This document shows, piece after piece, positions 1 through 64,000 of a DNA stretch of 64,000 nucleotides. The DNA comes from Hymenobacter oligotrophus. Lineage in GTDB: Bacteria; Bacteroidota; Bacteroidia; Cytophagales; Hymenobacteraceae. The stretch lies in assembly GCF_003574965.1 (NCBI RefSeq), contig NZ_CP032317.1, positions 992,001 to 1,056,000 on the forward strand. Reading direction: 5' to 3'. The translations under genes and the position numbers were made by a program. The notes under the pieces were generated by a model. That model saw nothing but the letters and a program-made list of their open reading frames with translations, had not been told where the DNA came from and made no database searches. How positions within the stretch are numbered: position 1 is the stretch's first letter; each line of letters opens with the position of its first letter.

Positions 1-50
1 CGCCCACGCGCACCTAGGGCCGCAGGCAAGCGGGCGCGTGCAACGCGCCC

Positions 51-1616
51 CTACAGCGCAGCCAACACCGCCTCGGCGCACCGCTCGCCATCCATGGCTG
101 CCGACACAATACCGCCCGCAAAGCCGGCGCCCTCGCCGCACGGAAACAGGCCGCGCACCTCCGGGTGCTCCAGGGTTTCGGGCAACCTAGGAATGCGCAA
201 CGGCGCCGAAGTGCGGCTTTCCACGCCCACGATTTGCGCCGCGTTGGTGGTATAGCCCGGTATTTTGCGCCCAAACGCTTTAAAGCCCTGGCGCAAGCGG
301 TCGGCCAGCACGGGGCCCAGCACCTCGTCCATGGGCACCGAGGTTAGGCCGGGTTGGTATGAGGTTTCGAGCAGGGTTTTGGAAGTGCGTTTCTGCACAA
401 AGTCGCCGAGCAGTTGCGCGGGCGCCAGCTGCGTGTTGCCGGCCAGCTGGCAGGCGCGCTGCTCTATTTCCTGCTGAAACCGCAGCCCGGCCAGCACGCC
501 GTAGCGCCGCAGGTCCATGTCGTCGGGCTCGATGGCCACCACAATGCCCGAGTTGGCAAAGCGCGAATCGCGGCGGCTGGGGCTCATGCCGTTTACCACC
601 ACCTCGCCCTGCGCCGTGGCCGCGGGCACAATAAAACCGCCGGGGCACATACAAAACGAAAACACGCCGCGCTGCCCGCCGGGCCCGTCGGTTTGCTGCA
701 CCAGCGAGTACGAGGCCGCCGGCAGTTGGCCGCGGTCGGCGCGGTGGTACTGGGCCTGGTCGATGAGCACTTGCGGGTGCTCCACGCGCACGCCCAGGGC
801 AAAAGGCTTGGCCTCGATGCGCACTTGGCGGCGGAGCAGCAGCTCGTAAATGTCGCGGGCGGAGTGGCCGGTAGCCAGAATCACAGCGTCGCCGCTGATT
901 TCTTCGCCTAGGTGCGTAACCACCCCGCGGATGCGGTTTTGGGTCAGCAGCAAATCCTCCACGCGGGTTTCGAAGCGCACTTCGCCGCCGTGGTCGAGCA
1001 CGGTTTGGCGCAGGGCCTGCACCACGTAGGGCAACTTGTTGGTGCCGATGTGGGGGTGCGCATCCACCAAGATTTCGGGCGTGGCACCGTGCTGCACCAA
1101 CAGGCGCAGAATGCGTTGCACGTCGCCGCGCTTTTTGGAGCGCGTGTAGAGCTTGCCATCGGAGTACGTGCCGGCGCCGCCTTCGCCAAAGCAGTAGTTG
1201 GAGTCGGGGTCGACGATGTGCTCTTTGTTGAGAGCGGCCAAATCGCGGCGGCGGGTGCGCACGTCTTTGCCGCGCTCCAGCACCACAGGCTTCAGGCCCA
1301 ACTCGAGGCAGCGCAGGGCGGCAAACAGCCCGGCCGGGCCGGCGCCCACAATCACCACGCGCCGGGCCCCGGGCGCTACGGTTTGGTACTGCACCCAAGG
1401 GCCGAACAGTTCGCGCGGCGGGGGCGTTTGGTACACATCGGCGCGCAGGCGCACGCCCACGTTGCGGCCGCGCGCGTCGATGGAGCGGCGCAGCAGGTGC
1501 ACAAAATCGGCCTGGCCGGGCTGCAGGCCAGCGGCTTGGAGCAGGGCCCGGTAGCGGGCCAGTTCGTCGTACGCCTCGCCGGGCGACAACACAATTTCAA
1601 CTTCGCGTTTCTGCAT
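51..1616 (-). CDS. FAD-dependent dehydrogenase, COG2509 family
   Basis: A 521-residue flavoprotein. The dinucleotide-binding motif GAGPAG lies at residues 91-96, after an N-terminal domain of about 85 residues, and is followed by the block NYCFGEGGAGTYSDGKLYTR near residues 139-158, which is typical of COG2509 dehydrogenases. The C-terminal part carries the second FAD-contact region (CGEGAGFAGGIVSAAMDG). The substrate of this family is not established, so only the cofactor assignment is firm. The length is normal for the family and the ATG at 1616 starts directly with the conserved N-terminus. It is divergently transcribed from the SDR gene at 1816, with a TACTTTTG promoter box about 50 bases upstream. 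Alternative: a thiazole-type or geranylgeranyl-reductase-like flavoprotein, which is less likely because of the COG2509 glycine block. Confidence 0.85.
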   Translation of the reverse strand: MQKREVEIVLSPGEAYDELARYRALLQAAGLQPGQADFVHLLRRSIDARGRNVGVRLRADVYQTPPPRELFGPWVQYQTVAPGARRVVIVGAGPAGLFAALRCLELGLKPVVLERGKDVRTRRRDLAALNKEHIVDPDSNYCFGEGGAGTYSDGKLYTRSKKRGDVQRILRLLVQHGATPEILVDAHPHIGTNKLPYVVQALRQTVLDHGGEVRFETRVEDLLLTQNRIRGVVTHLGEEISGDAVILATGHSARDIYELLLRRQVRIEAKPFALGVRVEHPQVLIDQAQYHRADRGQLPAASYSLVQQTDGPGGQRGVFSFCMCPGGFIVPAATAQGEVVVNGMSPSRRDSRFANSGIVVAIEPDDMDLRRYGVLAGLRFQQEIEQRACQLAGNTQLAPAQLLGDFVQKRTSKTLLETSYQPGLTSVPMDEVLGPVLADRLRQGFKAFGRKIPGYTTNAAQIVGVESRTSAPLRIPRLPETLEHPEVRGLFPCGEGAGFAGGIVSAAMDGERCAEAVLAAL

Positions 1617-1667
1617 GAAAGGCGGCGGAAGGGAGTTAGGCCTTCAGGCCGGTAAGGGTTCAGACAG

Positions 1668-1675
1668 CAAAAGTA
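1668..1675 (-). promoter_or_regulatory. Bacteroidota -7 box for the COG2509 gene
   Basis: Minus-strand TACTTTTG matches the TAnnTTTG consensus exactly and lies 52 bases before the start codon. No convincing TTG -33 box was seen at the expected spacing. Confidence 0.45.
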
Positions 1676-1730
1676 CGGCGGGTGTTCCGAATGGCAGCGC
1701 GGCCCTTAGGTGCCCAAACCTACTGCTGCA

Positions 1731-1774
1731 CCTAGGGGCCGCGCCTACTTACCAAACAGTAGGTACCCCCTAGG
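1731..1774. repeat. CCTAGG-armed nested inverted repeat
   Basis: CCTAGGGG (1731-1738) pairs with CCCCTAGG (1767-1774). Inside it CCTACT (1744-1749) pairs with AGTAGG (1758-1763). It lies in the divergent gap between two genes and is one of several intergenic hairpins built on the CCTAGG palindrome. Confidence 0.6.
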
Positions 1775-1815
1775 TCGTTTGTTGCTGAAAACAACCCGCA
1801 ACCCCTGCCAACCTC

Positions 1816-2448
1816 ATGAAAACCCTTGCCCTGTTTGGCGCCTCCGGCAAAACCGGCCGGCAGTTTCTCGACTTAGCCCTGGCCGCTGGCTACCGCGTTA
1901 AGGCCTTGGTGCGCAACCCTGCCAAGCTGCCCCTGCAGCACGCCAACCTGGAGGTAATTGCCGGCGACGTGCTCAGCGCCGCCGATGTGGCCCGCACCGT
2001 GGCCGGCGCCGATGTGGTGGTAAGCCTGTTTGGCCACGTAAAAGGCTCGCCCGAGTGGCTGCAAACCGATGGTACCCGCCACATTGTGCAAGCCATGCGC
2101 GAGCACGGCGTGCGCAAAATCATCAGCCTTTCTGGCGGTGGGCTGCCCTACGAGCAAGACCGCCCCAAGCTGCCCGACTACCTAATTCGGGGAATTATGA
2201 AGCTGGCCGTGCCCAAGGTGCTGAACGACGCCATCCGGCACGCTGAGCTGCTGCAAGCCAGCGGCCTCGACTGGATTATTGTGCGCGGACCTAGGCTTAC
2301 CGATGAGCCCCGCCGCGGGCAATACCGCGTGGGCTGGGTGGGCGTAAACGCCAGCACCAAAGTTGGCCGCGCCGATTTGGCCGCGTTTATTCTGCAACAA
2401 GTTGAAGACAACGCATTCGTGGGCAAAATGCCCTTCGTGAGCTACTAG
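1816..2448 (+). CDS. NAD(P)-binding atypical SDR oxidoreductase (NmrA/YwnB type)
   Basis: A 210-residue protein opening with a beta strand and the motif GASGKTG at residues 8-14, the GxxGxxG nucleotide-binding turn of atypical short-chain dehydrogenases. The sequence continues with RNPAKL (the NADP-selective basic residues) and with GDVLSAADVARTVAGADVV and VSLFG, typical of the NAD(P)H-binding family PF13460. There is no YxxxK catalytic pair, so it may act as a redox sensor or flavin reductase-like protein rather than a classical dehydrogenase. It is a single gene, separated from its 3' neighbour by a strong hairpin. The ATG at 1816 begins exactly at the conserved strand. Confidence 0.85.
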   Translation: MKTLALFGASGKTGRQFLDLALAAGYRVKALVRNPAKLPLQHANLEVIAGDVLSAADVARTVAGADVVVSLFGHVKGSPEWLQTDGTRHIVQAMREHGVRKIISLSGGGLPYEQDRPKLPDYLIRGIMKLAVPKVLNDAIRHAELLQASGLDWIIVRGPRLTDEPRRGQYRVGWVGVNASTKVGRADLAAFILQQVEDNAFVGKMPFVSY

Positions 2449-2456
2449 CAGCAAAA

Positions 2457-2498
2457 CACGAGCGGGCGGCTTGCTGCTGCGCAAGCCGCCCGCTCGTG
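2457..2498 (-). terminator. Convergent terminator hairpin
   Basis: A perfect 18-bp stem (2457-2474 with 2481-2498, loop TGCTGC) lies between two convergent genes. Read on the minus strand it is followed by CGTGTTTTGC, so it probably ends the lipoprotein transcript; on the plus strand it lacks a T tract. Confidence 0.65.
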
Positions 2499-2517
2499 GC
2501 ACCTAGGCGCCCGGTGC

Positions 2518-4386
2518 TTACGGCTTGTTGGCCGTGCGCACCATGTCAAACGTGCCGTTGGTTATCTGTACCGACTCGGTACTGCTGCGCGGGCCGGTGC
2601 CGATGCGCTTGTAAAACTTGCCCGAAAACGTGCCCTGCACCCGGCCGCCCACGGCGTCGTAGCGCGTGAGGCTGATGCTGACATCGGCGGAGTTGGCGAC
2701 TTCGTAGTAAATGCCCGGCGACGTGCCCGCGTTCAGGTTAAAGGCCACGCTGCCGGTGCGTGCCGCAAACGTGCCCAAGCCGGGCGCGGTGGCGGCCAGC
2801 AAGGTGGCCGTTACGTAGCCGGGGCGGGTGGAACGGCCCATCAGCAACGTGGTGGCCGCGCCCGTCGGGAAATTAGGCTCGAAAAAAGCCTGCGGTTTGT
2901 CGTAGTACTGCGGCTCGTCGCGCAGCTCCACGCGCTCGTTGTGGTGCCCGTCGCCGTCGATGGTGAAAGCCATAACCACCGGAGCTTGGGTGGTGCCGCA
3001 TGCATTAAAGCTGCCAACTTGCAAGGTGCGGTTGCCGCTTGGGGTGGTAATACGCTGGGTGATGGGGGCGTAGCCCTCGGCCGTGATGGTGAGCGTGGCC
3101 GCTTGCCCGGGCAGGCACCAGGTGCGCAGCGCGCCGTTGCGCAAATTGGCCACGTACACGCCGCCGTTGTCGAAGCGCAAGGTGGCTACCCCGTTAGGCC
3201 GCGAACTGTTGCAGCCCAGCACTTCGGCTTGCACAATGCCGCCTTCGGGCATCTGCAGCTGACCTAGGTCCAGCGTTTGGCCGGGTGCGAGGTTGCCCAG
3301 GCTTAGGCGGTTGAGGCTGCCCACGCCGCCGTTGTCGGCGGGGTCGGCCCACACATCGTCGGGGCCGCCGCTGTAATTGCCGGCAGGCACGGGTACCACC
3401 ATTTGGCGGTTGGCACCGGGTATCAGCACCTGGCCCAGCCGGCGCACGCGCACGAGGGGCCACATTACCTCGTCGGGCAGCTCGGTAAGGCCCGCGGCGC
3501 GTACCCCAAACTTTACGTAAGCGGTACGGTCGGCTTGGTCGGCATTCCAGGCCGAAAAGTGACTTACCGCGCCCACGTATTCCGAGCCGCTGCGGCGGGC
3601 CGAGCCTTCTTCCTCCCACAACCCCGTAGCCGTGTCGAAATGCCACAGCGGAATGGTAGCGGCGGCGCTGCTGCTCTGGCTAGCCGCAATGGGGAAGTGC
3701 AGCGTGGCCGTTTTGCCCGTGGCTACTTGCACTTGCTGACCGTTGCTGGCTTGCAGCTCAACCTGCATGGCGCCAAACGTGGTAAGGGTTACCCGCTCGC
3801 CGGCCGTGTTTTCGGCCTGAAAGTCGTTGCCGGGCATTAGCTGCGCCAAGCGCGGGCTTTCGGGCGAAATGTACCGCACAAAGGCCGATACCGGCCCCGT
3901 GTAGCTGCCGCTGCTTGTTTGCAGGCTGTTGGCCGCAAACTCGATGCTGCCGCCGCCGGGCAGCTGCAAGGTGCCGCCCGCCGCGGCCGAGGCCAGCGTA
4001 AGGGGTGTGCCGGTAGCCGTAAGCATCACCCGCACGCCGGTGCCTTTGTCGTTGGGTACCACGCCCACGGCCGCTTCAAAAAAGCCGGCTTTGCGCACGT
4101 GCACCACGCACCGGTCCGACGGCACCTCGGCGCCCCGGAAGGCAAAGGTGCCGGTGCTGCCGGTAGTAAGCGTGCGGCCTCCTACCTCTACCACGGCGCC
4201 GGCCACGGGCTGGTCTTGCTCGTCGAGCACTACCCCGTACACATCGGTGGTAATTGGGGTGGCCTCGGTGGGATTTTGCGGGTCGGGCTTTTTGCTGATG
4301 GGTTGCTTGTCGCAACCGGCGCTGGCGCACAGCACACCGGCAACCAAGGTGGCGCGCAGGGCGCGGGCTAGGGAGGTGGTTTTCAT
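2518..4386 (-). CDS. Surface lipoprotein with carboxypeptidase-regulatory-like domain
   Basis: A 622-residue protein starting with MKTTSLARAL and a hydrophobic signal that ends in ASAGC (Cys25), which looks like a lipoprotein signal peptide. Residues about 45-110 (VYGVVLDEQDQPVAGAVVEVGG and the following TTGSTGTFAFRG) match the carboxypeptidase regulatory-like fold common in Bacteroidota surface proteins. The rest is beta-rich, Gly/Thr/Val-rich and probably forms Ig-like or ZU5-like modules; its function is not recognised. An upstream in-frame ATG would add seven residues, but the start used here gives the clean signal peptide. A well-formed promoter lies at 4439-4469, and the gene is alone between two terminators. 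Confidence 0.8.
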   Translation of the reverse strand: MKTTSLARALRATLVAGVLCASAGCDKQPISKKPDPQNPTEATPITTDVYGVVLDEQDQPVAGAVVEVGGRTLTTGSTGTFAFRGAEVPSDRCVVHVRKAGFFEAAVGVVPNDKGTGVRVMLTATGTPLTLASAAAGGTLQLPGGGSIEFAANSLQTSSGSYTGPVSAFVRYISPESPRLAQLMPGNDFQAENTAGERVTLTTFGAMQVELQASNGQQVQVATGKTATLHFPIAASQSSSAAATIPLWHFDTATGLWEEEGSARRSGSEYVGAVSHFSAWNADQADRTAYVKFGVRAAGLTELPDEVMWPLVRVRRLGQVLIPGANRQMVVPVPAGNYSGGPDDVWADPADNGGVGSLNRLSLGNLAPGQTLDLGQLQMPEGGIVQAEVLGCNSSRPNGVATLRFDNGGVYVANLRNGALRTWCLPGQAATLTITAEGYAPITQRITTPSGNRTLQVGSFNACGTTQAPVVMAFTIDGDGHHNERVELRDEPQYYDKPQAFFEPNFPTGAATTLLMGRSTRPGYVTATLLAATAPGLGTFAARTGSVAFNLNAGTSPGIYYEVANSADVSISLTRYDAVGGRVQGTFSGKFYKRIGTGPRSSTESVQITNGTFDMVRTANKP

Positions 4387-4438
4387 AGCGGAATGGGAGA
4401 GGAGCATGGCCTCCGGAAGCCATGCCGCCGGAGCGATG

Positions 4439-4469
4439 CAAAGCTACCGGGGCCCTAAGCGCCGTCCAA
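4439..4469 (-). promoter_or_regulatory. Promoter for the surface lipoprotein
   Basis: On the minus strand, TTGG (4469-4466), a 19-base spacer and TAGCTTTG (4446-4439) fit the Bacteroidota -33/-7 pattern exactly, about 50 bases before the start codon. Confidence 0.6.
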
Positions 4470-4502
4470 TCGCATGAAAATGTGGGTGTGCGGGTGTTGT
4501 GC

Positions 4503-4532
4503 CCCTAGGTGCTAAGGCGTATGAGCACCTAG
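4503..4532. repeat. CCTAGGTGCT inverted repeat
   Basis: CCTAGGTGCT (4503-4512) and its exact complement AGCACCTAGG (4523-4532) form 10-bp arms around a 10-base loop in the intergenic gap. Confidence 0.7.
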
Positions 4533-4545
4533 GCAGCTGCCCGGC

Positions 4546-4579
4546 CCGAAAAAACAAAAGCGCGCCCTAGGGCGCGCTT
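4546..4579 (-). terminator. Terminator of the TPR gene, centred on CCTAGG
   Basis: A perfect 22-base palindrome (4558-4579, centre CCCTAGGG, arms rich in GCGC) is followed on the minus strand by TTTTGTTTTTTC. This is a rho-independent terminator for the gene at 4606-5079. Confidence 0.85.
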
Positions 4580-4605
4580 CACATCATTTGTAAGGTCAGG
4601 TGAAA

Positions 4606-5079
4606 TCAGGCGTTGCGGGGCGCCTGTTTTTTGGCTTTGTAATACATCGACAACCGGTCGTAGTACTTGTTGGCGCCTTGGTTGCGCGAATCGAGGCGCT
4701 GGGCCATCAGAAAATACCGGTGGGCGCCGGCCGCGTCGCCTTTTTCGCTGAGGCAGGCGCTGAAGCCGTAGTACACGTTGCAGTTGGTGGAGTCGAGCAG
4801 CCAGGCCTGGTTGAAGCGCTTCACCGAGGTGGAGAAGTTGTTGTCGTAGAAGTAGCTCCAGCCTTGGGCCACGCAGCTTTCGGAAGCCGCGCGGCGGTCG
4901 TTGTGGTATTGGCGCAGGGCCGAGGCGATGAACTCCTGATCGAGCTGGCGCAGGGCCTTGCTCTTCACGATGCCCCCGTACCTAGGAAGCGTGTTGATGC
5001 CTTCTTTGGCTTGCCCCAAGGCGGGCACACTCATAAGCGCAACGCTTGCCAAGAGCAACGAATAACCCAGACGCTTCAT
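4606..5079 (-). CDS. Secreted TPR-like protein
   Basis: A 157-residue protein with a signal peptide (MKRLGYSLLLASVALMSVPALGQA) and a helical body of two or three tetratricopeptide-like repeats (RFNQAWLLDSTNCNVYYGFSACLSEKGD, then AAGAHRYFLMAQRLD). It is probably periplasmic, with a protein-protein interaction role; no enzyme motif is visible. The upstream extension of the open frame lacks a signal peptide and runs into the TDO gene, so the start at 5079 is preferred. It has a -7 box (TATATTTG, 5132-5125) and a strong terminator, so it can be transcribed on its own although it lies just downstream of the dioxygenase gene. Confidence 0.75.
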   Translation of the reverse strand: MKRLGYSLLLASVALMSVPALGQAKEGINTLPRYGGIVKSKALRQLDQEFIASALRQYHNDRRAASESCVAQGWSYFYDNNFSTSVKRFNQAWLLDSTNCNVYYGFSACLSEKGDAAGAHRYFLMAQRLDSRNQGANKYYDRLSMYYKAKKQAPRNA

Positions 5080-5111
5080 AGCCACATAATTAGCAGGTGC
5101 CACCAAACAAT

Positions 5112-5150
5112 CGACCCAACCGGCCAAATATAACGCGGCGGGTTGGGTCG
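5112..5150 (-). promoter_or_regulatory. -7 box inside an inverted repeat
   Basis: CGACCCAACC (5112-5121) and GGTTGGGTCG (5141-5150) are exact complements. The 19-base loop holds minus-strand TATATTTG (5132-5125), a perfect -7 consensus for the TPR gene. The repeat could be an operator or the 3' hairpin of the TDO transcript. Confidence 0.5.
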
Positions 5151-5158
5151 TTGGTATT

Positions 5159-6148
5159 TTATTTTCGGCTTTCGGCACCAATTTCTTCCAGCACCTTTTC
5201 CACCCAGCTTTGGCCCCAGTTTTCAAACTCGTGCTCCGACCACAGCTGCGGGTAAAAAATGCGCTTCTGAAACTTAGGCGGCAGGTATTTGCGCCAGTTG
5301 GTGCCGCCCGTGGCGGGCACCGCGTCGCCGGCTTGCCGCTCCAGGTAGCGCACCGCCGATTTGTAGTGCATCAGCGGCCAATTGATGTTCACGTTCACAT
5401 CGAGCTGCTTGAGCTGGCGCACCAGGCGCGGGTGGCGGCGGTCTTCTTCGGGCAGGCGCTGCACCACGGCCCACACGTTTCGGTCGCGGAAGCGCGCGGC
5501 GTGCTCCGAGAGTTTGTCGTGGTATTTCTGCTCGAACTGCACCAGCGTAAGGGTTTTGGCGCCGCCTTCCTCGAGGGTGGCCCCGGCTTTCCAGTAAATG
5601 CAGCCCATCAGCTCGTCGTGGGCGGCGGCCTCGCCTAGCAGGCGGCGCTTTTCTTTATCAAGCAGGTTGCCCAGGGCCGTGGAGGCAATTTCGATGTAGC
5701 GGTATTGCACCGACTGAAAGCCCGAAGCCGGCATGAGTGCCATCCGGAACTGCAGAAACTGCTGCCGGTCCATGCCATCCACCATCACATCAAACGAGTC
5801 GATGAGGTTTTCGAAGTAGCGGTTGATGCGGCCCAGGCGCAGCACCAGCTCGCCGAGGGTAGGGGTTTGCAGGTCGCCGATTTGTTCGTACTCGAGCAGG
5901 CAGAGCTTAAAGTAGAGCTCCGTAATTTGGTGGTAGATGATGAAGATCTGCTCGTCGGGGAAATTGGTGAGCGGCCGCTGCAGCGAGAGCAGCGTGTCGA
6001 GCTCAATGTAGTCCCAGTAATTAACGTAATCGGCGTGGTACAAACCCTCCAGGTAAGCTGCCAAATCCTGGCCGTCGGCGGCGTATTTTTCCTGCAAGCG
6101 CCGCAGTTGGGTGAGTACCGCGGGCGAAAATTCTTCTTCTAAGGGCAT
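5159..6148 (-). CDS. kynA: Tryptophan 2,3-dioxygenase family protein
   Basis: A 329-residue cytosolic haem enzyme of the TDO family, which opens the indole ring of L-tryptophan to N-formylkynurenine. Seen in the sequence: YIELDTLLSLQ and IIYHQITELYFKLCLLEYEQ (residues 47-90, with the active-site His73), FRMALMPASGFQSVQYRYIE (haem pocket), and NWPLMHYKSAVRYL followed by PATGGTNWRKYL, where the His is the expected proximal haem ligand and TGGT the substrate loop. The open frame could start 17 residues earlier, but that part is not conserved in character. No other kynurenine-pathway gene is adjacent. It is a divergent Bacteroidota form, so substrate specificity is inferred from the family. Confidence 0.85.
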   Translation of the reverse strand: MPLEEEFSPAVLTQLRRLQEKYAADGQDLAAYLEGLYHADYVNYWDYIELDTLLSLQRPLTNFPDEQIFIIYHQITELYFKLCLLEYEQIGDLQTPTLGELVLRLGRINRYFENLIDSFDVMVDGMDRQQFLQFRMALMPASGFQSVQYRYIEIASTALGNLLDKEKRRLLGEAAAHDELMGCIYWKAGATLEEGGAKTLTLVQFEQKYHDKLSEHAARFRDRNVWAVVQRLPEEDRRHPRLVRQLKQLDVNVNINWPLMHYKSAVRYLERQAGDAVPATGGTNWRKYLPPKFQKRIFYPQLWSEHEFENWGQSWVEKVLEEIGAESRK

Positions 6149-6264
6149 GAAAAGTGGGTGGCGGGGTAAGGAGGTGGGGAAGGATGGGTGGGTGCGCAAA
6201 GAACGAAAAAGCCAACAAAATGGCTACGGCCAAGCAACGTTTCGGCCGGGGCCTGCATCTAGGT

Positions 6265-6306
6265 AGCCAAGGCACCTAGGGCAGTGCGGCCCTAGGTGCC
6301 TTGGCT
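6265..6306. repeat. Perfect 18-bp inverted repeat containing two CCTAGG sites
   Basis: The left arm (6265-6282, AGCCAAGGCACCTAGGGC) and right arm (6289-6306) are exact complements around a 6-base loop. It sits between the divergent TDO and serine dehydratase genes, immediately before the latter's -33 box, so it may be an operator or a bidirectional structure. Confidence 0.8.
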
Positions 6307-6310
6307 CCGG

Positions 6311-6340
6311 TTGGTTTTGTGCACCGGGGCAGTACCTTTA
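6311..6340 (+). promoter_or_regulatory. Promoter for the serine dehydratase gene
   Basis: TTGG (6311-6314), 18-base spacer, TACCTTTA (6333-6340). The ATG is only 10 bases after the -7 box, so the transcript should have a very short leader or none. Confidence 0.55.
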
Positions 6341-6349
6341 GCCCGCATT

Positions 6350-7030
6350 ATGGCTGAGAAATCTTCGATTTTTGATATGATTGGGCCCGTTATGATCGGT
6401 CCTAGTTCTTCGCACACGGCCGGGGTGGTGCGCATAGCCCGCGCGGCCATTCGGGTGCTGGGCTCGTTGCCCACACACGCCACCATTACCTTCTATAACT
6501 CGTTTGCGCGCACCTACGAGGGCCACGGTTCCGACCGCGCCATCGTGGCCGGCTTGCTTGATTATCCTACCGACGACAAGCGCATTCGCGAGGCTTTTGA
6601 GCACGCCAAAGCGGCCGGGCTGCAATACACGTTTCAAGGCATCGGCAACGCCTCCACCATGCACCCCAACACCATCCGGCTGCAACTGCGCGACGAGCGC
6701 ACCGGCAGCGAGGTAGACGTGATTGGGCAAAGCCGGGGCGGGGGCGTTATCCGCATCGTGGAGGTCGATGGGTTTCCGTGCGACTTTTCGGCCGGCCTGC
6801 ACACACTCATTATCGATGCCGACGACGTGAAGGGCTCCATTGCCTTCATTGCCGATGTAATTGCCCACGACGACTGCAACATCGCCACCATGAACGTAAG
6901 CCGCAAAGGCAAAAACCAGGTGGCCCGCCAGTTTATCGAAATAGATTCGGCCCTATCGGAGGTGGCCCTGCAGTACCTGCGGCATTTGCGCTGGGTACAC
7001 CAGGTACGCTACATCCCGGCCATCGAGTAA
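6350..7030 (+). CDS. sdaAB: L-serine dehydratase, iron-sulfur type, beta domain
   Basis: A 226-residue protein matching the beta subunit of the two-subunit iron-sulfur L-serine dehydratase, which deaminates serine to pyruvate. The serine-binding motif GPSSSHTAG lies near residues 14-22, and GNASTMHPNT and an ACT domain (HTLIIDADDVKGSIAFIADVIAHDDCNIATMNVSRKG) follow. The Fe-S ligands are expected on the alpha subunit, and no alpha gene is adjacent here. The ATG at 6350 is chosen because the promoter box ends at 6340 and the longer frame has no conserved sequence. An isolated beta subunit usually works with an alpha subunit encoded elsewhere. Confidence 0.88.
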   Translation: MAEKSSIFDMIGPVMIGPSSSHTAGVVRIARAAIRVLGSLPTHATITFYNSFARTYEGHGSDRAIVAGLLDYPTDDKRIREAFEHAKAAGLQYTFQGIGNASTMHPNTIRLQLRDERTGSEVDVIGQSRGGGVIRIVEVDGFPCDFSAGLHTLIIDADDVKGSIAFIADVIAHDDCNIATMNVSRKGKNQVARQFIEIDSALSEVALQYLRHLRWVHQVRYIPAIE

Positions 7031-7106
7031 GTATTTCCGCTGCCACAGCCTCTGCCAGGGGGCGTTTGTGCCTTTTTCATACGCTAACCGCCATTCGCCG
7101 CACACT

Positions 7107-8648
7107 ATGAAACCGTTCGTTACTCCTGCGTCGGGCTACGCGCGCCTCGCAACCGGCGCCCTGCTGCTGGCCGGGCTTGGACTGGGCACCCCCGCCTGGG
7201 CACAAACCCGCCCCGCCGCGCCGCCAGCTGCTGCCGTGCCGCAAGCCGCCCCCAGCGGCCCCTGGACGCTGCAGCAAGCCGTTGATTATGCCCTGCAGAA
7301 CAACCTGCAGGTGCGCCAGAGCCAGCTGCAGGCCGAGCTTTCGGAGGCTACTTACCGCCAAAGCCGCCTAAGCCAGCTGCCTACGGCCAACGCCGCGGCC
7401 TCGCAAAGCTGGAACTACGGTACCAACGTCGATCCGCTCACGTTCCAGTTTCAAAACCAAACCACGCGGGCCAATAACTTTTCGGCTACGGGGCAGCTGA
7501 ATTTGTTTTCGGGCTTCCAGGTGCGCAACTCCATCAAGCGCAACGCGCTGGATTACGAGGCTTCGCTGCTCGATATCGAACAGGCCCGCAACGATTTGTC
7601 GCTCACGGTAGCCTCGGCCTACTTGCAGCTGCTGCTCGGCGAGGAGCTGGTGCGCACCAACGAGTTGCGCATCAACTCGGCCAAACAGCAAATTGAGCGC
7701 ACCCAGAAACTGCTGCGCGCAGGCTCGGTGCCCGAAAGCAACCTGGCCGACGCCCGCGCCCAGCTGGCCACCGACGAGCTTAACCTGGTAACGGCCCAAA
7801 ACCAGCGCGACCTAGCCCGTTTGCAGCTCGTGCAGGCCCTCAACCTAGAGGCTGCACGCGGCAACGACTTTGCCGTGGCCGTGCCCAACCTGCCCGACCC
7901 CGACGACGAGCCGGTGCTCGACGGCGACGTGGCTGCCACCTTTGAGTCGGCCCAAAGCACCCAACCGCAAGTAAAAGCCGCCGATTTGCGCGTGCGCAGC
8001 GCGCAGCGCAGCCAAGAGGTTTCGCGCGGGGCGTATTACCCACGCCTCACGTTCGGGGCCAGCATTTTTTCGGGTTACTCCTCGGCGCGCATTGCCCGCA
8101 AGCTTACCGGCGACTCCACGATTGTGCCCGCGGGCTTTATTTACCAACTCACGCCTGCCGGCCCGGTGCAAGTGCCCAACCAGTTTGCCGGTATTTTGCA
8201 GCCTAGGTTCGAGACGCTGTCGGAGGGTTTTGGCTCGCAGGTGAAAAACAACTTGGGCAAGCAGCTCAGCTTCAACCTGAACATTCCGATCCTGAACGGT
8301 TGGCAGGCCCGCACCAACGTGCAACGCTCGGTAATCGGGGTCAAGCAAGCCGAACTGCGCGCTGCCCAAACGCGCCTGCAGCTGCGCCAAACCATTCAGC
8401 AGGCCTACGCCGATGCCCTGGCGGCCCAGCGCCGGTACGCGGCCAACAAGCGCCAGGTAGAAGCGTTGGCCACGGCTTACCGCAATGCCGAAATCCGCTT
8501 CAACAACGGGCTGATGAACGGCACCGACTTCAACATTGCCAAAAACAACCTTACGGCGGCCGAGTCGGGCATGATTCAGGCCAAATACGAATTCATTTTC
8601 CGCCGGAAAGTGCTCGACTTCTACCAAGGCAAGCCCCTGACGCTTTAG
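7107..8648 (+). CDS. TolC-family outer-membrane efflux protein
   Basis: A 513-residue protein with a signal peptide ending near PAWAQ and two outer-membrane efflux (OEP) repeats: the first begins WTLQQAVDYALQNNLQVRQSQLQAELSE, the second includes LNIPILNGWQARTNVQRS and RQTIQQAYADALAAQRRYAA. It should form a trimeric channel across the outer membrane and periplasm. The next gene is an HlyD-type adaptor, but a strong terminator-like hairpin lies between them. No inner-membrane pump is adjacent, so the exported substrate cannot be named. The start at 7107 gives the signal peptide; the longer frame does not. Confidence 0.9.
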   Translation: MKPFVTPASGYARLATGALLLAGLGLGTPAWAQTRPAAPPAAAVPQAAPSGPWTLQQAVDYALQNNLQVRQSQLQAELSEATYRQSRLSQLPTANAAASQSWNYGTNVDPLTFQFQNQTTRANNFSATGQLNLFSGFQVRNSIKRNALDYEASLLDIEQARNDLSLTVASAYLQLLLGEELVRTNELRINSAKQQIERTQKLLRAGSVPESNLADARAQLATDELNLVTAQNQRDLARLQLVQALNLEAARGNDFAVAVPNLPDPDDEPVLDGDVAATFESAQSTQPQVKAADLRVRSAQRSQEVSRGAYYPRLTFGASIFSGYSSARIARKLTGDSTIVPAGFIYQLTPAGPVQVPNQFAGILQPRFETLSEGFGSQVKNNLGKQLSFNLNIPILNGWQARTNVQRSVIGVKQAELRAAQTRLQLRQTIQQAYADALAAQRRYAANKRQVEALATAYRNAEIRFNNGLMNGTDFNIAKNNLTAAESGMIQAKYEFIFRRKVLDFYQGKPLTL

Positions 8649-8673
8649 TGGTTAGCTTGAAACAACCTGTTTT

Positions 8674-8740
8674 GCGCAACGCCTAGGTGCCCCGGCCCGC
8701 CCACGGTTGAGGTACCTAGGCGTTGTGCTTTGCTTTTTTT
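8674..8740 (+). terminator. Terminator after the TolC gene, arms carrying CCTAGG
   Basis: GCGCAACGCCTAGGT (8674-8688) pairs with ACCTAGGCGTTGTGC (8714-8728), 14 Watson-Crick pairs plus one G-T wobble, and is followed by TTTGCTTTTTTTT. Confidence 0.8.
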
Positions 8741-8741
8741 T

Positions 8742-8785
8742 GGCGGATAATTGCCTGCTGATCATTGCTAATTGATCATTGATTC
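8742..8785. repeat. Degenerate short tandem repeat before the HlyD gene
   Basis: Copies of a GATnATTG-like unit (GATAATTG, then GATCATTG twice, with CTAATTG between them) fill the bases just before the start codon. This is the same kind of simple intergenic repeat as in the his operon gaps. No gene lies in it. Confidence 0.45.
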
Positions 8786-10198
8786 ATGAAAAACAACCGC
8801 ATGTTGTTCATCCTGCTCGGCCTCCTGGTGGTGGTTGTGGGAGGAGGTATGATTGCCAAGAAACAAGGCTGGATTGGCAAGCCTACGGGCACCGAGGTGC
8901 TGACGGCCAAGGCTGCTCCGGCCAACATTGTTGAGAAGGTTAGCGCCTCGGGCAAAGTGCAGCCCGAAACCGAAGTGAAGATTTCGGCCGACGTATCGGG
9001 CGAGATTACCGAGCTGTACGTGCAGGAAGGCGACTCCGTACGCAAGGGCCAACTGCTGCTCCGCATCCGGCCCGACAACTACACGGCCATGGTAAACCAG
9101 CAGTCGGCCTTGGTAGGCACGCAGCAGGCCAACGTGGGGCAGGCGCAGGCGCGCTTGCAGCAATTGCTGGCCAACGCCCGCCAAACCGAGCTTAGCTACC
9201 GCCGCAGCGCCTCGCTCTTCAAGCAAAAGGTAATTTCGCAGGCCGAGTATGAGCAGGCCAAAGCCGCCTACGACGCTTCGCAGGAGGAAATCAACTCGGC
9301 GCAGCAAAGCATTCGGGCCGCCCAAAGCTCGGTGCGCTCGGCGCAGGCCTCGCTCGAAGAAGCCCGCAAAAACCTCAACAAAACCACCATTTACGCGCCC
9401 GTAAGTGGCACCGTAAGCAAGCTGAACATTGAAAAAGGCGAGCGGGTGGTAGGTACCTCGCAAATGGCCGGTACCGAAATCATGCGCATTGCCAACCTGA
9501 ACTCGATGGAGGTGCGCGTGAACGTGAACGAGAACGACGTTAGCAACGTGGACCTAGGCGACTCGGCCGTGGTGGAGGTAGACGCCTACGCCAGCCGCGA
9601 CGAAAAATTCCGGGGCGTGGTTACCAGCATTGCCAACACCGCCAAAGATGCCCTCACGGCCGAAGCCGTTACCGAGTTTGAGGTGCGCGTGCGCCTGCTG
9701 CCCGAGTCGTACCGCCAGCTGGTGCGCAACGTGGGCGGCCGCACGGTGGTGCCGTTCCGCCCGGGCATGACGGCCTCGGTCGACATCATCACCAACCGCA
9801 AAAACAACGCGTTGTCCGTGCCGCTGGCCGCCGTAACCACCCGCTCGGATAGCGCCCTCGTGAAGGACGCCAACAAGCAGGAAGGAAGCGGCATTAAGGT
9901 GGGCCGCGGCCGCGGCGGCAACGCCACCAACGACGACGCTAAGCCCAAAGGCGACATTGAAGAAGTAGTATTTGTGGTGCGTGGCGGTAAGGCAGTGCTT
10001 ACGCCCGTGAAAACCGGCATCAGCGACTTCGATAACATCGAAATCTTGTCGGGTGTGAAGCCCGGCGACGAAGTGGTGAGCGGTCCGTTCCGCGCCGTTT
10101 CGAAAACCCTGAAAGACGGTGCGCTGGTGGAGGTAAAAGACGCCAAGTCGTTGAACCGCGCAGCGTTGAAGGAAGAAGGCGGCGGCGACGACGAGTAA
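8786..10198 (+). CDS. HlyD/MacA-type periplasmic adaptor protein
   Basis: A 470-residue membrane-fusion protein. Residues 6-23 form a single N-terminal membrane anchor (MLFILLGLLVVVVGGGMIA), followed by a barrel-sandwich (biotinyl-lipoyl-like) half VSASGKVQPETEVKIS, a coiled-coil hairpin of about 100 residues rich in Gln and Ala, the second lipoyl half IYAPVSGTVSKLNIEKGERVV, and a beta-barrel plus membrane-proximal domain with a Gly/Arg-rich insert (GRGRGGNATNDD). It should bridge an inner-membrane ABC (MacB) or RND pump to the TolC channel encoded just upstream. The pump gene is absent from this locus. It ends at a strong terminator. Confidence 0.9.
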   Translation: MKNNRMLFILLGLLVVVVGGGMIAKKQGWIGKPTGTEVLTAKAAPANIVEKVSASGKVQPETEVKISADVSGEITELYVQEGDSVRKGQLLLRIRPDNYTAMVNQQSALVGTQQANVGQAQARLQQLLANARQTELSYRRSASLFKQKVISQAEYEQAKAAYDASQEEINSAQQSIRAAQSSVRSAQASLEEARKNLNKTTIYAPVSGTVSKLNIEKGERVVGTSQMAGTEIMRIANLNSMEVRVNVNENDVSNVDLGDSAVVEVDAYASRDEKFRGVVTSIANTAKDALTAEAVTEFEVRVRLLPESYRQLVRNVGGRTVVPFRPGMTASVDIITNRKNNALSVPLAAVTTRSDSALVKDANKQEGSGIKVGRGRGGNATNDDAKPKGDIEEVVFVVRGGKAVLTPVKTGISDFDNIEILSGVKPGDEVVSGPFRAVSKTLKDGALVEVKDAKSLNRAALKEEGGGDDE

Positions 10199-10223
10199 AC
10201 CCTAGGTAATTACAAGCCAACGC

Positions 10224-10268
10224 AGAGGCCGGGCACGAGCAATTCGTCCCGGCCTCTCGCTTTTTTTG
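10224..10268 (+). terminator. Terminator after the adaptor gene
   Basis: AGAGGCCGGG (10224-10233) pairs with CCCGGCCTCT (10248-10257), followed by CGCTTTTTTT. Confidence 0.85.
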
Positions 10269-10293
10269 CCTAAAATCGGCCGTTCGTTGCTGG

Positions 10294-10325
10294 TTGTCGA
10301 GTTTACGCGGCCGGTGCTTACTTTG
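10294..10325 (+). promoter_or_regulatory. Promoter for gpsA
   Basis: TTGT (10294-10297), a 20-base spacer and TTACTTTG (10318-10325, seven of eight consensus bases). Transcription would start near 10332, which favours the downstream start codon at 10404. Confidence 0.5.
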
Positions 10326-10403
10326 CCCTAGGTGCCCGCCACCTACACCCGCGCACAGGCCGTGGCGGGTTCCGTTTTCCTGCATTCTCCCTCTGCTTTC
10401 CCC

Positions 10404-11393
10404 GTGGAAAAAATAGCCATGATTGGCGGCGGCTCTTGGGCCACTGCACTCACCAAAATTCTGTCCGAAAACGGTGCCCGCGTAAGCTGGTGGTTGCGCC
10501 ACAAAGACGACGTGCAGCACCTGCGCACCACACGCCACAACCCGCGCTACCTTTCGTCGGTGGCCTTTGATATGACGCGCGTATTCCCGTCGAGCGATAT
10601 CGAAGACGTGGTGAAAGAAGCCGACTGGGTGGTGCTGGCCGTGCCCGCGGCGTTTGTTAAAGAAGCGCTTGATAAGCTGGATCGTGATGCCTTGAAAAAC
10701 AAGCGCGTTATATCGGCCATTAAAGGCATGATACCGGGCCGCAACGAGCTGGTTACCGACTACGTGTGCGAGCGGTTTAAGGTGGTGCGCGAAAAACTGG
10801 GCGTAGTGGCCGGCCCGTGCCACGCCGAGGAAGTAGCCCTCGAAAAGCAGAGCTACCTTACCATTGGCTCGCCCGATTTGGCCTTGGCCGAAGATTTCAG
10901 CCAACTGTTGCGCAACCGCTACGTGAAAGCCCACGCCGCCGCCGACCTCGACGGCATTGAGTACTGCGCCGTGATGAAAAACATCATAGCCCTGACCTGC
11001 GGCATTGCCCACGGCCTCGGCTACGGCGACAACTTTCAGGCGGTGCTGGTATCGAATGCGGTGCAGGAAATCCGCCGCTTCCTGTACGCCCTCAACCCGC
11101 AGCCCCGCGACCTGTCAGCCTCGGCGTACCTAGGCGATTTGCTCGTAACGGCCTATTCGCAGTTTTCGCGCAACCGCACCTTCGGCAACATGGTGGGCCG
11201 CGGCTACTCCGTAAAATCGGCGCAGATGGAAATGAACATGGTGGCCGAGGGCTACTACGCCGTCAAGAGCATTTACGAGGTGAACAAGGACCTGCGCGTG
11301 AACATGCCTATTACGGCCGCCGCGTACCACGTGCTTTACGAGAAGATTGCGCCTGCTATTGAGCTGGAGATTTTGAAAGAGAAGTTTAAGTAG
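10404..11393 (+). CDS. gpsA: NAD(P)H-dependent glycerol-3-phosphate dehydrogenase
   Basis: A 329-residue cytosolic enzyme that reduces dihydroxyacetone phosphate to sn-glycerol 3-phosphate for phospholipid synthesis. The nucleotide-binding motif IGGGSWATAL is at residues 7-16, VVAGPCHAEEVA and the catalytic-Lys block VMKNIIALTCGIAHGLGYGDN follow, and NAVQEIRRF belongs to the C-terminal helical domain. I chose the GTG at 10404 because the family normally begins two or three residues before the first strand and because the promoter would put the transcription start near 10332. An in-frame ATG at 10332 would add 24 non-conserved residues. Confidence 0.9.
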   Translation: MEKIAMIGGGSWATALTKILSENGARVSWWLRHKDDVQHLRTTRHNPRYLSSVAFDMTRVFPSSDIEDVVKEADWVVLAVPAAFVKEALDKLDRDALKNKRVISAIKGMIPGRNELVTDYVCERFKVVREKLGVVAGPCHAEEVALEKQSYLTIGSPDLALAEDFSQLLRNRYVKAHAAADLDGIEYCAVMKNIIALTCGIAHGLGYGDNFQAVLVSNAVQEIRRFLYALNPQPRDLSASAYLGDLLVTAYSQFSRNRTFGNMVGRGYSVKSAQMEMNMVAEGYYAVKSIYEVNKDLRVNMPITAAAYHVLYEKIAPAIELEILKEKFK

Positions 11394-11396
11394 CAG

Positions 11397-11600
11397 ATGT
11401 AGCGATTAGCATTTGGCACCTGGGGTATTGCCTCAGGTGCCGCTGCAGCGTCAGCAGCCATTATACTGAGCAGCCTGGTGTTGTTCGATCAACAATTCAT
11501 CCTAGGTCCACCTCAACAAAGAGTTACTATTCACCCACCACTTGGCTTTCAATCGCAGGCCAACCCGGGCCCAGATCCGCTGGGGTTTTACACTTTTTAG
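11397..11600 (+). pseudogene. Possible small exported protein with a stop at codon 2
   Basis: Directly after gpsA the frame reads ATG TAG CGA TTA GCA. If the TAG were AAG, it would give MKRLAFGTWGIASG, a hydrophobic signal or anchor, and a Pro/Gln-rich tail ending GPDPLGFYTF before a stop at 11598. No other good start codon exists in this frame, so it is either a freshly disrupted gene or not a gene. An 11-bp hairpin (11415-11441, without a T tract) lies in the same bases and may instead be the 3' end structure of gpsA. I rate the pseudogene reading as speculative. Confidence 0.3.
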
Positions 11601-11605
11601 GCTTC

Positions 11606-11770
11606 ATGCAAGCCGCTACCATAGCGGCCGTCATTGCTTTGCTTACCTGGGTTGCGGCGGTAGTGCTGCATATGCGCTTGCCTAAGCAAGAGCGGTTTTC
11701 GCCTTATTGGCTAGCAGGGCTTTTGGTATTGCTGCTGCCTTTAGCTGTAAGCATACTGTTGCGTGCCTGA
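11606..11770 (+). CDS. Small two-helix membrane protein
   Basis: A 54-residue reading frame starting MQAATIAAVIALLTWVAAVV, with a first hydrophobic helix (about residues 5-21), a basic loop (HMRLPKQERFSPYW) and a second helix (LAGLLVLLLPLAVSILL), ending in RA. The topology of two helices joined by a positively charged loop is what a real small membrane protein would look like. It starts 6 bases after the possible pseudogene and could be cotranscribed with gpsA. No family is recognised. Confidence 0.45.
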   Translation: MQAATIAAVIALLTWVAAVVLHMRLPKQERFSPYWLAGLLVLLLPLAVSILLRA

Positions 11771-11880
11771 GGCAAAGTATGGCCCTTGCGTAATGTAGTA
11801 TTAGCCGCTGCAAAGTGCCGAAATACAACTACTACCGAAGGGCTTTCCGTAGTACCCTCTGACACTAAAGAAAACACCAC

Positions 11881-12285
11881 ATGGCCACCTGGGGACACCG
11901 CAACTTCGACAACGACACGGCCGCCGATTTTGCCGGCGACTTCCGCAAGCAGCCCAACGAGGCCATGCTGCTGGCCGCTTTGGCAACGGTATCCGAGGCC
12001 GAAGACGACGAACGCATTGAGGCCGCCGAAGCCAGCGAAGCCTTGGCTGCTGCCGAAATTGTGGCCGCCATCCTAGGGAAACCCACGCGCGATTTTCCGG
12101 CCGATGTAATTCCGGTTATTGTCAAAATGAACCCCGGCGAAAGCGAAGACCTGCGCGAGCTGGCCCAGGAGGCCGTGGAGGCCGTGTTGCGCCGCTCCGA
12201 TTTGCAGGCCCATTGGGCCAAGCAGGGCGAGGCGGTCGAGGGTTGGGTGCAGGTGCAGCAAGATTTGCTTCATCGGCTTCAGTAA
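11881..12285 (+). CDS. DUF4259 domain protein
   Basis: A 134-residue acidic, helical protein. The opening WGHRNFDNDTAADFAGDF matches the hallmark start of DUF4259 proteins (W-G-x-x-x-F-D-N-D-x-A-x-D-F), which have no known function. The remainder is Ala/Glu-rich and ends in a short amphipathic helix. No signal peptide or membrane segment is visible, so it should be cytosolic. It lies 6 bases before the EamA-like gene, so the two are probably cotranscribed. Confidence 0.8.
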   Translation: MATWGHRNFDNDTAADFAGDFRKQPNEAMLLAALATVSEAEDDERIEAAEASEALAAAEIVAAILGKPTRDFPADVIPVIVKMNPGESEDLRELAQEAVEAVLRRSDLQAHWAKQGEAVEGWVQVQQDLLHRLQ

Positions 12286-12291
12286 CACATT

Positions 12292-12723
12292 ATGCACTGG
12301 CTAGTACTGGCACTGCTCACGGCCTTCTCGCTGGCCTTGTACAACTTCTTCATCAAGCTAGCCTCGGCGCACGTGCAGGCCGCCGTGGGCGCCGTGGTGC
12401 TGCAGCTGGTAGCTGCAGCCCTAGGTGCGGTGTGGCTGCTGAAGCTGAAACTGCAAGGCCAACCCCTCATGACTACCCCAAAAGGCCTGGGGTTGGCAGC
12501 GCTGGCGGGCATTGGGGTAGGGCTGGCCGAAATTCTGACGTTTGTGGTGTTTGGGCGGGGCGTGTCGTCGGCCGTGGGTACGCCCGTGATTGTGGGCGGC
12601 TCGGTGCTGCTCACTGCCCTAATGGGGCTACTGATTGCGCGCGAAACCCTGAGCCTGCCGCAAGTGCTGGGCCTGCTGCTAATTGTGGGCGGTATTGCTT
12701 TGCTGGCCCGCGGCCACGAATAG
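12292..12723 (+). CDS. EamA-like membrane protein, single-domain
   Basis: A 143-residue inner-membrane protein with about five hydrophobic segments (LALLTAFSLALYNFFIKLAS, VVLQLVAAALGAVWLL, LAALAGIGVGLAEILTFVVF, VIVGGSVLLTALMGLLIA, LGLLLIVGGIALLA). The pattern is one EamA half-domain, as in small multidrug/drug-metabolite transporters, which dimerise to form a transporter. The substrate is unknown. It is half the usual DMT length but shows no sign of truncation, because the last helix ends naturally in ARGHE. It is probably in an operon with the DUF4259 gene. Confidence 0.8.
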   Translation: MHWLVLALLTAFSLALYNFFIKLASAHVQAAVGAVVLQLVAAALGAVWLLKLKLQGQPLMTTPKGLGLAALAGIGVGLAEILTFVVFGRGVSSAVGTPVIVGGSVLLTALMGLLIARETLSLPQVLGLLLIVGGIALLARGHE

Positions 12724-12776
12724 CCAGCCCAACCGCCGCGGCCTGGCCTCCGGGCTGCGTGGGCGCCCACGCGCCC

Positions 12777-12823
12777 GGGCCCTAGGTGCCAGCCGCCGCG
12801 CAAGGTGTTGCCACCTAGGGCCC
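12777..12823. repeat. CCTAGG inverted repeat
   Basis: GGGCCCTAGGTG (12777-12788) and CACCTAGGGCCC (12812-12823) are exact complements around a 23-base loop in the gap after the EamA-like gene. No T tract follows. Confidence 0.7.
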
Positions 12824-12906
12824 AGGGTTGTGGCGTGGGCCTAGCTCGACATAACTCCGGCAAGTGGTCGTCGTAAGGCTTTAGCCTCAACCAATCCACT
12901 TTGCTT

Positions 12907-13650
12907 ATGCCTACTCATGCCACCCCGGCTACGCAGGGCCGGCCGCTGGCTTTGCCGTGCACGCCCGCTACGGGTACCTCTCACGTCAACGTAGGTCCGG
13001 GCGAGCGGGCAGTGTCGGCTGCGGCCGGTGCAGTACTGGCCTATGCGGGCCTCAAAACAAACTCCAGGGCGGGCGGTGCAGCCTTGGCTGCGCTGGGGGC
13101 CGCGCTGCTGTTCCGGGGCGCTTCGGGCTATTGCCCCCTCAACGACCTAGTGGGCCGCGATTCGGCGCAAGCGCAGCCCGAGCCCGTCGAAATCAACGAG
13201 ACGTTTATCATCAGCCGGCCCGTGGAAGAGGTATACGCGTTTTGGCGCCGCCTCGAAAACCTGCCGCGGTTTATGCAGCACCTCGAGAGCATACAGCAGC
13301 GCGACGCGCGGCACTCGCACTGGAAAGCGCGCATCCCCGGCGGTTTGGGCACCGTCGATTGGGACGCTGAAATCACGACCGACGAGCCCAACCGCCTGTT
13401 GGCGTACCGCTCGATGCCCGGTTCGCAGGTCGATCAGTCGGGCGAGGTGCGTTTCCGGCAGGCCGGAGCCGGCGCAACCGAGCTGCAAACTATTATGCAC
13501 TACCGGGCGCCGGCGGGTGCGCTGGGGCAAGGCGTAGCCCGGCTGCTGAACCCGGCCATGGCCGAGCTGGTGCGCCGCGACATGCTTCGCTTCAAGCAGT
13601 TGCTCGAAGCCGAAGGAGCCGCCGCCCAGCCTGCTGGCCCGGTGGCTTAG
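12907..13650 (+). CDS. DUF2892/SRPBCC membrane-anchored protein
   Basis: A 247-residue protein. Residues about 25-85 form a DUF2892-type hydrophobic hairpin (VGPGERAVSAAAGAVLAYAG, GGAALAALGAALLFRGASGYCPL). Residues about 95-240 are a SRPBCC (START-like) hydrophobic-ligand domain, seen in ETFIISRPVEEVYAFWRRLENLPRFM and DEPNRLLAYRSMPGS. This fusion occurs in bacterial membrane proteins linked to lipid or stress functions; the ligand is unknown. The ATG at 12907 is preferred over the TTG two codons upstream. It ends at a strong terminator and is a single-gene unit. Confidence 0.8.
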   Translation: MPTHATPATQGRPLALPCTPATGTSHVNVGPGERAVSAAAGAVLAYAGLKTNSRAGGAALAALGAALLFRGASGYCPLNDLVGRDSAQAQPEPVEINETFIISRPVEEVYAFWRRLENLPRFMQHLESIQQRDARHSHWKARIPGGLGTVDWDAEITTDEPNRLLAYRSMPGSQVDQSGEVRFRQAGAGATELQTIMHYRAPAGALGQGVARLLNPAMAELVRRDMLRFKQLLEAEGAAAQPAGPVA

Positions 13651-13685
13651 CCCCAAGCCGGGCCGCGGCCACGTAAGCACCTAGG

Positions 13686-13714
13686 AAAGGAGGCCCAGCC
13701 AGGCCTCCTTTTTT
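13686..13714 (+). terminator. Terminator after the SRPBCC gene
   Basis: AAAGGAGGCC (13686-13695) pairs with GGCCTCCTTT (13702-13711), loop CAGCCA, followed by further Ts. Confidence 0.9.
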
Positions 13715-13805
13715 GCGTGGTGTGCGGCGCATGTGGCTCTATTACAAAGCTGTGCACTTAGCAATTAGCGGTAAGTTCAGCTCGCCGGTAGAAATAATTT
13801 TTTCC

Positions 13806-13817
13806 GCAAACGTTTGC
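13806..13817. promoter_or_regulatory. LacI-family-type operator
   Basis: GCAAACGTTTGC is a perfect 12-base palindrome with the central CG of LacI/PurR-family operators. It lies 38 bases before the -7 box of the MFS gene. A looser copy (CAAACGCTTTTTGCG) follows at 13832-13846. No LacI-family regulator is encoded in the window. Confidence 0.5.
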
Positions 13818-13854
13818 AACTAGCTCATTACCAAACGCTTTTTGCGTGATGCCG

Positions 13855-13862
13855 TACTTTTG
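13855..13862 (+). promoter_or_regulatory. -7 box for the MFS transporter
   Basis: TACTTTTG matches the Bacteroidota consensus exactly and predicts a leader of about 75 bases before the ATG at 13944. Confidence 0.5.
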
Positions 13863-13943
13863 GGCTGCCGTTGGCACGGGCAGGCTTGCCGTAGCAGGCT
13901 GAGCCTACTACCTGCGCCCGCGTTTCGATCCAGACACCGCATC

Positions 13944-15101
13944 ATGAGTACAGCAACACTAACGGGGCATGCCACCCCGCGCACGCACCGGCTTGCCGTG
14001 GCGGCTTGGTTTTTCTTGCAAGGGCTGATTTTCGCCAGCTGGGCATCGCGCATTCCTACCATTCAGCAGCGCATGGGATTTTCCGATGCCACGCTGGGCT
14101 TGGTGTTGTTGTCGTTGCCGGCGGGGCAACTGCCCTCGTTGCCGCTTTCGGGTTGGCTTATCCATAAGTACGGCAGCCGGCGCACGGGCATAGCCGGGGC
14201 CGTGGTGTACAGCTTGGCGCTGGTGGGGCTTGGCTGGGCCCAGGCGCCGTGGCAGCTAATACCTTGCATGGTAGTATTTGGCTTTGCCAGCAACCTCATG
14301 AATATCTCTATCAATACCCAGGCGGTAGGCGTGGAGGAGCTTTACGAGCGCCCCATTATGGCTTCGTTTCATGGCATGTGGAGCTTGGCCGGCTTTGCGG
14401 GGGCCGCGCTCGGCACGGGCATGATTGCGGCCGGCGTGATGCCCGAGTACCACTTTCTGCTGGTGGCGGTTCTGATTTTGATGGGCGCGGTGCTCACGTA
14501 CGCGTCGCTGTTGCCGCACTCGCCCGCCGACTCGACTGCCGAGCAGCCGTTTTTTGTGCTGCCCGACCGAACGCTGCTAGGCCTAGGTGCCATTGCGTTT
14601 TGCGCCCTCATCTGCGAAGGGGCCATGTTCGACTGGAGCGGGGTGTACTTTAAAAAGGTGGTGCAGGCCGACAAAGGTTGGGTTGGCGCCGGCTACACGG
14701 CCTTTATGAGCACCATGGCCCTAGGTCGGTTTGGGGCCGATTGGCTTACCAGCCGGCTGGGGGCCAAGTGGGTAATTCAGCTCAGCGGCCTGCTTACGGC
14801 AGCGGGGCTGCTCACGGCGGTTTTGTTGCCGGCCCTGCCAACGGCCCTGCTCGGCTTTATGCTGGTGGGCTTCGGTACGTCGTCGGTGGTGCCGTTGGTG
14901 TTTAGCGCTGCGGGCAAGAGCACGGTAATGCCCGCCGGCATGGCCCTGGCGGCGGTTTCAACCATCGGCTTTCTGGGCTTTCTGGTTGGCCCGCCCGTTA
15001 TCGGGCTCGTTGCAGGCGCCACCAGCTTGCGTCTTTCATTCTCCCTTATTGCCCTAATGGGCCTTTGCGTGGCCGCGGTAGCCAGCAAAGCACGGGTGTA
15101 A
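13944..15101 (+). CDS. MFS transporter, YbjJ-like
   Basis: A 385-residue major-facilitator protein with about 12 hydrophobic segments. The opening WFFLQGLIFASWASRIPTIQ is typical of the YbjJ branch, and the segment GMWSLAGFAGAALG lies in the sixth helix region. It should be an inner-membrane secondary transporter, perhaps for a sugar given the LacI-type operator upstream, but the substrate is unknown. The frame extends upstream to a TTG, but that extension would run through the -7 box, so the ATG at 13944 is preferred. It is transcribed alone; the catalase gene downstream has its own control region. Confidence 0.85.
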   Translation: MSTATLTGHATPRTHRLAVAAWFFLQGLIFASWASRIPTIQQRMGFSDATLGLVLLSLPAGQLPSLPLSGWLIHKYGSRRTGIAGAVVYSLALVGLGWAQAPWQLIPCMVVFGFASNLMNISINTQAVGVEELYERPIMASFHGMWSLAGFAGAALGTGMIAAGVMPEYHFLLVAVLILMGAVLTYASLLPHSPADSTAEQPFFVLPDRTLLGLGAIAFCALICEGAMFDWSGVYFKKVVQADKGWVGAGYTAFMSTMALGRFGADWLTSRLGAKWVIQLSGLLTAAGLLTAVLLPALPTALLGFMLVGFGTSSVVPLVFSAAGKSTVMPAGMALAAVSTIGFLGFLVGPPVIGLVAGATSLRLSFSLIALMGLCVAAVASKARV

Positions 15102-15189
15102 GCGGCCTGCCGATGAGCTTGCGTATGCCGAGGCGGTTCGGTAGCATAGCCGACGGTACCAGCTTACACGGCGGCCTCGGTTATCTAGT

Positions 15190-15204
15190 GGAGAATTATT
15201 CTCC
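15190..15204. promoter_or_regulatory. Fur/PerR-like 7-1-7 palindrome before catalase
   Basis: GGAGAATTATTCTCC is a perfect 7-1-7 inverted repeat (centre T at 15197), 62 bases before the catalase start. The AATnATT core matches the layout of PerR boxes (TTATAATnATTATAA); the outer bases differ. Confidence 0.45.
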
Positions 15205-15266
15205 GGAAGGAAACCGCGGGCACCGGTTGTTGGTATACCACTGTCCAACCTACAACCAGTTCGCCT

Positions 15267-16979
15267 ATGAACCCCAATTCCCAAAATCCGCAGGACCCCG
15301 GCCACCACGGCAACGGTGGGCAGCACGCGGGCAACGGCCATACCCCGCTCGACGGCACGGGTACCGCCGTTACCGGCACGGGCACCTCGCAGGATCAGCG
15401 AACCGCAGCCGGCGAAGATGCGCAAACCCTTACCACGCGCCAGGGCCACCCGCTCAGCAACAACCAGAACATCCGCACCCTAGGTAACCGCGGGCCGGCC
15501 ACGCTGGAGAACTACGCCTTCATCGAAAAAATCAGCCATTTCGATCGGGAGCGAATTCCGGAGCGCGTGGTGCACGCCCGCGGAGCCGGCGCCCACGGGG
15601 TGTTTGAGGCGTACGGCAAAGTAGGCGACGAGCCCATTGAGAAGTACACCCGCGCCAAGCTCTTCAACACGCCGGGCAAGCAAACGCCGGTGTTCGTGCG
15701 CTTTTCTACGGTAGGCCACGGCGGGCACTCGCCCGAAACCCTGCGCGACCCGCGCGGCTTTGCCGTGAAGTTTTACACCGAAGACGGCAACTGGGACTTA
15801 GTGGGCAACAACCTAAAGGTGTTCTTCATCCGCGACGCGATGAAGTTTCCCGACCTCATCCACTCGCAGAAGCCCGACCCGGTAACCAACCGCCAAAGCG
15901 GCGAGCGGATTTTCGACTTCATCTGCAACACGCCGGAGGCCATGCACATGGTCTCGTTCCTTTTCTCGCCCTGGGGCATACCGGCCAACTACCGGCAAAT
16001 GCAGGGCTCGGGCGTGAACACCTATAAATGGGTGAATGCGCAAGGCGAGGCCGTGCTGGTTAAGTATCACTGGGAGCCGCTGCAAGGCATCAAAAATCTG
16101 ACCGCAGCCGAAGCCGAAGCCATTCAGGCCAAGAACTTCAACCACGCTACGCAGGACCTCTACGAAGCCATTGAGCGCGGCGACTACCCGCAGTGGGAGC
16201 TGCTGGTGCAAATCATGTCGGACGACGAACACCCCGAGCTCGACTTCGACCCGCTCGACGACACCAAGCTCTGGCCGCAGGATCAGTTTCCGTGGCTGCC
16301 GGTGGGCAAGATGACGCTCAACCGCAACCCCGAAAACTACTTTGCCGAGGTGGAGCAGTCGGCCTTCGGTACGGGTGTGTTGGTGGATGGTCTCGATTTC
16401 TCCGACGACAAGATGCTGCAGGGCCGTACGTTCTCGTACTCCGATACCCAGCGCTACCGCGTAGGCACCAACTACCTGCAACTGCCCATCAACGCGCCCA
16501 AAAAGCACGTGGCCACCAACCAGCGCGACGGCCAAATGGCTTACCACGTGGATACCGCGCCCGGCCAGAACAACCACATCAACTACGAGCCCAGCTCGCT
16601 CAACGGCCTGAAGGAAGCGCCCCGCAGCGCCCCCGATCACATGCCGCAGTACACCGGCCGGGTAATGCGCCAGACCATCGACCGGCAGAACAACTTCAAG
16701 CAAGCCGGCGAGCGGTACCGCCTGCACGAAGACTGGGAGCGAAACGACCTCATCAGCAACATGGTGGGCGCCCTTTCGGATGCCAACAAGGTCATCCAAG
16801 ACAAGATGATTGAGTTGTGCTCTAACTGCGACCCAGATTGGGGTAACCGCCTCGCCGATGGCTTGAAAGCCGCCGCCAGTAACAAGCAAGCCAAGGGCGG
16901 TAACCAACACAACGAGAGCAAGCAGAAACAAGCCGTGGCGCAGGCCGAAGCCCAGGCGCACGAAGCCACCCCGTATTAA
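15267..16979 (+). CDS. Catalase (monofunctional haem type)
   Basis: A 570-residue enzyme that converts hydrogen peroxide to water and oxygen. After a hydrophilic Gly/His/Asn-rich N-terminus of about 60 residues come the catalytic-His block [20 protein letters not shown], the [25 protein letters not shown] block, [12 protein letters not shown] with the active-site Asn, and [14 protein letters not shown] holding the haem-ligating Tyr. The C-terminus ends in a Gln/Ala/Lys tail with no flavodoxin-like domain, so it is the small-subunit type with extensions. There is no signal peptide. A PerR-like palindrome upstream suggests peroxide control. Its transcript ends at a bidirectional terminator shared with maf. 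Confidence 0.93.
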
Positions 16980-17006
16980 CTACGCGGCGCTCAATGCTGC
17001 TTAATT

Positions 17007-17039
17007 AAAAAGGGCCGGAAATACATCCGGCCCTTTTTT
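17007..17039. terminator. Bidirectional terminator, catalase/maf
   Basis: AAAAAGGGCCGGA (17007-17019) pairs with TCCGGCCCTTTTT (17026-17038). A and T tracts on both sides serve the two convergent genes. Confidence 0.9.
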
Positions 17040-17090
17040 GTGTTCGACGGCCAAGCGGCCCTAGGTGCTTATCGACAATCCCCCGAGCCA

Positions 17091-17675
17091 TCAGCTTTGG
17101 CCAACGCCAAAACCTAGCTTTTCCAGCTCTTCGTACACGCGGTGCACGGGCAAACCCATTACGTTGAAGTAGGAGCCCTCCAGGCGCGTAACGGCTACCA
17201 GCCCAATCCAATCCTGGGCGCCGTACGCGCCGGCTTTGTCGAGCGGGTGGTAGTTGCGCACGTAATAGCGGATCTCGGCTTCAGACAGCGGGCGGAAGTG
17301 TACGCGCGTCTGGTCGGAGAATACGACTTGCTGACCTTGGCCGGTGAGCAGGCACACGCCGGTGTATACATCGTGGGCGCGGCCTTGCAGTTGCGTGAGC
17401 ATGCGCACCGCCTCTACTTCGTCGGCGGGTTTGTTCAGCACCTCAGCGCCGAGGCACACAATGGTATCGGCCGTAAGCAGTACGTCGTCGGGCTCTAAGT
17501 CGGTGCGGTAGGCGCTGGCTTTGTGAGCGGCTAGGTACTCGGCTATTTCGGCGCGCTGCAAGTGCTCGGGGTATGCCTCGTCGACTTCCTTCAGGCGCAC
17601 CTCGTAGGTCAGCCCTAGGTCGGTGAGCAATTGCCGCCGCCGCGGAGAGTTAGACGCTAGGAGTAAACGGGGCAT
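17091..17675 (-). CDS. maf: Maf family nucleotide pyrophosphatase
   Basis: A 194-residue house-cleaning enzyme that hydrolyses non-canonical or methylated NTPs (dTTP/UTP-type). It starts LLLASNSPRRRQLL, the Maf signature with the phosphate-binding SPRR, followed by EVDEAYPE, LLTADTIVCLG (the catalytic DT pair) and KPADEVEAVRMLTQLQGRAHDVYTG. Length is normal. The start overlaps the 3' end of the DUF1015 gene by 26 bases, so the two are translationally coupled on one transcript. The substrate subgroup (dTTP or UTP against CTP or m7GTP) cannot be fixed by eye. Confidence 0.92.
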   Translation of the reverse strand: MPRLLLASNSPRRRQLLTDLGLTYEVRLKEVDEAYPEHLQRAEIAEYLAAHKASAYRTDLEPDDVLLTADTIVCLGAEVLNKPADEVEAVRMLTQLQGRAHDVYTGVCLLTGQGQQVVFSDQTRVHFRPLSEAEIRYYVRNYHPLDKAGAYGAQDWIGLVAVTRLEGSYFNVMGLPVHRVYEELEKLGFGVGQS

Positions 17676-18984
17676 ACGGCACGGGTTCGTTGTCGCGGAT
17701 GCTGGTGAACAGCAGGCCGCCCAGGGTTTTGGGGTAGAAGAAGGTCGACTTGGGGGGCATAACGGCGCCCGTGTGGCAAACTCGTTCTACTTCTTCCATT
17801 GTTACCTCGTTGGTAATTATCGCGGCGCGGGCTTCGCCGGAATCCACGCGTTTAAGGCACTCGGCAAAGTTGCGCACGTAGGCCACGCCGGGCCACTGCC
17901 GCTGGGCATCGGGCCCCACAACACCTAGGGCCCGCTCCAGCACAAAATAGTGCATCACGGTCAGGTCGAGGGCTTTTACCTCGGGGGTGGTGTTCCAGTC
18001 GAGCAGGGCATGGGCCTCGGGCCGTAAACGGAGCTTGTACGGCAAGCCGCCTAGGTACAAGCCAAACGCCCACTGCTTGCCAGCAATAATCTCAGGCAGT
18101 ATATAGGCGTCTTCTTGCGGCGTTACCACAAAGTGCAGCTTCAGACGTTCCAGCAATTCCTCATCGGTTAGGCCGTTGGGCAACTCGAGCAACAAGCGGT
18201 GCGTGGGCAAAATGCGCAAGTCGTCGGAAGCAGCGTTGGTGAGGTACATGAGGTGGTAGTGCCACGGCTCGTGCCCGTTGTGGGTGTGGTCGGCAGCCAT
18301 GCGGGCTTGGCGGTAAGCCAACGACCCTTCGTAGCGGTGGTGCCCATCGGCCAGAATCACCTGTTTGTCGCGGAGCAGCTCCTGAAACCGCCGGATGACT
18401 TGGGCATCCTGAATGACGGCCAGCACGTCGCGCGCGCCTTGGTAGTCTTCCTCGGTTTGGCACAGCGGGTCGAGGATGGCCTCGTCGAGGTAGCGCTCCA
18501 GCTCGTGGGCATCGTCGCGGTACAGCCCGTGGGTGGCGCTGGTCTGAAACTGCGTGCGTGCCAGCAGTTCGGCGCGGTCGTTTACGGCCGCAGGCAGGGT
18601 GTTTTCGTGGCGCAGCACCATGTTGTCGGCCCAGTCGTAGGCACGAATGTGGCACATGAAGCCCTTGCGGCAGTACTCGCGGGTGCTGCCCGGTAGCCGA
18701 AAATATTGGTAGTAGGCGTAAATGCCCGGCAACGCATCCTGCTGCAGCACGCCGGTTTGCTGCCACTCAATCAGGCGGCGCAAGGCTTCGCCGGCGGGGT
18801 CGTGGCCCTGCCGCGGCACCGACAGGTGAATGCTGTTCAGGGGGTTGTGGTACAGCACTTCGCGTTGCTTCTGCGACACCACATCGAACAGCGGCGACAC
18901 GTAATCATCGATGCGCTGGCTTAACTCGGGGTTGTAGCGCCACGCGCGCACAGGTTGTATTTCGGCCAACTTTTTAGGCGACAA
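17650..18984 (-). CDS. DUF1015 family protein
   Basis: A 444-residue cytosolic protein of DUF1015 (COG4198), seen from IQPVRAWRYNPELSQRIDDYVSPLFDVVS at the start and the signature QVILADGHHRYEGSLAYR near the middle. Function is unproven; in some bacteria relatives sit with serine or D-amino acid metabolism and have been proposed as kinases. The C-terminal region ends MPPKSTFFYPKTLGGLLFTSI, also a family hallmark. It overlaps maf by 26 bases and lies about 100 bases downstream of pdxH on the same strand, so these three may form an operon. Confidence 0.88.
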   Translation of the reverse strand: MSPKKLAEIQPVRAWRYNPELSQRIDDYVSPLFDVVSQKQREVLYHNPLNSIHLSVPRQGHDPAGEALRRLIEWQQTGVLQQDALPGIYAYYQYFRLPGSTREYCRKGFMCHIRAYDWADNMVLRHENTLPAAVNDRAELLARTQFQTSATHGLYRDDAHELERYLDEAILDPLCQTEEDYQGARDVLAVIQDAQVIRRFQELLRDKQVILADGHHRYEGSLAYRQARMAADHTHNGHEPWHYHLMYLTNAASDDLRILPTHRLLLELPNGLTDEELLERLKLHFVVTPQEDAYILPEIIAGKQWAFGLYLGGLPYKLRLRPEAHALLDWNTTPEVKALDLTVMHYFVLERALGVVGPDAQRQWPGVAYVRNFAECLKRVDSGEARAAIITNEVTMEEVERVCHTGAVMPPKSTFFYPKTLGGLLFTSIRDNEPVPYAPFTPSV

Positions 18985-19085
18985 GTGACAGGTAACATGA
19001 AACGGGGCAATAAGCTACAAAGGCGGGGCACACCCAGCGGAGGTAGGTTTTCAGCTGGCCCAGCGGTGTCCGCCGCAAGGCAGCT

Positions 19086-19736
19086 TCAAGGAGCCAAGCG
19101 GGTGCGTTGCCAGCCGGCCGCAGTACGCTCGTACAGAAGCCGGTCGTGGAGGCGCGACGGACGCCCTTGCCAAAACTCGATGCGGTGGGGCCGCACTACG
19201 TAGCCGCCCCAGTGCGGCGGGCGGGGCAGGGGATCTTGCTCGGCAAAACGTTGGGCAATTTCTTGCTCGCGTTGCTCCAACTCCTCGCGGCTGCCAATGG
19301 GCTGGCTTTGCGGCGAGGCCCAAGCTCCAACTTGGCTGCTCCTAGGTCGGCTCTGAAAATATTCCGTCGAGAGCGAGTCGGGGGCCTTTTCCACGGTGCC
19401 CTCTATCCGTACTTGGCGCTCCAGGCCCGGCCAGAAAAACGTGAGGGCGGCTTTGGCGCTGGCAGCCAGCTCCTGGCCCTTGCGGCTTTCGTAGTTTGTA
19501 TAAAACAAGAAGCCGGCATCCTCGGGCAATCCTTTCAGTAGCACCACCCGCGCCGAGGGTTGGCCATCGGGGCCCACGGTGCTCACCGTCATGGCCGTCG
19601 GCTCGTCAATCTGGGCTTGCAGGGCTTCGTCGAGCCAGCTGCGGAATTGCCGGATGGCGTCCGGGTCGGCGGCAGCTTCGCTCAGGTCGCGCTGGGCGTA
19701 CGTCTTGCGGAGGTCGGCTAAGTGTTGATCTTGCAT
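19086..19736 (-). CDS. pdxH: Pyridoxamine 5'-phosphate oxidase
   Basis: A 216-residue FMN enzyme that oxidises pyridoxine or pyridoxamine 5'-phosphate to pyridoxal 5'-phosphate. Seen: [55 protein letters not shown], the [16 protein letters not shown] block and the C-terminal LHDRLLYER with RLAP at the end, all standard for PdxH. Length fits the family exactly. It has its own promoter box at 19759-19766, 23 bases before the ATG, and heads a possible operon with DUF1015 and maf. Confidence 0.95.
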
Positions 19737-19758
19737 ACAATGGCCAAATTGGGCCCCG

Positions 19759-19766
19759 CAAAAGTA
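19759..19766 (-). promoter_or_regulatory. -7 box for pdxH
   Basis: Minus-strand TACTTTTG is a perfect TAnnTTTG match, 23 bases from the ATG at 19736. A TTGG lies upstream, but at a spacing shorter than usual. Confidence 0.5.
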
Positions 19767-20005
19767 GTTTCATTTTCCTGCCAACCTAGGCAGCGTTCGA
19801 GCGCGCAGCCGTTGCAGCCCCAACAATTGGTTAAGTTGCCGAGGCCAATGCTTGGCGGCGCCCCTAGGTGATTTTTGGAACCTGCAGTGGCCTTGCCAAC
19901 GTAAGCCCTGGGAGCACCTGGTTTCGCTGCCGACGTTCCGGTGCTTACCCCCGATAAACCTAGGGCTTGCTGGCCGCACTGTTTCACCCTTCAACCGCCC
20001 CACTC

Positions 20006-20572
20006 ATGTCCAGCCTCACCAACGGCAGCCTGCTGATTTCGCAGCCATTTTTGGGCGACCCCAACTTCGAGCGGTCAGTAGTGCTGCTTTGTCGGCACAG
20101 CGACGACGACGGCTCGTTTGGGCTGATGCTGAACAGGCCAACCACCGTTACCCTGGGCGACGCGATGAGCCTGCCCGACGGCGACGAGCACCCCGCTGCC
20201 AAACTGGTGCTGCACGTGGGCGGGCCAGTGCAACCCGATACCCTGCACTACCTCCACCGCCGCCCCGATATTCCCGGAGCCGAGCCCATCAGCCAAGATG
20301 TATACTGGGGCGGCGACTTTGAGGTACTTCTGGGTTTGGTGGCCTCGGGCGGGCTAACCGAAAACGACTTACGGCTTTATGTGGGATATTCGGGCTGGAC
20401 GGCCGGCCAGCTTGCTGGCGAAGTGCAGGAAAATACTTGGATAGTACACCCAAATGCTGCCGGGAAAGTATTTACTTTGACTACTGATGCCTTTTGGCAG
20501 GCTATCTTGCGCGAAAAAGGAGGGCGCTACCGCGTTCTGTCCAATTACCCCGTCGATCCGCGCCTGAACTAA
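20006..20572 (+). CDS. YqgE/AlgH family protein
   Basis: A 188-residue protein. NGSLLISQPFLGDPNFERSVVLLCRHSDDDGSFGLMLNRP is the hallmark of the YqgE/AlgH family (PF02622), and VYWGGDFEVL followed by RLYVGYSGWTAGQLAGEV completes it. The family is cytosolic, with a known fold but no firmly established biochemical role; in Pseudomonas it was tied to alginate regulation. The ATG at 20006 is chosen because the longer frame (from 19967) adds a non-conserved stretch. It lies 65 bases before the DUF349 gene on the same strand and may be cotranscribed with it. Confidence 0.88.
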   Translation: MSSLTNGSLLISQPFLGDPNFERSVVLLCRHSDDDGSFGLMLNRPTTVTLGDAMSLPDGDEHPAAKLVLHVGGPVQPDTLHYLHRRPDIPGAEPISQDVYWGGDFEVLLGLVASGGLTENDLRLYVGYSGWTAGQLAGEVQENTWIVHPNAAGKVFTLTTDAFWQAILREKGGRYRVLSNYPVDPRLN

Positions 20573-20637
20573 ATTTGACCGCCGCCTGCCCGGCTTGCTC
20601 GCTCCGCGATCAGCCGGGCTGTTTTGTTGAGAGAACC

Positions 20638-23013
20638 ATGCTACCCGAGAACGAAAATACCGCCCCCAACCGCCCCGATCAAGATTCCGAAACGCCCATG
20701 AGCATTCTGGAACGTCGGCTGGCCGAAATCGCAAAAGCCCGTCAGAACCCCGACGAGCCGAATGCTGATGCTACACCCGATAACTCATCCGCTGCGCCGT
20801 CGTCGGAGCAAGCGCCTACGCCACAACCCGCCGAGGTAAACACGGCCGTGCCTTCGGCTGCCGATATTCCGCCTCCTGCGGCGTTGACTGCCCCCGAGGC
20901 TTCCGTTGCTGCCGAGGCACCTAGGGCTGCCGAAGCACCGGCGCCGCTTGCTGCTGGCACTACCTTAACCTCTTCCGAACAGCGCGCCGAAGCACATTAT
21001 GGCAACTCGGGCCCCGGCGCCGTGGCGGCCGCCGCTGAGGCAGGCACTTCGTTTGCTCCTTCGGCCAACCAAGCAGCCCCTGCGGGCAATGCCGCTGCTT
21101 CGCCCGCAGAGCAAATGCCCGAAGCCGTGCGCGAGCCCGAGCAACAGTTGGACCAGGCCTCGGCCATCGAGTCGGCCGCAGCTCCCATTGGCTCGTTGCC
21201 TACTTCCAACAATCAGTCCGCTGCCGAGGCCGCTAAAGCTTTGGCTGCCGATGAGCACGAGGAAGACTACGTACCCGAAACGCCGGCTCCCGATTTCAGC
21301 AAGCTCGATCTGGCCTCCCAAGGCAGCTACTTGTTGAGCTTGCTTCAGCGCCCCGACGCGCGGCAAAACCGGCGCCAGATTCTTGATTTGCACCGGCAGT
21401 ACGAGCAAGGCATTAACACCGAGCGCAACGCTGCACGCCAGCGGTTTACCGAGGCCGGTAACGATGCAGAAGCTTTTGCCTTCACAGGCCCCGACGGCTA
21501 CGCCGAGCTAACGCGTGGCATTCAGGAGTACCGCGAAGCCCGTGTGCGCGATGCCAAGCAAGAAGATGAGCAGCGTTTACAAAATCTTACCCGCAAGCAG
21601 GAGTTGCTAGGTCAGCTGCGCTTGCTTGTTGAGTCAGCTGAAACCAAGGACAGCTCCGCCCGCATTAAATCGTTGCAAGCCGAATGGAAAGCCATCGGCC
21701 CCGTGCCGCAGCAGCAAGCCCAAGAGTTGTGGAACAGCTACCACGCCCTGCTCGACATATATTATAATAACCGCGGCCTCTTCTTCGAAATGAAGGAGCT
21801 GGACCGTCGCCGCAACCTCGAAGCCAAGGAGGCGCTCATTCAACGCGCCGATGCTCTCTCGCAGCAACCCAGCATCAACAAAGCCTTAACCGAACTGCGC
21901 CAACTTCACGAGGAGTGGAAAACCGTTGGCCCAGTGCCCAACGAAATGCGCGAACCGTTGTGGCAGCGCTTCCTGCAAGCTTCGGAAAAAGTGCACGAAC
22001 GCAAACGCACGTTCCTCGATGCGCGCTCGGCCCAAGAAAATGCCAACCTGCAGCGCAAACAGGAACTGCTGGCCCAAATTATTCCGTTTAGCGAGTTTCG
22101 TACGGAGCGCGTAAACGAATGGCGCGCTAAAACCGACGAATTACAAGCCCTAAAAGAACAATGGGACGCGGCCGGCTTGGTACCCCGCAGCCAGGCCGAA
22201 ACCATGAACAAGCAGTTTTGGGCTGCTTACAAAGGATTCTTCCAACACAAAAATCAATTCTTTAAAGCCCTCGACGAAGAGAAGGCGCGTAACCTTAAAG
22301 CTAAGGTTGCCTTGTGCGAACAGGCCGAGGCCGCGCTCGAAAATCCCAATTGGGAAGAAGCGCGCGAAACGGTTATTCGGGTACAAAAGGAATGGAAAGG
22401 CATCGGCCGCGTTCCGGAAAAGCAGTCCGACAAAATTTGGAACCGCTTCCGCACGGCCTGCGATGCTTTCTTCGAGCGCAAACACCAAGAAACCCGGCAG
22501 CGCGAGCAACATGTTCAGCAATTATCGCAAGAGCAAGCCGCCCGTCTCGACCGCATCGCTTCCCATGTGGCCACGCTTTCCTCGGACAACCCCGGCACCC
22601 CCGAAGGCTTACAAGCTTTGGTAGAAGAATGGAGCCAGAGCGATGCGCAGTCAAACAATAAGAGAGGAGGCACCGCCCAAGCCGAGGAGAAGTTTCTGGA
22701 CTTGATGGGGAAGTACATCAATACCCTACCTGGCTTGACCTATGCTGAACGCGAGGACCAACTATTCCAACTGCAAGTGCAGCGAATGAAGTCCAACCCC
22801 GACGCCCAGCAGCTTCTATATAGAAAGGAGCAAGGCCTACGTCGGGAAATCAACGAACTAGAAAACGACGTAGCCACCTTGCAGACCAATTTAGATTTCT
22901 TCGCCCGTTCCAAGAATGCAGGTCAGCTCCGCGAAGAATATCAAGGCCGCATCGACGAGACGAAGGTTCGCATAGAACGCCTCAAGCGCCAATTGCGGGT
23001 TGTGCGTAGCTAA
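20638..23013 (+). CDS. DUF349 repeat protein
   Basis: A 791-residue protein. The first 210 residues or so are Ala/Pro/Glu-rich and disordered. The rest is highly charged helix with several DUF349 repeats, each recognisable by the pattern W-K-x-I-G-P-V-P followed by a LWNSYHALLDIYY-like segment (AEWKAIGPVPQQQAQELWNSY, EEWKTVGPVPNEMREPLWQRF, EQWDAAGLVPRSQAETMNKQF, KEWKGIGRVPEKQSDKIWNRF). The C-terminus is a coiled coil (QGLRREINELENDVATLQTN). The function of DUF349 is unknown. The region has only one CCTAGG, near its 5' end, unlike its neighbours. It ends at a perfect terminator. Confidence 0.88.
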   Translation: MLPENENTAPNRPDQDSETPMSILERRLAEIAKARQNPDEPNADATPDNSSAAPSSEQAPTPQPAEVNTAVPSAADIPPPAALTAPEASVAAEAPRAAEAPAPLAAGTTLTSSEQRAEAHYGNSGPGAVAAAAEAGTSFAPSANQAAPAGNAAASPAEQMPEAVREPEQQLDQASAIESAAAPIGSLPTSNNQSAAEAAKALAADEHEEDYVPETPAPDFSKLDLASQGSYLLSLLQRPDARQNRRQILDLHRQYEQGINTERNAARQRFTEAGNDAEAFAFTGPDGYAELTRGIQEYREARVRDAKQEDEQRLQNLTRKQELLGQLRLLVESAETKDSSARIKSLQAEWKAIGPVPQQQAQELWNSYHALLDIYYNNRGLFFEMKELDRRRNLEAKEALIQRADALSQQPSINKALTELRQLHEEWKTVGPVPNEMREPLWQRFLQASEKVHERKRTFLDARSAQENANLQRKQELLAQIIPFSEFRTERVNEWRAKTDELQALKEQWDAAGLVPRSQAETMNKQFWAAYKGFFQHKNQFFKALDEEKARNLKAKVALCEQAEAALENPNWEEARETVIRVQKEWKGIGRVPEKQSDKIWNRFRTACDAFFERKHQETRQREQHVQQLSQEQAARLDRIASHVATLSSDNPGTPEGLQALVEEWSQSDAQSNNKRGGTAQAEEKFLDLMGKYINTLPGLTYAEREDQLFQLQVQRMKSNPDAQQLLYRKEQGLRREINELENDVATLQTNLDFFARSKNAGQLREEYQGRIDETKVRIERLKRQLRVVRS

Positions 23014-23030
23014 ATAGTGAAACGAAAAAC

Positions 23031-23066
23031 AAAAAGCCCAGCTAGCTAATAGCTGGGCTTTTTGTT
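23031..23066 (+). terminator. Terminator after the DUF349 gene
   Basis: AAAAAGCCCAGCTA (from 23031) pairs with TAGCTGGGCTTTTT (to 23063), followed by GTTTTT. Confidence 0.9.
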
Positions 23067-23328
23067 TTTAAAGAGTGTCTATTAATGAATACGTGCATAT
23101 CAGCTCGGTGCTTAACCAAAACTTTGCGCATTAATGAACTTCTGGTTTTCACACTGTGTCTGATCAAAGCGGCCAGTAGGGTGTGCGAATCAAGGCGTGT
23201 TCTTTACATGAGTTTTCAGGCTTGCGAATCAGTGTTAACTGGTTTGTGCTGAGTTGCCCAAGCTCTTTTTTCGACTAAGCATCCCGCTCAGAGAAATGCA
23301 AAGTCCCATAAAAAATCCAGGTTGGTAG

Positions 23329-23359
23329 TTGCCATTGCAAAATCAGCCTGCTACTTTTG
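23329..23359 (+). promoter_or_regulatory. rRNA promoter P1
   Basis: TTGC (23329-23332), 19-base spacer, TACTTTTG (23352-23359): exact Bacteroidota consensus. It is the first of three such boxes before the 16S gene. The gap from 23067 to 23328 holds no gene. Confidence 0.6.
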
Positions 23360-23447
23360 TCGTCCCCTTCAGCCGGAAGGGGGGCCGGCGGCGGCGGATG
23401 GGGTGCTTGGGCGGCTCCGGGTGCCGAAAAAAAGTTGGCTTAAACGC

Positions 23448-23475
23448 TTGCAAGTGGCGCCGCGCCGCGTACCTT
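23448..23475 (+). promoter_or_regulatory. rRNA promoter P2
   Basis: TTG (23448-23450), 17-base spacer, TACCTTTG (23468-23475), exact -7 consensus. Confidence 0.65.
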
Positions 23476-23550
23476 TGCAGCCCGCTTCGACCGGAGGCGG
23501 CCGGCAACGCAAGCCGAAGAAAAAAGTTGCAAACATTTTCTTCGCCCGGC

Positions 23551-23580
23551 TTGCAAAACAAAAAAAGCGTGGTACCTTTG
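23551..23580 (+). promoter_or_regulatory. rRNA promoter P3
   Basis: TTGC (23551-23554), 18-base A-rich spacer, TACCTTTG (23573-23580). It is the copy nearest the 16S gene and has the best spacer; it predicts a leader of about 230 bases. Confidence 0.7.
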
Positions 23581-23667
23581 CCACCCCGAACGGAAACGCC
23601 GCTCGGCCCACGCAGAACAGACGGGTTGCTTAGCGCAGCCGCGACGCGGGTTCAACTGGAACCGCAG

Positions 23668-23700
23668 TTCGTTCTTTGAAAGACTGGAAAGACAAAAAGG
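23668..23700 (+). promoter_or_regulatory. rRNA leader element before 16S
   Basis: GTTCTTTGAAAGACTGGAAA in the 16S leader resembles GTTCTTTGACGTAACGGC before the 23S gene (25430-25450). The shared GTTCTTTGA is a recurring feature of Bacteroidota rRNA leaders, probably for antitermination or processing. Confidence 0.5.
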
Positions 23701-23819
23701 TAAGACCGCCCTGCTTTCGGGCAGGGCGCGAGCAAGCGTAGCCGGAAGACACGGCTCGACACACGGGTCGGATCAGCACTCGACACGGCTTCGGCTTCGG
23801 CCGGAGCGACAACATTTTT

Positions 23820-28452
<4,633 letters not shown>

Positions 28453-28551
28453 CCCGCTCTTGCATTTTTCTTCTTCCCCTGCGTTTGCTGGCCGTGCGTC
28501 AACGCTTCACGGCCCCGCTTGCCCGCGCGCAAGCAGGTGTCCGCGCACGAC

Positions 28552-28663
28552 AATGGTGGCTTTAGCCCGGGTGTTCACCTCTTCCCATTCCGAACAGAGC
28601 CGTTAAGCCCCGGAGCGCCCATGGTACTGCCTTCGCCGGCGGGAGAGTCGGTCGCCGCCAACC
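28552..28663 (+). rRNA. rrf: 5S ribosomal RNA
   Basis: About 112 bases beginning near AATGGTGGC with the matching 3' arm GTCGCCGCC. Internal hallmarks CCCATTCCGAACAGAGCCG and GCGCCCATGGTACTGC are present. It is cotranscribed with 16S and 23S and ends at a strong terminator. Confidence 0.93.
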
Positions 28664-28674
28664 CTTGTCCCCAC

Positions 28675-28708
28675 GCCCCCCCGCGGTCCGCCGCGGGGGG
28701 GCTTTTGC
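28675..28708 (+). terminator. rRNA operon terminator
   Basis: CCCCCCCGCGG and CCGCGGGGGGG form a very GC-rich stem just after 5S, followed by CTTTTGCGTTTT. Confidence 0.85.
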
Positions 28709-29582
28709 GTTTTACGCCCCCCTACGCGCCCAACGCCAACTTCGCGGATCCTGCTCCGCACGGGCCCGAACAAGGCCTGGGTTAGGTTGTAGAGCCGAGG
28801 CCTGTAACGAAATCCGAATGTCTAGTTGGCTTACGTTGGGTCAAATCTCATCACTATTAGCCGTTGGTAGGCATTTATAATATGTCAGCGCGTAGGTTAA
28901 CGAATGGTTGGCTTCATTTACGCCTCGCTACCTGGACGACCTTTTGCGACTCTGGTGTTGTATACTTATTACTGGTCAGCAAAGTGTTGCACTCTATCCA
29001 TACGCTTTGCGTTAGTTTGTTCGCGCTATGTTTCACTCAAAATCCTAAGTTGACTTAAGGAATCTTGAGGCTCTAACTCAATTTAAGCTTTTTAGAACTT
29101 TTTTATTCATAGTACAGACTAGGACGCAAGGCAAGACATACTCACCTGCCATGCATTTGCTGCCTTTAATCGCTTAAGTGAAACCCAATGACTCAGCAGA
29201 GGTAGTATGAATGCGCGTGGATTTTAGATGCTTGTTCAGCAAGCGCCAGCTTACTTCTTTATGTGGTTGCTAGTGCCTCTGCAGTGAGAATGTATGTTTA
29301 TGGTAAGCCGAGTGACATTGATTCTAGACAGATCAAGCAATTTGGTACAGTGATTTAATTTTGTCAGTCACGAATTTGCTGGTGAAAGCCTCCTGTGCAC
29401 ATACATTAATAGATAATAATCGGATGGCGCGGCGCATTTACTTGGCATAGTGTCTTAATCACAAGGAGCGCAATGTTGCTTATCAGTTCCGTAAGTAGTT
29501 CAAAGCGCTAGTTGTAAGCTCGACTTAATAAGATTAAACTGGTTTGTACAAATAAGAACTGTGAAACAACAAGGTTCACAAA
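28709..29582. other. AT-rich stretch without a supported gene
   Basis: About 870 bases, clearly richer in A+T than the rest and without CCTAGG. The longest frame (64 codons at 28864) has no family signal and a poor amino acid pattern, so I do not call it. No tRNA, known small RNA or transposon end was recognised. Confidence 0.6.
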
Positions 29583-29614
29583 AATGCCCGGCTCACCAAG
29601 GTAAGCCGGGCATT
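29583..29614 (-). terminator. Terminator of the M4 protease gene
   Basis: AATGCCCGGCT (29583-29593) pairs with AGCCGGGCATT (29604-29614). Read on the minus strand it is followed by TTTTGTG, downstream of the gene's stop codon. Confidence 0.8.
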
Positions 29615-29640
29615 GCCATTAAGTGGCTAGCGTAGGGTGA

Positions 29641-32600
29641 TTATAGTTTCACGACAGTACGAGTAGATGTACGTTGTTTGTCTGTGACTTTCAGCAAGTA
29701 CGTGCCGGCTTTCATTGTGCTTAAATCAAGGCTATTTCGCGCGCCGCTTTTTAGCTTAACTGTTAGGACAGGTCTGCCGAGCATGTCGCAAAGGGTGGCC
29801 ACGGCTTCAGCTTCCGTGGTTACTTGAAGGAGGTCGGAAGTCGGATTCGGATACACGCTAAAGCCCGGTATTGGCGGGGCTGCGTCCGGATGGGTGGAGG
29901 TGATAATGCGTTGCCCTTGCGAATACCAGATGCCCCACTTAGCATCGTCAATCAAAACTGATGGGTTGCCGGAAGGTGTGATTTTGTTAGGTTGTAGGGC
30001 ACGCATAGCAACCACAGTATCACCAGACGTTGATAAAGCCGTGAACAAAAGCTTATCGTCGAGTTTGCTGAAGTTGGGCGTTCCTGCTGTGTTGCTGCCT
30101 TCGAAAATGGTGCCTTCGTCTCCGGTCTCTAGGTTAATGGCCAACACGGCGAACGGCGCTGTGGCAGTGGCATCGAAAAAATCGAGGGCCATAATATTAG
30201 GCGAGTTTTTGGCCAGAACAGGGTTCCCGATGCTAACGCCGGCTGGCAGGTTCTGTACCAGCTTCTGAATTTGTCCGTTGCCCCAAGTATTAGCGTTCTT
30301 GTCCCATACCTTGAGAAAACCGATGTCCCAGAAGTCGATATCTTGCCCTTGGGCGTTGCGAATTACATTGTATGCATCGTAAAGCAAGTACTCGCCCGAA
30401 TAATCCCACTCGAGTGCATCGGCGAAGAGCACGCCGCCGCCGCGGGTACCGGCAGAGGTAGGGTTGTAGAGCTTGTATTTGACGGATTGGCCGGAGGCCA
30501 GATTGAATACATAAATGGATGTGTCCTGCGCGTTGGTGATGGCGGCAAGCTTGGTACCGTCTTTCGATAAGGCTGCGTTGTGCCAAATGGGTTGGTTCTG
30601 AATAACCGATTCGTTGAAGCTTCCGGTTAGTTGGATTGCGCGCAGGCGGTGCTGGGCATCAACAAACACGGCGGCAGTTCCGGCATCGTTCACGCTGGGT
30701 TTCGATATAGCTGCGGTGTTCGAAACCAGTTGGAAGCCTTGGCCCGCGGTGCTGCTGCGGTAGAAGGTGCCTGTAACAGTTGGGTTGGTATCGTACGACA
30801 AAATATAGTCCTGGCCGGGATTGACGGGCAACGAGCTGTGCGGCGGAGCCGCCACGCTGCCAACAATGCCAACGGCATCGAAGGCGGCAGTTACGGCAGT
30901 TACATCGGCCGAGCCGGCGCCGTAGAGGTCCGTGGCCGACTGTATAGCACCTACGCGAAGGTCGAGGAACTGGGAAGAGCGGGTGAGGTAAGTGGTTAGG
31001 GCCCGGTACCAGATCTGCTCGGCATGCTCGCGACCTAGGGCCGACGCTACCTTGTAAAAAGCCCAGTTTGGAATGCCGCTGTTGATGTGCACGCCACCAT
31101 TGTCCTGTGAGCCGTTGTAGAACTCGTTCATGTGGCGGGGCTGAAAACCGGCATCGGCCAGCCCGGTGCCGCCGTTGTGCGGGTCTTGCATCGAGCGCAA
31201 GGCACCGCTCGGAAAGTAAGCGCGCCGCACCACATCTTCGCCAATCAGCCAGTCGCTGCGGTCCATCATGGAGCCGAATACATCGGCCATGCTTTCGTTG
31301 AGGGCGCCGCTTTGGCCTTGGTAAACCAAGTTGGCAGATTTCTCCACCACGCCGTGCGTCATTTCGTGGCCGGCTACGTCGAGGCTACCCGCCAACGGAG
31401 TGAAGCCGACATTGCCTTCGCCGTACGCGATGAATTTGCCGTTCCAGAAAGCATTGTCGAGGCCAGTACCGTCGTCGTCGGCAAGGCGCACAATGCTGAT
31501 CATGGTGCCGCCGGCGCCATCGAGGGAGTTGCGGCCGAAAGTGCTGCGAAAGTAGTTGTAGGCCTGCGCGGCGTTGGCGTGGGCCGATATGGCCGATGGG
31601 TTGTTCCAGGTGTTGTTGGTGCTGCCCACATGCGAAAAGCTGGCATTGGTGCTGCGGGTATTGTTGGCATCCAGCGTAAGCAAAGCCCCTACGGGCCCAT
31701 CGGGCATGCTCGAGCGCCCTAGGTTAAACATGGGCTGCGCACCGTCGATGAGGTAAAAGCGGTTGTTCCACTCGTAGGTGTTCACGGTGCGGGTCGTGCC
31801 GCTCAGGTCACGGGCCTGCGCCGTGCGCGGTCCGTTTGCGGTGCACGACGATTCGTATTGCTTGAGTACCGTGCCGGTGCGCGCGTCAACAAAAGTCTCC
31901 CAACGCTCCAGCAAGCTAGGCCGGGTGGTTACGTGCCACGTCAGTACGGGCGAGGTGTACGACTCGGGGTGGTAAATCACCAGCTGCGTGGCAGGTGCTG
32001 TATAATCAAGAAGGCGCTGCTGCTCGGCACTGAGCTGTGCCACGTGGGTTTTGCTGCGCAGCGCCAAGGAGGCCCTGTCGGCTGCGGCGGAGCCGGTTAT
32101 TGCAGGCGTTACATCGGGCAGCGCGGAGGGCGTTTGGTAATGCCGCCCCGTAAACAGCTTAGGCTGGCCATCGGCGCCTAAGTGCACCACCACCTCAGCA
32201 TTGTGCACAGGCAAGCCGCGCCAAGTTTGTTCGAGGCGCACGTGCGTTTGGCCGAGATTATCGTGCGTTACGGCCGTTACCCGAAACTCCTGCTCGGGGC
32301 GTTGCACTTGCAAATCGGCGCGGAGCTCACCTAGGAATGCGAATGCGGCAGCCTCGGCCGACAACGTGCTGCGTTGGAGCAATGCGCTGCCGGGCTTAGG
32401 CTTGGCGCTGATGAAAACCGGCAGGCCCGTTGCGGCGTCGCGCCACATCTGTACCGGGCCGAGTGTGCCGGACGAGGGCAAGGGGCGCGCCAAGGTAGCC
32501 AGCCGGGCCCCGGTCTGTGGCCGCGGGCCGGTGTTGCGTTGCATGCCCGCGAGTACCGAGCCATCGATGGTGCGGCTAATGCGCGGGTGGGCCACGGGTG

Positions 32601-32709
32601 TGCTTGCGCGGGTGCCGGATTTGAAACCAGCTGCTGATGTTTGGGCAAGCGCCGCGCTCAGGGTACAGCTTAGGGCCAGGCAGCTAGCCAGGCTAAAGGG
32701 TAGATTCAT
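29641..32709 (-). CDS. Secreted M4 family metalloprotease with T9SS sorting domain
   Basis: A 1022-residue thermolysin-like protease. A signal peptide (MNLPFSLASCLALSCTLSAALAQ) is followed by a propeptide with FTP/PepSY-type sequence (GQTHVRLEQTWRGLPVHNAEVVVHL), then the catalytic zinc motif VAGHEMTHGVVEKSANLVYQ with the third ligand in GALNESMADVFG. Next comes a beta-propeller-like middle region. The C-terminus is a type A sorting domain (SVYPNPTSDLLQV, then GTYLLKVTD and a basic end), which directs export through the type IX system and anchoring to the cell surface. Upstream sequence of the open frame (to 32907) has no signal peptide, so the start at 32709 is preferred. Confidence 0.93.
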   Translation of the reverse strand: MNLPFSLASCLALSCTLSAALAQTSAAGFKSGTRASTPVAHPRISRTIDGSVLAGMQRNTGPRPQTGARLATLARPLPSSGTLGPVQMWRDAATGLPVFISAKPKPGSALLQRSTLSAEAAAFAFLGELRADLQVQRPEQEFRVTAVTHDNLGQTHVRLEQTWRGLPVHNAEVVVHLGADGQPKLFTGRHYQTPSALPDVTPAITGSAAADRASLALRSKTHVAQLSAEQQRLLDYTAPATQLVIYHPESYTSPVLTWHVTTRPSLLERWETFVDARTGTVLKQYESSCTANGPRTAQARDLSGTTRTVNTYEWNNRFYLIDGAQPMFNLGRSSMPDGPVGALLTLDANNTRSTNASFSHVGSTNNTWNNPSAISAHANAAQAYNYFRSTFGRNSLDGAGGTMISIVRLADDDGTGLDNAFWNGKFIAYGEGNVGFTPLAGSLDVAGHEMTHGVVEKSANLVYQGQSGALNESMADVFGSMMDRSDWLIGEDVVRRAYFPSGALRSMQDPHNGGTGLADAGFQPRHMNEFYNGSQDNGGVHINSGIPNWAFYKVASALGREHAEQIWYRALTTYLTRSSQFLDLRVGAIQSATDLYGAGSADVTAVTAAFDAVGIVGSVAAPPHSSLPVNPGQDYILSYDTNPTVTGTFYRSSTAGQGFQLVSNTAAISKPSVNDAGTAAVFVDAQHRLRAIQLTGSFNESVIQNQPIWHNAALSKDGTKLAAITNAQDTSIYVFNLASGQSVKYKLYNPTSAGTRGGGVLFADALEWDYSGEYLLYDAYNVIRNAQGQDIDFWDIGFLKVWDKNANTWGNGQIQKLVQNLPAGVSIGNPVLAKNSPNIMALDFFDATATAPFAVLAINLETGDEGTIFEGSNTAGTPNFSKLDDKLLFTALSTSGDTVVAMRALQPNKITPSGNPSVLIDDAKWGIWYSQGQRIITSTHPDAAPPIPGFSVYPNPTSDLLQVTTEAEAVATLCDMLGRPVLTVKLKSGARNSLDLSTMKAGTYLLKVTDKQRTSTRTVVKL

Positions 32710-33038
32710 CGCTTTGATAAGTAACGGTGTAAACAGATGGTGAGAAAAGTCGGTGGTGAATGCGCTGTTCCACGGCACGGCGGCCCGAGCGAAAAGCCCC
32801 AGAAGTACCCGTGCCGTAGAGAAAGCAAAGATTTGGTTGTGCGCCGTGCCATTCAATAGCACGATGATGTGAGCGGCCTCACATATTCGGGGTCGGTAGC
32901 ACAGCATAGCCGCTCAGCAAAGCCGTGCGCATATGCCCTCAATGCGCAATCTTTGGCCCGGCTAAGCGCCGTAACCCTATATGATGTGCCGCGGAGCCGG
33001 CAGCTTGTAAACCGAGGCCTGTAGGCAAATAGTGAGCT
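32710..33038. other. Divergent intergenic region, protease/porin
   Basis: 329 bases between two divergent genes; it should hold both promoters, but I see no perfect TAnnTTTG box (the nearest is AATCTTTG on the minus strand near 32830) and no gene. Confidence 0.6.
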
Positions 33039-34145
33039 ATGAGAAAAACCGTACCCTGGCTGTTGCTGGGCCTGGTGCTACCGGGCCTGGCCTGCGCGCA
33101 AGGCCAAGCCGAAGTTGTTGCGCCGGATTCGGCCAGTGCCCCAGCCAACCCGCTAACCTGGTTTGGCTACGCCGACGCGTACTGGGGCTACGACATAGCT
33201 AACCGCGGCCAGCAAAGGCCCTTTTTCGTGTACGCCCACAACCGTAACCACGAGTTTGCGCTCAACAACGCCATTTTGGGGGCGCGCTACGCCGATGCAC
33301 ACGTGCGCGGGGCGGTGGCGCTGCACGCCGGCACGTATGTGGAGGCCAACTACGCTGCCGAGCCGCAAGGCCTGCGGCACCTGTACGAGGCATATGCTGG
33401 CTTTCGGCCGTTGCCCAAAACTTGGCTCGACCTAGGGATTTTTCAATCGCATATCGGGTTCGAATCGGCCGTTAGCAAGGACAACTGGACGCTCACCCGC
33501 TCGCTGATGGCCGATAATTCGCCCTATTACGAGGCCGGCGCGCGCTTCAGCTACGAGCCTACTGCAAAACTTACGCTAGTGGCATTGGTGCTGAACGGTT
33601 GGCAAAACCTGCGCGACAACAACCGGGCAAAAGCCCTAGGTACGCAGGTGCTCTGGAAGCCCAACAGCAAGCTTACCCTCAATTCTAGCACGTTTTTCGG
33701 CAACGAACAGCCGCAGGACTCGATGCGTCGGCGGCGCGTGTTCCACAACGCATACGCAAGCTATGCGGCTACTCCGCGCCTGGCCGTGGCGGCGGTGTTC
33801 GATGCGGGGTGGCAACAACGGGCAACCCGCGGCGGCGACGCGTGGTTTACCGGGGCTGCCTTTCTGCGCTACCGGCTGCACAGCAACTGGAGTGCTACTG
33901 CGCGGGCTGAGTTTTACCGAGCCGCCCGCGGGGTAATTATCCGCTCGGCCGCACCCCGGCCGGGCGAGCCAACTGTAAACCTAACCGGAGCCTCCCTGAA
34001 CTGCGACTATGCCCCGCACGCCGCGGTGCTGTGCCGGCTCGAAGGCCGGGTGCTGCGCAGCGCCCAGCCGTTGTTCGAAAACCGCAACCAGCAAGCAAGG
34101 AATTACTACGGCAACCTCACCGCCAGCCTTGCCGTCAGTTTTTAG
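33039..34145 (+). CDS. Outer-membrane beta-barrel porin (BBP2/OmpL-like)
   Basis: A 368-residue protein with a signal peptide (MRKTVPWLLLGLVLPGLACAQ), then about 16 alternating amphipathic strands and a C-terminal Phe (LAVSF), the usual end of an outer-membrane barrel. LTWFGYADAYWGYD, NRNHEFALNNAILGARY and YEAYAGFRPLPKTWLDLGIFQSHIGFE match the putative beta-barrel porin-2 family common in Bacteroidota. Solute selectivity is unknown. It is preceded by the divergent protease gene and followed by the interlocking repeat element and tRNA-Thr. Confidence 0.85.
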   Translation: MRKTVPWLLLGLVLPGLACAQGQAEVVAPDSASAPANPLTWFGYADAYWGYDIANRGQQRPFFVYAHNRNHEFALNNAILGARYADAHVRGAVALHAGTYVEANYAAEPQGLRHLYEAYAGFRPLPKTWLDLGIFQSHIGFESAVSKDNWTLTRSLMADNSPYYEAGARFSYEPTAKLTLVALVLNGWQNLRDNNRAKALGTQVLWKPNSKLTLNSSTFFGNEQPQDSMRRRRVFHNAYASYAATPRLAVAAVFDAGWQQRATRGGDAWFTGAAFLRYRLHSNWSATARAEFYRAARGVIIRSAAPRPGEPTVNLTGASLNCDYAPHAAVLCRLEGRVLRSAQPLFENRNQQARNYYGNLTASLAVSF

Positions 34146-34280
34146 GTGAAAACCTACACGAGGAGGGCCGGATTATTTCCGCAAACGCATGCCGACGCAA
34201 AAAAAATACCCTCCGGGCGGGGCTTATTGCCTGAGCTTGGGACTGCCTAAGTTTAGGCACGGTCGCTTGCTGATAAATAG

Positions 34281-34355
34281 CCGATTATGCTGGGCCGAAC
34301 GGTATTTGATTCTCGCCCAAACCACCCTGTAACAGCCAGCATAGTCGGTTTGGGC
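34281..34355 (+). other. Interlocking inverted-repeat element
   Basis: CCGATTATGCTGG (34281-34293) pairs with CCAGCATAGTCGG (34336-34348), 12 of 13 bases, while GCCCAAACC (34315-34323) pairs exactly with GGTTTGGGC (34347-34355). The two stems share bases 34347-34348 and nest into each other, so they form either two exclusive states or a pseudoknot-like fold. It lies between the porin and the tRNA promoter. Confidence 0.5.
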
Positions 34356-34376
34356 GGCAGAAATTCTAGGTATTCG

Positions 34377-34408
34377 TTTGGTCTTTTCGCAATCAGCTAT
34401 TAGGTTTG
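34377..34408 (+). promoter_or_regulatory. tRNA-Thr promoter
   Basis: TTTG (34377-34380), 20-base spacer, TAGGTTTG (34401-34408), exact consensus; transcription would start a few bases before the tRNA. Confidence 0.65.
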
Positions 34409-34421
34409 CGCCACATTTGAC

Positions 34422-34494
<73 letters not shown>

Positions 34495-34505
34495 CATCTA
34501 CGTCG

Positions 34506-34543
34506 AACGCCCTTGTAAATCCATGATTTGCGAGGGCGTTTTT
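34506..34543 (+). terminator. tRNA-Thr terminator
   Basis: A 16-bp stem (34506-34521 with 34525-34540, two T-G wobbles, triloop CAT) followed by a T run. The upstream ATG of the HipA-like frame (34523) lies inside this loop, which supports the later start for that gene. Confidence 0.85.
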
Positions 34544-34654
34544 GCGTGGCAGGCCCTAGGTGCCATCATCGGTTTGTGGGCCCGGCACCCAAACGCTGCC
34601 GAGCTGCGTTTAACTGCTCGCGTTGTACGTCAATTGCATTTCACCGAGCCTGGC

Positions 34655-35446
34655 ATGCCTCAACCCAACTTGCACCTTCGGAGCGTCGAGGTGGTACGCT
34701 ACATCACGCCGCTGCGCGAAGGCGGTTCGCTGCCTGCGCTGGTAGAGGCCGACGACGGCTTTATGTACGTGCTGAAATTTCGGGGAGCGGGGCAAGGAAC
34801 CAAGGCCCTCGTTGCCGAGCTGATCGTGGGAGAACTGGCGCGGGCCTTGGGTTTGCGCGTACCCGAGCTGGTATTTTGCCACCTCCACGAAGCATTTGGC
34901 CGCACCGAACCCGACGAAGAAATTCAGGACCTGTTGCGCTTCAGCACGGGCCTGAACCTAGGGCTGCACTTTTTGGCCGGCGCCAGCACCTACGATCCGC
35001 TGGTAAACACACCTGATGCCAAGCTGGCCTCGCAGGTGCTGTGGCTCGATTGCCTGACGCTGAACGTCGACCGCACCGCGCGCAACACCAACATGCTGAT
35101 GTGGCACAAGGAACTCTGGCTGATTGACCACGGCGCGGCCCTGTATGTGCACCACACCGGCCCGGGTTGGGCCGATGCGCCGCGCCGCAGCTTTGCCCAG
35201 GTAAAAGACCACGTGCTGTTGCCGCAGGCCACGCAGCTGGCGGCCGTAAATGCCGAATGCCAACTGCTGCTCAGCCCCGAGCGCATCCGGGCTGTGGTTG
35301 CCTTGGTGCCCGACGAGTGGCTGAACGAGCCCGACCTCAGCCCCGACGAGCAGCGCAACGCGTACGTGCGGTTTCTGGAAAACCGCGTAGCCGCATCCGA
35401 AATCTTTGTTCAGGAAGCCGAGAATGCCCGACAAGCACTTGTTTGA
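34655..35446 (+). CDS. HipA-like kinase domain protein
   Basis: A 263-residue protein of the HipA-related kinase family (PF20613, HipA_2 type). Seen: VEADDGFMYVLKFRGAGQGTKALVAELIVGELARALG (nucleotide loop and catalytic Lys), LDCLTLNVDRTARNTNML (the catalytic Asp and Asn, equivalent to HRD...N) and LWLIDHGAALYV (the metal-binding DFG-like DHG). It lacks the N-terminal domain of E. coli HipA and has no HipB-like partner; the next gene is DUF3037, overlapping by 23 bases. It should be a cytosolic protein kinase of unknown target. The start at 34655 is chosen because the longer frame begins inside the tRNA terminator. Confidence 0.82.
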   Translation: MPQPNLHLRSVEVVRYITPLREGGSLPALVEADDGFMYVLKFRGAGQGTKALVAELIVGELARALGLRVPELVFCHLHEAFGRTEPDEEIQDLLRFSTGLNLGLHFLAGASTYDPLVNTPDAKLASQVLWLDCLTLNVDRTARNTNMLMWHKELWLIDHGAALYVHHTGPGWADAPRRSFAQVKDHVLLPQATQLAAVNAECQLLLSPERIRAVVALVPDEWLNEPDLSPDEQRNAYVRFLENRVAASEIFVQEAENARQALV

Positions 35447-35810
35447 GTACGCCGTGCTGCGCGTGGTGCCCCGCGTAGAGCGCGAAGAATTTCTGAACGT
35501 GGGCGTGATTGTGTATTGCCGCGCCCAAGGTTTTTTGGCTTGCCGCTACGAGGTGCCCGCAGCCCGCCTGCAAGCCTTTGCCGCTGCCGAGCTCGACCTG
35601 GCCGACGTGGCCGAACGGCTGCGCTCGTTTGAGCGCATTTGCGGCGGGCGCAAGGCGGGCGGGCCCATCGGGCAATTGGGCGTGGCCGAACGCTTCCGCT
35701 GGCTAACGGCTACGCGCAGCACCATTATCCAAACCTCGCCCGTGCACCCCGGCCTGTGCGCCGATGCCGCCACCGCCCTCGACCAGCTGTACGCGCAATT
35801 GGTGGGTTAG
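35424..35810 (+). CDS. DUF3037 domain protein
   Basis: A 128-residue protein matching DUF3037 (FEYAVLRVVPRVEREEFLNVGVIVYC is its hallmark opening). No catalytic motif is recognised. The coding frame overlaps the end of the HipA-like kinase gene by 23 bases, so the two are coupled, and the same pair recurs in other bacteria. It could be a substrate, inhibitor or antitoxin of the kinase, but this is inference. It ends just before a convergent gene, with no clear terminator of its own. Confidence 0.85.
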   Translation: MPDKHLFEYAVLRVVPRVEREEFLNVGVIVYCRAQGFLACRYEVPAARLQAFAAAELDLADVAERLRSFERICGGRKAGGPIGQLGVAERFRWLTATRSTIIQTSPVHPGLCADAATALDQLYAQLVG

Positions 35811-35822
35811 CGCCCTAGGTGG

Positions 35823-36542
35823 TTAGCAGGCATCGGGCTGGTGGCCGGCCCGCAGCGAGTGTTGGTTTAGCTCGCGGCGGTACTGGGCCCAATCGGGCAA
35901 AAAGCGGTCCATTAGCCCCCAAAAGCGCTGGTTGTGCAGGCGCTCGTGCAGGTGTACCAGCTCGTGCACCACCACGTAGGCCAGGCAGTGCGGCGGGTGC
36001 TTAATGAGCTCCAGGTTCAGCCAAATGCGCTTTGCCCGGATGTTGCAGGTGCCCCAGCGGGTTCTCATTTGTTTCACACCCCATTCGTGCACGCGCACGC
36101 CCACCACGGGCTGCCACTGAGCCAGTAGCAAGGGCAGTTGCTCTTTGATGCGGGCGCGGTACCACGCCGTGAGCAGCTGCTTGCGCTGGGCGGGGCTGGT
36201 GCCGGGTTTTTCGTACAGGTGCAGGGCGGTACCTTCCAGCCGAACGTGCGGAGTACCGTCGGTGGTGTGCAGCTGCAAGGTGTAGGGCTGCCCTAGGTAG
36301 TAATGCGTTTCGCCGGCCTGGTACTGCAGCGGCTGCGGCCGGGTTTGCTGCCGAAAGCGTTCCTGATGCTTCCGAATCCAGGGGCCGCGGGCTAGTACCA
36401 GTTGCCGGATGTCTTCTTCGGGCGTGCGCAGCGGCACGGCCACGCGCACGCGGCCGTCGGGGGCGTACACAGTAAGCCGCAGGGTGCGGATGTTTTTGCG
36501 CACTACCTCCACGGGAAGGTTATCGACGAGTAGCTCGGGCAT
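35823..36542 (-). CDS. YgjP-like metallopeptidase domain protein
   Basis: A 239-residue protein of PF01863 (YgjP-like, formerly DUF45). The zinc motif YVVVHELVHLHERLHNQRFW (HExxH with a downstream His) and the upstream block MRTRWGTCNIRAKRIWLNLELIKHP are both family signatures. It is probably a cytosolic metalloprotease; in a few bacteria relatives are linked to toxins or restriction-modification loci, but here there is none. The start at 36542 removes nine residues of the longest frame and gives the conserved N-terminus MPELLVDNLPVEVVRK. It is convergent with the DUF3037 gene and has its own promoter box. Confidence 0.88.
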   Translation of the reverse strand: MPELLVDNLPVEVVRKNIRTLRLTVYAPDGRVRVAVPLRTPEEDIRQLVLARGPWIRKHQERFRQQTRPQPLQYQAGETHYYLGQPYTLQLHTTDGTPHVRLEGTALHLYEKPGTSPAQRKQLLTAWYRARIKEQLPLLLAQWQPVVGVRVHEWGVKQMRTRWGTCNIRAKRIWLNLELIKHPPHCLAYVVVHELVHLHERLHNQRFWGLMDRFLPDWAQYRRELNQHSLRAGHQPDAC

Positions 36543-36604
36543 GAATGATCGGCCAACTGATGCCAGCACCCGCAGCGGTTACGCGCCGCCTAGGTGCCAA
36601 ACCG

Positions 36605-36612
36605 CAAAGCTA
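36605..36612 (-). promoter_or_regulatory. -7 box for the YgjP-like gene
   Basis: Minus-strand TAGCTTTG, exact TAnnTTTG, 63 bases before the start codon; no good -33 TTG was seen. Confidence 0.4.
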
Positions 36613-36806
36613 CCCACGGCTCCCGAGCTCATCAGCTATATTTCCGCGCTAGTGGTTGTGTGGGCGTCATTAATTGACAATTGACGTAGGGTGCACACCA
36701 GCCTGCCGGGCCACTTTTGATTACCAAAACCTAGCGGGCAGTTACGGGGTTGAAAGCGCTACCCGCTTAATTAAGCCTTACCGCAACGAATAATCTTCCT
36801 TTCCGC

Positions 36807-37649
36807 ATGGCAAATACATCCAAGCATTGGTTTATCACCGGCGTTAGCACCGGATTTGGGGCCGCGTTAGCCGACCTGCTGCTGAGTCGAGGCGACAAAG
36901 TAGCCGCGACTTTCCGCCAGCCGCAGCAGGCCGAAGCCTTCACGCAAAAAGCCGGCAACAACGGCGTGGGCCTGGTATGCGACGTAACCCACGAGGAGCA
37001 GGTGAAAGCCGCCGTAGCCGGCGCCATCGACGCCCTCGGCCACCTCGATGTGGTAGTGAACAACGCCGGGTACGGGTCGTTGGGCAGCATCGAGGAAATT
37101 TCGGCTGCCGAGGTGCAGCGCCAGTTTGAGGTGAACGTGTACGGACCCTTGCACGTGCTGCGGGCCGTGTTGCCGCACTTGCGCCAGCGCCGCAGCGGCC
37201 ACATCATCAACATCACCAGCATTGGCGGACTCAAGACGTTTCCGGGCGTAGGCGTGTACAACGCCAGCAAGTTTGCGCTCGAAGCCATCGGCGAAAGCCT
37301 CGCGCAGCAGGTTGGGCCTTTGGGCATTCACGTCACCAACATCGAGCCCAGCGGCTTCCGCACCGACTGGGCCGGCCGTTCGGCCAACGTGGTTATCACC
37401 GCCATCGACGACTACCAGCGCACCGTAGGCGAAAACCTGAAGGGCATCCAGAGCTACAGCGGCAAGCAGCCCGGCGACCCGCAGCGGGCCGCTCAAATCA
37501 TGTTCGATCTGGTGCGCCAGCCCAACCCGCCGCTGCACCTGCCCATTGGCAAAGCCGCCGTGCGTGGGGCCCGCGAAAAATTTATGGCCTTGTTGCAGGA
37601 GCTTGAAAGCCAGGCTGAGCTCGGTAACTCGGCCGATTTTCCGGAGTAA
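36807..37649 (+). CDS. Short-chain dehydrogenase/reductase
   Basis: A 280-residue classical SDR. The cofactor turn is TGVSTGFGAALADLL (residues 11-25), followed by VVNNAGYGSLGSIEEIS, INITSIGG (the catalytic Ser) and VYNASKFALEAIGESLAQ (YxxxK). It should be an NAD(P)-dependent oxidoreductase of the group often annotated 'SDR family oxidoreductase', acting on an unknown alcohol or ketone. It is a single gene ending at an unusually long terminator stem shared with the convergent FBPase gene. Confidence 0.92.
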   Translation: MANTSKHWFITGVSTGFGAALADLLLSRGDKVAATFRQPQQAEAFTQKAGNNGVGLVCDVTHEEQVKAAVAGAIDALGHLDVVVNNAGYGSLGSIEEISAAEVQRQFEVNVYGPLHVLRAVLPHLRQRRSGHIINITSIGGLKTFPGVGVYNASKFALEAIGESLAQQVGPLGIHVTNIEPSGFRTDWAGRSANVVITAIDDYQRTVGENLKGIQSYSGKQPGDPQRAAQIMFDLVRQPNPPLHLPIGKAAVRGAREKFMALLQELESQAELGNSADFPE

Positions 37650-37663
37650 GCTAGCCACTCCGC

Positions 37664-37713
37664 ATCAACCAACAAGGCCACACCCGGCATCGGGTGTGGC
37701 CTTGTTGGTTGAT
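37664..37713. terminator. Convergent 23-bp terminator stem
   Basis: A perfect 23-bp stem (37664-37686 with 37691-37713, loop GCAT) between the SDR and FBPase genes. It works for both strands although neither side carries a long T run. Confidence 0.75.
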
Positions 37714-37737
37714 AGGCATTGACGGGATCTAGGGCGC

Positions 37738-38748
37738 CTACGCTTTGGTAGCTGTACTAGGCTGCAAAATTTTGCTGGTCAGCTCCTGCACCATGTTGCG
37801 CGAGCCGATGTAAAGCGGGCTGCGCTGCGCCAGGGCAGTGGGTATTACATCGAGCAGGCTTTCGCTGCCCGTGGAGGCTAGGCCGTCGGCTTGTACCACC
37901 AAGTAAGCCAGCGGCAGGCAATGCGTAACCACGCCGAGGGTTCCGTCCGGGGCCGCTTCCGTAGGCGGGCTTAGGTACACGCCGCCGGTAAGTAGCGTGC
38001 GGTGAAAGTCGGCCACCAACGAGCCCACGTAGCGGCTGCCGAAGCTGCGCTGCTTGCACTCGGTAAGGTATGCCTGAATGGGCTCGGGGTACTGCAAGGC
38101 AAGGCCTTCGTTGCAGGAATAGTTGTGGCCTTCGGCGGGGATGGTTATCTGCGGCTGCGAAAGGTAAAACTCGCCTAGCAACGGCTGGAAGGTGAAGGCC
38201 GCCACGCCCTGCCCGGTGGTATACACCAGCACGGTGCTGGCGCCGTAGAGCACGTAACCGGCCGCAACCAGTTTGTGTCCGCCTTGTAAGAAATCGGCAG
38301 GGGTAGCCGGCGTGCCCAGTCCCGACACGCGGCGGTAGATGCTGAACAGCGTACCTAGGCCTATGCTTGCGCCCGTGTCGCCGTCGAGGGCATCGAGGGT
38401 TACCGCGTAGGTGCCTAGGTGGTTGCCGGTACTTTGCAGGCTGCCGAGCTGTTCCGAAAGCACGGCGCAAACCTCGCTGCCGCGGCTTAGAGCGCGGGCA
38501 AAGCGGAGGTGCGCCGTTTCGGGTAGAGCTTCGGGCGTGGCGTGCAAAGGAGCGGCGCGCGCAATCATGCTCCACTGCGGCAGGCCGGCTTGGTTTACCT
38601 CATGGTTTACCAGCTTGGCTGCCAAGGCCAGGTCGCGAAGCAATTGCGAAAACTCCCCGGTGGCGGCCGGGAATTCGCCTTGCTTCTGCATAATGTAACG
38701 TTCGAGGGTAAGTCCTACGGGCAGGTCGAGGTCGTCGTCGTTCAGCAT
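37738..38748 (-). CDS. fbp: Class 1 fructose-1,6-bisphosphatase, divergent
   Basis: A 336-residue gluconeogenic enzyme dephosphorylating fructose 1,6-bisphosphate. Clear family blocks: MQKQGEFPAATGEFSQLL, GTLFSIYRRVSGLGTPATPADFLQGG, AAGYVLYGASTVLVYTTGQGV, YVGSLVADFHRTLLTGGVYLSP and SESLLDVIP with the C-terminal Glu ligand. The active-site loop, normally DPLDGSSNID, reads DALDGDTGAS here, and the preceding acidic SEEE segment is SEQL. The metal-binding Asp residues appear kept, so it may still be active. The start at 38748 fits the family N-terminus; the upstream part of the frame is Arg-rich and unlike the family. Confidence 0.82.
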   Translation of the reverse strand: MLNDDDLDLPVGLTLERYIMQKQGEFPAATGEFSQLLRDLALAAKLVNHEVNQAGLPQWSMIARAAPLHATPEALPETAHLRFARALSRGSEVCAVLSEQLGSLQSTGNHLGTYAVTLDALDGDTGASIGLGTLFSIYRRVSGLGTPATPADFLQGGHKLVAAGYVLYGASTVLVYTTGQGVAAFTFQPLLGEFYLSQPQITIPAEGHNYSCNEGLALQYPEPIQAYLTECKQRSFGSRYVGSLVADFHRTLLTGGVYLSPPTEAAPDGTLGVVTHCLPLAYLVVQADGLASTGSESLLDVIPTALAQRSPLYIGSRNMVQELTSKILQPSTATKA

Positions 38749-39131
38749 AAGCTGCAGCAAATCAGCGTGAGTAGTGGTAATACGGGGCCGGCGTGGCCGA
38801 AGATGAAGGCAGCCGCGAATTGGCCGATGGCAGCCGCGTTGGTCGCAAAAAACGTAAAAAAACTCCGCAAGTAATTGCCGGTGAAGTCGCACTGACCGGG
38901 CAGCGGCCATTGACTATGCCTGTGCCAGCTGCCTGGGGCCAAACCAGGCCGACTCACCTAGGGCAAGGGGCGGGGCTGAAGCCGGTTATCATAGGTGCGG
39001 GCTGCCTGTGCGGCGGGTCTGCTGTACCGTGGCCGGAGGGTTGTACGCCGCTGCGAATTTGAGCCCTTGCGCAACTCGCAGGCTGCAAGCGCAGTACTAT
39101 GTTGATTGTTCAACCAAAACACATTCCCACC
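38749..39131. other. Divergent intergenic region, fbp/low-complexity gene
   Basis: 383 bases between divergent genes. One CCTAGG (38958) is present; no exact promoter box and no gene were recognised. Confidence 0.5.
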
Positions 39132-40019
39132 ATGGCTAATTACGATCGGCACCGTGATGAAGACCGCGACAACCGCGGCCGCAATCAGTACTCGGATTAC
39201 CAGAATCGGGACCGCAGCCGCTTCGGCGACGACCAATACCAGCGTGGCCAGAACCAGCAAGGCAGCGGGCGCTACAACCAGTCGGATGACGACGACAACA
39301 CCCGCGGCGTAAGCGGCCGCTACGGCTACAGCTCGGGCTCGTCATCGTCGTCGTACGAGGGGCAGCGTGGCGGTGGCTACGGCCAAGGCCAGCCCCGCGA
39401 CCTAGGGCGCTACGGCAACCAAAGCGGCATGCAAGGCAGCCAAGGCTACTCGGGCCGCAACAGCATGAGCAACTACGACCGCGACGACTACGGCCGCGGC
39501 ATGAGCAACCGCCACGACGATTACAACCGCGGCAGCATGGGCGGCTACGACAACGACCGGCGGAGCGGAAACGCCTCGTCGTACGGCAGCTCGTCGGGCT
39601 ATGACCGCTCCAACTACGGTTCGTCGCAGAGCTACGGCTCGGGCAGCAATTACGCGGGCGGCTACGGCAACCAGAACCGTTACGGCAACTCGGGCAGCAT
39701 GCAGCAGGGGGGCTATGACAACCAAAGCGGCATGGACCAAGGCAGGAGGAATTATGGCTCGGCCGACGACTACAACCGCGGCAATATGAGCAACCGCGGC
39801 ATGGGCAACTACGGCAGCAGCAACACCGGCGGCATGGGCTCGGGCCGCTCCAACTACGGCAACGACTACATCGATTCGAACTACGACGAAAACAGCCGTT
39901 ACCGCACCAACCGCGACCACGACAACTACGACCGCGACAACGACCGGGGCGAACACCGCGGTTTTTTTGGGCGCATCGCCGATTGGTTTGAGAGCGACGA
40001 CGACCGCAACCGCCGCTAA
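39132..40019 (+). CDS. Low-complexity Gly/Tyr/Asn/Ser/Arg/Asp protein
   Basis: A 295-residue protein made almost entirely of Gly, Tyr, Asn, Ser, Arg, Asp and Gln, with recurring NYGSS, GYDNQSG, YDRDDYGRG-like units and no hydrophobic core; it should be intrinsically disordered. Only the last 25 residues (RGFFGRIADWFESDDDRNRR) look like a folded amphipathic tail. There is no signal peptide. The composition of aromatic and Arg stickers with Gly/Ser spacers resembles condensate-forming proteins, but this is inference, and no function is known. The opposite strand holds long open frames, which are shadows of the repetitive codons. It ends at a perfect terminator. Confidence 0.75.
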   Translation: MANYDRHRDEDRDNRGRNQYSDYQNRDRSRFGDDQYQRGQNQQGSGRYNQSDDDDNTRGVSGRYGYSSGSSSSSYEGQRGGGYGQGQPRDLGRYGNQSGMQGSQGYSGRNSMSNYDRDDYGRGMSNRHDDYNRGSMGGYDNDRRSGNASSYGSSSGYDRSNYGSSQSYGSGSNYAGGYGNQNRYGNSGSMQQGGYDNQSGMDQGRRNYGSADDYNRGNMSNRGMGNYGSSNTGGMGSGRSNYGNDYIDSNYDENSRYRTNRDHDNYDRDNDRGEHRGFFGRIADWFESDDDRNRR

Positions 40020-40044
40020 GCCGCCGGTCGCAAGCCAAATAAAG

Positions 40045-40075
40045 AAAGGCCCGGGCAATTGCCCGGGCCTTTTTG
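40045..40075 (+). terminator. Terminator after the low-complexity gene
   Basis: AAAGGCCCGGGCAA (40045-40058) and TTGCCCGGGCCTTT (40059-40072) form a perfect 28-base palindrome followed by more Ts. Confidence 0.9.
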
Positions 40076-40304
40076 CGTGTTGCTGAGCTAAGAGCTAGGT
40101 ATCACCTAGGGGCCTGGTGCGGCGGCGCATCAAACCCCGTAAAATTCAACGCCCCATCGGCCGAAGCCGACAGGGCGCGAAAGAATAGTTTTGGTGCCGT
40201 AAAGGTAAGCAAAGATTCGGAAGCCGCAACCCGGCCTTGTGCGGCGCTTTGTACGGCGGGTTTTGCGTTACTTCGTGCTTCCGATCATTGTTCGGCACAC
40301 GTGC

Positions 40305-41534
40305 ATGCAGCTTGTTGAAGTAAGTACGCCGGCCCACGCCCGCGAATTTTTGGAGTTTCCGCCCCGCGTTATCTACGCCCACGACCCGAACTACATCCGC
40401 CCGCTCGATCAGGATGTAAACGCGGTGTTCGACCCGGCCAAAAACAAGCTGCTGCGCAACGGCGAATGCCAGCGCTGGTTGCTGCTCAACCACGCCGGCC
40501 AGACCATCGGCCGGGTGGCGGCCTTTATCAACCGCGAGGCCGCTTTTCCGGCCGAGCCGGAGCCCAGCGCACCCGATTCTGCCGACCAGGCACCGGCTTC
40601 TTCTACAAAAGGCATCTTCCGCAAGATGGGCGGCATGGGCTTCTTCGAATGCATCGACGACCAGGCCGCGGCCAATGTGCTGCTCGATGCCTGCCGCGAC
40701 TGGTTGGCCGCCCGCGGCATCGAGGGCATGGATGGCCCCATCAACTTCGGCGACCGGGACAAGTGGTGGGGGGTGCTCACGCAGAACTTCGGCTCGCCCA
40801 TTTACGGAGCTAGCTACAACCCCGCCTACTACGAGCCGCTGCTGCGCACCTACGGGTTCCAGACGTTTTACAAGCAGGTAACGTATTCTCGCTCCGTGGC
40901 AGGCGAGCTGCACCCCTCCATCATGAAACGGGCCGAGCGCATTGCCCACGACCCGCGCTACGAGTTTCGGCACATGCGCCGGCGCGAGTGGCGCAAGTAC
41001 GCGGCCGACTTCCGCGACGTGTACAACAAAGCCTGGGTAAAGCACGGCGTCAAGCCCATGTCGGAGGAAGCCTCGGTAAAGATCATGAAGAGCATGCTCG
41101 GCATTCTCGACGAGAAGCTGGTGTGGTTTGGCTACTACGACAAACAACCGATTTCCTTTTTCATCAGCCTGCCCGAAATCAACGAGGTTTTGCGCCGCTT
41201 CAACGGCAAGCTGGGGTGGTGGCAGAAAATCCAGTTCAAATACCACCAGCTGCGCAAAACCGTGAAGACCATGTTTGGGGTGGTGTTTGGGGTAGTGCCC
41301 GAACACCAACGCAAGGGCGTGGAGGCCGCTATGGTCTACGAATCGGCGCTGGTGATTCAGAAGCCCGGCGGCTTGCCCTACACCCACACTGTGCTGAATT
41401 GGATCGGCGACTTCAACCCAAAAATGATGTCGGTAGTGGAGCTGCTCGGCGCCACGCCCTGGCGCGAGCACCACACCTTGCGTTACTACTTCGACCGCAC
41501 CCGTCCCTTTGAGCGGCACCCTGTCATCGACTAA
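40305..41534 (+). CDS. GNAT-like acyltransferase-fold protein
   Basis: A 409-residue protein with no signal peptide. The sequence (GRVAAFINREAAF, FFECIDDQAAANVLLDACRDWLAARGIEGMDGPINFGDRDKWWGVL, YNPAYYEPLLRTYGFQTFYKQ, VPEHQRKGVEAAMVYESAL) reads as an acyl-CoA N-acyltransferase (GNAT) fold with two halves; PEHQRKGVEAAMVYE has the acceptor-loop pattern Q/R-x-x-G-x-G/A. Substrate unknown. The frame extends upstream to 40239, but the segment there is Arg-rich and poorly conserved in character, so the ATG at 40305 is preferred. It is followed after 80 bases by an HD-domain gene on the same strand. Confidence 0.7.
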   Translation: MQLVEVSTPAHAREFLEFPPRVIYAHDPNYIRPLDQDVNAVFDPAKNKLLRNGECQRWLLLNHAGQTIGRVAAFINREAAFPAEPEPSAPDSADQAPASSTKGIFRKMGGMGFFECIDDQAAANVLLDACRDWLAARGIEGMDGPINFGDRDKWWGVLTQNFGSPIYGASYNPAYYEPLLRTYGFQTFYKQVTYSRSVAGELHPSIMKRAERIAHDPRYEFRHMRRREWRKYAADFRDVYNKAWVKHGVKPMSEEASVKIMKSMLGILDEKLVWFGYYDKQPISFFISLPEINEVLRRFNGKLGWWQKIQFKYHQLRKTVKTMFGVVFGVVPEHQRKGVEAAMVYESALVIQKPGGLPYTHTVLNWIGDFNPKMMSVVELLGATPWREHHTLRYYFDRTRPFERHPVID

Positions 41535-41536
41535 GC

Positions 41537-41575
41537 CCTAGGTGCCCGGTGCATGCGGCGGCCTGGCCACCTAGG
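41537..41575. repeat. CCTAGGTG inverted repeat
   Basis: CCTAGGTG (41537-41544) and CACCTAGG (41568-41575) are exact complements in the short gap before the HD gene. Confidence 0.65.
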
Positions 41576-41614
41576 CCGGCCGGTGCCACCGGTGCCCCCA
41601 CAACTGTTACTTGC

Positions 41615-42289
41615 ATGCACGCACTTGCTCCCGATGAGCTGATTACGCGCACCGCCGCGTTTGTCGAAGAGAAATTTGCCTTCGAGGGCTCCGGCCACGA
41701 TTGGGCGCACATCCGCCGGGTATGGCTGGGCGCGCGCGCATTTGCCCGGGCCGAAGGGGCCGATACCCTCGTAACCGAACTAGCCGCCCTGCTCCACGAC
41801 ATTGCCGATTGGAAGTTCCACGGCGGCGACGAAGAAGCCGGACCTAGGGCCGCGCACGCTTGGCTTAGCAGCCTAGGTGCCGATGAGGCGTTGATAGCCC
41901 GCGTCGAGCAGATCATTCGGGAGGTTTCGTTTAAGGGCGCCGGCGTGGCCACGCCCGCCAGCACCCCCGAGGCTGCCTGCGTGCAGGATGCCGACCGCCT
42001 CGATGCCATCGGGGCCATTGGCGTGGCGCGGGCGTTTGCCTACGGCGGGCACAAGGGCCGCGCCCTGCACGACCCCAGCGTACCGCCCGTGCAGCACGGG
42101 ACATTCGCCGAGTACAAAAACAACGGCGGCCCCACCATCAACCATTTCTACGAAAAGCTCTTGCACCTGCGCGAGCGGCTTCATACCGCCGCGGCCCGCC
42201 GCGTGGCGGATGAGCGGCATGCTTTCATGGAGCAGTTCCTGGCGCAGTTTCTGCGGGAGTGGGAGGGAAGCGACTTGGAACGTGAATAA
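41615..42289 (+). CDS. HD-domain phosphohydrolase
   Basis: A 224-residue cytosolic protein of the HD superfamily (YedJ-like). The metal ligands are visible as GSGHDWAHIRRVWLGAR (His and Asp pair), LAALLHDIADWKFH (the HD motif) and DRLDAIGAIGVARAF. Such proteins hydrolyse phosphate bonds in nucleotides or other metabolites; the substrate is unknown. The ATG at 41615 is preferred because the upstream extension is Pro/Ala-rich and runs through the CCTAGG repeat. It is probably cotranscribed with the upstream GNAT-like gene. Confidence 0.88.
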   Translation: MHALAPDELITRTAAFVEEKFAFEGSGHDWAHIRRVWLGARAFARAEGADTLVTELAALLHDIADWKFHGGDEEAGPRAAHAWLSSLGADEALIARVEQIIREVSFKGAGVATPASTPEAACVQDADRLDAIGAIGVARAFAYGGHKGRALHDPSVPPVQHGTFAEYKNNGGPTINHFYEKLLHLRERLHTAAARRVADERHAFMEQFLAQFLREWEGSDLERE

Positions 42290-42353
42290 AAAGCCTGTTT
42301 ATATCCAATTAACCGGCACAAAACCGGGTGTTTTTGCGTTGTTTTGTCGCAAG

Positions 42354-42602
42354 ATGAAAATGGACTTTCGTTTGATTCGGCTTGGCTTGGTGCCCGGTAT
42401 GTTGCTGCTTGCGCTGCTGGCCGGCTGCCGCACTTGCCCCATGGTTTCGTGCCACGTGCGCAAGGTGCACTACCACAACCAAGTGAAGTACCGCGGGCAA
42501 CCGATCTACAAAAAGCAAAACCCCTCGATCGGTGAAAAGATCAAAGTGCACAACCAGCCCGACGGTAAAATGCACAACAACCGTAGCAAGCCAAAACCGT
42601 GA
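42354..42602 (+). CDS. Small lipoprotein
   Basis: An 82-residue protein whose first 25 residues end in LLAGC (Cys25), a good lipobox, after a hydrophobic stretch (GLVPGMLLLALLAGC). The mature part is short and basic (RKVHYHNQVKYRGQPIYKK, then KPKP at the end) with several Cys and His in the first part. No family is recognised; Bacteroidota genomes carry many such small lipoproteins of unknown role. It is 64 bases after the HD gene and 111 bases before gyrA on the same strand. Confidence 0.7.
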   Translation: MKMDFRLIRLGLVPGMLLLALLAGCRTCPMVSCHVRKVHYHNQVKYRGQPIYKKQNPSIGEKIKVHNQPDGKMHNNRSKPKP

Positions 42603-42713
42603 TTACGCTAGGAAAAACGGCTTTTTTTCGGTATCTTGCCCTCTTAAATCCAACTTTAAACCGGGCGCCGCAACCTCAACAGTAAGAGGCGCGGTGGCCT
42701 TTCGTTTTGTCTA

Positions 42714-45263
42714 ATGGCTGAAGGCGAAAAGATTATTCCCATCAACATTGAGGACGAGATGCGCGGCGCGTACATCGACTACTCGATGTCCGTTATCATC
42801 TCGCGTGCCTTGCCCGATGTGCGCGACGGCCTGAAGCCGGTGCACCGCCGTGTGCTTTACGGCATGAGCGAGCTGGGCGTATCCTACAACAAGGCATACA
42901 AGAAAAGCGCCCGTATCGTAGGGGAGGTGCTGGGTAAGTATCACCCGCACGGCGACTCCTCGGTATACGACACCATGGTGCGCATGGCGCAGGATTGGTC
43001 GTTGCGCTACCCGCTCGTCGATGGCCAGGGCAACTTCGGCTCCATCGACGGCGACTCGCCGGCGGCCATGCGTTACACCGAAGCCCGCCTCAAGCGCTTG
43101 GCCGATGAGCTGCTCGGCGACTTGGACAAGGACACGGTTGATTTCCAGGCTAACTTCGACGACTCGCTCGAGGAGCCCTCGGTAATGCCCGCCAAATTCC
43201 CGAACCTGCTGGTCAACGGCTCGTCGGGTATTGCCGTGGGTATGGCCACCAACATGGCGCCGCACAACCTCACGGAGGTAGTGGACGGCATCGTGGCTTA
43301 CTTGGCCAACCCCGAGATTACCGTGCAGGAGCTGATGGAGTACGTGAAGGCTCCGGACTTCCCTACGGGTGGTGTCATTTACGGTTACGAAGGCGTACGC
43401 CAGGCCCTGGAAACGGGCCGGGGCCGCATCGTAATGCGCGCCAAAACGCACTTCGAAACCACGCCCACCGGCAAGGAGCAAATCATCGTTACCGAGGTTC
43501 CCTATATGGTGAACAAGGCGGCAATGATTCAGCGCACGGCCGAGCTGATCAACGAGAAAAAGATCGAGGGCATTTCGGACCTGCGCGACGAGTCGGACCG
43601 CGACGGTTTGCGCGTGGTGTACGACCTTAAGCGCGATGCTGTGCCACAGGTGGTGTTGAACAACCTGTTCAAGTACACCCAGCTGCAGTCGACGTTCGGC
43701 GTGAACAACGTGGCCCTGGTAAAAGGCCGCCCCATGACGCTGAACCTGCGCGATTTGATCGTGCACTTCGTGGAGCACCGCAGCGAGGTTATCATCCGCC
43801 GCACCAAGTTTGAGCTGGCCGAAGCCCAGAAGCGTGCCCACATCCTGGAGGGCCTGCTGATTGCGCTCGACCACCTCGACGAGGTTATTGCTCTCATTCG
43901 TTCGTCGCGCGACCCGGAACTGGCCCGTGCGCAGCTCATCGAGCGGTTTGCCTTGAGCGACGTGCAGGCCCGCGCGATTCTGGACATGCGTTTGCAGCGC
44001 CTCACCGGCCTCGAGCGCGACAAGATCGTGAACGAGTACCAGGAGCTGATGAAGCTCATCGACCACCTGAAGGCCGTGCTGGACTCGCCCGAAATGCAGC
44101 GCGACATTATCCGGACCGAGCTGAGCGACATTCGCGACCGGTACGGCGACTCGCGCCGCACCGAAATCGAGTACGCCGGCGGCGACATCGACTTTGAGTC
44201 GCTGATTGCCGAGGAATCGATGGTAATCACCATCTCCAACGAAGGCTACATCAAGCGCACCTCGCTCGATGAGTACCGTGCCCAGGGCCGCGGTGGCCTA
44301 GGTTCGCGCGGCGCTTCATCGAAGGAGGCCGACTTCACCGAGCACCTGTTTGTGGCATCCACCCACGACTTCCTGTTGCTCTTCACCGAAGGCGGCCGCT
44401 TGTACTGGATCAAAGCCTACGAACTGCCCGAGGGCGGTAAAGCAGCCAAAGGTCGTCCGATTCAGAACCTGATTCCGGAGTTGGCCAACGACCCGGTGCG
44501 TTCGGTACTGAACGTGCGCGATTTGCGCGACCCCGACTACGCCCAGAACAACTACCTGATGTTCTGCACGGAGCAGGGCACCGTGAAGAAAACCACGCTC
44601 GAGGCATACTCGCGCCCTCGTGCGGCCGGCATCAACGCCATCACCATCAACGAAGGCGACCGTCTGCTCGACGTGCAGCTCACGACGGGCAGCAGCGAGG
44701 TTATCCTGGCCTCCAAGCAAGGTCGAGCTGTTCGTTTTAACGAAGCCAATGTGCGCCCGATGGGCCGGACGGCGGCCGGTGTACGGGGTATCACCCTAGC
44801 CGAAGACGCGGACGACCGTGTGGTGGGTATGGTGTGCCTGGCCGACCCGAACAAGGAACTGCTGGTGGTATCGGAAACGGGTTACGGCAAGCGCAGCCCC
44901 ATCGACGACTACCGCATTACCAACCGCGGCGCCAAAGGGGTAAGCACCCTGAAGGTGACCGAGAAAACCGGCGCGCTTGTTGCCATTAAAGATGTCAACG
45001 ACGACGACGATCTGATGATCATCAACCGCTCGGGCATTACCATCCGTTTGCGCGTGGCTGATGTTCGCTCGATTGGCCGCGCCACGCAGGGCGTACGTCT
45101 GATCAAGATCAACGAAGGCGACGAGATTTCGTCGGTGGCGAAAGTAGCCGCCGAAGACAAAGAGCTGGAAGAGGCCGAGTTGGCCGTCGAACAGCAGGAG
45201 GGAAGCCCGCTGGAGCTGGCCTCCGAGCAACCCAACGATGTGGAAACCCTAGGTGCCGAGTAA
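42714..45263 (+). CDS. gyrA: DNA gyrase subunit A
   Basis: An 849-residue topoisomerase subunit that cleaves and rejoins DNA in the GyrA2GyrB2 complex. The N-terminus holds [29 protein letters not shown] and the quinolone pocket [20 protein letters not shown], with Ser82 and Asp86 (equivalent to E. coli Ser83 and Asp87), so a susceptible-type pocket. The catalytic Tyr121 is in [10 protein letters not shown]. The C-terminal beta-pinwheel starts near residue 500 and carries the GyrA box [11 protein letters not shown] hairpin overlaps the stop codon. ParC-like alternatives are unlikely because of the GyrA box. Confidence 0.96.
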
Positions 45264-45273
45264 CCCTCGGCAC
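45253..45273 (+). repeat. Hairpin spanning the gyrA stop codon
   Basis: GTGCCGAG (45253-45260) and CTCGGCAC (45266-45273) are exact complements, with the TAA stop in the 5-base loop. No T tract follows, so it is not a classic terminator. Confidence 0.6.
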
Positions 45274-45332
45274 TTGGGGCAACCCACAACCGCACTAAAC
45301 TTTCACCACAGTATTCTCTTCTTCCAACTGCT

Positions 45333-46454
45333 ATGAAGAAAACACTTCTGACGGTTCTGGCCGCGCTGGCTATTCAAGTGGCTTCGGCACAGAACTCGGC
45401 CGTTACCAATGCCATCCTCATGCAAAAGCAGGGCACGCTCGACAAGGCGCGCACTGAAATTGACAAGGCCATTACCCACGAAAAAACCAAGGACAAGGCC
45501 AAAACCTGGTACACCCGTGGCGAAATCTACGAGGGCATGGCCCAGAGCCCGATTTACGGCAAGGCGCTGCAACCCGGCGAAGGCACCAAAGTAGCGTTCG
45601 AATCGTATCAGAAAGCCATTGCGCTGGAAGGCAAAGACAGCGACTACGGCAAGCAGGCCACGCAGCGCCTCGAAAATATCTACGGCATCGCGTTGAACTC
45701 CGGCGTGGAAAGCTACAACGCGCAGAAGTACGACGACGCGTTGGCTTCGTACCGCATGGCGCAGCAGATTAAGCCGCAAGACACCACCGCTTTGCTGTAC
45801 GCTGCCTACGCCGCCGAGGCCAAGCAAGACCTAGGGCAGGCCAAGGAAAACTACGGCAAGCTGATGGCCATCAACTACAAGTCGCCGCAGATGTACGGCC
45901 GCTTGCTGCAAATTGCTCGCCAAGAGAAGAACGAAGCGGAAGCCAACAAAGTCATTCAGCAAGCTTTGGTTGCTTACCCGAACAACAAGCAGTTCTTGCT
46001 CGAAGATCTAAACATCGCTCTGAGCTCGGGCCGCGGGCCGCAGGCAATCGAGAAAATTCAGAAGGCCATTGCCGCCGATCCGAACAACTCGAACTTGTAC
46101 TCGGTGCTCGGCTCGGTACACGAGCAGAACAAGCAGCCGGAGCAAGCCTTGGCGGCTCACAAAAAAGCCGTTGAGCTAGACCCGAAGAACTTCGACTCGC
46201 AGTTCAACATCGGTGTTTATTACTTCAACAAAGGCGCCGATATCTTCAAAACCGTTAACAAGATGGATTTGAAGACTTACCAGGCCAAAGGCAAGACCAT
46301 GGAAGCCAACGGCAAGAAGTTTATGGAACAGGCTATTCCGTACTTCGAAACCGCCATGCAGCTCAACCCGAACGAAGCAGGCGTGCGCAACGCGCTTCAG
46401 AAAGCTTACACTAGCGTTGGCCGCAAAGCCGATGCTGAGAAGTTGATGAAATAG
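45333..46454 (+). CDS. Exported TPR protein
   Basis: A 373-residue protein with a signal peptide (MKKTLLTVLAALAIQVASAQN) followed by about eight tetratricopeptide repeats (KAKTWYTRGEIYEGMAQ, DTTALLYAAYAAEAKQDLGQAKENYGKL, NSNLYSVLGSVHEQNKQPEQALAAHKKAVEL, NPNEAGVRNALQKAYTSVG). It is probably periplasmic and works as a protein-binding scaffold; the client is unknown. It begins 69 bases after gyrA on the same strand and may be partly cotranscribed with it. It ends at a clear terminator, after which the AT-rich island begins. Confidence 0.88.
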   Translation: MKKTLLTVLAALAIQVASAQNSAVTNAILMQKQGTLDKARTEIDKAITHEKTKDKAKTWYTRGEIYEGMAQSPIYGKALQPGEGTKVAFESYQKAIALEGKDSDYGKQATQRLENIYGIALNSGVESYNAQKYDDALASYRMAQQIKPQDTTALLYAAYAAEAKQDLGQAKENYGKLMAINYKSPQMYGRLLQIARQEKNEAEANKVIQQALVAYPNNKQFLLEDLNIALSSGRGPQAIEKIQKAIAADPNNSNLYSVLGSVHEQNKQPEQALAAHKKAVELDPKNFDSQFNIGVYYFNKGADIFKTVNKMDLKTYQAKGKTMEANGKKFMEQAIPYFETAMQLNPNEAGVRNALQKAYTSVGRKADAEKLMK

Positions 46455-46467
46455 GGCCTAGGCCCGA

Positions 46468-46500
46468 AGCAGCCCAGTCGGTAAATTGGGCTGCTTTTTA
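46468..46500 (+). terminator. Terminator after the TPR gene
   Basis: GCAGCCCA (46469-46476) pairs with TGGGCTGC (46487-46494), followed by TTTTT. Confidence 0.85.
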
Positions 46501-47283
46501 AAAGCATTACTTAACATAATATAAATTATAACACTAATGTTATTTAGTTCATCTGGGGCTACTATTCGCTGTTTTACATGTCATTGGCATGTGTCGCTGC
46601 TCGTGCAGCTACTATGTTCATTGGTGTTGGATTCACTTTACACCTAATCTGTATCTATCTAGTCGCATTCTTTGGTTCGTTTCACCCTTGTTGTGTGTTG
46701 GAATTTGCGCTGGTCACTCAAGCCACGTTGGCTGGGCTCTTCTTTGAATTAATTGGCTAATCGCCATACGTTTTGTCTGTTAGATGAATACTCACGGCTT
46801 TTGACACCCGTGCTTGATGGAGTAGTTTGACACCCACCTGCAAGTCTGTTTAATCTGAGCTTACTTGTTTTTCAACCTTACTGAGCTAATTACCAATTTA
46901 CGTTCGGTTTCTTCAGGCTATTGTGACTTGATTTCTGCTTGGTCTGTGTGTCAAGCGGAGCATGGCCCCTTTTATTTAAGGCATTTTGCGCTTGTCTACA
47001 TCGATTACTTATTAGCAGGCATTAAAACGTATGCAGCAACCAATTGACTTAATAGACGGCGTTTATTCCTTATTAGACGGGCTGTGGTGCTAATCTCCCT
47101 CCTGCTTCCCGCCCTACGTTAGATAGATTTTTATTCTGTTACATGTATTCCTTTTGGGTATATATCATTTCTATACCCTATTAGCATATGAAAGTATAAA
47201 AAGCAAAAAATAGCATATAATTTTTATTACTTTTAGTGCTTTTTATTACTAATTTCCTTATATTTACTACCACACTATATAAT
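46501..47283. other. AT-rich island, 5' part, no supported gene
   Basis: About 780 bases of markedly lower GC than the flanks, with no CCTAGG. Two short frames (60 codons each, at 46578 and 46865) have no family signal and are probably chance. The last 130 bases before the gene at 47284 are extremely AT-rich and would make a strong but non-canonical promoter region. Confidence 0.6.
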
Positions 47284-48291
47284 ATGCCTAAGACCATAGA
47301 CTACCCCCGAACTACATACCTTTCAGCTTGGGAGGTCTCAGAAATCGTTGATGACACTGGTGGCAAGTGCTCTATTGACGCATGTGCCCGTAAGCTCAAC
47401 CGAAAAGTGAGCGGTAGCTTCAAGGCTATCCTGGGTTCGGCTGTTAAGTTTGGTTTACTTACCAGCAAACGAGAGATGCTTACAACCACCAATTTGTTTA
47501 GGCGGATAAAACACGCCTACGACAAACAGGAGGAGAAAATCTTTCATCGCGAGGCATTCTTGCATCCGCCGCTGTTCGCGCACATATGCCGCAAGTTTCG
47601 TAACCGCGAATTGCCCGTGCATATGTTTGATGTGATGCTGGTAAGGGAGTTTGGCGTAGAAGAAATCAACGCCCAAAACGTTGCACGAGCCTTCGTTGAA
47701 GGCGCTCGAATGGTTGATGTGCTAGACGAACGCAACATTATAGCCGACATCGACCAGATGGCCCAGGCCGTTCCGCGCAGGGATATTGCCAGCCCGGAGA
47801 TGAATTTGAATCTCTTCCGTCCGGATGAAGATAAACCGGCGTTGAGCCCGGCTGTTACTTCCGGCTACTCGAATGCTACCAGCACCGACGCGGTTTCAAG
47901 TTTGTTTGGACTAAGCCCGGGGGTAACTCCCGTGGCGCCGGCAGTACCGCCGCAGGTTGGAACAAGCAATGGCGTACCATATATGACGCCGTCGACGCAT
48001 GCGCAGGCTGCCTCCGCGAATGTCCGCGTGGGCAATACAATGGCAGCGGCACCTGCTACACAGACCGAGGCCCCAGTATATAATGCAGTGCCTGTAGCAA
48101 ACGCCGCTGTACCGCCCCAGCATGAACACGTACCTGCGATTGATACCGCGCCAGCAGAAACCCATTCCGCCTCTTATGCCATTCGGATTACGGGGCCTGG
48201 GTTGGACAGCCAGTTATCGGTGCAAGACGAAGCCGACTTAGCGATTGTGCATGCGCTCTTGGAAAAGATACGCAAGCACTTGCCTAGGTAG
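47284..48291 (+). CDS. Unrecognised protein with helix-turn-helix-like N-terminal half
   Basis: A 335-residue protein. Residues about 10-75 (YLSAWEVSEIVDDTGGKCSIDACARKLNRKVSGSFKAILGSAVKFGLL) and about 88-155 (FLHPPLFAHICRKFRNRELPVHMFDVMLVREFGVEEINAQNVARAFVEGARMVDVL) look like two winged-helix-type domains, similar in style to DUF5343. Residues about 175-290 are a Pro/Ala/Thr/Val linker. The tail (SYAIRITGPGLDSQLSVQDEADLAIVHALLEKIRKHLPR) is a short folded element. Its 5' part is AT-richer than the neighbours, suggesting acquisition by transfer, although its 3' end carries a CCTAGG. The start is the first ATG with family-like sequence; one upstream frame extension is hydrophobic and AT-rich. 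Confidence 0.65.
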   Translation: MPKTIDYPRTTYLSAWEVSEIVDDTGGKCSIDACARKLNRKVSGSFKAILGSAVKFGLLTSKREMLTTTNLFRRIKHAYDKQEEKIFHREAFLHPPLFAHICRKFRNRELPVHMFDVMLVREFGVEEINAQNVARAFVEGARMVDVLDERNIIADIDQMAQAVPRRDIASPEMNLNLFRPDEDKPALSPAVTSGYSNATSTDAVSSLFGLSPGVTPVAPAVPPQVGTSNGVPYMTPSTHAQAASANVRVGNTMAAAPATQTEAPVYNAVPVANAAVPPQHEHVPAIDTAPAETHSASYAIRITGPGLDSQLSVQDEADLAIVHALLEKIRKHLPR

Positions 48292-48396
48292 CCTACAGGG
48301 ACGTGAATAACCGGGGCGGCATGAATGGGCACTACCTACCCTACCGCCGCTCCATTCATTTACTCCTGGAACATTATTATGTTAAGCAGGGCGTTG

Positions 48397-50064
48397 CTAA
48401 CGCTCCATTACTAAGTTCAGGTACCACTTGCCGTCGGAATGGCGGTTCCCTAGGTTAAAGCTGTCGAGGGTACAAACCCGGAAGCGTTGCTGCCACGATT
48501 TCGGTACTGCCGCTTCGGCGCGCTGAGCGGCGTATACCATGACGGGCAAACGCCGGAACGGAATGGTGTCGGGTGACGCAGAAATGAGCGGCACTGCCCT
48601 ACCGGCTCCCCAAACCCATTTCACCTGCATGGGACTCAGCGCGTACACCGGCAGGTTGCGGAGCTCTGGATGCTCGGCCACCACTACCGCTTGCGGGCGA
48701 AGACCAGCCTCCTGCCGGCGGGCGCGCCATTCGGTATAGGCAGGCAACAGCAAAGCGGTTACGGTTACCACTGCTGCAACACTGGCCACCACAGCGCCGG
48801 CTGCCATACGCCTAGGTAGTGCCAGCGCAAGCCCGGCAAACAGGGCCATACAAACCCCACCCACAGCCCAGAACCGGACCGACGCAGGTTCGAAGGAGGG
48901 TAATTTTGCCCAGGCCAAGGCAAGCGGCGTACACAGGCAAGCCAAGGCCAACACCCCTACCCATGCCCGCAGCAACCATGTGTCGGGGCGCCGGAGCTGT
49001 AGCTGGCTCACGGAAAGCCAATGGCGCAAGAGCCCGGCCACCAACAAAGCCAGCGGCGGCAGCACCGGCAACAGGTACCGTTCTTTCTTCTCGGGCACCA
49101 CCGAGAGCAACGCAACCGTCAGCAGTGCCCAGGCCACGGCGAAGGCATACGGCACGTAGGGTTGGCACCGGGGCCGGGCGTACGGCCAAACCAACGCCCC
49201 TAGGGCCGCCAACGCCCACAGCCCCATAAAAACCGGAAAATTCAGGTAGTACCAAAGCGGCTGCACGTGCCGGCTGGCCCACGAGCTGCTTTCGGTTTGC
49301 GCTACCTGCGCCGCCTCGGCGGCGTGGTGCAAGTACACATACAAGGGCCACGCCCCCGCTACCAGCACGCCCACGGCCGCCATAACCAACAGGCCCGCTT
49401 TACAACGGCGCAGGTTGGCTGAATCGAATTTCCAGAGGTAAGCCAACGCAAAGGGCAGCACCATGCCGTAGAGGGCCACCGGGCCCTTGCTGAGCGCTGA
49501 TAAACCTAACAGCACACCCGCCAGCCCAAACCACCCCCACCCGTAGGCGGGTTGCTCGAGCCCCCGTGCAAAGGCCGCCAGAGCGCCGGTGGCAAAGCAG
49601 TACGCATACACGTCCCACCCGTTGCCGTCGCGGCCTACGGTGAGCAGCAGCAACGAGCTGGCCAACACCAGCGCCGCCAGCCAAGCGGTGCGGCCTGCGT
49701 CGGCGGGCGGGGTAAGCTGGCGGGCCAGGGCCCAGAAAAACAACACCAGCAGGCAGGCCCCCACAGCCGAAGGCAAACGCAGCAGCCCTAGGTCGGTGGT
49801 GTTGCCGGTAAGCTGCATCACCCCTGCCACCAGCCAGGTTGGCAACGGCGGCTTGGCAAGGCGAAGCTCCCCATTAAGGGTTGGCAGGAGCCACGAGCCG
49901 CCAGCGTGCATCTCGCGGGCGGCCACAAAATTGCGCGCCTCCATCAGGCCTATTTCGGGCGCGCCTAGCTCGGCAAACAACCCAAACCCAAGCACCAGCC
50001 CCAACACAACCCACTGCACCCAGCGGCGCGGCCAGCCCGCCGCCGCAAACAAAGTGTTGCCCAT
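48397..50064 (-). CDS. ArnT-like glycosyltransferase (GT39/GT83 type)
   Basis: A 555-residue inner-membrane protein with about 11 hydrophobic segments. The periplasmic signature GLMEARNFVAAREMHAGGSW, then LPTLNGELRLAKPPLPTWL, is that of ArnT/PMT-type transferases, which move a sugar from an undecaprenyl-phosphate carrier to lipid A or another acceptor. The large periplasmic C-terminal part is present. Its neighbours (UDP-sugar epimerase, LAB_N protein, ArnC-like GT2) fit a lipid A or glycan modification locus. The sugar cannot be named from sequence alone. The gene is convergent with the island gene and divergent from the epimerase. Confidence 0.85.
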   Translation of the reverse strand: MGNTLFAAAGWPRRWVQWVVLGLVLGFGLFAELGAPEIGLMEARNFVAAREMHAGGSWLLPTLNGELRLAKPPLPTWLVAGVMQLTGNTTDLGLLRLPSAVGACLLVLFFWALARQLTPPADAGRTAWLAALVLASSLLLLTVGRDGNGWDVYAYCFATGALAAFARGLEQPAYGWGWFGLAGVLLGLSALSKGPVALYGMVLPFALAYLWKFDSANLRRCKAGLLVMAAVGVLVAGAWPLYVYLHHAAEAAQVAQTESSSWASRHVQPLWYYLNFPVFMGLWALAALGALVWPYARPRCQPYVPYAFAVAWALLTVALLSVVPEKKERYLLPVLPPLALLVAGLLRHWLSVSQLQLRRPDTWLLRAWVGVLALACLCTPLALAWAKLPSFEPASVRFWAVGGVCMALFAGLALALPRRMAAGAVVASVAAVVTVTALLLPAYTEWRARRQEAGLRPQAVVVAEHPELRNLPVYALSPMQVKWVWGAGRAVPLISASPDTIPFRRLPVMVYAAQRAEAAVPKSWQQRFRVCTLDSFNLGNRHSDGKWYLNLVMER

Positions 50065-50147
50065 AGTTATTTAGCTGCCTGCCGTTAGTACGAAACTCGT
50101 GCGTAAAAGCTGCGCAGTGCCCACGCTAGGCGGCCTGTCATTTCTTA

Positions 50148-50155
50148 TACCTTTG
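50148..50155 (+). promoter_or_regulatory. -7 box for the epimerase gene
   Basis: TACCTTTG, exact consensus. It places the transcription start near 50162, so the ATG at 50164 would be leaderless; the ATG at 50194 leaves a short leader. Confidence 0.5.
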
Positions 50156-50193
50156 CTGGCCTCATGCTTACCCCTGTTTCTGCTCCCAACTAC

Positions 50194-51177
50194 ATGCCCA
50201 CGGTTCTGGTTACCGGCTGCGCAGGCTTTATCGGTTCGCACCTTTGCGAGCGGTTGCTAGCCGACGGATTTCGCGTGTACGGGCTCGACAATTTCGACCC
50301 GTTCTACCGTCGCGAAACGAAAGAGCAAAACCTGACCGGCTTGTTGGGCCACCCAAACTTTGGGTTTGCCGAGTTGGACTTGCGCCACGGCGTAGAAACC
50401 CTGAACGCAGCGTTTCCCGACGAAACACCCGACGTGGTAGTGCACCTGGCGGCCAAAGCCGGCGTAGGGCCATCGGTAAACGAGCCCGCCGCTTACCTCG
50501 ATAACAATGTGGTGGGCACCACCCACCTGCTCGAATGGATGCGCTTACGCGGGGTGCAGCGCTTGCTATTTGCTTCGTCGTCGTCGGTATACGGCAACAC
50601 GCCGCGCCGGCCATTCCGCGAAGATGAACCCCTGCTGGCTTCGTGTATTTCGCCCTATGCGGCCTCCAAACTGGCCGGCGAGCAGCTAACCTACACCTAC
50701 CACCACCTCTACCAGCTGAGCGTACTGAACGCGCGCTTCTTTACCGTGTACGGGCCGCGCCAACGGCCCGATTTGGCTATCCACAAGTTCATTCGGCTGC
50801 TGCGCGCTGGCCAACCCATTCCGGTATTTGGGGATGGCACCACGGCCCGCGATTATACCTACGTAACCGATACAGTAGATGGCATTGTGCGCGGGGTGCG
50901 TTACCTCATGGCGCAGGCGCGGGTGTACGAAACCATCAACCTGGGCAATAACCGCCCAATACCCTTGCTCGAGCTGGTTGCCGCCGCGGGCAAAGCCGTT
51001 GGCGTAACTCCCGAGTTGCAGTTTCAGCCCATGCAAGCCGGCGACGTTGAGGTAACCTTTGCCGACATCAGCAAAGCGCAACAGCTGCTCGGCTATAACC
51101 CGGCTACCTCGCTCGAAACGGGGCTGCAGGCGTTTGTGCACTGGCTTGATGCCGTACCCGAGCCCGCGCAAGCCTAA
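50194..51177 (+). CDS. NAD-dependent epimerase, UDP-glucuronate 4-epimerase-like
   Basis: A 327-residue extended SDR. The cofactor turn is GCAGFIGSHLCERLL (residues 8-22), followed by LDNFDPFYRRETKEQNL (typical of UDP-glucuronate epimerases), ASSSSVYGNT and YAASKLAGE (Ser and YxxxK), and MQAGDVEVTFADISKAQQLLGYNP near the end. It should interconvert UDP-glucuronate and UDP-galacturonate or a related sugar, feeding the glycosyltransferases around it. The start at 50194 is preferred because the promoter box ends at 50155 and the extra ten residues of the longer frame are not conserved. Confidence 0.85.
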   Translation: MPTVLVTGCAGFIGSHLCERLLADGFRVYGLDNFDPFYRRETKEQNLTGLLGHPNFGFAELDLRHGVETLNAAFPDETPDVVVHLAAKAGVGPSVNEPAAYLDNNVVGTTHLLEWMRLRGVQRLLFASSSSVYGNTPRRPFREDEPLLASCISPYAASKLAGEQLTYTYHHLYQLSVLNARFFTVYGPRQRPDLAIHKFIRLLRAGQPIPVFGDGTTARDYTYVTDTVDGIVRGVRYLMAQARVYETINLGNNRPIPLLELVAAAGKAVGVTPELQFQPMQAGDVEVTFADISKAQQLLGYNPATSLETGLQAFVHWLDAVPEPAQA

Positions 51178-51228
51178 GGCAAGCAGCTACGCTTAAACTT
51201 TCCCCCTAGGTACCACTCACGCCGTGCG

Positions 51229-51918
51229 CTATCTGGCCTGCACTTCCGGTTCCTCGATGGGCGCTGCATTGGCAGCCGCTTCGGTGGTGGGCTGCTGAAG
51301 TTCGCGGCGGAGCAACACGATGTTGCGGGCATACACCACCGTACCGAAAACGTTGCCCAGTATCAGCACCGCATCGTGGCGCAGCGCAGCGTACACCAGA
51401 ATCATCACGGAGCCGACGAAGCTAACCAGCCAGAAACCCAACGGCAACACCGACTCTCCTTTGCGCTCCGAGTAGAGCCACTGGTACACAAAACGCAGCA
51501 GGAACACCGTTTGCCCCACCGCCCCGAGCAGCAACCACCCCCCCGGAATGCGCGAGGAAAGCATGGCTTGCAGGCTGAAATGCGGCGTGCCGGCCACAAA
51601 CCAACCTAGGGCTGCCAACGGAAACGCGTAGGCCGCAAACCGAAACACCGGCGTGAGCTTGCCCCACTCGCCCAGCAGCTGCAGGTTGCGGATGTAAATG
51701 GCATAGCTGATGACTTGCGCCCCCAGAATGATGGGGTCGTGGCGCAGCATGCCGTAAATGATCATCAGAAACGACGACACCAGGCTGATTTGCCAGAACA
51801 CACTGGGCACCAGTACCCGCTTGGCCCGCTCGCTCTGAACCCATTGCACCACAATGCGGCTCGAGAAGAGCAGCTGCGACGCAAGCCCGATCAGCAGGGC
51901 AACGGTTTCGGTTTTCAT
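51229..51918 (-). CDS. Membrane protein with two LAB_N domains
   Basis: A 229-residue inner-membrane protein of the lipid A biosynthesis N-terminal (LAB_N, PF07578) family. The domain occurs twice: LASQLLFSSRIVVQWVQSER with SVFWQISLVSSFLMIIYGMLRHDPIIL, and VGQTVFLLRFVYQWLYSER with LGFWLVSFVGSVMILVYAALRHDAVLI. The two copies are clearly homologous, so the protein is an internal duplication. In enterics LAB_N forms the membrane anchor of LpxB; here it stands alone. The stop of the GT2 gene is 15 bases upstream, so the two are cotranscribed and probably work together on a lipid-linked sugar. Confidence 0.88.
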   Translation of the reverse strand: MKTETVALLIGLASQLLFSSRIVVQWVQSERAKRVLVPSVFWQISLVSSFLMIIYGMLRHDPIILGAQVISYAIYIRNLQLLGEWGKLTPVFRFAAYAFPLAALGWFVAGTPHFSLQAMLSSRIPGGWLLLGAVGQTVFLLRFVYQWLYSERKGESVLPLGFWLVSFVGSVMILVYAALRHDAVLILGNVFGTVVYARNIVLLRRELQQPTTEAAANAAPIEEPEVQAR

Positions 51919-51933
51919 GCCAGCGGGTGCCAC

Positions 51934-52683
51934 CTAGGCGGCGTGGTGGTGCTTCTCTCCGATTTCGTAGTTCTTCCAGCGCGAGCGAATCCAGCGGTAG
52001 CCGAAGGTATCCACCAGGGGCTTCCACAACCGGTTCCAGAGGTTATACTTGGCCGTGCCGGCAAAGCGCGGAAAGTGCCGCACCGGCAGCTGCTTTACCT
52101 TGCCGCCTTGCAACTGCACCAACGCACCCAGGAAACGGTGCATGCCATGGAACAGCGGAATGCGCCGGGCGTATTCCGTTTTGAGGATCTTGAGCGGGCA
52201 GCCCGTATCCACAATCCCATCGTTAATCATTAACCGCCGAAAATTGTTCGCGATTTTCGACGAAAGCAGCTTCACCGGCGAATCCTGCCGCTTGGCCCGA
52301 ATGCCCGTTGCCATATCGTACTCGGGCAAAAACGGCAGCAGCTCCAGGAAGTCCATGGGCGTGGTCTGGATGTCCGAATCGATGTAGCCCACCAGGGTGC
52401 CCCGGGCATGGTCGATGCCGGCTTTGATGGCCGTGCTTAGCCCGCGGTTTTGGGCCAGCGAAACGAACTCGTAGCGGGTGTCTTGGCGGCAGATGTTGCG
52501 CATCAGCGCCAAGGAGCCGTCGGTGGAGCCGTCGTTGACAAACAGCACGGTAGTAGCCACCGGGGTTACTTCCAGAAACTTGTTCATCTCGGCCACAAAC
52601 TGCTGCAGGCTTTCTTCTTCGTTGTAAACCGGCACCAAAACGGTAAACGACTGCGTGGCGAGGTAGCGGGAGTTATCGGGCAT
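51934..52683 (-). CDS. Family 2 glycosyltransferase, ArnC/DPM1-like
   Basis: A 249-residue GT-A enzyme. VLVPVYNEEESLQQFV, LFVNDGSTDGSLALMRNI, SLAQNRGLSTAIKAGIDHARG and the metal-binding DSDIQTTPMDF (DxD-type) are standard for dolichol- or undecaprenyl-phosphate sugar transferases. It lacks the two C-terminal membrane helices of ArnC, so it is probably soluble or peripherally bound, perhaps to the LAB_N membrane protein encoded next. It should load a sugar onto undecaprenyl phosphate for the ArnT-like transferase of this locus. The catalytic acceptor is inferred. Confidence 0.9.
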   Translation of the reverse strand: MPDNSRYLATQSFTVLVPVYNEEESLQQFVAEMNKFLEVTPVATTVLFVNDGSTDGSLALMRNICRQDTRYEFVSLAQNRGLSTAIKAGIDHARGTLVGYIDSDIQTTPMDFLELLPFLPEYDMATGIRAKRQDSPVKLLSSKIANNFRRLMINDGIVDTGCPLKILKTEYARRIPLFHGMHRFLGALVQLQGGKVKQLPVRHFPRFAGTAKYNLWNRLWKPLVDTFGYRWIRSRWKNYEIGEKHHHAA

Positions 52684-52852
52684 AACTTAGAAAACGGCCT
52701 GCAAGGTAGGCAGGAAATCGGGCTGCATTGCGTGCGCAGCCGCTCACCCGATGCCGGGTGCGGCATTGCGCCACGCTGGCATTTATTTTAACGCTGCTAT
52801 ATAGCAAGGCCGAAGCAGGCGTTGATGGAATGCTATACACCTAACAAATTTG

Positions 52853-53473
52853 ATGAAGCACGTTTTAATCGCATCTGTTGCGGTCCTGTTCGGCCTTGCA
52901 CCGGTTGTCGGGCAGGCACAATCCGAACCAAGCGTCGGGCCAGTTCAAACCACGCCTGCGGGCAAAGCGCATGCCCTTAAGCTGGGGCTGCTGGGAAACT
53001 GGAACCGGGGTGTGATGCTCAGCTACGAACGCCAGTTGGGGGCACATTCGAGCCTACAAGGCGGGGTGGCCTATTGGAAGAGTTCGTACCGTGGCTTTAC
53101 CCGAACAAACTTGCATGAGATTTCCGTTGAGCTAACCTACCGGCGTTACTTGCAGTCGAGCAAACCTGTTCTTATTGGTTGGTACGCCGCCGGCGGAGTT
53201 GTTTACCTAGGCAACAGCTTCAGCCGCGGTAGCGCGAGCAGCTCGGAGGATTGGTACCACGATGGCCAAGCCCTTAAGCTGAACATCGGCCGGCAATTTC
53301 AGCTTGGCCAGCGTTTCACGTTTGATATAAACCTAGGGCCGAGCATGGCCTTTGCGGTAATTCGCCCTTACAAGTACGATCCGCAACTGCAGAGCTACCA
53401 ACCTGCCGAGCGCAAAAAGCTTGTTACCAACACCGGCCTGGCCGCGGCGCTGCAGTTTGGTTATCGTTTATAG
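52853..53473 (+). CDS. Predicted outer-membrane beta-barrel protein
   Basis: A 206-residue protein with a signal peptide (MKHVLIASVAVLFGLAPVVGQAQ) and about eight alternating strands, ending QFGYRL. GNWNRGVMLSYERQLGAHSSLQGGVAYWKSSYRGF and RYLQSSKPVLIGWYAAGGVVYLGN read as a small OmpW/OmpA-type barrel, but no specific family is recognised. A TTG start one codon earlier exists; the ATG is used. It ends at a perfect terminator and sits between the glycan cluster and the his operon, transcribed convergently with hisIE. Confidence 0.7.
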   Translation: MKHVLIASVAVLFGLAPVVGQAQSEPSVGPVQTTPAGKAHALKLGLLGNWNRGVMLSYERQLGAHSSLQGGVAYWKSSYRGFTRTNLHEISVELTYRRYLQSSKPVLIGWYAAGGVVYLGNSFSRGSASSSEDWYHDGQALKLNIGRQFQLGQRFTFDINLGPSMAFAVIRPYKYDPQLQSYQPAERKKLVTNTGLAAALQFGYRL

Positions 53474-53499
53474 GCCTGGATAAACCAGTTGGCAAAGAC

Positions 53500-53534
53500 A
53501 AAGCCCGGCCGGAAGTGTTCCGGCCGGGCTTTTC
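53500..53534. terminator. Bidirectional terminator before hisIE
   Basis: AAAGCCCGGCCGGAA (53500-53514) pairs with TTCCGGCCGGGCTTT (53518-53532). It serves the barrel gene and the end of the his operon. Confidence 0.9.
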
Positions 53535-53554
53535 TCTGCCGGTTTCCATCCGTC

Positions 53555-54196
53555 TTAATCGCGGCGAGTTCCGGCCGATATTGTGCTGTGGCGTTGGCGC
53601 AGCACCTCCACCACATCTTCAATGCCTAGGTTCGAGGCGCGGAGCAGCACCAGCAGGTGGTACAGCAAATCAGCGGCTTCGCCTTTCAGGCCTTCGCGGT
53701 TGCCTGCTACCGCGTCGATGACCGTTTCTACGGCCTCCTCGCCTACTTTCTGGGCAATCTTCGGCATACCCTTCTGAAAGAGCTTTACCGTGTACGAATT
53801 GGGTTCTTCGTCGGGGTGTTGCTGACGCCGGGAAACCAAGCGCTCCAGCTCGGCCAAAAAGCTTACCGGGGCCGTGGGCAACGCTGCTTGCTCCTCCTGC
53901 TCGAAACAGCTAACGGTGCCGCGGTGGCACGTAGGGCCGTCGGGCCGGGCCCGGATGAGCAGCGCGTCGTTGTCGCAGTCGGGGTGCAGGCTTACCACGG
54001 TTAGGTAGTGGCCGCTGGTTTCGCCTTTCGTCCAGAGGCGATTCTTGGAGCGCGAGAAAAAGGTAACGCGTCCCTCCTGCTCGGTTTTGCTCAGCGCCTC
54101 CTCGTTCACGTAGCCCAGCATCAACACCTGCCCGGTGTCGGCGTCCTGCACTACGGCCGGAATCAGCCCGCCCATTTTTTCGAAGTCTAAAGTCAT
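53555..54196 (-). CDS. hisIE: Bifunctional phosphoribosyl-AMP cyclohydrolase/phosphoribosyl-ATP diphosphatase
   Basis: A 213-residue fusion carrying steps 2 and 3 of histidine synthesis. The N-terminal HisI domain shows GRVTFFSRSKNRLWTKGETSGHYL, DCDNDALLIRARPDGPTCHRGTVSCF (the zinc-binding Cys and Asp residues). The C-terminal HisE domain (FLAELERLVSRRQQ, KIAQKVGEEAVETVIDAVAGNREGLKGEAADLLYHLLVLL) is the helical pyrophosphohydrolase. It is the last gene of the operon; a 112-base gap with a long imperfect inverted repeat separates it from hisF. Confidence 0.96.
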   Translation of the reverse strand: MTLDFEKMGGLIPAVVQDADTGQVLMLGYVNEEALSKTEQEGRVTFFSRSKNRLWTKGETSGHYLTVVSLHPDCDNDALLIRARPDGPTCHRGTVSCFEQEEQAALPTAPVSFLAELERLVSRRQQHPDEEPNSYTVKLFQKGMPKIAQKVGEEAVETVIDAVAGNREGLKGEAADLLYHLLVLLRASNLGIEDVVEVLRQRHSTISAGTRRD

Positions 54197-54198
54197 TT

Positions 54199-54310
54199 GA
54201 GTTATCAGTTGTCCGTTGCCGGTTGCCAGTGACCGGATTTGAGTTGTCCGATGTCAGTGCCCATGCAAGTCAGGATAAACTGACAACTGGCAACCGACAA
54301 CCGACAACTC
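54199..54310. repeat. Imperfect 32-bp inverted repeat between hisF and hisIE
   Basis: The arms (about 54199-54230 and 54279-54310) match at about 26 of 32 positions and are built of degenerate GTTGTC-like units. The element fills the whole gap between hisF and hisIE and overlaps the last bases of neither gene by more than a codon or two. Confidence 0.75.
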
Positions 54311-55067
54311 ATAATCTTACCGGCAGGCCGGCGGCCCGCAAGTGCTGCTTTAAATCAGGAATGCCGATTTCGCCGAAGTGGAAGATGCTGGCCGCCAAGC
54401 CAGCATCAGCCTGGGCTTGCTGAAACACGTCGGTAAAGTGCTCCATTTTGCCCGCCCCGCCCGAGGCAATTACGGGTACGCTCACGGCCTGGCACACGGC
54501 ACCGGTTACATCCAGCGCAAAACCATCCTTGGTGCCGTCGTGGCTCATGGAGGTAAGCAGCAGCTCGCCGGCCCCGCGCTCGGCGGCTTCGCGGCACCAC
54601 GCCACGGCATCGAGGCCCGTAGCTACGGTACCGGCGCGGGTATACACCTGCCACCCGGCTTCGGGCGTGTGGCGGGCATCCACGGCCACCACAATGCACT
54701 GCGAACCGAAGCGGCGGGCCAGCTCATCAATCAGCTCGGGGCGCTGCAAGGCGGCCGAGTTAATCGAAACTTTATCGGCCCCGTTGAGCAACAGCGCTTC
54801 CACATCGGCCACGGCGCCAATGCCGCCGCCTACGGTGAACGGGATGTCCAGCTCGCGGGCTACGTCGCGCACCAGGGCCACCAGCGTTTGCCGCTTCTGG
54901 TTGGTGGCGGTTATATCGAGGAACACCAGCTCGTCGGCGCCCTGCTTCGCGTATTGCGACGCCAGGGCTACCGGGTCGCCGGCGTCGCGCAAACCCTCGA
55001 AACGGATGCCCTTCACGGTGCGGCCGTCCTTTACATCGAGGCACGGAATGATGCGTTTGGTCAGCAT
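54309..55067 (-). CDS. hisF: Imidazole glycerol phosphate synthase, cyclase subunit
   Basis: A 252-residue TIM barrel. [16 protein letters not shown] holds the catalytic Asp11, [11 protein letters not shown] the central strand, and [26 protein letters not shown] the phosphate-binding loops. With HisH it converts PRFAR and glutamine-derived ammonia to imidazole glycerol phosphate and AICAR. Length fits the family. It follows hisA by 30 bases, in the order hisH-hisA-hisF, which is usual. Confidence 0.97.
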
Positions 55068-55097
55068 CTTCTTTAGGTTGAAAGTACAGAAAGGAAC

Positions 55098-55820
55098 CTA
55101 GGCTACGAACCGGCTGAGGTCTTCGAGCCGAATGGTGCCCTCGTATATAGCCTTGCCGATGATGGCGCCGTACATGCCTACTTCGGCCAGGGCCTCCACA
55201 TCGGCAATGGTGGTTACGCCACCGCTGGCTACCAGCTGCGCTTGCGGCAGTTCGGCGCGTAAGGCTTTGTAAGCACCAAGGGACGGGCCTTGCAGCTTGC
55301 CATCCTTGCTGACGTCGGTGCACACAAAGGTGGCGGCGCCGGCGCCTAGGTACGCGGCCACAAACTCGGCCAGGGTCCGCTCCGATTGCTCGGCCCAGGC
55401 GTTGATGGAAATGTGGTTGTCGCGGAAGTCGGCACCGACGATGATGCGCTCGGCCCCGAAGCTGCGCAGCCAAGCCTGCACGGTGTCGGGCTCGCGCACG
55501 GCAATGCTGCCCGCCGTGATTTGCGCCGCGCCGGCATCGAAGGCTTGCCGTACGGCTTCCTCTTGCTGCAAGCCGCCCCCAAAGTCGATGATCAGGTTGG
55601 TGTGGCGGGCAATGCGCTCGAGCACGGGCAGGTTTACGGGCCGCTTAGCGCGGGCGCCATCAAGGTCGACGAGGTGCAGGCGGCGCATGCCGTGCTGCTC
55701 GAAACGCTGAGCTACGGCCAACGGGTCGGAGTCGTACGTGGTTTGCTGCGCAAAGTCGCCCTCGGTGAGGCGTACGCATTGGCCACCGATGAGGTCGATG
55801 GCGGGAATGATTTCCATCAT
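55098..55820 (-). CDS. hisA: ProFAR isomerase
   Basis: A 240-residue TIM barrel closely related to HisF. IIPAIDLIGGQCVRLTEGDF carries the catalytic Asp9, followed by RRLHLVDLDGARA, IDFGGGLQ, ITAGSIAVREPD and the second catalytic Asp in CTDVSKDGKLQGPSL. It isomerises ProFAR to PRFAR. It is 28 bases from the end of hisH and 30 bases from the start of hisF, so it is in the middle of a tightly packed operon segment. Confidence 0.97.
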   Translation of the reverse strand: MMEIIPAIDLIGGQCVRLTEGDFAQQTTYDSDPLAVAQRFEQHGMRRLHLVDLDGARAKRPVNLPVLERIARHTNLIIDFGGGLQQEEAVRQAFDAGAAQITAGSIAVREPDTVQAWLRSFGAERIIVGADFRDNHISINAWAEQSERTLAEFVAAYLGAGAATFVCTDVSKDGKLQGPSLGAYKALRAELPQAQLVASGGVTTIADVEALAEVGMYGAIIGKAIYEGTIRLEDLSRFVA

Positions 55821-55848
55821 GCTGGTATGGTGTTCTGGCGGCCCTAGG

Positions 55849-56436
55849 TTAGAGCGCCAAAAAGTTCTGAAGGATGCGGGTACCTACTGGGCCGCTTTTC
55901 TCGGTGTGGAACTGCACCGCGTAGAAGTTGCGGTGCTGCACCGCGGCACTAAATGGCGCCGGGTAAACTGCTTCCGCAATGGTGTACTCGCCTACCGGGG
56001 CATAGTAGCTGTGCACGAAATACACGAAGTCTTCCTCGCGCAAGCCTTCGAACAACGGCGTGCGCAGCCGTTGCAGGTTGTTCCAGCCCATGTGCGGCAC
56101 TTTGTGCTGGGCATCGGGTGCGAAGCGCTTTACCTCAAAGGGCAAAATGCCGAGTAGCTGCGTGTCGCCTTCTTCGCTGTGCTGCCCCAGCAACTGCATC
56201 CCCAGGCATATACCCAGGAATGGCTGCTCGAGCGTAGGCAAGAGTTTGTCGAGGCCTTGGGCGCGGAGCTCGTGCATGGCCGAAGCTGCCTCGCCTTCCC
56301 CCGGAAACAAGATCTTGTCGGCCCGTCGGATGACGTCATGATCAGCGGTCAGGGTTGCTTGTACGCCTAGGCGCTCCAAGGCAAACAACACCGACTGAAC
56401 ATTGCCGCCTTTGTAGTCAATTACTGCTATTTCCAT
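55849..56436 (-). CDS. hisH: Imidazole glycerol phosphate synthase, glutaminase subunit
   Basis: A 195-residue class I glutamine amidotransferase. MEIAVIDYKGGNVQSVLFALERLG starts the protein, LFPGEGEAA is the oxyanion region, PFLGICLGMQLLGQHSEEG holds the catalytic Cys nucleophile, and YAVQFHTEKSG the His and Glu of the triad. It supplies ammonia to HisF. The frame extends 21 codons further upstream through the inverted-repeat element, but the N-terminus used here is the family's. Confidence 0.96.
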   Translation of the reverse strand: MEIAVIDYKGGNVQSVLFALERLGVQATLTADHDVIRRADKILFPGEGEAASAMHELRAQGLDKLLPTLEQPFLGICLGMQLLGQHSEEGDTQLLGILPFEVKRFAPDAQHKVPHMGWNNLQRLRTPLFEGLREEDFVYFVHSYYAPVGEYTIAEAVYPAPFSAAVQHRNFYAVQFHTEKSGPVGTRILQNFLAL

Positions 56437-56449
56437 TTCGTTATACCAA

Positions 56450-56537
56450 ATGTTTATACAAATGAGAAGGCGGTAATGAATCCGTGTTATGCTACACAAG
56501 TAAGTCTCTTAGGCAGCTTTCCCATTTGTATAAACAT
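56450..56537. repeat. 88-bp element with 15-bp perfect terminal inverted repeats
   Basis: ATGTTTATACAAATG (56450-56464) and CATTTGTATAAACAT (56523-56537) are exact complements enclosing 58 bases between hisB and hisH. It is AT-richer than the operon and could be a small non-autonomous element or a large hairpin. No target-site duplication was identified. Confidence 0.7.
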
Positions 56538-56548
56538 ATGTTTAAGCC

Positions 56549-57652
56549 CTACAGAACGCCTTTGGTGCTAGGTATTTCCATCTTAGCAGCATCACGCTGC
56601 AGTGCAGCTTTCGTTGCTTTGGCTACTGCCTTAAAGATGGCCTCAATCTTATGGTGCTCGTTGTCGCCCTCGCACTTTATATTGAGGTTGCAGCGGGCTG
56701 CGTCGGAGAAGCTTTTAAAGAAATGGTAAAACATTTCGGTAGGCATGTCTCCTACTTTTTCGCGCTTGAACGTGGCATCCCACACCAGCCATGGGCGGCC
56801 CGAAAAATCGATAGCCGCTTGCGCCAACGAGTCATCCATGGGTAGCAAGAAGCCGTACCGAGCTACTCCACGCTTGTCGCCGATGGCTTGGTTGAACGCT
56901 TCGCCGATGGCAATGGCAGTGTCTTCAATCGTGTGGTGTTCGTCGATGTGCAAGTCGCCTTGTACCTCTACCAGCATATCGACGCCGCTGTGCTTGGCCA
57001 GCTGATCAATCATGTGGTCAAAAAATCCGAGGCCCGTTTTTATGCTGTGCTTCCCGCTGCCGTCGAGGTTCAGCTCCACCCGAATTTTCGTTTCGTTCGT
57101 GTCGCGTTGTACCACGGCCTTGCGAGCGGGCAAACGCAGAAACTGGTATATCGCATCCCAGCTAGTTGTCGTCAGTGCCGCGCGGTCGTCGCGGAGTTCG
57201 TCGCTGATCAGGATGGATTGGCAACCTAGGTTCTCGGCTAGCTGCACGTCGGTAATCCGGTCGCCGAGCACGTAGGAGTTCGGCAGGTCGTAACCGTTGG
57301 CCGCATCGAGGTACTCCGTAAGCATGCCAATGCCGGGCTTGCGCGTCGGCAGGTTTTCGTGCGCGAAGCTGCGGTCGATGTGGCTACGCACAAACTCCAC
57401 CCCTTCGCCGCGCAAAATGTCGAGCATCAGGTTTTGGCAAGGCCAGAAGGTGTCCTCCGGGAACGACGCCGTGCCCAGGCCATCTTGGTTTGTTACGAGC
57501 ACCAACTCGTAGTCAAGCTCGCGAGCGATGCGCGCCAGGTTGCTGATGGCCCCCGGCAAAAACTGAAACTTATCGAAACTATCGACCTGCTGGTTGGGCT
57601 GCGGCTCTACCAAAATGGTACCGTCGCGGTCGATGAAAAGCACTTTTTTCAT
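56549..57652 (-). CDS. hisB: Bifunctional histidinol-phosphatase/imidazoleglycerol-phosphate dehydratase
   Basis: A 367-residue fusion. The N-terminal HAD phosphatase is seen in [14 protein letters not shown] (nucleophile Asp8 and Asp10) and [11 protein letters not shown]. The C-terminal dehydratase shows [49 protein letters not shown] and [14 protein letters not shown], with its paired metal-binding His motifs. The protein therefore carries steps 6 and 8 of the pathway. The ATG at 57652 is preferred; the upstream frame extension is unlike the family. Confidence 0.97.
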
Positions 57653-57699
57653 GTGAAAGTCGCAAGACCTAGGGCCTCGCGTTGGGAAGTAGTTGAACA

Positions 57700-57736
57700 A
57701 ACAAAGCCGCCCCGCTGCCAATGAGAGGGGCGGCTT
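57700..57736 (-). terminator. Internal terminator-like hairpin between hisC and hisB
   Basis: AAGCCGCCCC (57704-57713) and GGGGCGGCTT (57727-57736) are exact complements. Read on the minus strand the stem is followed by TGTTTGTT, just after the hisC stop codon. It may lower expression of the genes downstream of hisC or protect the upstream mRNA. Confidence 0.55.
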
Positions 57737-57743
57737 ATCTTAC

Positions 57744-58790
57744 CTAGGCAAACTGCTGCAGGGCTTCGAGCAGTTGCTCATTCTCGGCGGGCGTGCCCAC
57801 CGTCAGGCGCAGGCAACCCGCGCAGCCTGGCTGGGTAGTGCGGTTGCGCACCACGATGCCTTTGCCGAGCAGGTACTCATACACGGCAGTGGCATCGGGC
57901 CGGAAGCGGACGAGCAAGAAGTTGGCATCGGATGGAAACACTTCTTCCACAATGCCTACTGCAGGCAGCTGCTGCTGCAACCACGCGCGGCCGGTCAGGA
58001 GTTCTTGCCGCATTTGCTCAAAGCGGGCCGCGTCGCGCAGGCCAGCAAACGCATGCTGTTGCGTAGCCTCCGAGATATTGTAAGGAGGCTTGATCTTGTT
58101 GAGGTAGCCAATCAGCTCGGCCGATGCGAAAGCCATACCCAGGCGCAGGCCAGCCATGCCCCAGGCCTTCGAAAACGTCTGCAGCACCACCAGGTTGGCA
58201 AACTCGTCGAGGCGAGTGGTCCAGCTCGGAGCGTCGGCAAAATCTACGTAAGCCTCGTCAACCACAACAATACCACGGAAGCCGCGCAGGATTTGCTCGA
58301 TGGCATCCTGGTGCAGCAGGTTGCCGGTGGGGTTGTTGGGCGAGCACAGAAAAACAACTTTCGCATCCGAGGCCAACACCTTATTAATAACCTCGGCCGA
58401 AAGCTGAAAATCGCCCGTGAGCGGGATACGCTCAATGGCCACGTCGTTGAGGTTTGCGGCCACCTCGTACATGCCGTAGGTGGGCGGCAGAATGGCAATG
58501 CTATCCTGGCCGGGCACGCAAGTAAGGCGCAGCAGCAAGTCGATGGCTTCGTCGGAGCCGTTGCCCAGGAAGATTTGCTCCGGACGGACGTGCTTGAGCT
58601 TGGCTACTTCGGCTTTCACGGCGCGCTGCAGCGGATCGGGGTACCGGTTGAACGCCTGCGGCCCCACCGAGCCCAGGCTGTTTTCGTTGGCATCCAGCAT
58701 TACCTGCGCCGTGCCCTGAAATTCGTCGCGGGCCGAAGCGTAGGGTTTCATGGCCCGGATGTTGGGCCGTATGAGTGAGTCGAGGTTCAT
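57744..58790 (-). CDS. hisC: Histidinol-phosphate aminotransferase
   Basis: A 348-residue PLP enzyme of fold type I that converts imidazole acetol phosphate to histidinol phosphate. LIRPNIRAMKPYASARDEF is the family N-terminus, LDANENSLG and NRYPDPLQ follow, LGNGSDEAIDLLLR binds the cofactor phosphate, and VLQTFSKAWGMAGLRLGMAFA carries the PLP lysine. The frame extends 17 codons upstream into a repeat element, so the ATG at 58790 is preferred. Confidence 0.96.
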   Translation of the reverse strand: MNLDSLIRPNIRAMKPYASARDEFQGTAQVMLDANENSLGSVGPQAFNRYPDPLQRAVKAEVAKLKHVRPEQIFLGNGSDEAIDLLLRLTCVPGQDSIAILPPTYGMYEVAANLNDVAIERIPLTGDFQLSAEVINKVLASDAKVVFLCSPNNPTGNLLHQDAIEQILRGFRGIVVVDEAYVDFADAPSWTTRLDEFANLVVLQTFSKAWGMAGLRLGMAFASAELIGYLNKIKPPYNISEATQQHAFAGLRDAARFEQMRQELLTGRAWLQQQLPAVGIVEEVFPSDANFLLVRFRPDATAVYEYLLGKGIVVRNRTTQPGCAGCLRLTVGTPAENEQLLEALQQFA

Positions 58791-58792
58791 TA

Positions 58793-58910
58793 GAGAAGGA
58801 CGAATGAAGAAGGAGGAATGAAGAATTACTTCAATAAGCATGAATCAGGCGGCAACGAACAACCCATGTGGCCGCCCGCTTCCTTATTCATTCCTCATTC
58901 TTCCTTCAGC
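58793..58910. repeat. Imperfect inverted repeat between hisD and hisC
   Basis: Units such as GAAGGACGAATGAAGAAGGA (from about 58794) recur as complements in the stretch ATTCATTCCTCATTCTTCCT (about 58886-58905). The far arm overlaps the last codons of hisD, so the C-terminal LKEE of HisD is encoded by the repeat. Confidence 0.65.
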
Positions 58911-60187
58911 GAAGCCAAGCGCAGCGTTACTGCTCGGGCGTGGGCGCGCAAGCCTTCGGCCTCGGCCATGGCTTCGACAACGGGGCCTAGGGCCCGTAGA
59001 CCGGCTGGCGTGATGCGCTGGAAGGTTATTTTCTTCACGAACGAGTCGAGCGATACGCCGCTGTAGTTGCGGGCGTAGCCGTTGGTGGGCAGCGTGTGGT
59101 TGGTACCCGAGGCATAGTCGCCAGCCGCCTCGGGCGTGAGGTGACCTAGGAACACCGAGCCAGCGCTGGTTACGCCCGCGGCCATGGCCTCGGCGTTTTC
59201 AACGGCCAGAATCAAGTGCTCGGGCGCGTACTGGTTCGAGAACAGCAGCATTTCCTCGGAGGTGCGCAGCAAAATGGCGCGGCTTTCGCGCAAGGCCAAT
59301 GCCGCTACTTCGTGCCGGGGCAACTCGGCCAACTGGCGTTGTACCTCGGCCGTTACTTGCTCGAGCACGCGCGGCGAGTTGGACAGCAACACCACTTGCG
59401 AATCGGGCCCGTGCTCGGCCTGGCTCAGCAAATCGGCCGCCACGAACACGGGATTCGCGGTTTCGTCGGCAATTACCAGCACCTCCGAGGGCCCAGCGGG
59501 CATGTCGATGGCCACGCCGCGCTGCGCGGCGAGCTGTTTGGCGGCCGTTACGTAGCGGTTGCCCGGGCCGAAAATCTTATCGACGGCCGGTACGCTGGTG
59601 GTGCCGCCCGTGAGTGCGGCTACGGCTTGGGCGCCCCCGGCTTTAACGATGGTATCGATGCCGAGCAGCTCAGCCGTGAACAAGATGACGGGGTTAACGG
59701 AGCCGTCTTTGCCGGGGGGCGTGCACAACACAATTTCGGGGCATCCGGCCAGGCGCGCGGGCACGCCCAGCATCAGCAAGGTGCTGAACAAGGGCGCCGT
59801 GCCGCCGGGTATGTACAAGCCCACCCGCTGCACCGGCACCGAGCGGCGCCAGCACTCCACGCCGGGCATGGTTTCGAGGCGCAGCTCGCCCTCGCGCTGG
59901 GCCGCGTGAAAACGTTCGATATTCTGGTAGGCCTGCCGAATGGCGGCTTGCAAGTCGGCGGGTACTTGGGCAATGGCCGCGCGCACCTCGCCGGGCGAAA
60001 CGCGCAGGCTACCTAGGGTTGCTCCGTCGAGCACGGCGGCGTAGTGCAGCAACGCCTCGTCGCCGCGTTGGCGCACGTCGTCGAAAATTTCACGCACCCG
60101 CTGCTCCACCTGCTTCGCTTCGCCTTGGGCCGGGCGCTGCTGCAAAGCAGCCCACTCAGCCGGCGAAGGATATTGAATGATTTGCAT
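58895..60187 (-). CDS. hisD: Histidinol dehydrogenase
   Basis: A 430-residue zinc enzyme for the last two steps, oxidising histidinol to histidine. VQRVGLYIPGGTAPLFSTLLML, PEIVLCTPPGKDGSVNPVILF, DKIFGPGNRYVTAAKQL, DMPAGPSEVLVIAD and the zinc-binding QAEHGPDSQVVLLS are family hallmarks; HTLPTNGYARNYSGVSLDSFVKK completes the C-terminal signature. It lies second in the operon, after a 96-base gap holding an inverted-repeat element. Confidence 0.97.
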   Translation of the reverse strand: MQIIQYPSPAEWAALQQRPAQGEAKQVEQRVREIFDDVRQRGDEALLHYAAVLDGATLGSLRVSPGEVRAAIAQVPADLQAAIRQAYQNIERFHAAQREGELRLETMPGVECWRRSVPVQRVGLYIPGGTAPLFSTLLMLGVPARLAGCPEIVLCTPPGKDGSVNPVILFTAELLGIDTIVKAGGAQAVAALTGGTTSVPAVDKIFGPGNRYVTAAKQLAAQRGVAIDMPAGPSEVLVIADETANPVFVAADLLSQAEHGPDSQVVLLSNSPRVLEQVTAEVQRQLAELPRHEVAALALRESRAILLRTSEEMLLFSNQYAPEHLILAVENAEAMAAGVTSAGSVFLGHLTPEAAGDYASGTNHTLPTNGYARNYSGVSLDSFVKKITFQRITPAGLRALGPVVEAMAEAEGLRAHARAVTLRLASLKEE

Positions 60188-60193
60188 GTGTTA

Positions 60194-60280
60194 AGTTTTA
60201 GGTATTAGGGCCTGGGGCTTAGGTTGTGGGTTATAAGCGGTTTCGTCTCCGAGCCCTAAAACCTGACACCTAAGCCCTAT
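60194..60280. repeat. Imperfect inverted repeat between hisG and hisD
   Basis: Blocks such as GGGGCTTAGGTTGTGGGTTA (about 60214-60233) have complements in CCTAAAACCTGACACCTAAG (about 60255-60274), giving a long imperfect hairpin filling the gap. The unit resembles GGGCTTAGGT and differs from those in the other his gaps. Confidence 0.65.
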
Positions 60281-60283
60281 AAC

Positions 60284-61135
60284 CTAACTAATCATCTTCT
60301 CGATGGGCAGCACCAGAATGCCTTCGGCACCCACGGCTTTCAGCTGATCCGTAACATGCCAGAAGTCGTCCTCATTTACCACCGATTGCACCGAAACCCA
60401 GCCTTGCTCAGCCAGTGGCGTAACCGTGGGCGACTTGATGCCGGGCAGCAGCGCCTTCACGGCATCGAGCGACGCTACGGGGGCGTTTAGCACAATGTAC
60501 TTGTTGCGGCGCGCGCGGCGCACGGCCTGCATCCGAAACTGCAGCTGTTCCAGCAGGGCTTGTTTTTCGGCCGACAATGCGCGGTTGGCAATCAATACGG
60601 CCTCGGAGCGGAACACCGTTTCTACTTCGCGCAAGCCGTTGCCCAACAGCGTGGAGCCCGACGATACAATGTCGCAGATGGCATCGGCCAGGCCAATGCT
60701 CGGCGCAATTTCCACGGAGCCGCTGATGGTGTGCAGGTTGGCCTGCACGCCGTGGCCGGCGAGGTAAGTACCTAGGATTTGCGGGTACGAGGTGGCAATG
60801 TTCTTGCCCTGCAGGTCGGCTACTGAGGCGTAGGCCTCGCCGCGCGGCACCGCCAACGACAAGCGGCACTTGCTGAAACCTAGGGGTTCCACTTCCAGCT
60901 CGGGCAGGCCGGCTTCTACCAGCACGTTCTGGCCTACCACGCCTAGGTCGGCCACGCCATCCTGCACGTAGCCAGGAATGTCGTCGTCGCGCAGGTATAA
61001 AATTTCGAGGGGAAAATTGGTGGCTTCGGTTTTGAGCTTGTACGAGCTGCTAACGAAGCTAATGCCACACTCGCGAATCAACGACAAAGAGTCTTCGCTG
61101 AGGCGGCCCGATTTCTGGATTGCCAGACGGATCAT
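60284..61135 (-). CDS. hisG: ATP phosphoribosyltransferase, long form
   Basis: A 283-residue enzyme catalysing the first and committed step, joining ATP and PRPP. IRLAIQKSGRLSEDSLSLI is the N-terminus, DLGVVGQNVLVEAG and LGFSKCRLSLAVP lie in the first lobes, and GSVEIAPSIGLADAICDIVSSGSTL binds the PRPP phosphates. The C-terminal ACT-like domain (KSPTVTPLAEQGWVSVQSVVNEDDFWHVTDQLKAVGAEGILVLPIEKM) identifies the long, histidine-inhibited form, so no HisZ is needed. It is the first structural gene, about 180 bases after a His-rich leader peptide. Confidence 0.96.
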   Translation of the reverse strand: MIRLAIQKSGRLSEDSLSLIRECGISFVSSSYKLKTEATNFPLEILYLRDDDIPGYVQDGVADLGVVGQNVLVEAGLPELEVEPLGFSKCRLSLAVPRGEAYASVADLQGKNIATSYPQILGTYLAGHGVQANLHTISGSVEIAPSIGLADAICDIVSSGSTLLGNGLREVETVFRSEAVLIANRALSAEKQALLEQLQFRMQAVRRARRNKYIVLNAPVASLDAVKALLPGIKSPTVTPLAEQGWVSVQSVVNEDDFWHVTDQLKAVGAEGILVLPIEKMIS

Positions 61136-61318
61136 GAACAAGAAACAATAACAACGGGAAACGACGCCAGCCAGCAGCCAATGCGGCCGAAAGTGTACGC
61201 TGAACGCCAGAAAATGAAAAGGGGTGCCGGAAAGCAACAAACCCTAGGTGGGTTGTGCACTGACCAAACCGGCTGGGGCGACGTAGGTTCGGACCGTAGC
61301 CGAACGCTTATACGTAAG

Positions 61319-61432
61319 TTATTCCTCTCCCGTGGAGGAATGGTGGTGATGATGGCCAGCATGCCCGTGTGCGGCAGCCCAACGCGGGGCAACCGGCAAC
61401 ATAGAGGGGCGCAACAAAGCAGCGAGGGGCAT
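61319..61432 (-). CDS. hisL: Histidine operon leader peptide
   Basis: A 37-codon frame starting MPLAALLRPSM (a second ATG at 61402 would give 27 residues) and ending HGHAGHHHHHSSTGEE, with seven His codons in ten positions. It lies between the his promoter and hisG, so ribosome stalling at the His codons could couple charged tRNA-His to operon expression, as in enteric his attenuation. A GC-rich hairpin region follows before hisG (near 61236-61260), but I cannot confirm an exact terminator/antiterminator pair by eye. Confidence 0.75.
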   Translation of the reverse strand: MPLAALLRPSMLPVAPRWAAAHGHAGHHHHHSSTGEE

Positions 61433-61451
61433 GCGGCAGGGATGAGTTGCG

Positions 61452-61481
61452 CAAAGGTAAACAGCGGAACGATTTTCGCAA
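61452..61481 (-). promoter_or_regulatory. his operon promoter
   Basis: On the minus strand TTGC (61481-61478), an 18-base spacer and TACCTTTG (61459-61452) give an ideal Bacteroidota promoter. The transcript would start near 61445, about 13 bases before the first leader ATG. Confidence 0.7.
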
Positions 61482-61619
61482 GTGCAGTTTTTTTGGCACC
61501 CGCCCGAATTTAACGGCCACATGATGATGTGGTTTTAAACCCTGCGGCTTTCGGCATGTCGTATCTTGGCACTAGAAATCCCGCCCCGAACGTTGCTACC
61601 CTACCACCTGCATCAGCTT

Positions 61620-62480
61620 ATGTCGCGCGTATTGTGTTTTTTTCTGGCGTTTGTGTTGTGTATATCGGTTGCCCAGGCGCAGCAGTTTACCCTGCCGCAG
61701 GCCAGCCCGCATGCTTTCGTCAGCCAAACCGTAGGCCTCACCGAAATAGCCGTCGATTACCACACCCCCGCCGTGCGCAACCGCGCCATTTGGGGGCAGC
61801 TGGTGCCCTACGACCAGGTGTGGCGCGCCGGGGCCAACGAAAACACCATCATCTCCTTTACCGATTCGGTGCGCATCGGCAACCAAACCGTGCCGGCCGG
61901 CAAGTACTCGCTGTTTGTGCTGCCCTCGGCCGAGCACGACTGGCAGTTTATCCTGAACAAGGTAACCACCCACTGGGGCGCCGAGGGCTACGACGCCAAA
62001 GAAGACCAAGTGCGCGTGCCGGTAATGCCCGAGCAAAGCACCATGCACGAAACGCTGGTGTACTGGTTTTCCGACGTGCGGCCCAACTCGGCCAAGCTCA
62101 ACCTTTCGTGGGAGCAAAAAACCATTTCCGTTACCATCCGCACCAACGTGCACGCCAAGGTGCTCAACGCCATGCAGGCGGCCCTCACGGAGCGCCCCAA
62201 CGATCCGCAACTGCTGGCCCAAGCCGCCGATTACCTTATCCAGAACCGCATGGAAGCCGAACTGGCCCTGCGCTACATCAACCGCGCCATCGAGCTCAAC
62301 GACAGCTACACCAACAATTGGCTGAAGGCTCGCCTCATGGCGCAGAAAGAAGACTACCTCACGGCCGTTGAAATTGCCCGCCGCGCCATTAAAATGGGCG
62401 ACAAAGACGATGAATCGTTTAAGCACCAATTGCCCAACATGCGCCTGGCGCTAACCGAATGGCAGTCGAAAGCCTACTAG
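61620..62480 (+). CDS. DUF2911 protein with TPR tail
   Basis: A 286-residue exported protein. The signal peptide (MSRVLCFFLAFVLCISVAQAQ) is followed by a DUF2911 domain (FVSQTVGLTEIAVDYHTPAVRNRAIWGQLVPYDQVWRAGANENTIISF) spanning about residues 30-165, then a helical C-terminal part with TPR-like pairs (AELALRYINRAIELNDSYTNNWLKARLMAQKEDYLTAVEIARRAIKM). DUF2911 has no established function and is widespread in Bacteroidota. It is divergent from the his operon and ends at a good terminator. The start at 61620 is the first ATG giving the signal peptide. Confidence 0.87.
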   Translation: MSRVLCFFLAFVLCISVAQAQQFTLPQASPHAFVSQTVGLTEIAVDYHTPAVRNRAIWGQLVPYDQVWRAGANENTIISFTDSVRIGNQTVPAGKYSLFVLPSAEHDWQFILNKVTTHWGAEGYDAKEDQVRVPVMPEQSTMHETLVYWFSDVRPNSAKLNLSWEQKTISVTIRTNVHAKVLNAMQAALTERPNDPQLLAQAADYLIQNRMEAELALRYINRAIELNDSYTNNWLKARLMAQKEDYLTAVEIARRAIKMGDKDDESFKHQLPNMRLALTEWQSKAY

Positions 62481-62500
62481 CACCCAAGGTGTTCCGCACG

Positions 62501-62528
62501 AAAAAGGCCGCAGCAGCGGCCTTTTTTG
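62501..62528 (+). terminator. Terminator after the DUF2911 gene
   Basis: AAAAAGGCCGC (62501-62511) pairs with GCGGCCTTTTTT (62516-62527). Confidence 0.85.
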
Positions 62529-62590
62529 TGGGTACCGGCCGCGGCCTTTGGGTTAAGTAGTCAGTCGAAAACAACTTTTTGCATTTGGGC

Positions 62591-62694
62591 GTCATGCTGA
62601 GCAAAGCCGAAGCATCTCTGCCGCTTCGTCCGATAGCATTTCAACGAAGCGGCAGAGATGCTTCGGCTTCGCGGACGCCAGATGGGCATGACGT
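62591..62694. repeat. REP-like palindromic repeat
   Basis: GTCATGCTGAGCAAAGCCGA with AAGCATCTCTGCCGCTTCGT is followed after a short loop by the complement ACGAAGCGGCAGAGATGCTT, CGGCTTCG and finally GGGCATGAC. The core pairing is exact over more than 25 bases. This sequence type is a familiar intergenic repeat in Hymenobacter genomes, so other copies are expected outside the window. Confidence 0.85.
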
Positions 62695-62728
62695 ACTTTC
62701 CGGCATAAGCTTAACTTATGACGAGCAC

Positions 62729-64000
62729 TTAAAACCGAGCAATAACCCGCAGGTTGATAACGCGCTGCGACAGGTAGTTCGGCACGCCGTAAGTGGTGCC
62801 GTTCAGGTCCTGAATGTAGCTGTAGCCGGCCACGTTGTTGGCGGCCAGCACGTTCAGCACTTCCAGCCCCATCCAGATGCTTTCGGGCTCGTAGAAGCGG
62901 CGCTGCTGGTCGGTGCGCAAACTGAGCACTTTGGAAAAGCCAAGGTCGACGCGCTTGTAGCTGCGGGTAAGCTTGCTGGTGCCGCGCAGCTCGGGCAACC
63001 CGGGCGGGCTGAACGGCAAACCGGTACCAAACACCACGTTCACGTAGCCGCGCACCGAGGGGTTGTCGGGCAGGTGGTCCTGGAAAAAGATGCCCAGGTT
63101 CAGGCGCTGGTCGCTGGGCCGCCGGATGTAGCCCTTTTCCTTCTGGCCGATTACGTTACCTAGGGAGTCGTACTGCGTGATGACGTCGCCACGCAGGTTT
63201 TCGCGGGTAGTCAGCACCCCCAGGCTAAACCACGACTCGGCCCCGCGCACAAACTCGCCGCTGAAGCGCGCATCGAAGCCAGCCGCGTAGGCCGTAGCCA
63301 GGTTTTGGCCGAAGTAACGCAGGCGCACGTTGTCGACATCGTACGGTACGACGTCGGTGAGGTACTTGAAGTACGCTTCGGTGGTTAGCTGAAACGGCCG
63401 GCCGGCGGCTTTTAGGCGGTATTCGCTCCCTGCGATGAAATGCACGGAGCGTTGGGCCTTCAGGTCGCGGTTGAGCACGCCCACCTGGTTGCGCAACTCG
63501 CGGTAAAACGGCGGCTGGTAGTACAAGCCCGCAGCCGCTTTGTACGACAACCGCGGGTTGCGGCGGCTGATGGCCGAATACTGCACCCGGGGGCTTACCG
63601 CAAGCTGGTTGTTGACGGACCAATAATGCAGGCGCACGCCGTAGGTGAGCGTACGCAGCGAATCGAGCCGCCAGGTGTGCTGCCCGTAGCCCTGCACCCG
63701 CGCCGACTCCAGGTTCAAATCGGTGCGCAGGCGGGTAAAACGTTGCACCGGCACAAAGTCGGCCGAATCCACAAAGGTGTACTCGTCGAGGCGGTCGTCG
63801 ATGTTTTCGCGCCCGCCCTTCAGGCCGAAGCGCAGCGTGTGCCGCTCCGTGGGCTGGTACGTTGCGCGCGCCTCGAGGCTGGCAATCCAGGCGTTGAGGC
63901 GGTTGCGCGAGTGGTCGAAGCGCGAGCCGATGTCGCGTTGGCGCACGGCTTGGTTGAAGGTGCGCGAGCTAGGGTCGCGGTCGATATCGGCCAAACGGTA
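62729..64000 (-). CDS. TonB-dependent receptor, C-terminal part (partial)
   Basis: The frame is open to the window edge, so the N-terminal signal peptide, carboxypeptidase-like domain and plug are outside. The 423 residues seen are alternating amphipathic beta strands of an outer-membrane barrel (TLRFGLKGGREN, TYGVRLHYWSVNNQLAVSPRVQYS, YKAAAGLYYQPPFYRELRN) ending in LRVIARF, with the aromatic C-terminal residue of outer-membrane proteins. It resembles the TonB receptors of Bacteroidota that lack a SusD partner; the ligand is unknown. Only the 3' end of the gene is present in the window. Confidence 0.88.
   Translation of the reverse strand, partial: YRLADIDRDPSSRTFNQAVRQRDIGSRFDHSRNRLNAWIASLEARATYQPTERHTLRFGLKGGRENIDDRLDEYTFVDSADFVPVQRFTRLRTDLNLESARVQGYGQHTWRLDSLRTLTYGVRLHYWSVNNQLAVSPRVQYSAISRRNPRLSYKAAAGLYYQPPFYRELRNQVGVLNRDLKAQRSVHFIAGSEYRLKAAGRPFQLTTEAYFKYLTDVVPYDVDNVRLRYFGQNLATAYAAGFDARFSGEFVRGAESWFSLGVLTTRENLRGDVITQYDSLGNVIGQKEKGYIRRPSDQRLNLGIFFQDHLPDNPSVRGYVNVVFGTGLPFSPPGLPELRGTSKLTRSYKRVDLGFSKVLSLRTDQQRRFYEPESIWMGLEVLNVLAANNVAGYSYIQDLNGTTYGVPNYLSQRVINLRVIARF

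Follow-up and report, generated by a model that had tools for sequence, protein, structure and literature searches.

The histidine operon of Hymenobacter oligotrophus is preceded by a short reading frame which ends in a dense cluster of histidine codons. Comparison with related genomes suggests that the family of this bacterium kept this histidine sensor and seems to have largely swapped the usual terminator of such leaders for a conserved RNA hairpin. Judged from these comparisons, a lineage-specific ribosome-mediated histidine attenuator probably controls the operon hisGDCBHAFI; we put the probability at roughly 0.7. The kind of leader peptide is known. Leader-peptide attenuation is a textbook mechanism with an intrinsic terminator as the effector, and its operation in the enteric his operon is classical.

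The stretch of DNA analysed, called the window throughout, comprises 64,000 nucleotides (contig NZ_CP032317.1, positions 992,001 to 1,056,000). The his operon is located on the minus strand in the order hisGDCBHAFI, i.e., hisG and seven further his genes down to position 53555. The names hisD to hisI/E are our putative assignments from the ORF translations. The operon and the elements ahead of it are:

60284..61135, minus strand: hisG, the first gene of the operon
53555..60187, minus strand: hisD, hisC, hisB (two-domain), hisH, hisA, hisF and hisI/E, in this order
61452..61481, minus strand: promoter-like site TTGC ... TACCTTTG, a sequence pattern of the Bacteroidota type with a TAnnTTTG -7 box
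61319..61432, minus strand: leader ORF of 37 codons, ATG to TAA; the ATG is invariant in nine aligned sequences, the window's included
61340..61369, minus strand: His codon cluster HGHAGHHHHH, from a scan of the window and conservation in relatives

Bacteroidota have a promoter type of their own and make little use of Shine-Dalgarno sequences. The original prediction placed a promoter upstream of the leader, and a promoter-like site is indeed present. TTGC is at 61481, and the layout, with the spacing read as N19, is TTG-N19-TACCTTTG over 61481-61452, TACCTTTG itself occupying 61459-61452. The pattern TTG-N19-TAnnTTTG occurs three times in the window vs 0.52 expected, and 0 of 100 shuffles get to 3. 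From the TAnnTTTG box to the leader ATG there are 19 nt in the window; the family median is 9 nt. The predicted short frame ending in HGHAGHHHHH is confirmed at 61432-61319. It translates as MPLAALLRPSMLPVAPRWAAAHGHAGHHHHHSSTGEE, with the C-terminal end HGHAGHHHHHSSTGEE directly before the stop codon, and has 7 His in 10 codons. Such a density is exceptional in this DNA: among 98,978 stop-free segments of ten residues in six frames just four, overlapping and all in the leader frame, contain at least six His. The distance from the leader stop to the hisG start (61135), predicted as about 180 bases, is 183 nt.

When the genomes of the genus are compared, the His codons turn out to be firmly kept. 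hisG is present in 8/8 genus genomes, and the His run is found at the same position in all eight leaders as well as in Hymenobacter gummosus (L044). Conservation of these codons in relatives had been named beforehand as the test on which the idea could fall, and the comparison did not overturn it. The genus alignment shows a well-kept start codon and a well-kept block from the His codons to a downstream hairpin (hairpin II, below); variation is found in the N-terminal codons and, for the most part, in the sequence 3' of this block. In the wider family three of 150 genomes (G008, G013 and G071, two of them in genus g2) gave no hisG match and are possibly histidine auxotrophs.

A wider survey scored a leader when the final part of an ORF had 4 His in 10 codons and lay 50 nt or more upstream of hisG, a cut chosen after the first relatives had been seen. 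His-rich leaders were present in 65/80 named, 59/60 family, 16/80 order and 31/40 class regions, the named and the family sets sharing species. On the reverse strand there were none in any set, and shuffled sequences gave means of 0.25-0.55 with at most 2 per set. The original prediction held such leaders to be much less described in Bacteroidota; rare they are not, given the proportion of class regions which have one, and a flavobacterium had already been noted in the available text of an earlier paper (PMC9723704).

A TAnnTTTG box lies 1-60 nt upstream of an in-frame leader ATG in 116/136 leader-bearing family regions. Near hisG itself the box occurs in 31/80 order regions without a leader vs 1/29 with one; it is also found there in 15/136 leader-bearing family regions and, in the class set, in 1/31 regions with and 1/9 without a leader. 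Five loci from Rufibacter, Sabulibacter and Adhaeribacter (L046, L047, L049, L062, L077) have a second TAnnTTTG box 24-47 nt upstream of hisG, possibly a leader-independent promoter. In four order loci (L074, L087, L099 and L102; L074 and L087 are Spirosoma) hisG is preceded by a conserved peptide rich in His and Arg, ATHSPFRHR.HH, perhaps another leader variant. The features by which his operon leader peptides are generally recognized, a short His-clustered ORF upstream of his genes and its conservation between species, are both found in the window's group. On these sequence grounds a histidine-sensing leader peptide upstream of hisG is very likely.

The second conserved element is a short helix at the very end of the leader, followed by a hairpin:

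61335..61341, minus strand: A arm, ATTCCTC, which forms a hairpin with B (-7.3 kcal/mol)
61321..61327, minus strand: B arm, GAGGAAT, which pairs with A and overlaps the first base of the stop codon
61287..61305, minus strand: hairpin II, GTTCGG-loop-CCGAAC (-6.2 kcal/mol)

GC-rich pairing between leader and hisG had been proposed from the sequence. As a property of the whole leader this is weak in the window (z -1.34; 7 of 100 shuffles are equally or more stable); the part which stands is local structure, highest at or just after the leader stop. In the window's genus it is modest (mean z -1.5 and -1.7, n 7). Folding of the segment which starts 20 nt before the stop gives z -4.1 for hym1, -4.0 for pon, -2.5 for cyc and -1.5 for the window's genus. 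The peak is weak or absent in two Hymenobacter clades (hym2, mean z -1.1, n 14; hym3, 0.0, n 7), and the class leaders peak further downstream, in segments starting 20 and 40 nt past the stop (z -3.0 and -2.0). Scoring the stop-codon helix directly (score >=14) resolves the groups. It is present in 51/59 sequences of the Hymenobacter group vs 25% of local shuffles, in 53/57 of the Pontibacter group vs 6%, and in 14/28 of the order set vs 12%. The class leaders, with 5/31 vs 15% of shuffles, are at chance level. In these counts, as in those of folding profiles, helix forms and terminators, duplicates in the compared stretch were counted once.

The usual form of the helix is ATTCCTC/GAGGAAT. At the same place one Hymenobacter clade has the unrelated helix GGTGCTA/TAGCACC, and L125 and L137 have the equally unrelated TGGCTCTCT/AGAGAGCCA. 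Other clades have ATCTCTC/GAGAGAT (L150) and, read from the sequence, ATTCTCC/GGAGAAT (L362). The leader frame of L362 continues through A:B; thus, the tie between helix and stop codon is not universal. Similarly, in the relative L009 hairpin II is swapped for GCATCCGGC/GCCGGATGC, as read from the alignment. In a home-made, tree-based covariation test on three clade alignments (33, 53 and 15 sequences) none of the complementary pairs covaried significantly, and the significant non-complementary pairs numbered 0, 2 and 1, respectively; pair counting found no two-sided change in A:B within alignment A1. Since covariation of sites is absent, the claim for the helix rests on replacement of the whole helix between clades and on the shuffles.

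Inspection by eye did not reveal any pairing through which A:B would be connected to hairpin II. Many sequences have a GGG strand able to pair with either of two CCC strands, again by eye. Two further pairings seen in this way, of the His-Gly-His codons with a CCCCGT motif in Hymenobacter and of GCCGG segments in the window's genus, are broken in several relatives and were dropped.

Two palindromic sequences of this neighborhood deserve mention in their own right. CCTAGG is strongly over-represented, with 89 copies in the window (1-64000), where dinucleotide shuffles predict 12.2 and the highest count in 100 of them is 20; one copy lies inside the his leader at 61243-61248. Between two convergent ORFs, at 62598-62680, there is a near-perfect inverted repeat of about 70 nt with 48 similar stretches genome-wide (both palindrome strands counted). 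It resembles a dispersed palindromic repeat family, and a similar stretch in Hymenobacter sp. BRD67 (L040) is a sub-threshold Rfam match.

Downstream of the B arm a third conserved element is encountered, a motif centred on ATAT:

61309..61314, minus strand: CGTATA, the form which the conserved ATAT-centred motif takes in the window's genus, at a distance from the B arm
61293..61354, minus strand: stretch matched by covariance model R1 (E 8.4e-5; the window's own sequence is in the model)

Among 113 sequences examined 103 have the motif, and in 82 of these a CATAT-type motif follows GAGGAA at a distance of 9 nt across a spacer of variable sequence. The window's genus has diverged; its motif is CGTATA(A/G)G at a spacing of 6-7 nt. 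Outside this genus most sequences, inspected by eye, continue after the motif with a C run and then a hairpin.

Helix and motif were combined in the covariance model R1, built from 33 sequences including that of the window. Counting one match per matching genome, R1 matches 111/150 family, 33/241 order and 10/395 class genomes, in search sets which overlap and include the genomes of the model. Loci were fetched for the class and order matches, and 34/35 are upstream of hisG; the 111 family matches are known from the search alone. Three of the 34 hisG-preceding matches (L332, L335, L336) belong to a family outside the order which is not in the model. The remaining match, L365 (E 0.004), has no hisG and was taken as chance. 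R1 is not exhaustive: at E 0.01 it misses 2/8 genus genomes, though their leaders are plainly related. A pattern search for the motif in 241 order genomes found 45 matches, spread over 42 genomes, vs 23 for the reversed pattern. By our reading nineteen of the 45 are of the CATAT form, belong to the window's family or f19 and are near hisG by coordinates. The other 26, not individually inspected, are about at the control level, and the idea that other operons share the motif was abandoned. At gathering score Rfam has no family in window positions 60000-64000, and none except a tRNA (in L282) in 40 loci which include the window's own, L002.

The spacing of helix and motif invites comparison with the hairpin-dependent RNA polymerase pause which synchronizes transcription and translation in the enteric hisL and trpL leaders. 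A:B and the ATAT motif might together be such a pause, a reading which could be part of the attenuator explanation and which we regard as possible, though rather improbable. In its favor are the 9 nt across a variable spacer in 82/103 sequences, and by automatic reading a G follows the CATATH-type motif in 24/33 hym, 7/9 cyc and 42/56 pon sequences. However, the available text on E. coli hisL gives 10 nt from stem to pause and a pause consensus G-10 Y-1 G+1 (PMC9291695), and the ATAT motif fits this in part only. The distance to the base before the G is about 14 nt, a Y before the G is not general (A before G is the commonest in pon, 18/56), and three more class genomes read CATATCA or TATATCA.

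The sharpest division within the class concerns terminators. Under a strict rule, which was set after a loose one, class members outside the window's order have a strong intrinsic terminator after 28/31 leaders (shuffles 0.0). L291 and L305 are examples with a strong hairpin and a T run after the leader, and in L271, read from the sequence, GGTAAGC after the leader can pair with GCTTACC, the 5' arm of the terminator. These class leaders look like textbook attenuators. The picture changes profoundly in the window's surroundings. The same rule finds terminators in 0/58 sequences of the Pontibacter group (0.3 expected), in 11/61 of the Hymenobacter group, to which the window belongs, vs 8.7 by shuffles, and in 4/28 of the rest of the order (0.3 expected). 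Regions which failed the leader cut are absent from these counts (1/60 family, 9/40 class, 64/80 order and 15/80 named regions). Three order members, L174, L175 and L177, have a textbook His leader with a T-tailed terminator.

Under the strict rule, then, an intrinsic terminator between leader and hisG is not above chance in the window's family. Classical transcription attenuation needs a terminator and is thus unsupported in the window's group. Of the transcription attenuation first proposed for this his leader, the histidine-sensing leader stands, with its conserved codons, frame, position, promoter-like site and gene context; the terminator does not. Helix and terminator rarely occur together: 14 sequences have both, 111 the helix only, 29 the terminator only and 24 neither, counts which are uncorrected for relatedness. 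A Fisher p of 3e-9 from the terminator analysis is not a true probability, since some species occur in more than one set and the sequences share ancestry. Rho-type termination in a C-rich, G-poor leader was considered and rejected: over the 183 nt C exceeds G by 10, an excess reached by 22% of window stretches of the same length.

Could simple scans have missed the terminator of a classical attenuator? In the window's genus it might consist of hairpins II and III, or of GCCGG...CCGGC followed by CCCCTTTTCATTTT, and in other Hymenobacter of T-tailed hairpins. A GC-rich hairpin followed by a T run is present in L250, L252, L254 and L266. With the loose cut the Pontibacter group has weak T-tailed hairpins in 21/60 sequences vs 5.0 expected. 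Moreover, the strict rule takes hairpins of at most 41 nt; therefore it overlooks the long-looped ones of L062 and L241 and possibly others. On the other side stand the strict counts given above for the Pontibacter and Hymenobacter groups, and the loose cut does not lift the latter above expectation (28/50 vs 28.0). The window's genome does use ordinary terminators; it has at least one, the hairpin with T6 at 62506-62527 (read from the sequence). We consider a missed terminator unlikely.

Regulation of hisG translation needs no terminator at all and so fits its lack. The purine-rich B arm of the genus would pair with a pyrimidine-rich stretch before the hisG start and block translation, and A:B would free hisG when the ribosome waits on the His codons. 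In 8/9 sequences (the window and eight relatives) the downstream stretch which pairs best with B begins no more than 30 nt from hisG, and only in 8/33 and 13/56 sequences of two other clades; in L006 the pairing of B is near-complete. However, its energy is at the level of shuffled sequences (mean z 0.12 over the nine; -0.47 for the stretch nearest hisG), the nine are closely related, and the pairing is not seen in other clades. As a general mechanism it was rejected since it does not exceed shuffles, and for the genus we judge it quite unlikely. Finally, a small metal-binding protein which precedes hisG by accident is hardly credible: the His-rich C-terminus is all that recalls one, peptide length and remainder vary while the His codons before hisG stay, and differing His-rich peptides occupy the same position across the class.

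For the ribosome-mediated attenuator we propose the following course of events, in which we infer that the leader is translated and that the ribosome stalls, and likewise the direction of the response and its output. Transcription would start just after the TACCTTTG box, and the leader would be translated at once. With ample His-tRNA the ribosome would cross the run of five His codons, reach the stop, and cover and melt A:B; expression of hisG would be reduced. With scarce His-tRNA it would halt on the His codons, which adjoin A on its 5' side; A:B would form, and transcription would enter hisG. As the output we envisage that transcription stops early, at hairpin II or beyond it. We lean slightly towards A:B as a ribosome-responsive switch; that the output is transcriptional is an even bet.

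A model for such a switch is provided by two species of a sister genus, L062/L245 and L241. Here B has two predicted partners: A itself (-5.7 to -6.2 kcal/mol), or a second copy of A further downstream with a T run behind it (-11.0 to -11.6 kcal/mol). By these predicted pairings this is a plain antiterminator/terminator pair, and only in these sequences is an antiterminator which would exclude the terminator clear. Since A comes immediately after the His codons, a ribosome halted on these would leave A free to take B from the terminator, and a ribosome at the stop would cover A. We extend the switch of L062 and L241 to the window because A, B and the His run are alike there.

How does this leader relate to described systems? 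It is like the enteric his leader (hisL, RF00514) in having a short leader ORF, a His run before hisG and a hairpin beside the His codons. It is unlike hisL in that the window's group has no terminator above chance, and RF00514 has no gathering-score match in the window region, in L002 or in the loci of 39 relatives; a single sub-threshold match occurs in L307 (33.9 bits, gathering 49). Our literature search, which covered few subscription journals, found no paper on leader-peptide attenuation in Hymenobacter or on a Bacteroid histidine operon leader. The comparative study of Vitreschak et al. from 2004 reportedly covered some Bacteroidetes.

Closest is the work on Flavobacterium psychrophilum, which finds strong signs of leader-peptide attenuation upstream of amino-acid operons, together with a 5' element of hisG which is present in other Flavobacteriaceae and has no Rfam match (PMC9723704). 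Phylum, gene, structured 5' region and lack of an Rfam match are shared with our leader. Neither a leader-end helix nor a lost terminator is described in the text on the flavobacterial element; the two elements may overlap (PMC9723704). Firmicutes his attenuators, according to the part of the source available, have three to five consecutive His codons before candidate alternative hairpins; they differ in phylum and in the terminator and antiterminator described there (PMC9413887). Attenuation of hisS and hisZ in Firmicutes is likewise described in an available text (PMC2965389). A table entry lists Bacteroid-trp RNA (RF01692) as a candidate cis-regulatory RNA in Bacteroidetes (PMC2864571). It differs in being named for trp, not his, and RF01692 gave no match, either at E up to 0.1 in 40 loci or, for the window region, at E up to 1. 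For Bacteroides thetaiotaomicron the accessible text mentions that long 5' UTRs contain short ORFs (PMC7366714), and the available part of a paper on the his genes of the superphylum describes attenuation only for enterics (PMC8305728). In the texts covered by the search we found no description of a his leader with a helix and a spaced motif. The variant in which the terminator is seemingly replaced by these two elements thus appears to be new as far as the literature was searched.

A more far-reaching suggestion is tentative, and we hold it to be somewhat less than probable. In part of the Bacteroidia terminator-based his attenuation may have been replaced by a distinct RNA element, i.e., the leader-end helix, the spaced ATATHR motif and a strand-exchange hairpin (CCC/GGG/CCC), which would act via a pause of the polymerase, via a protein bound to it or at the level of hisG translation. 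Helix plus motif is a testable RNA element which Rfam 15 does not hold. Both architectures exist within family f19, where L174 and L175 have terminators and other members the helix; so the change could be placed on the tree. Within one bacterial class the his sensor was kept while its effector seemingly changed, and the leaders offer a natural series for asking how attenuators change their output.
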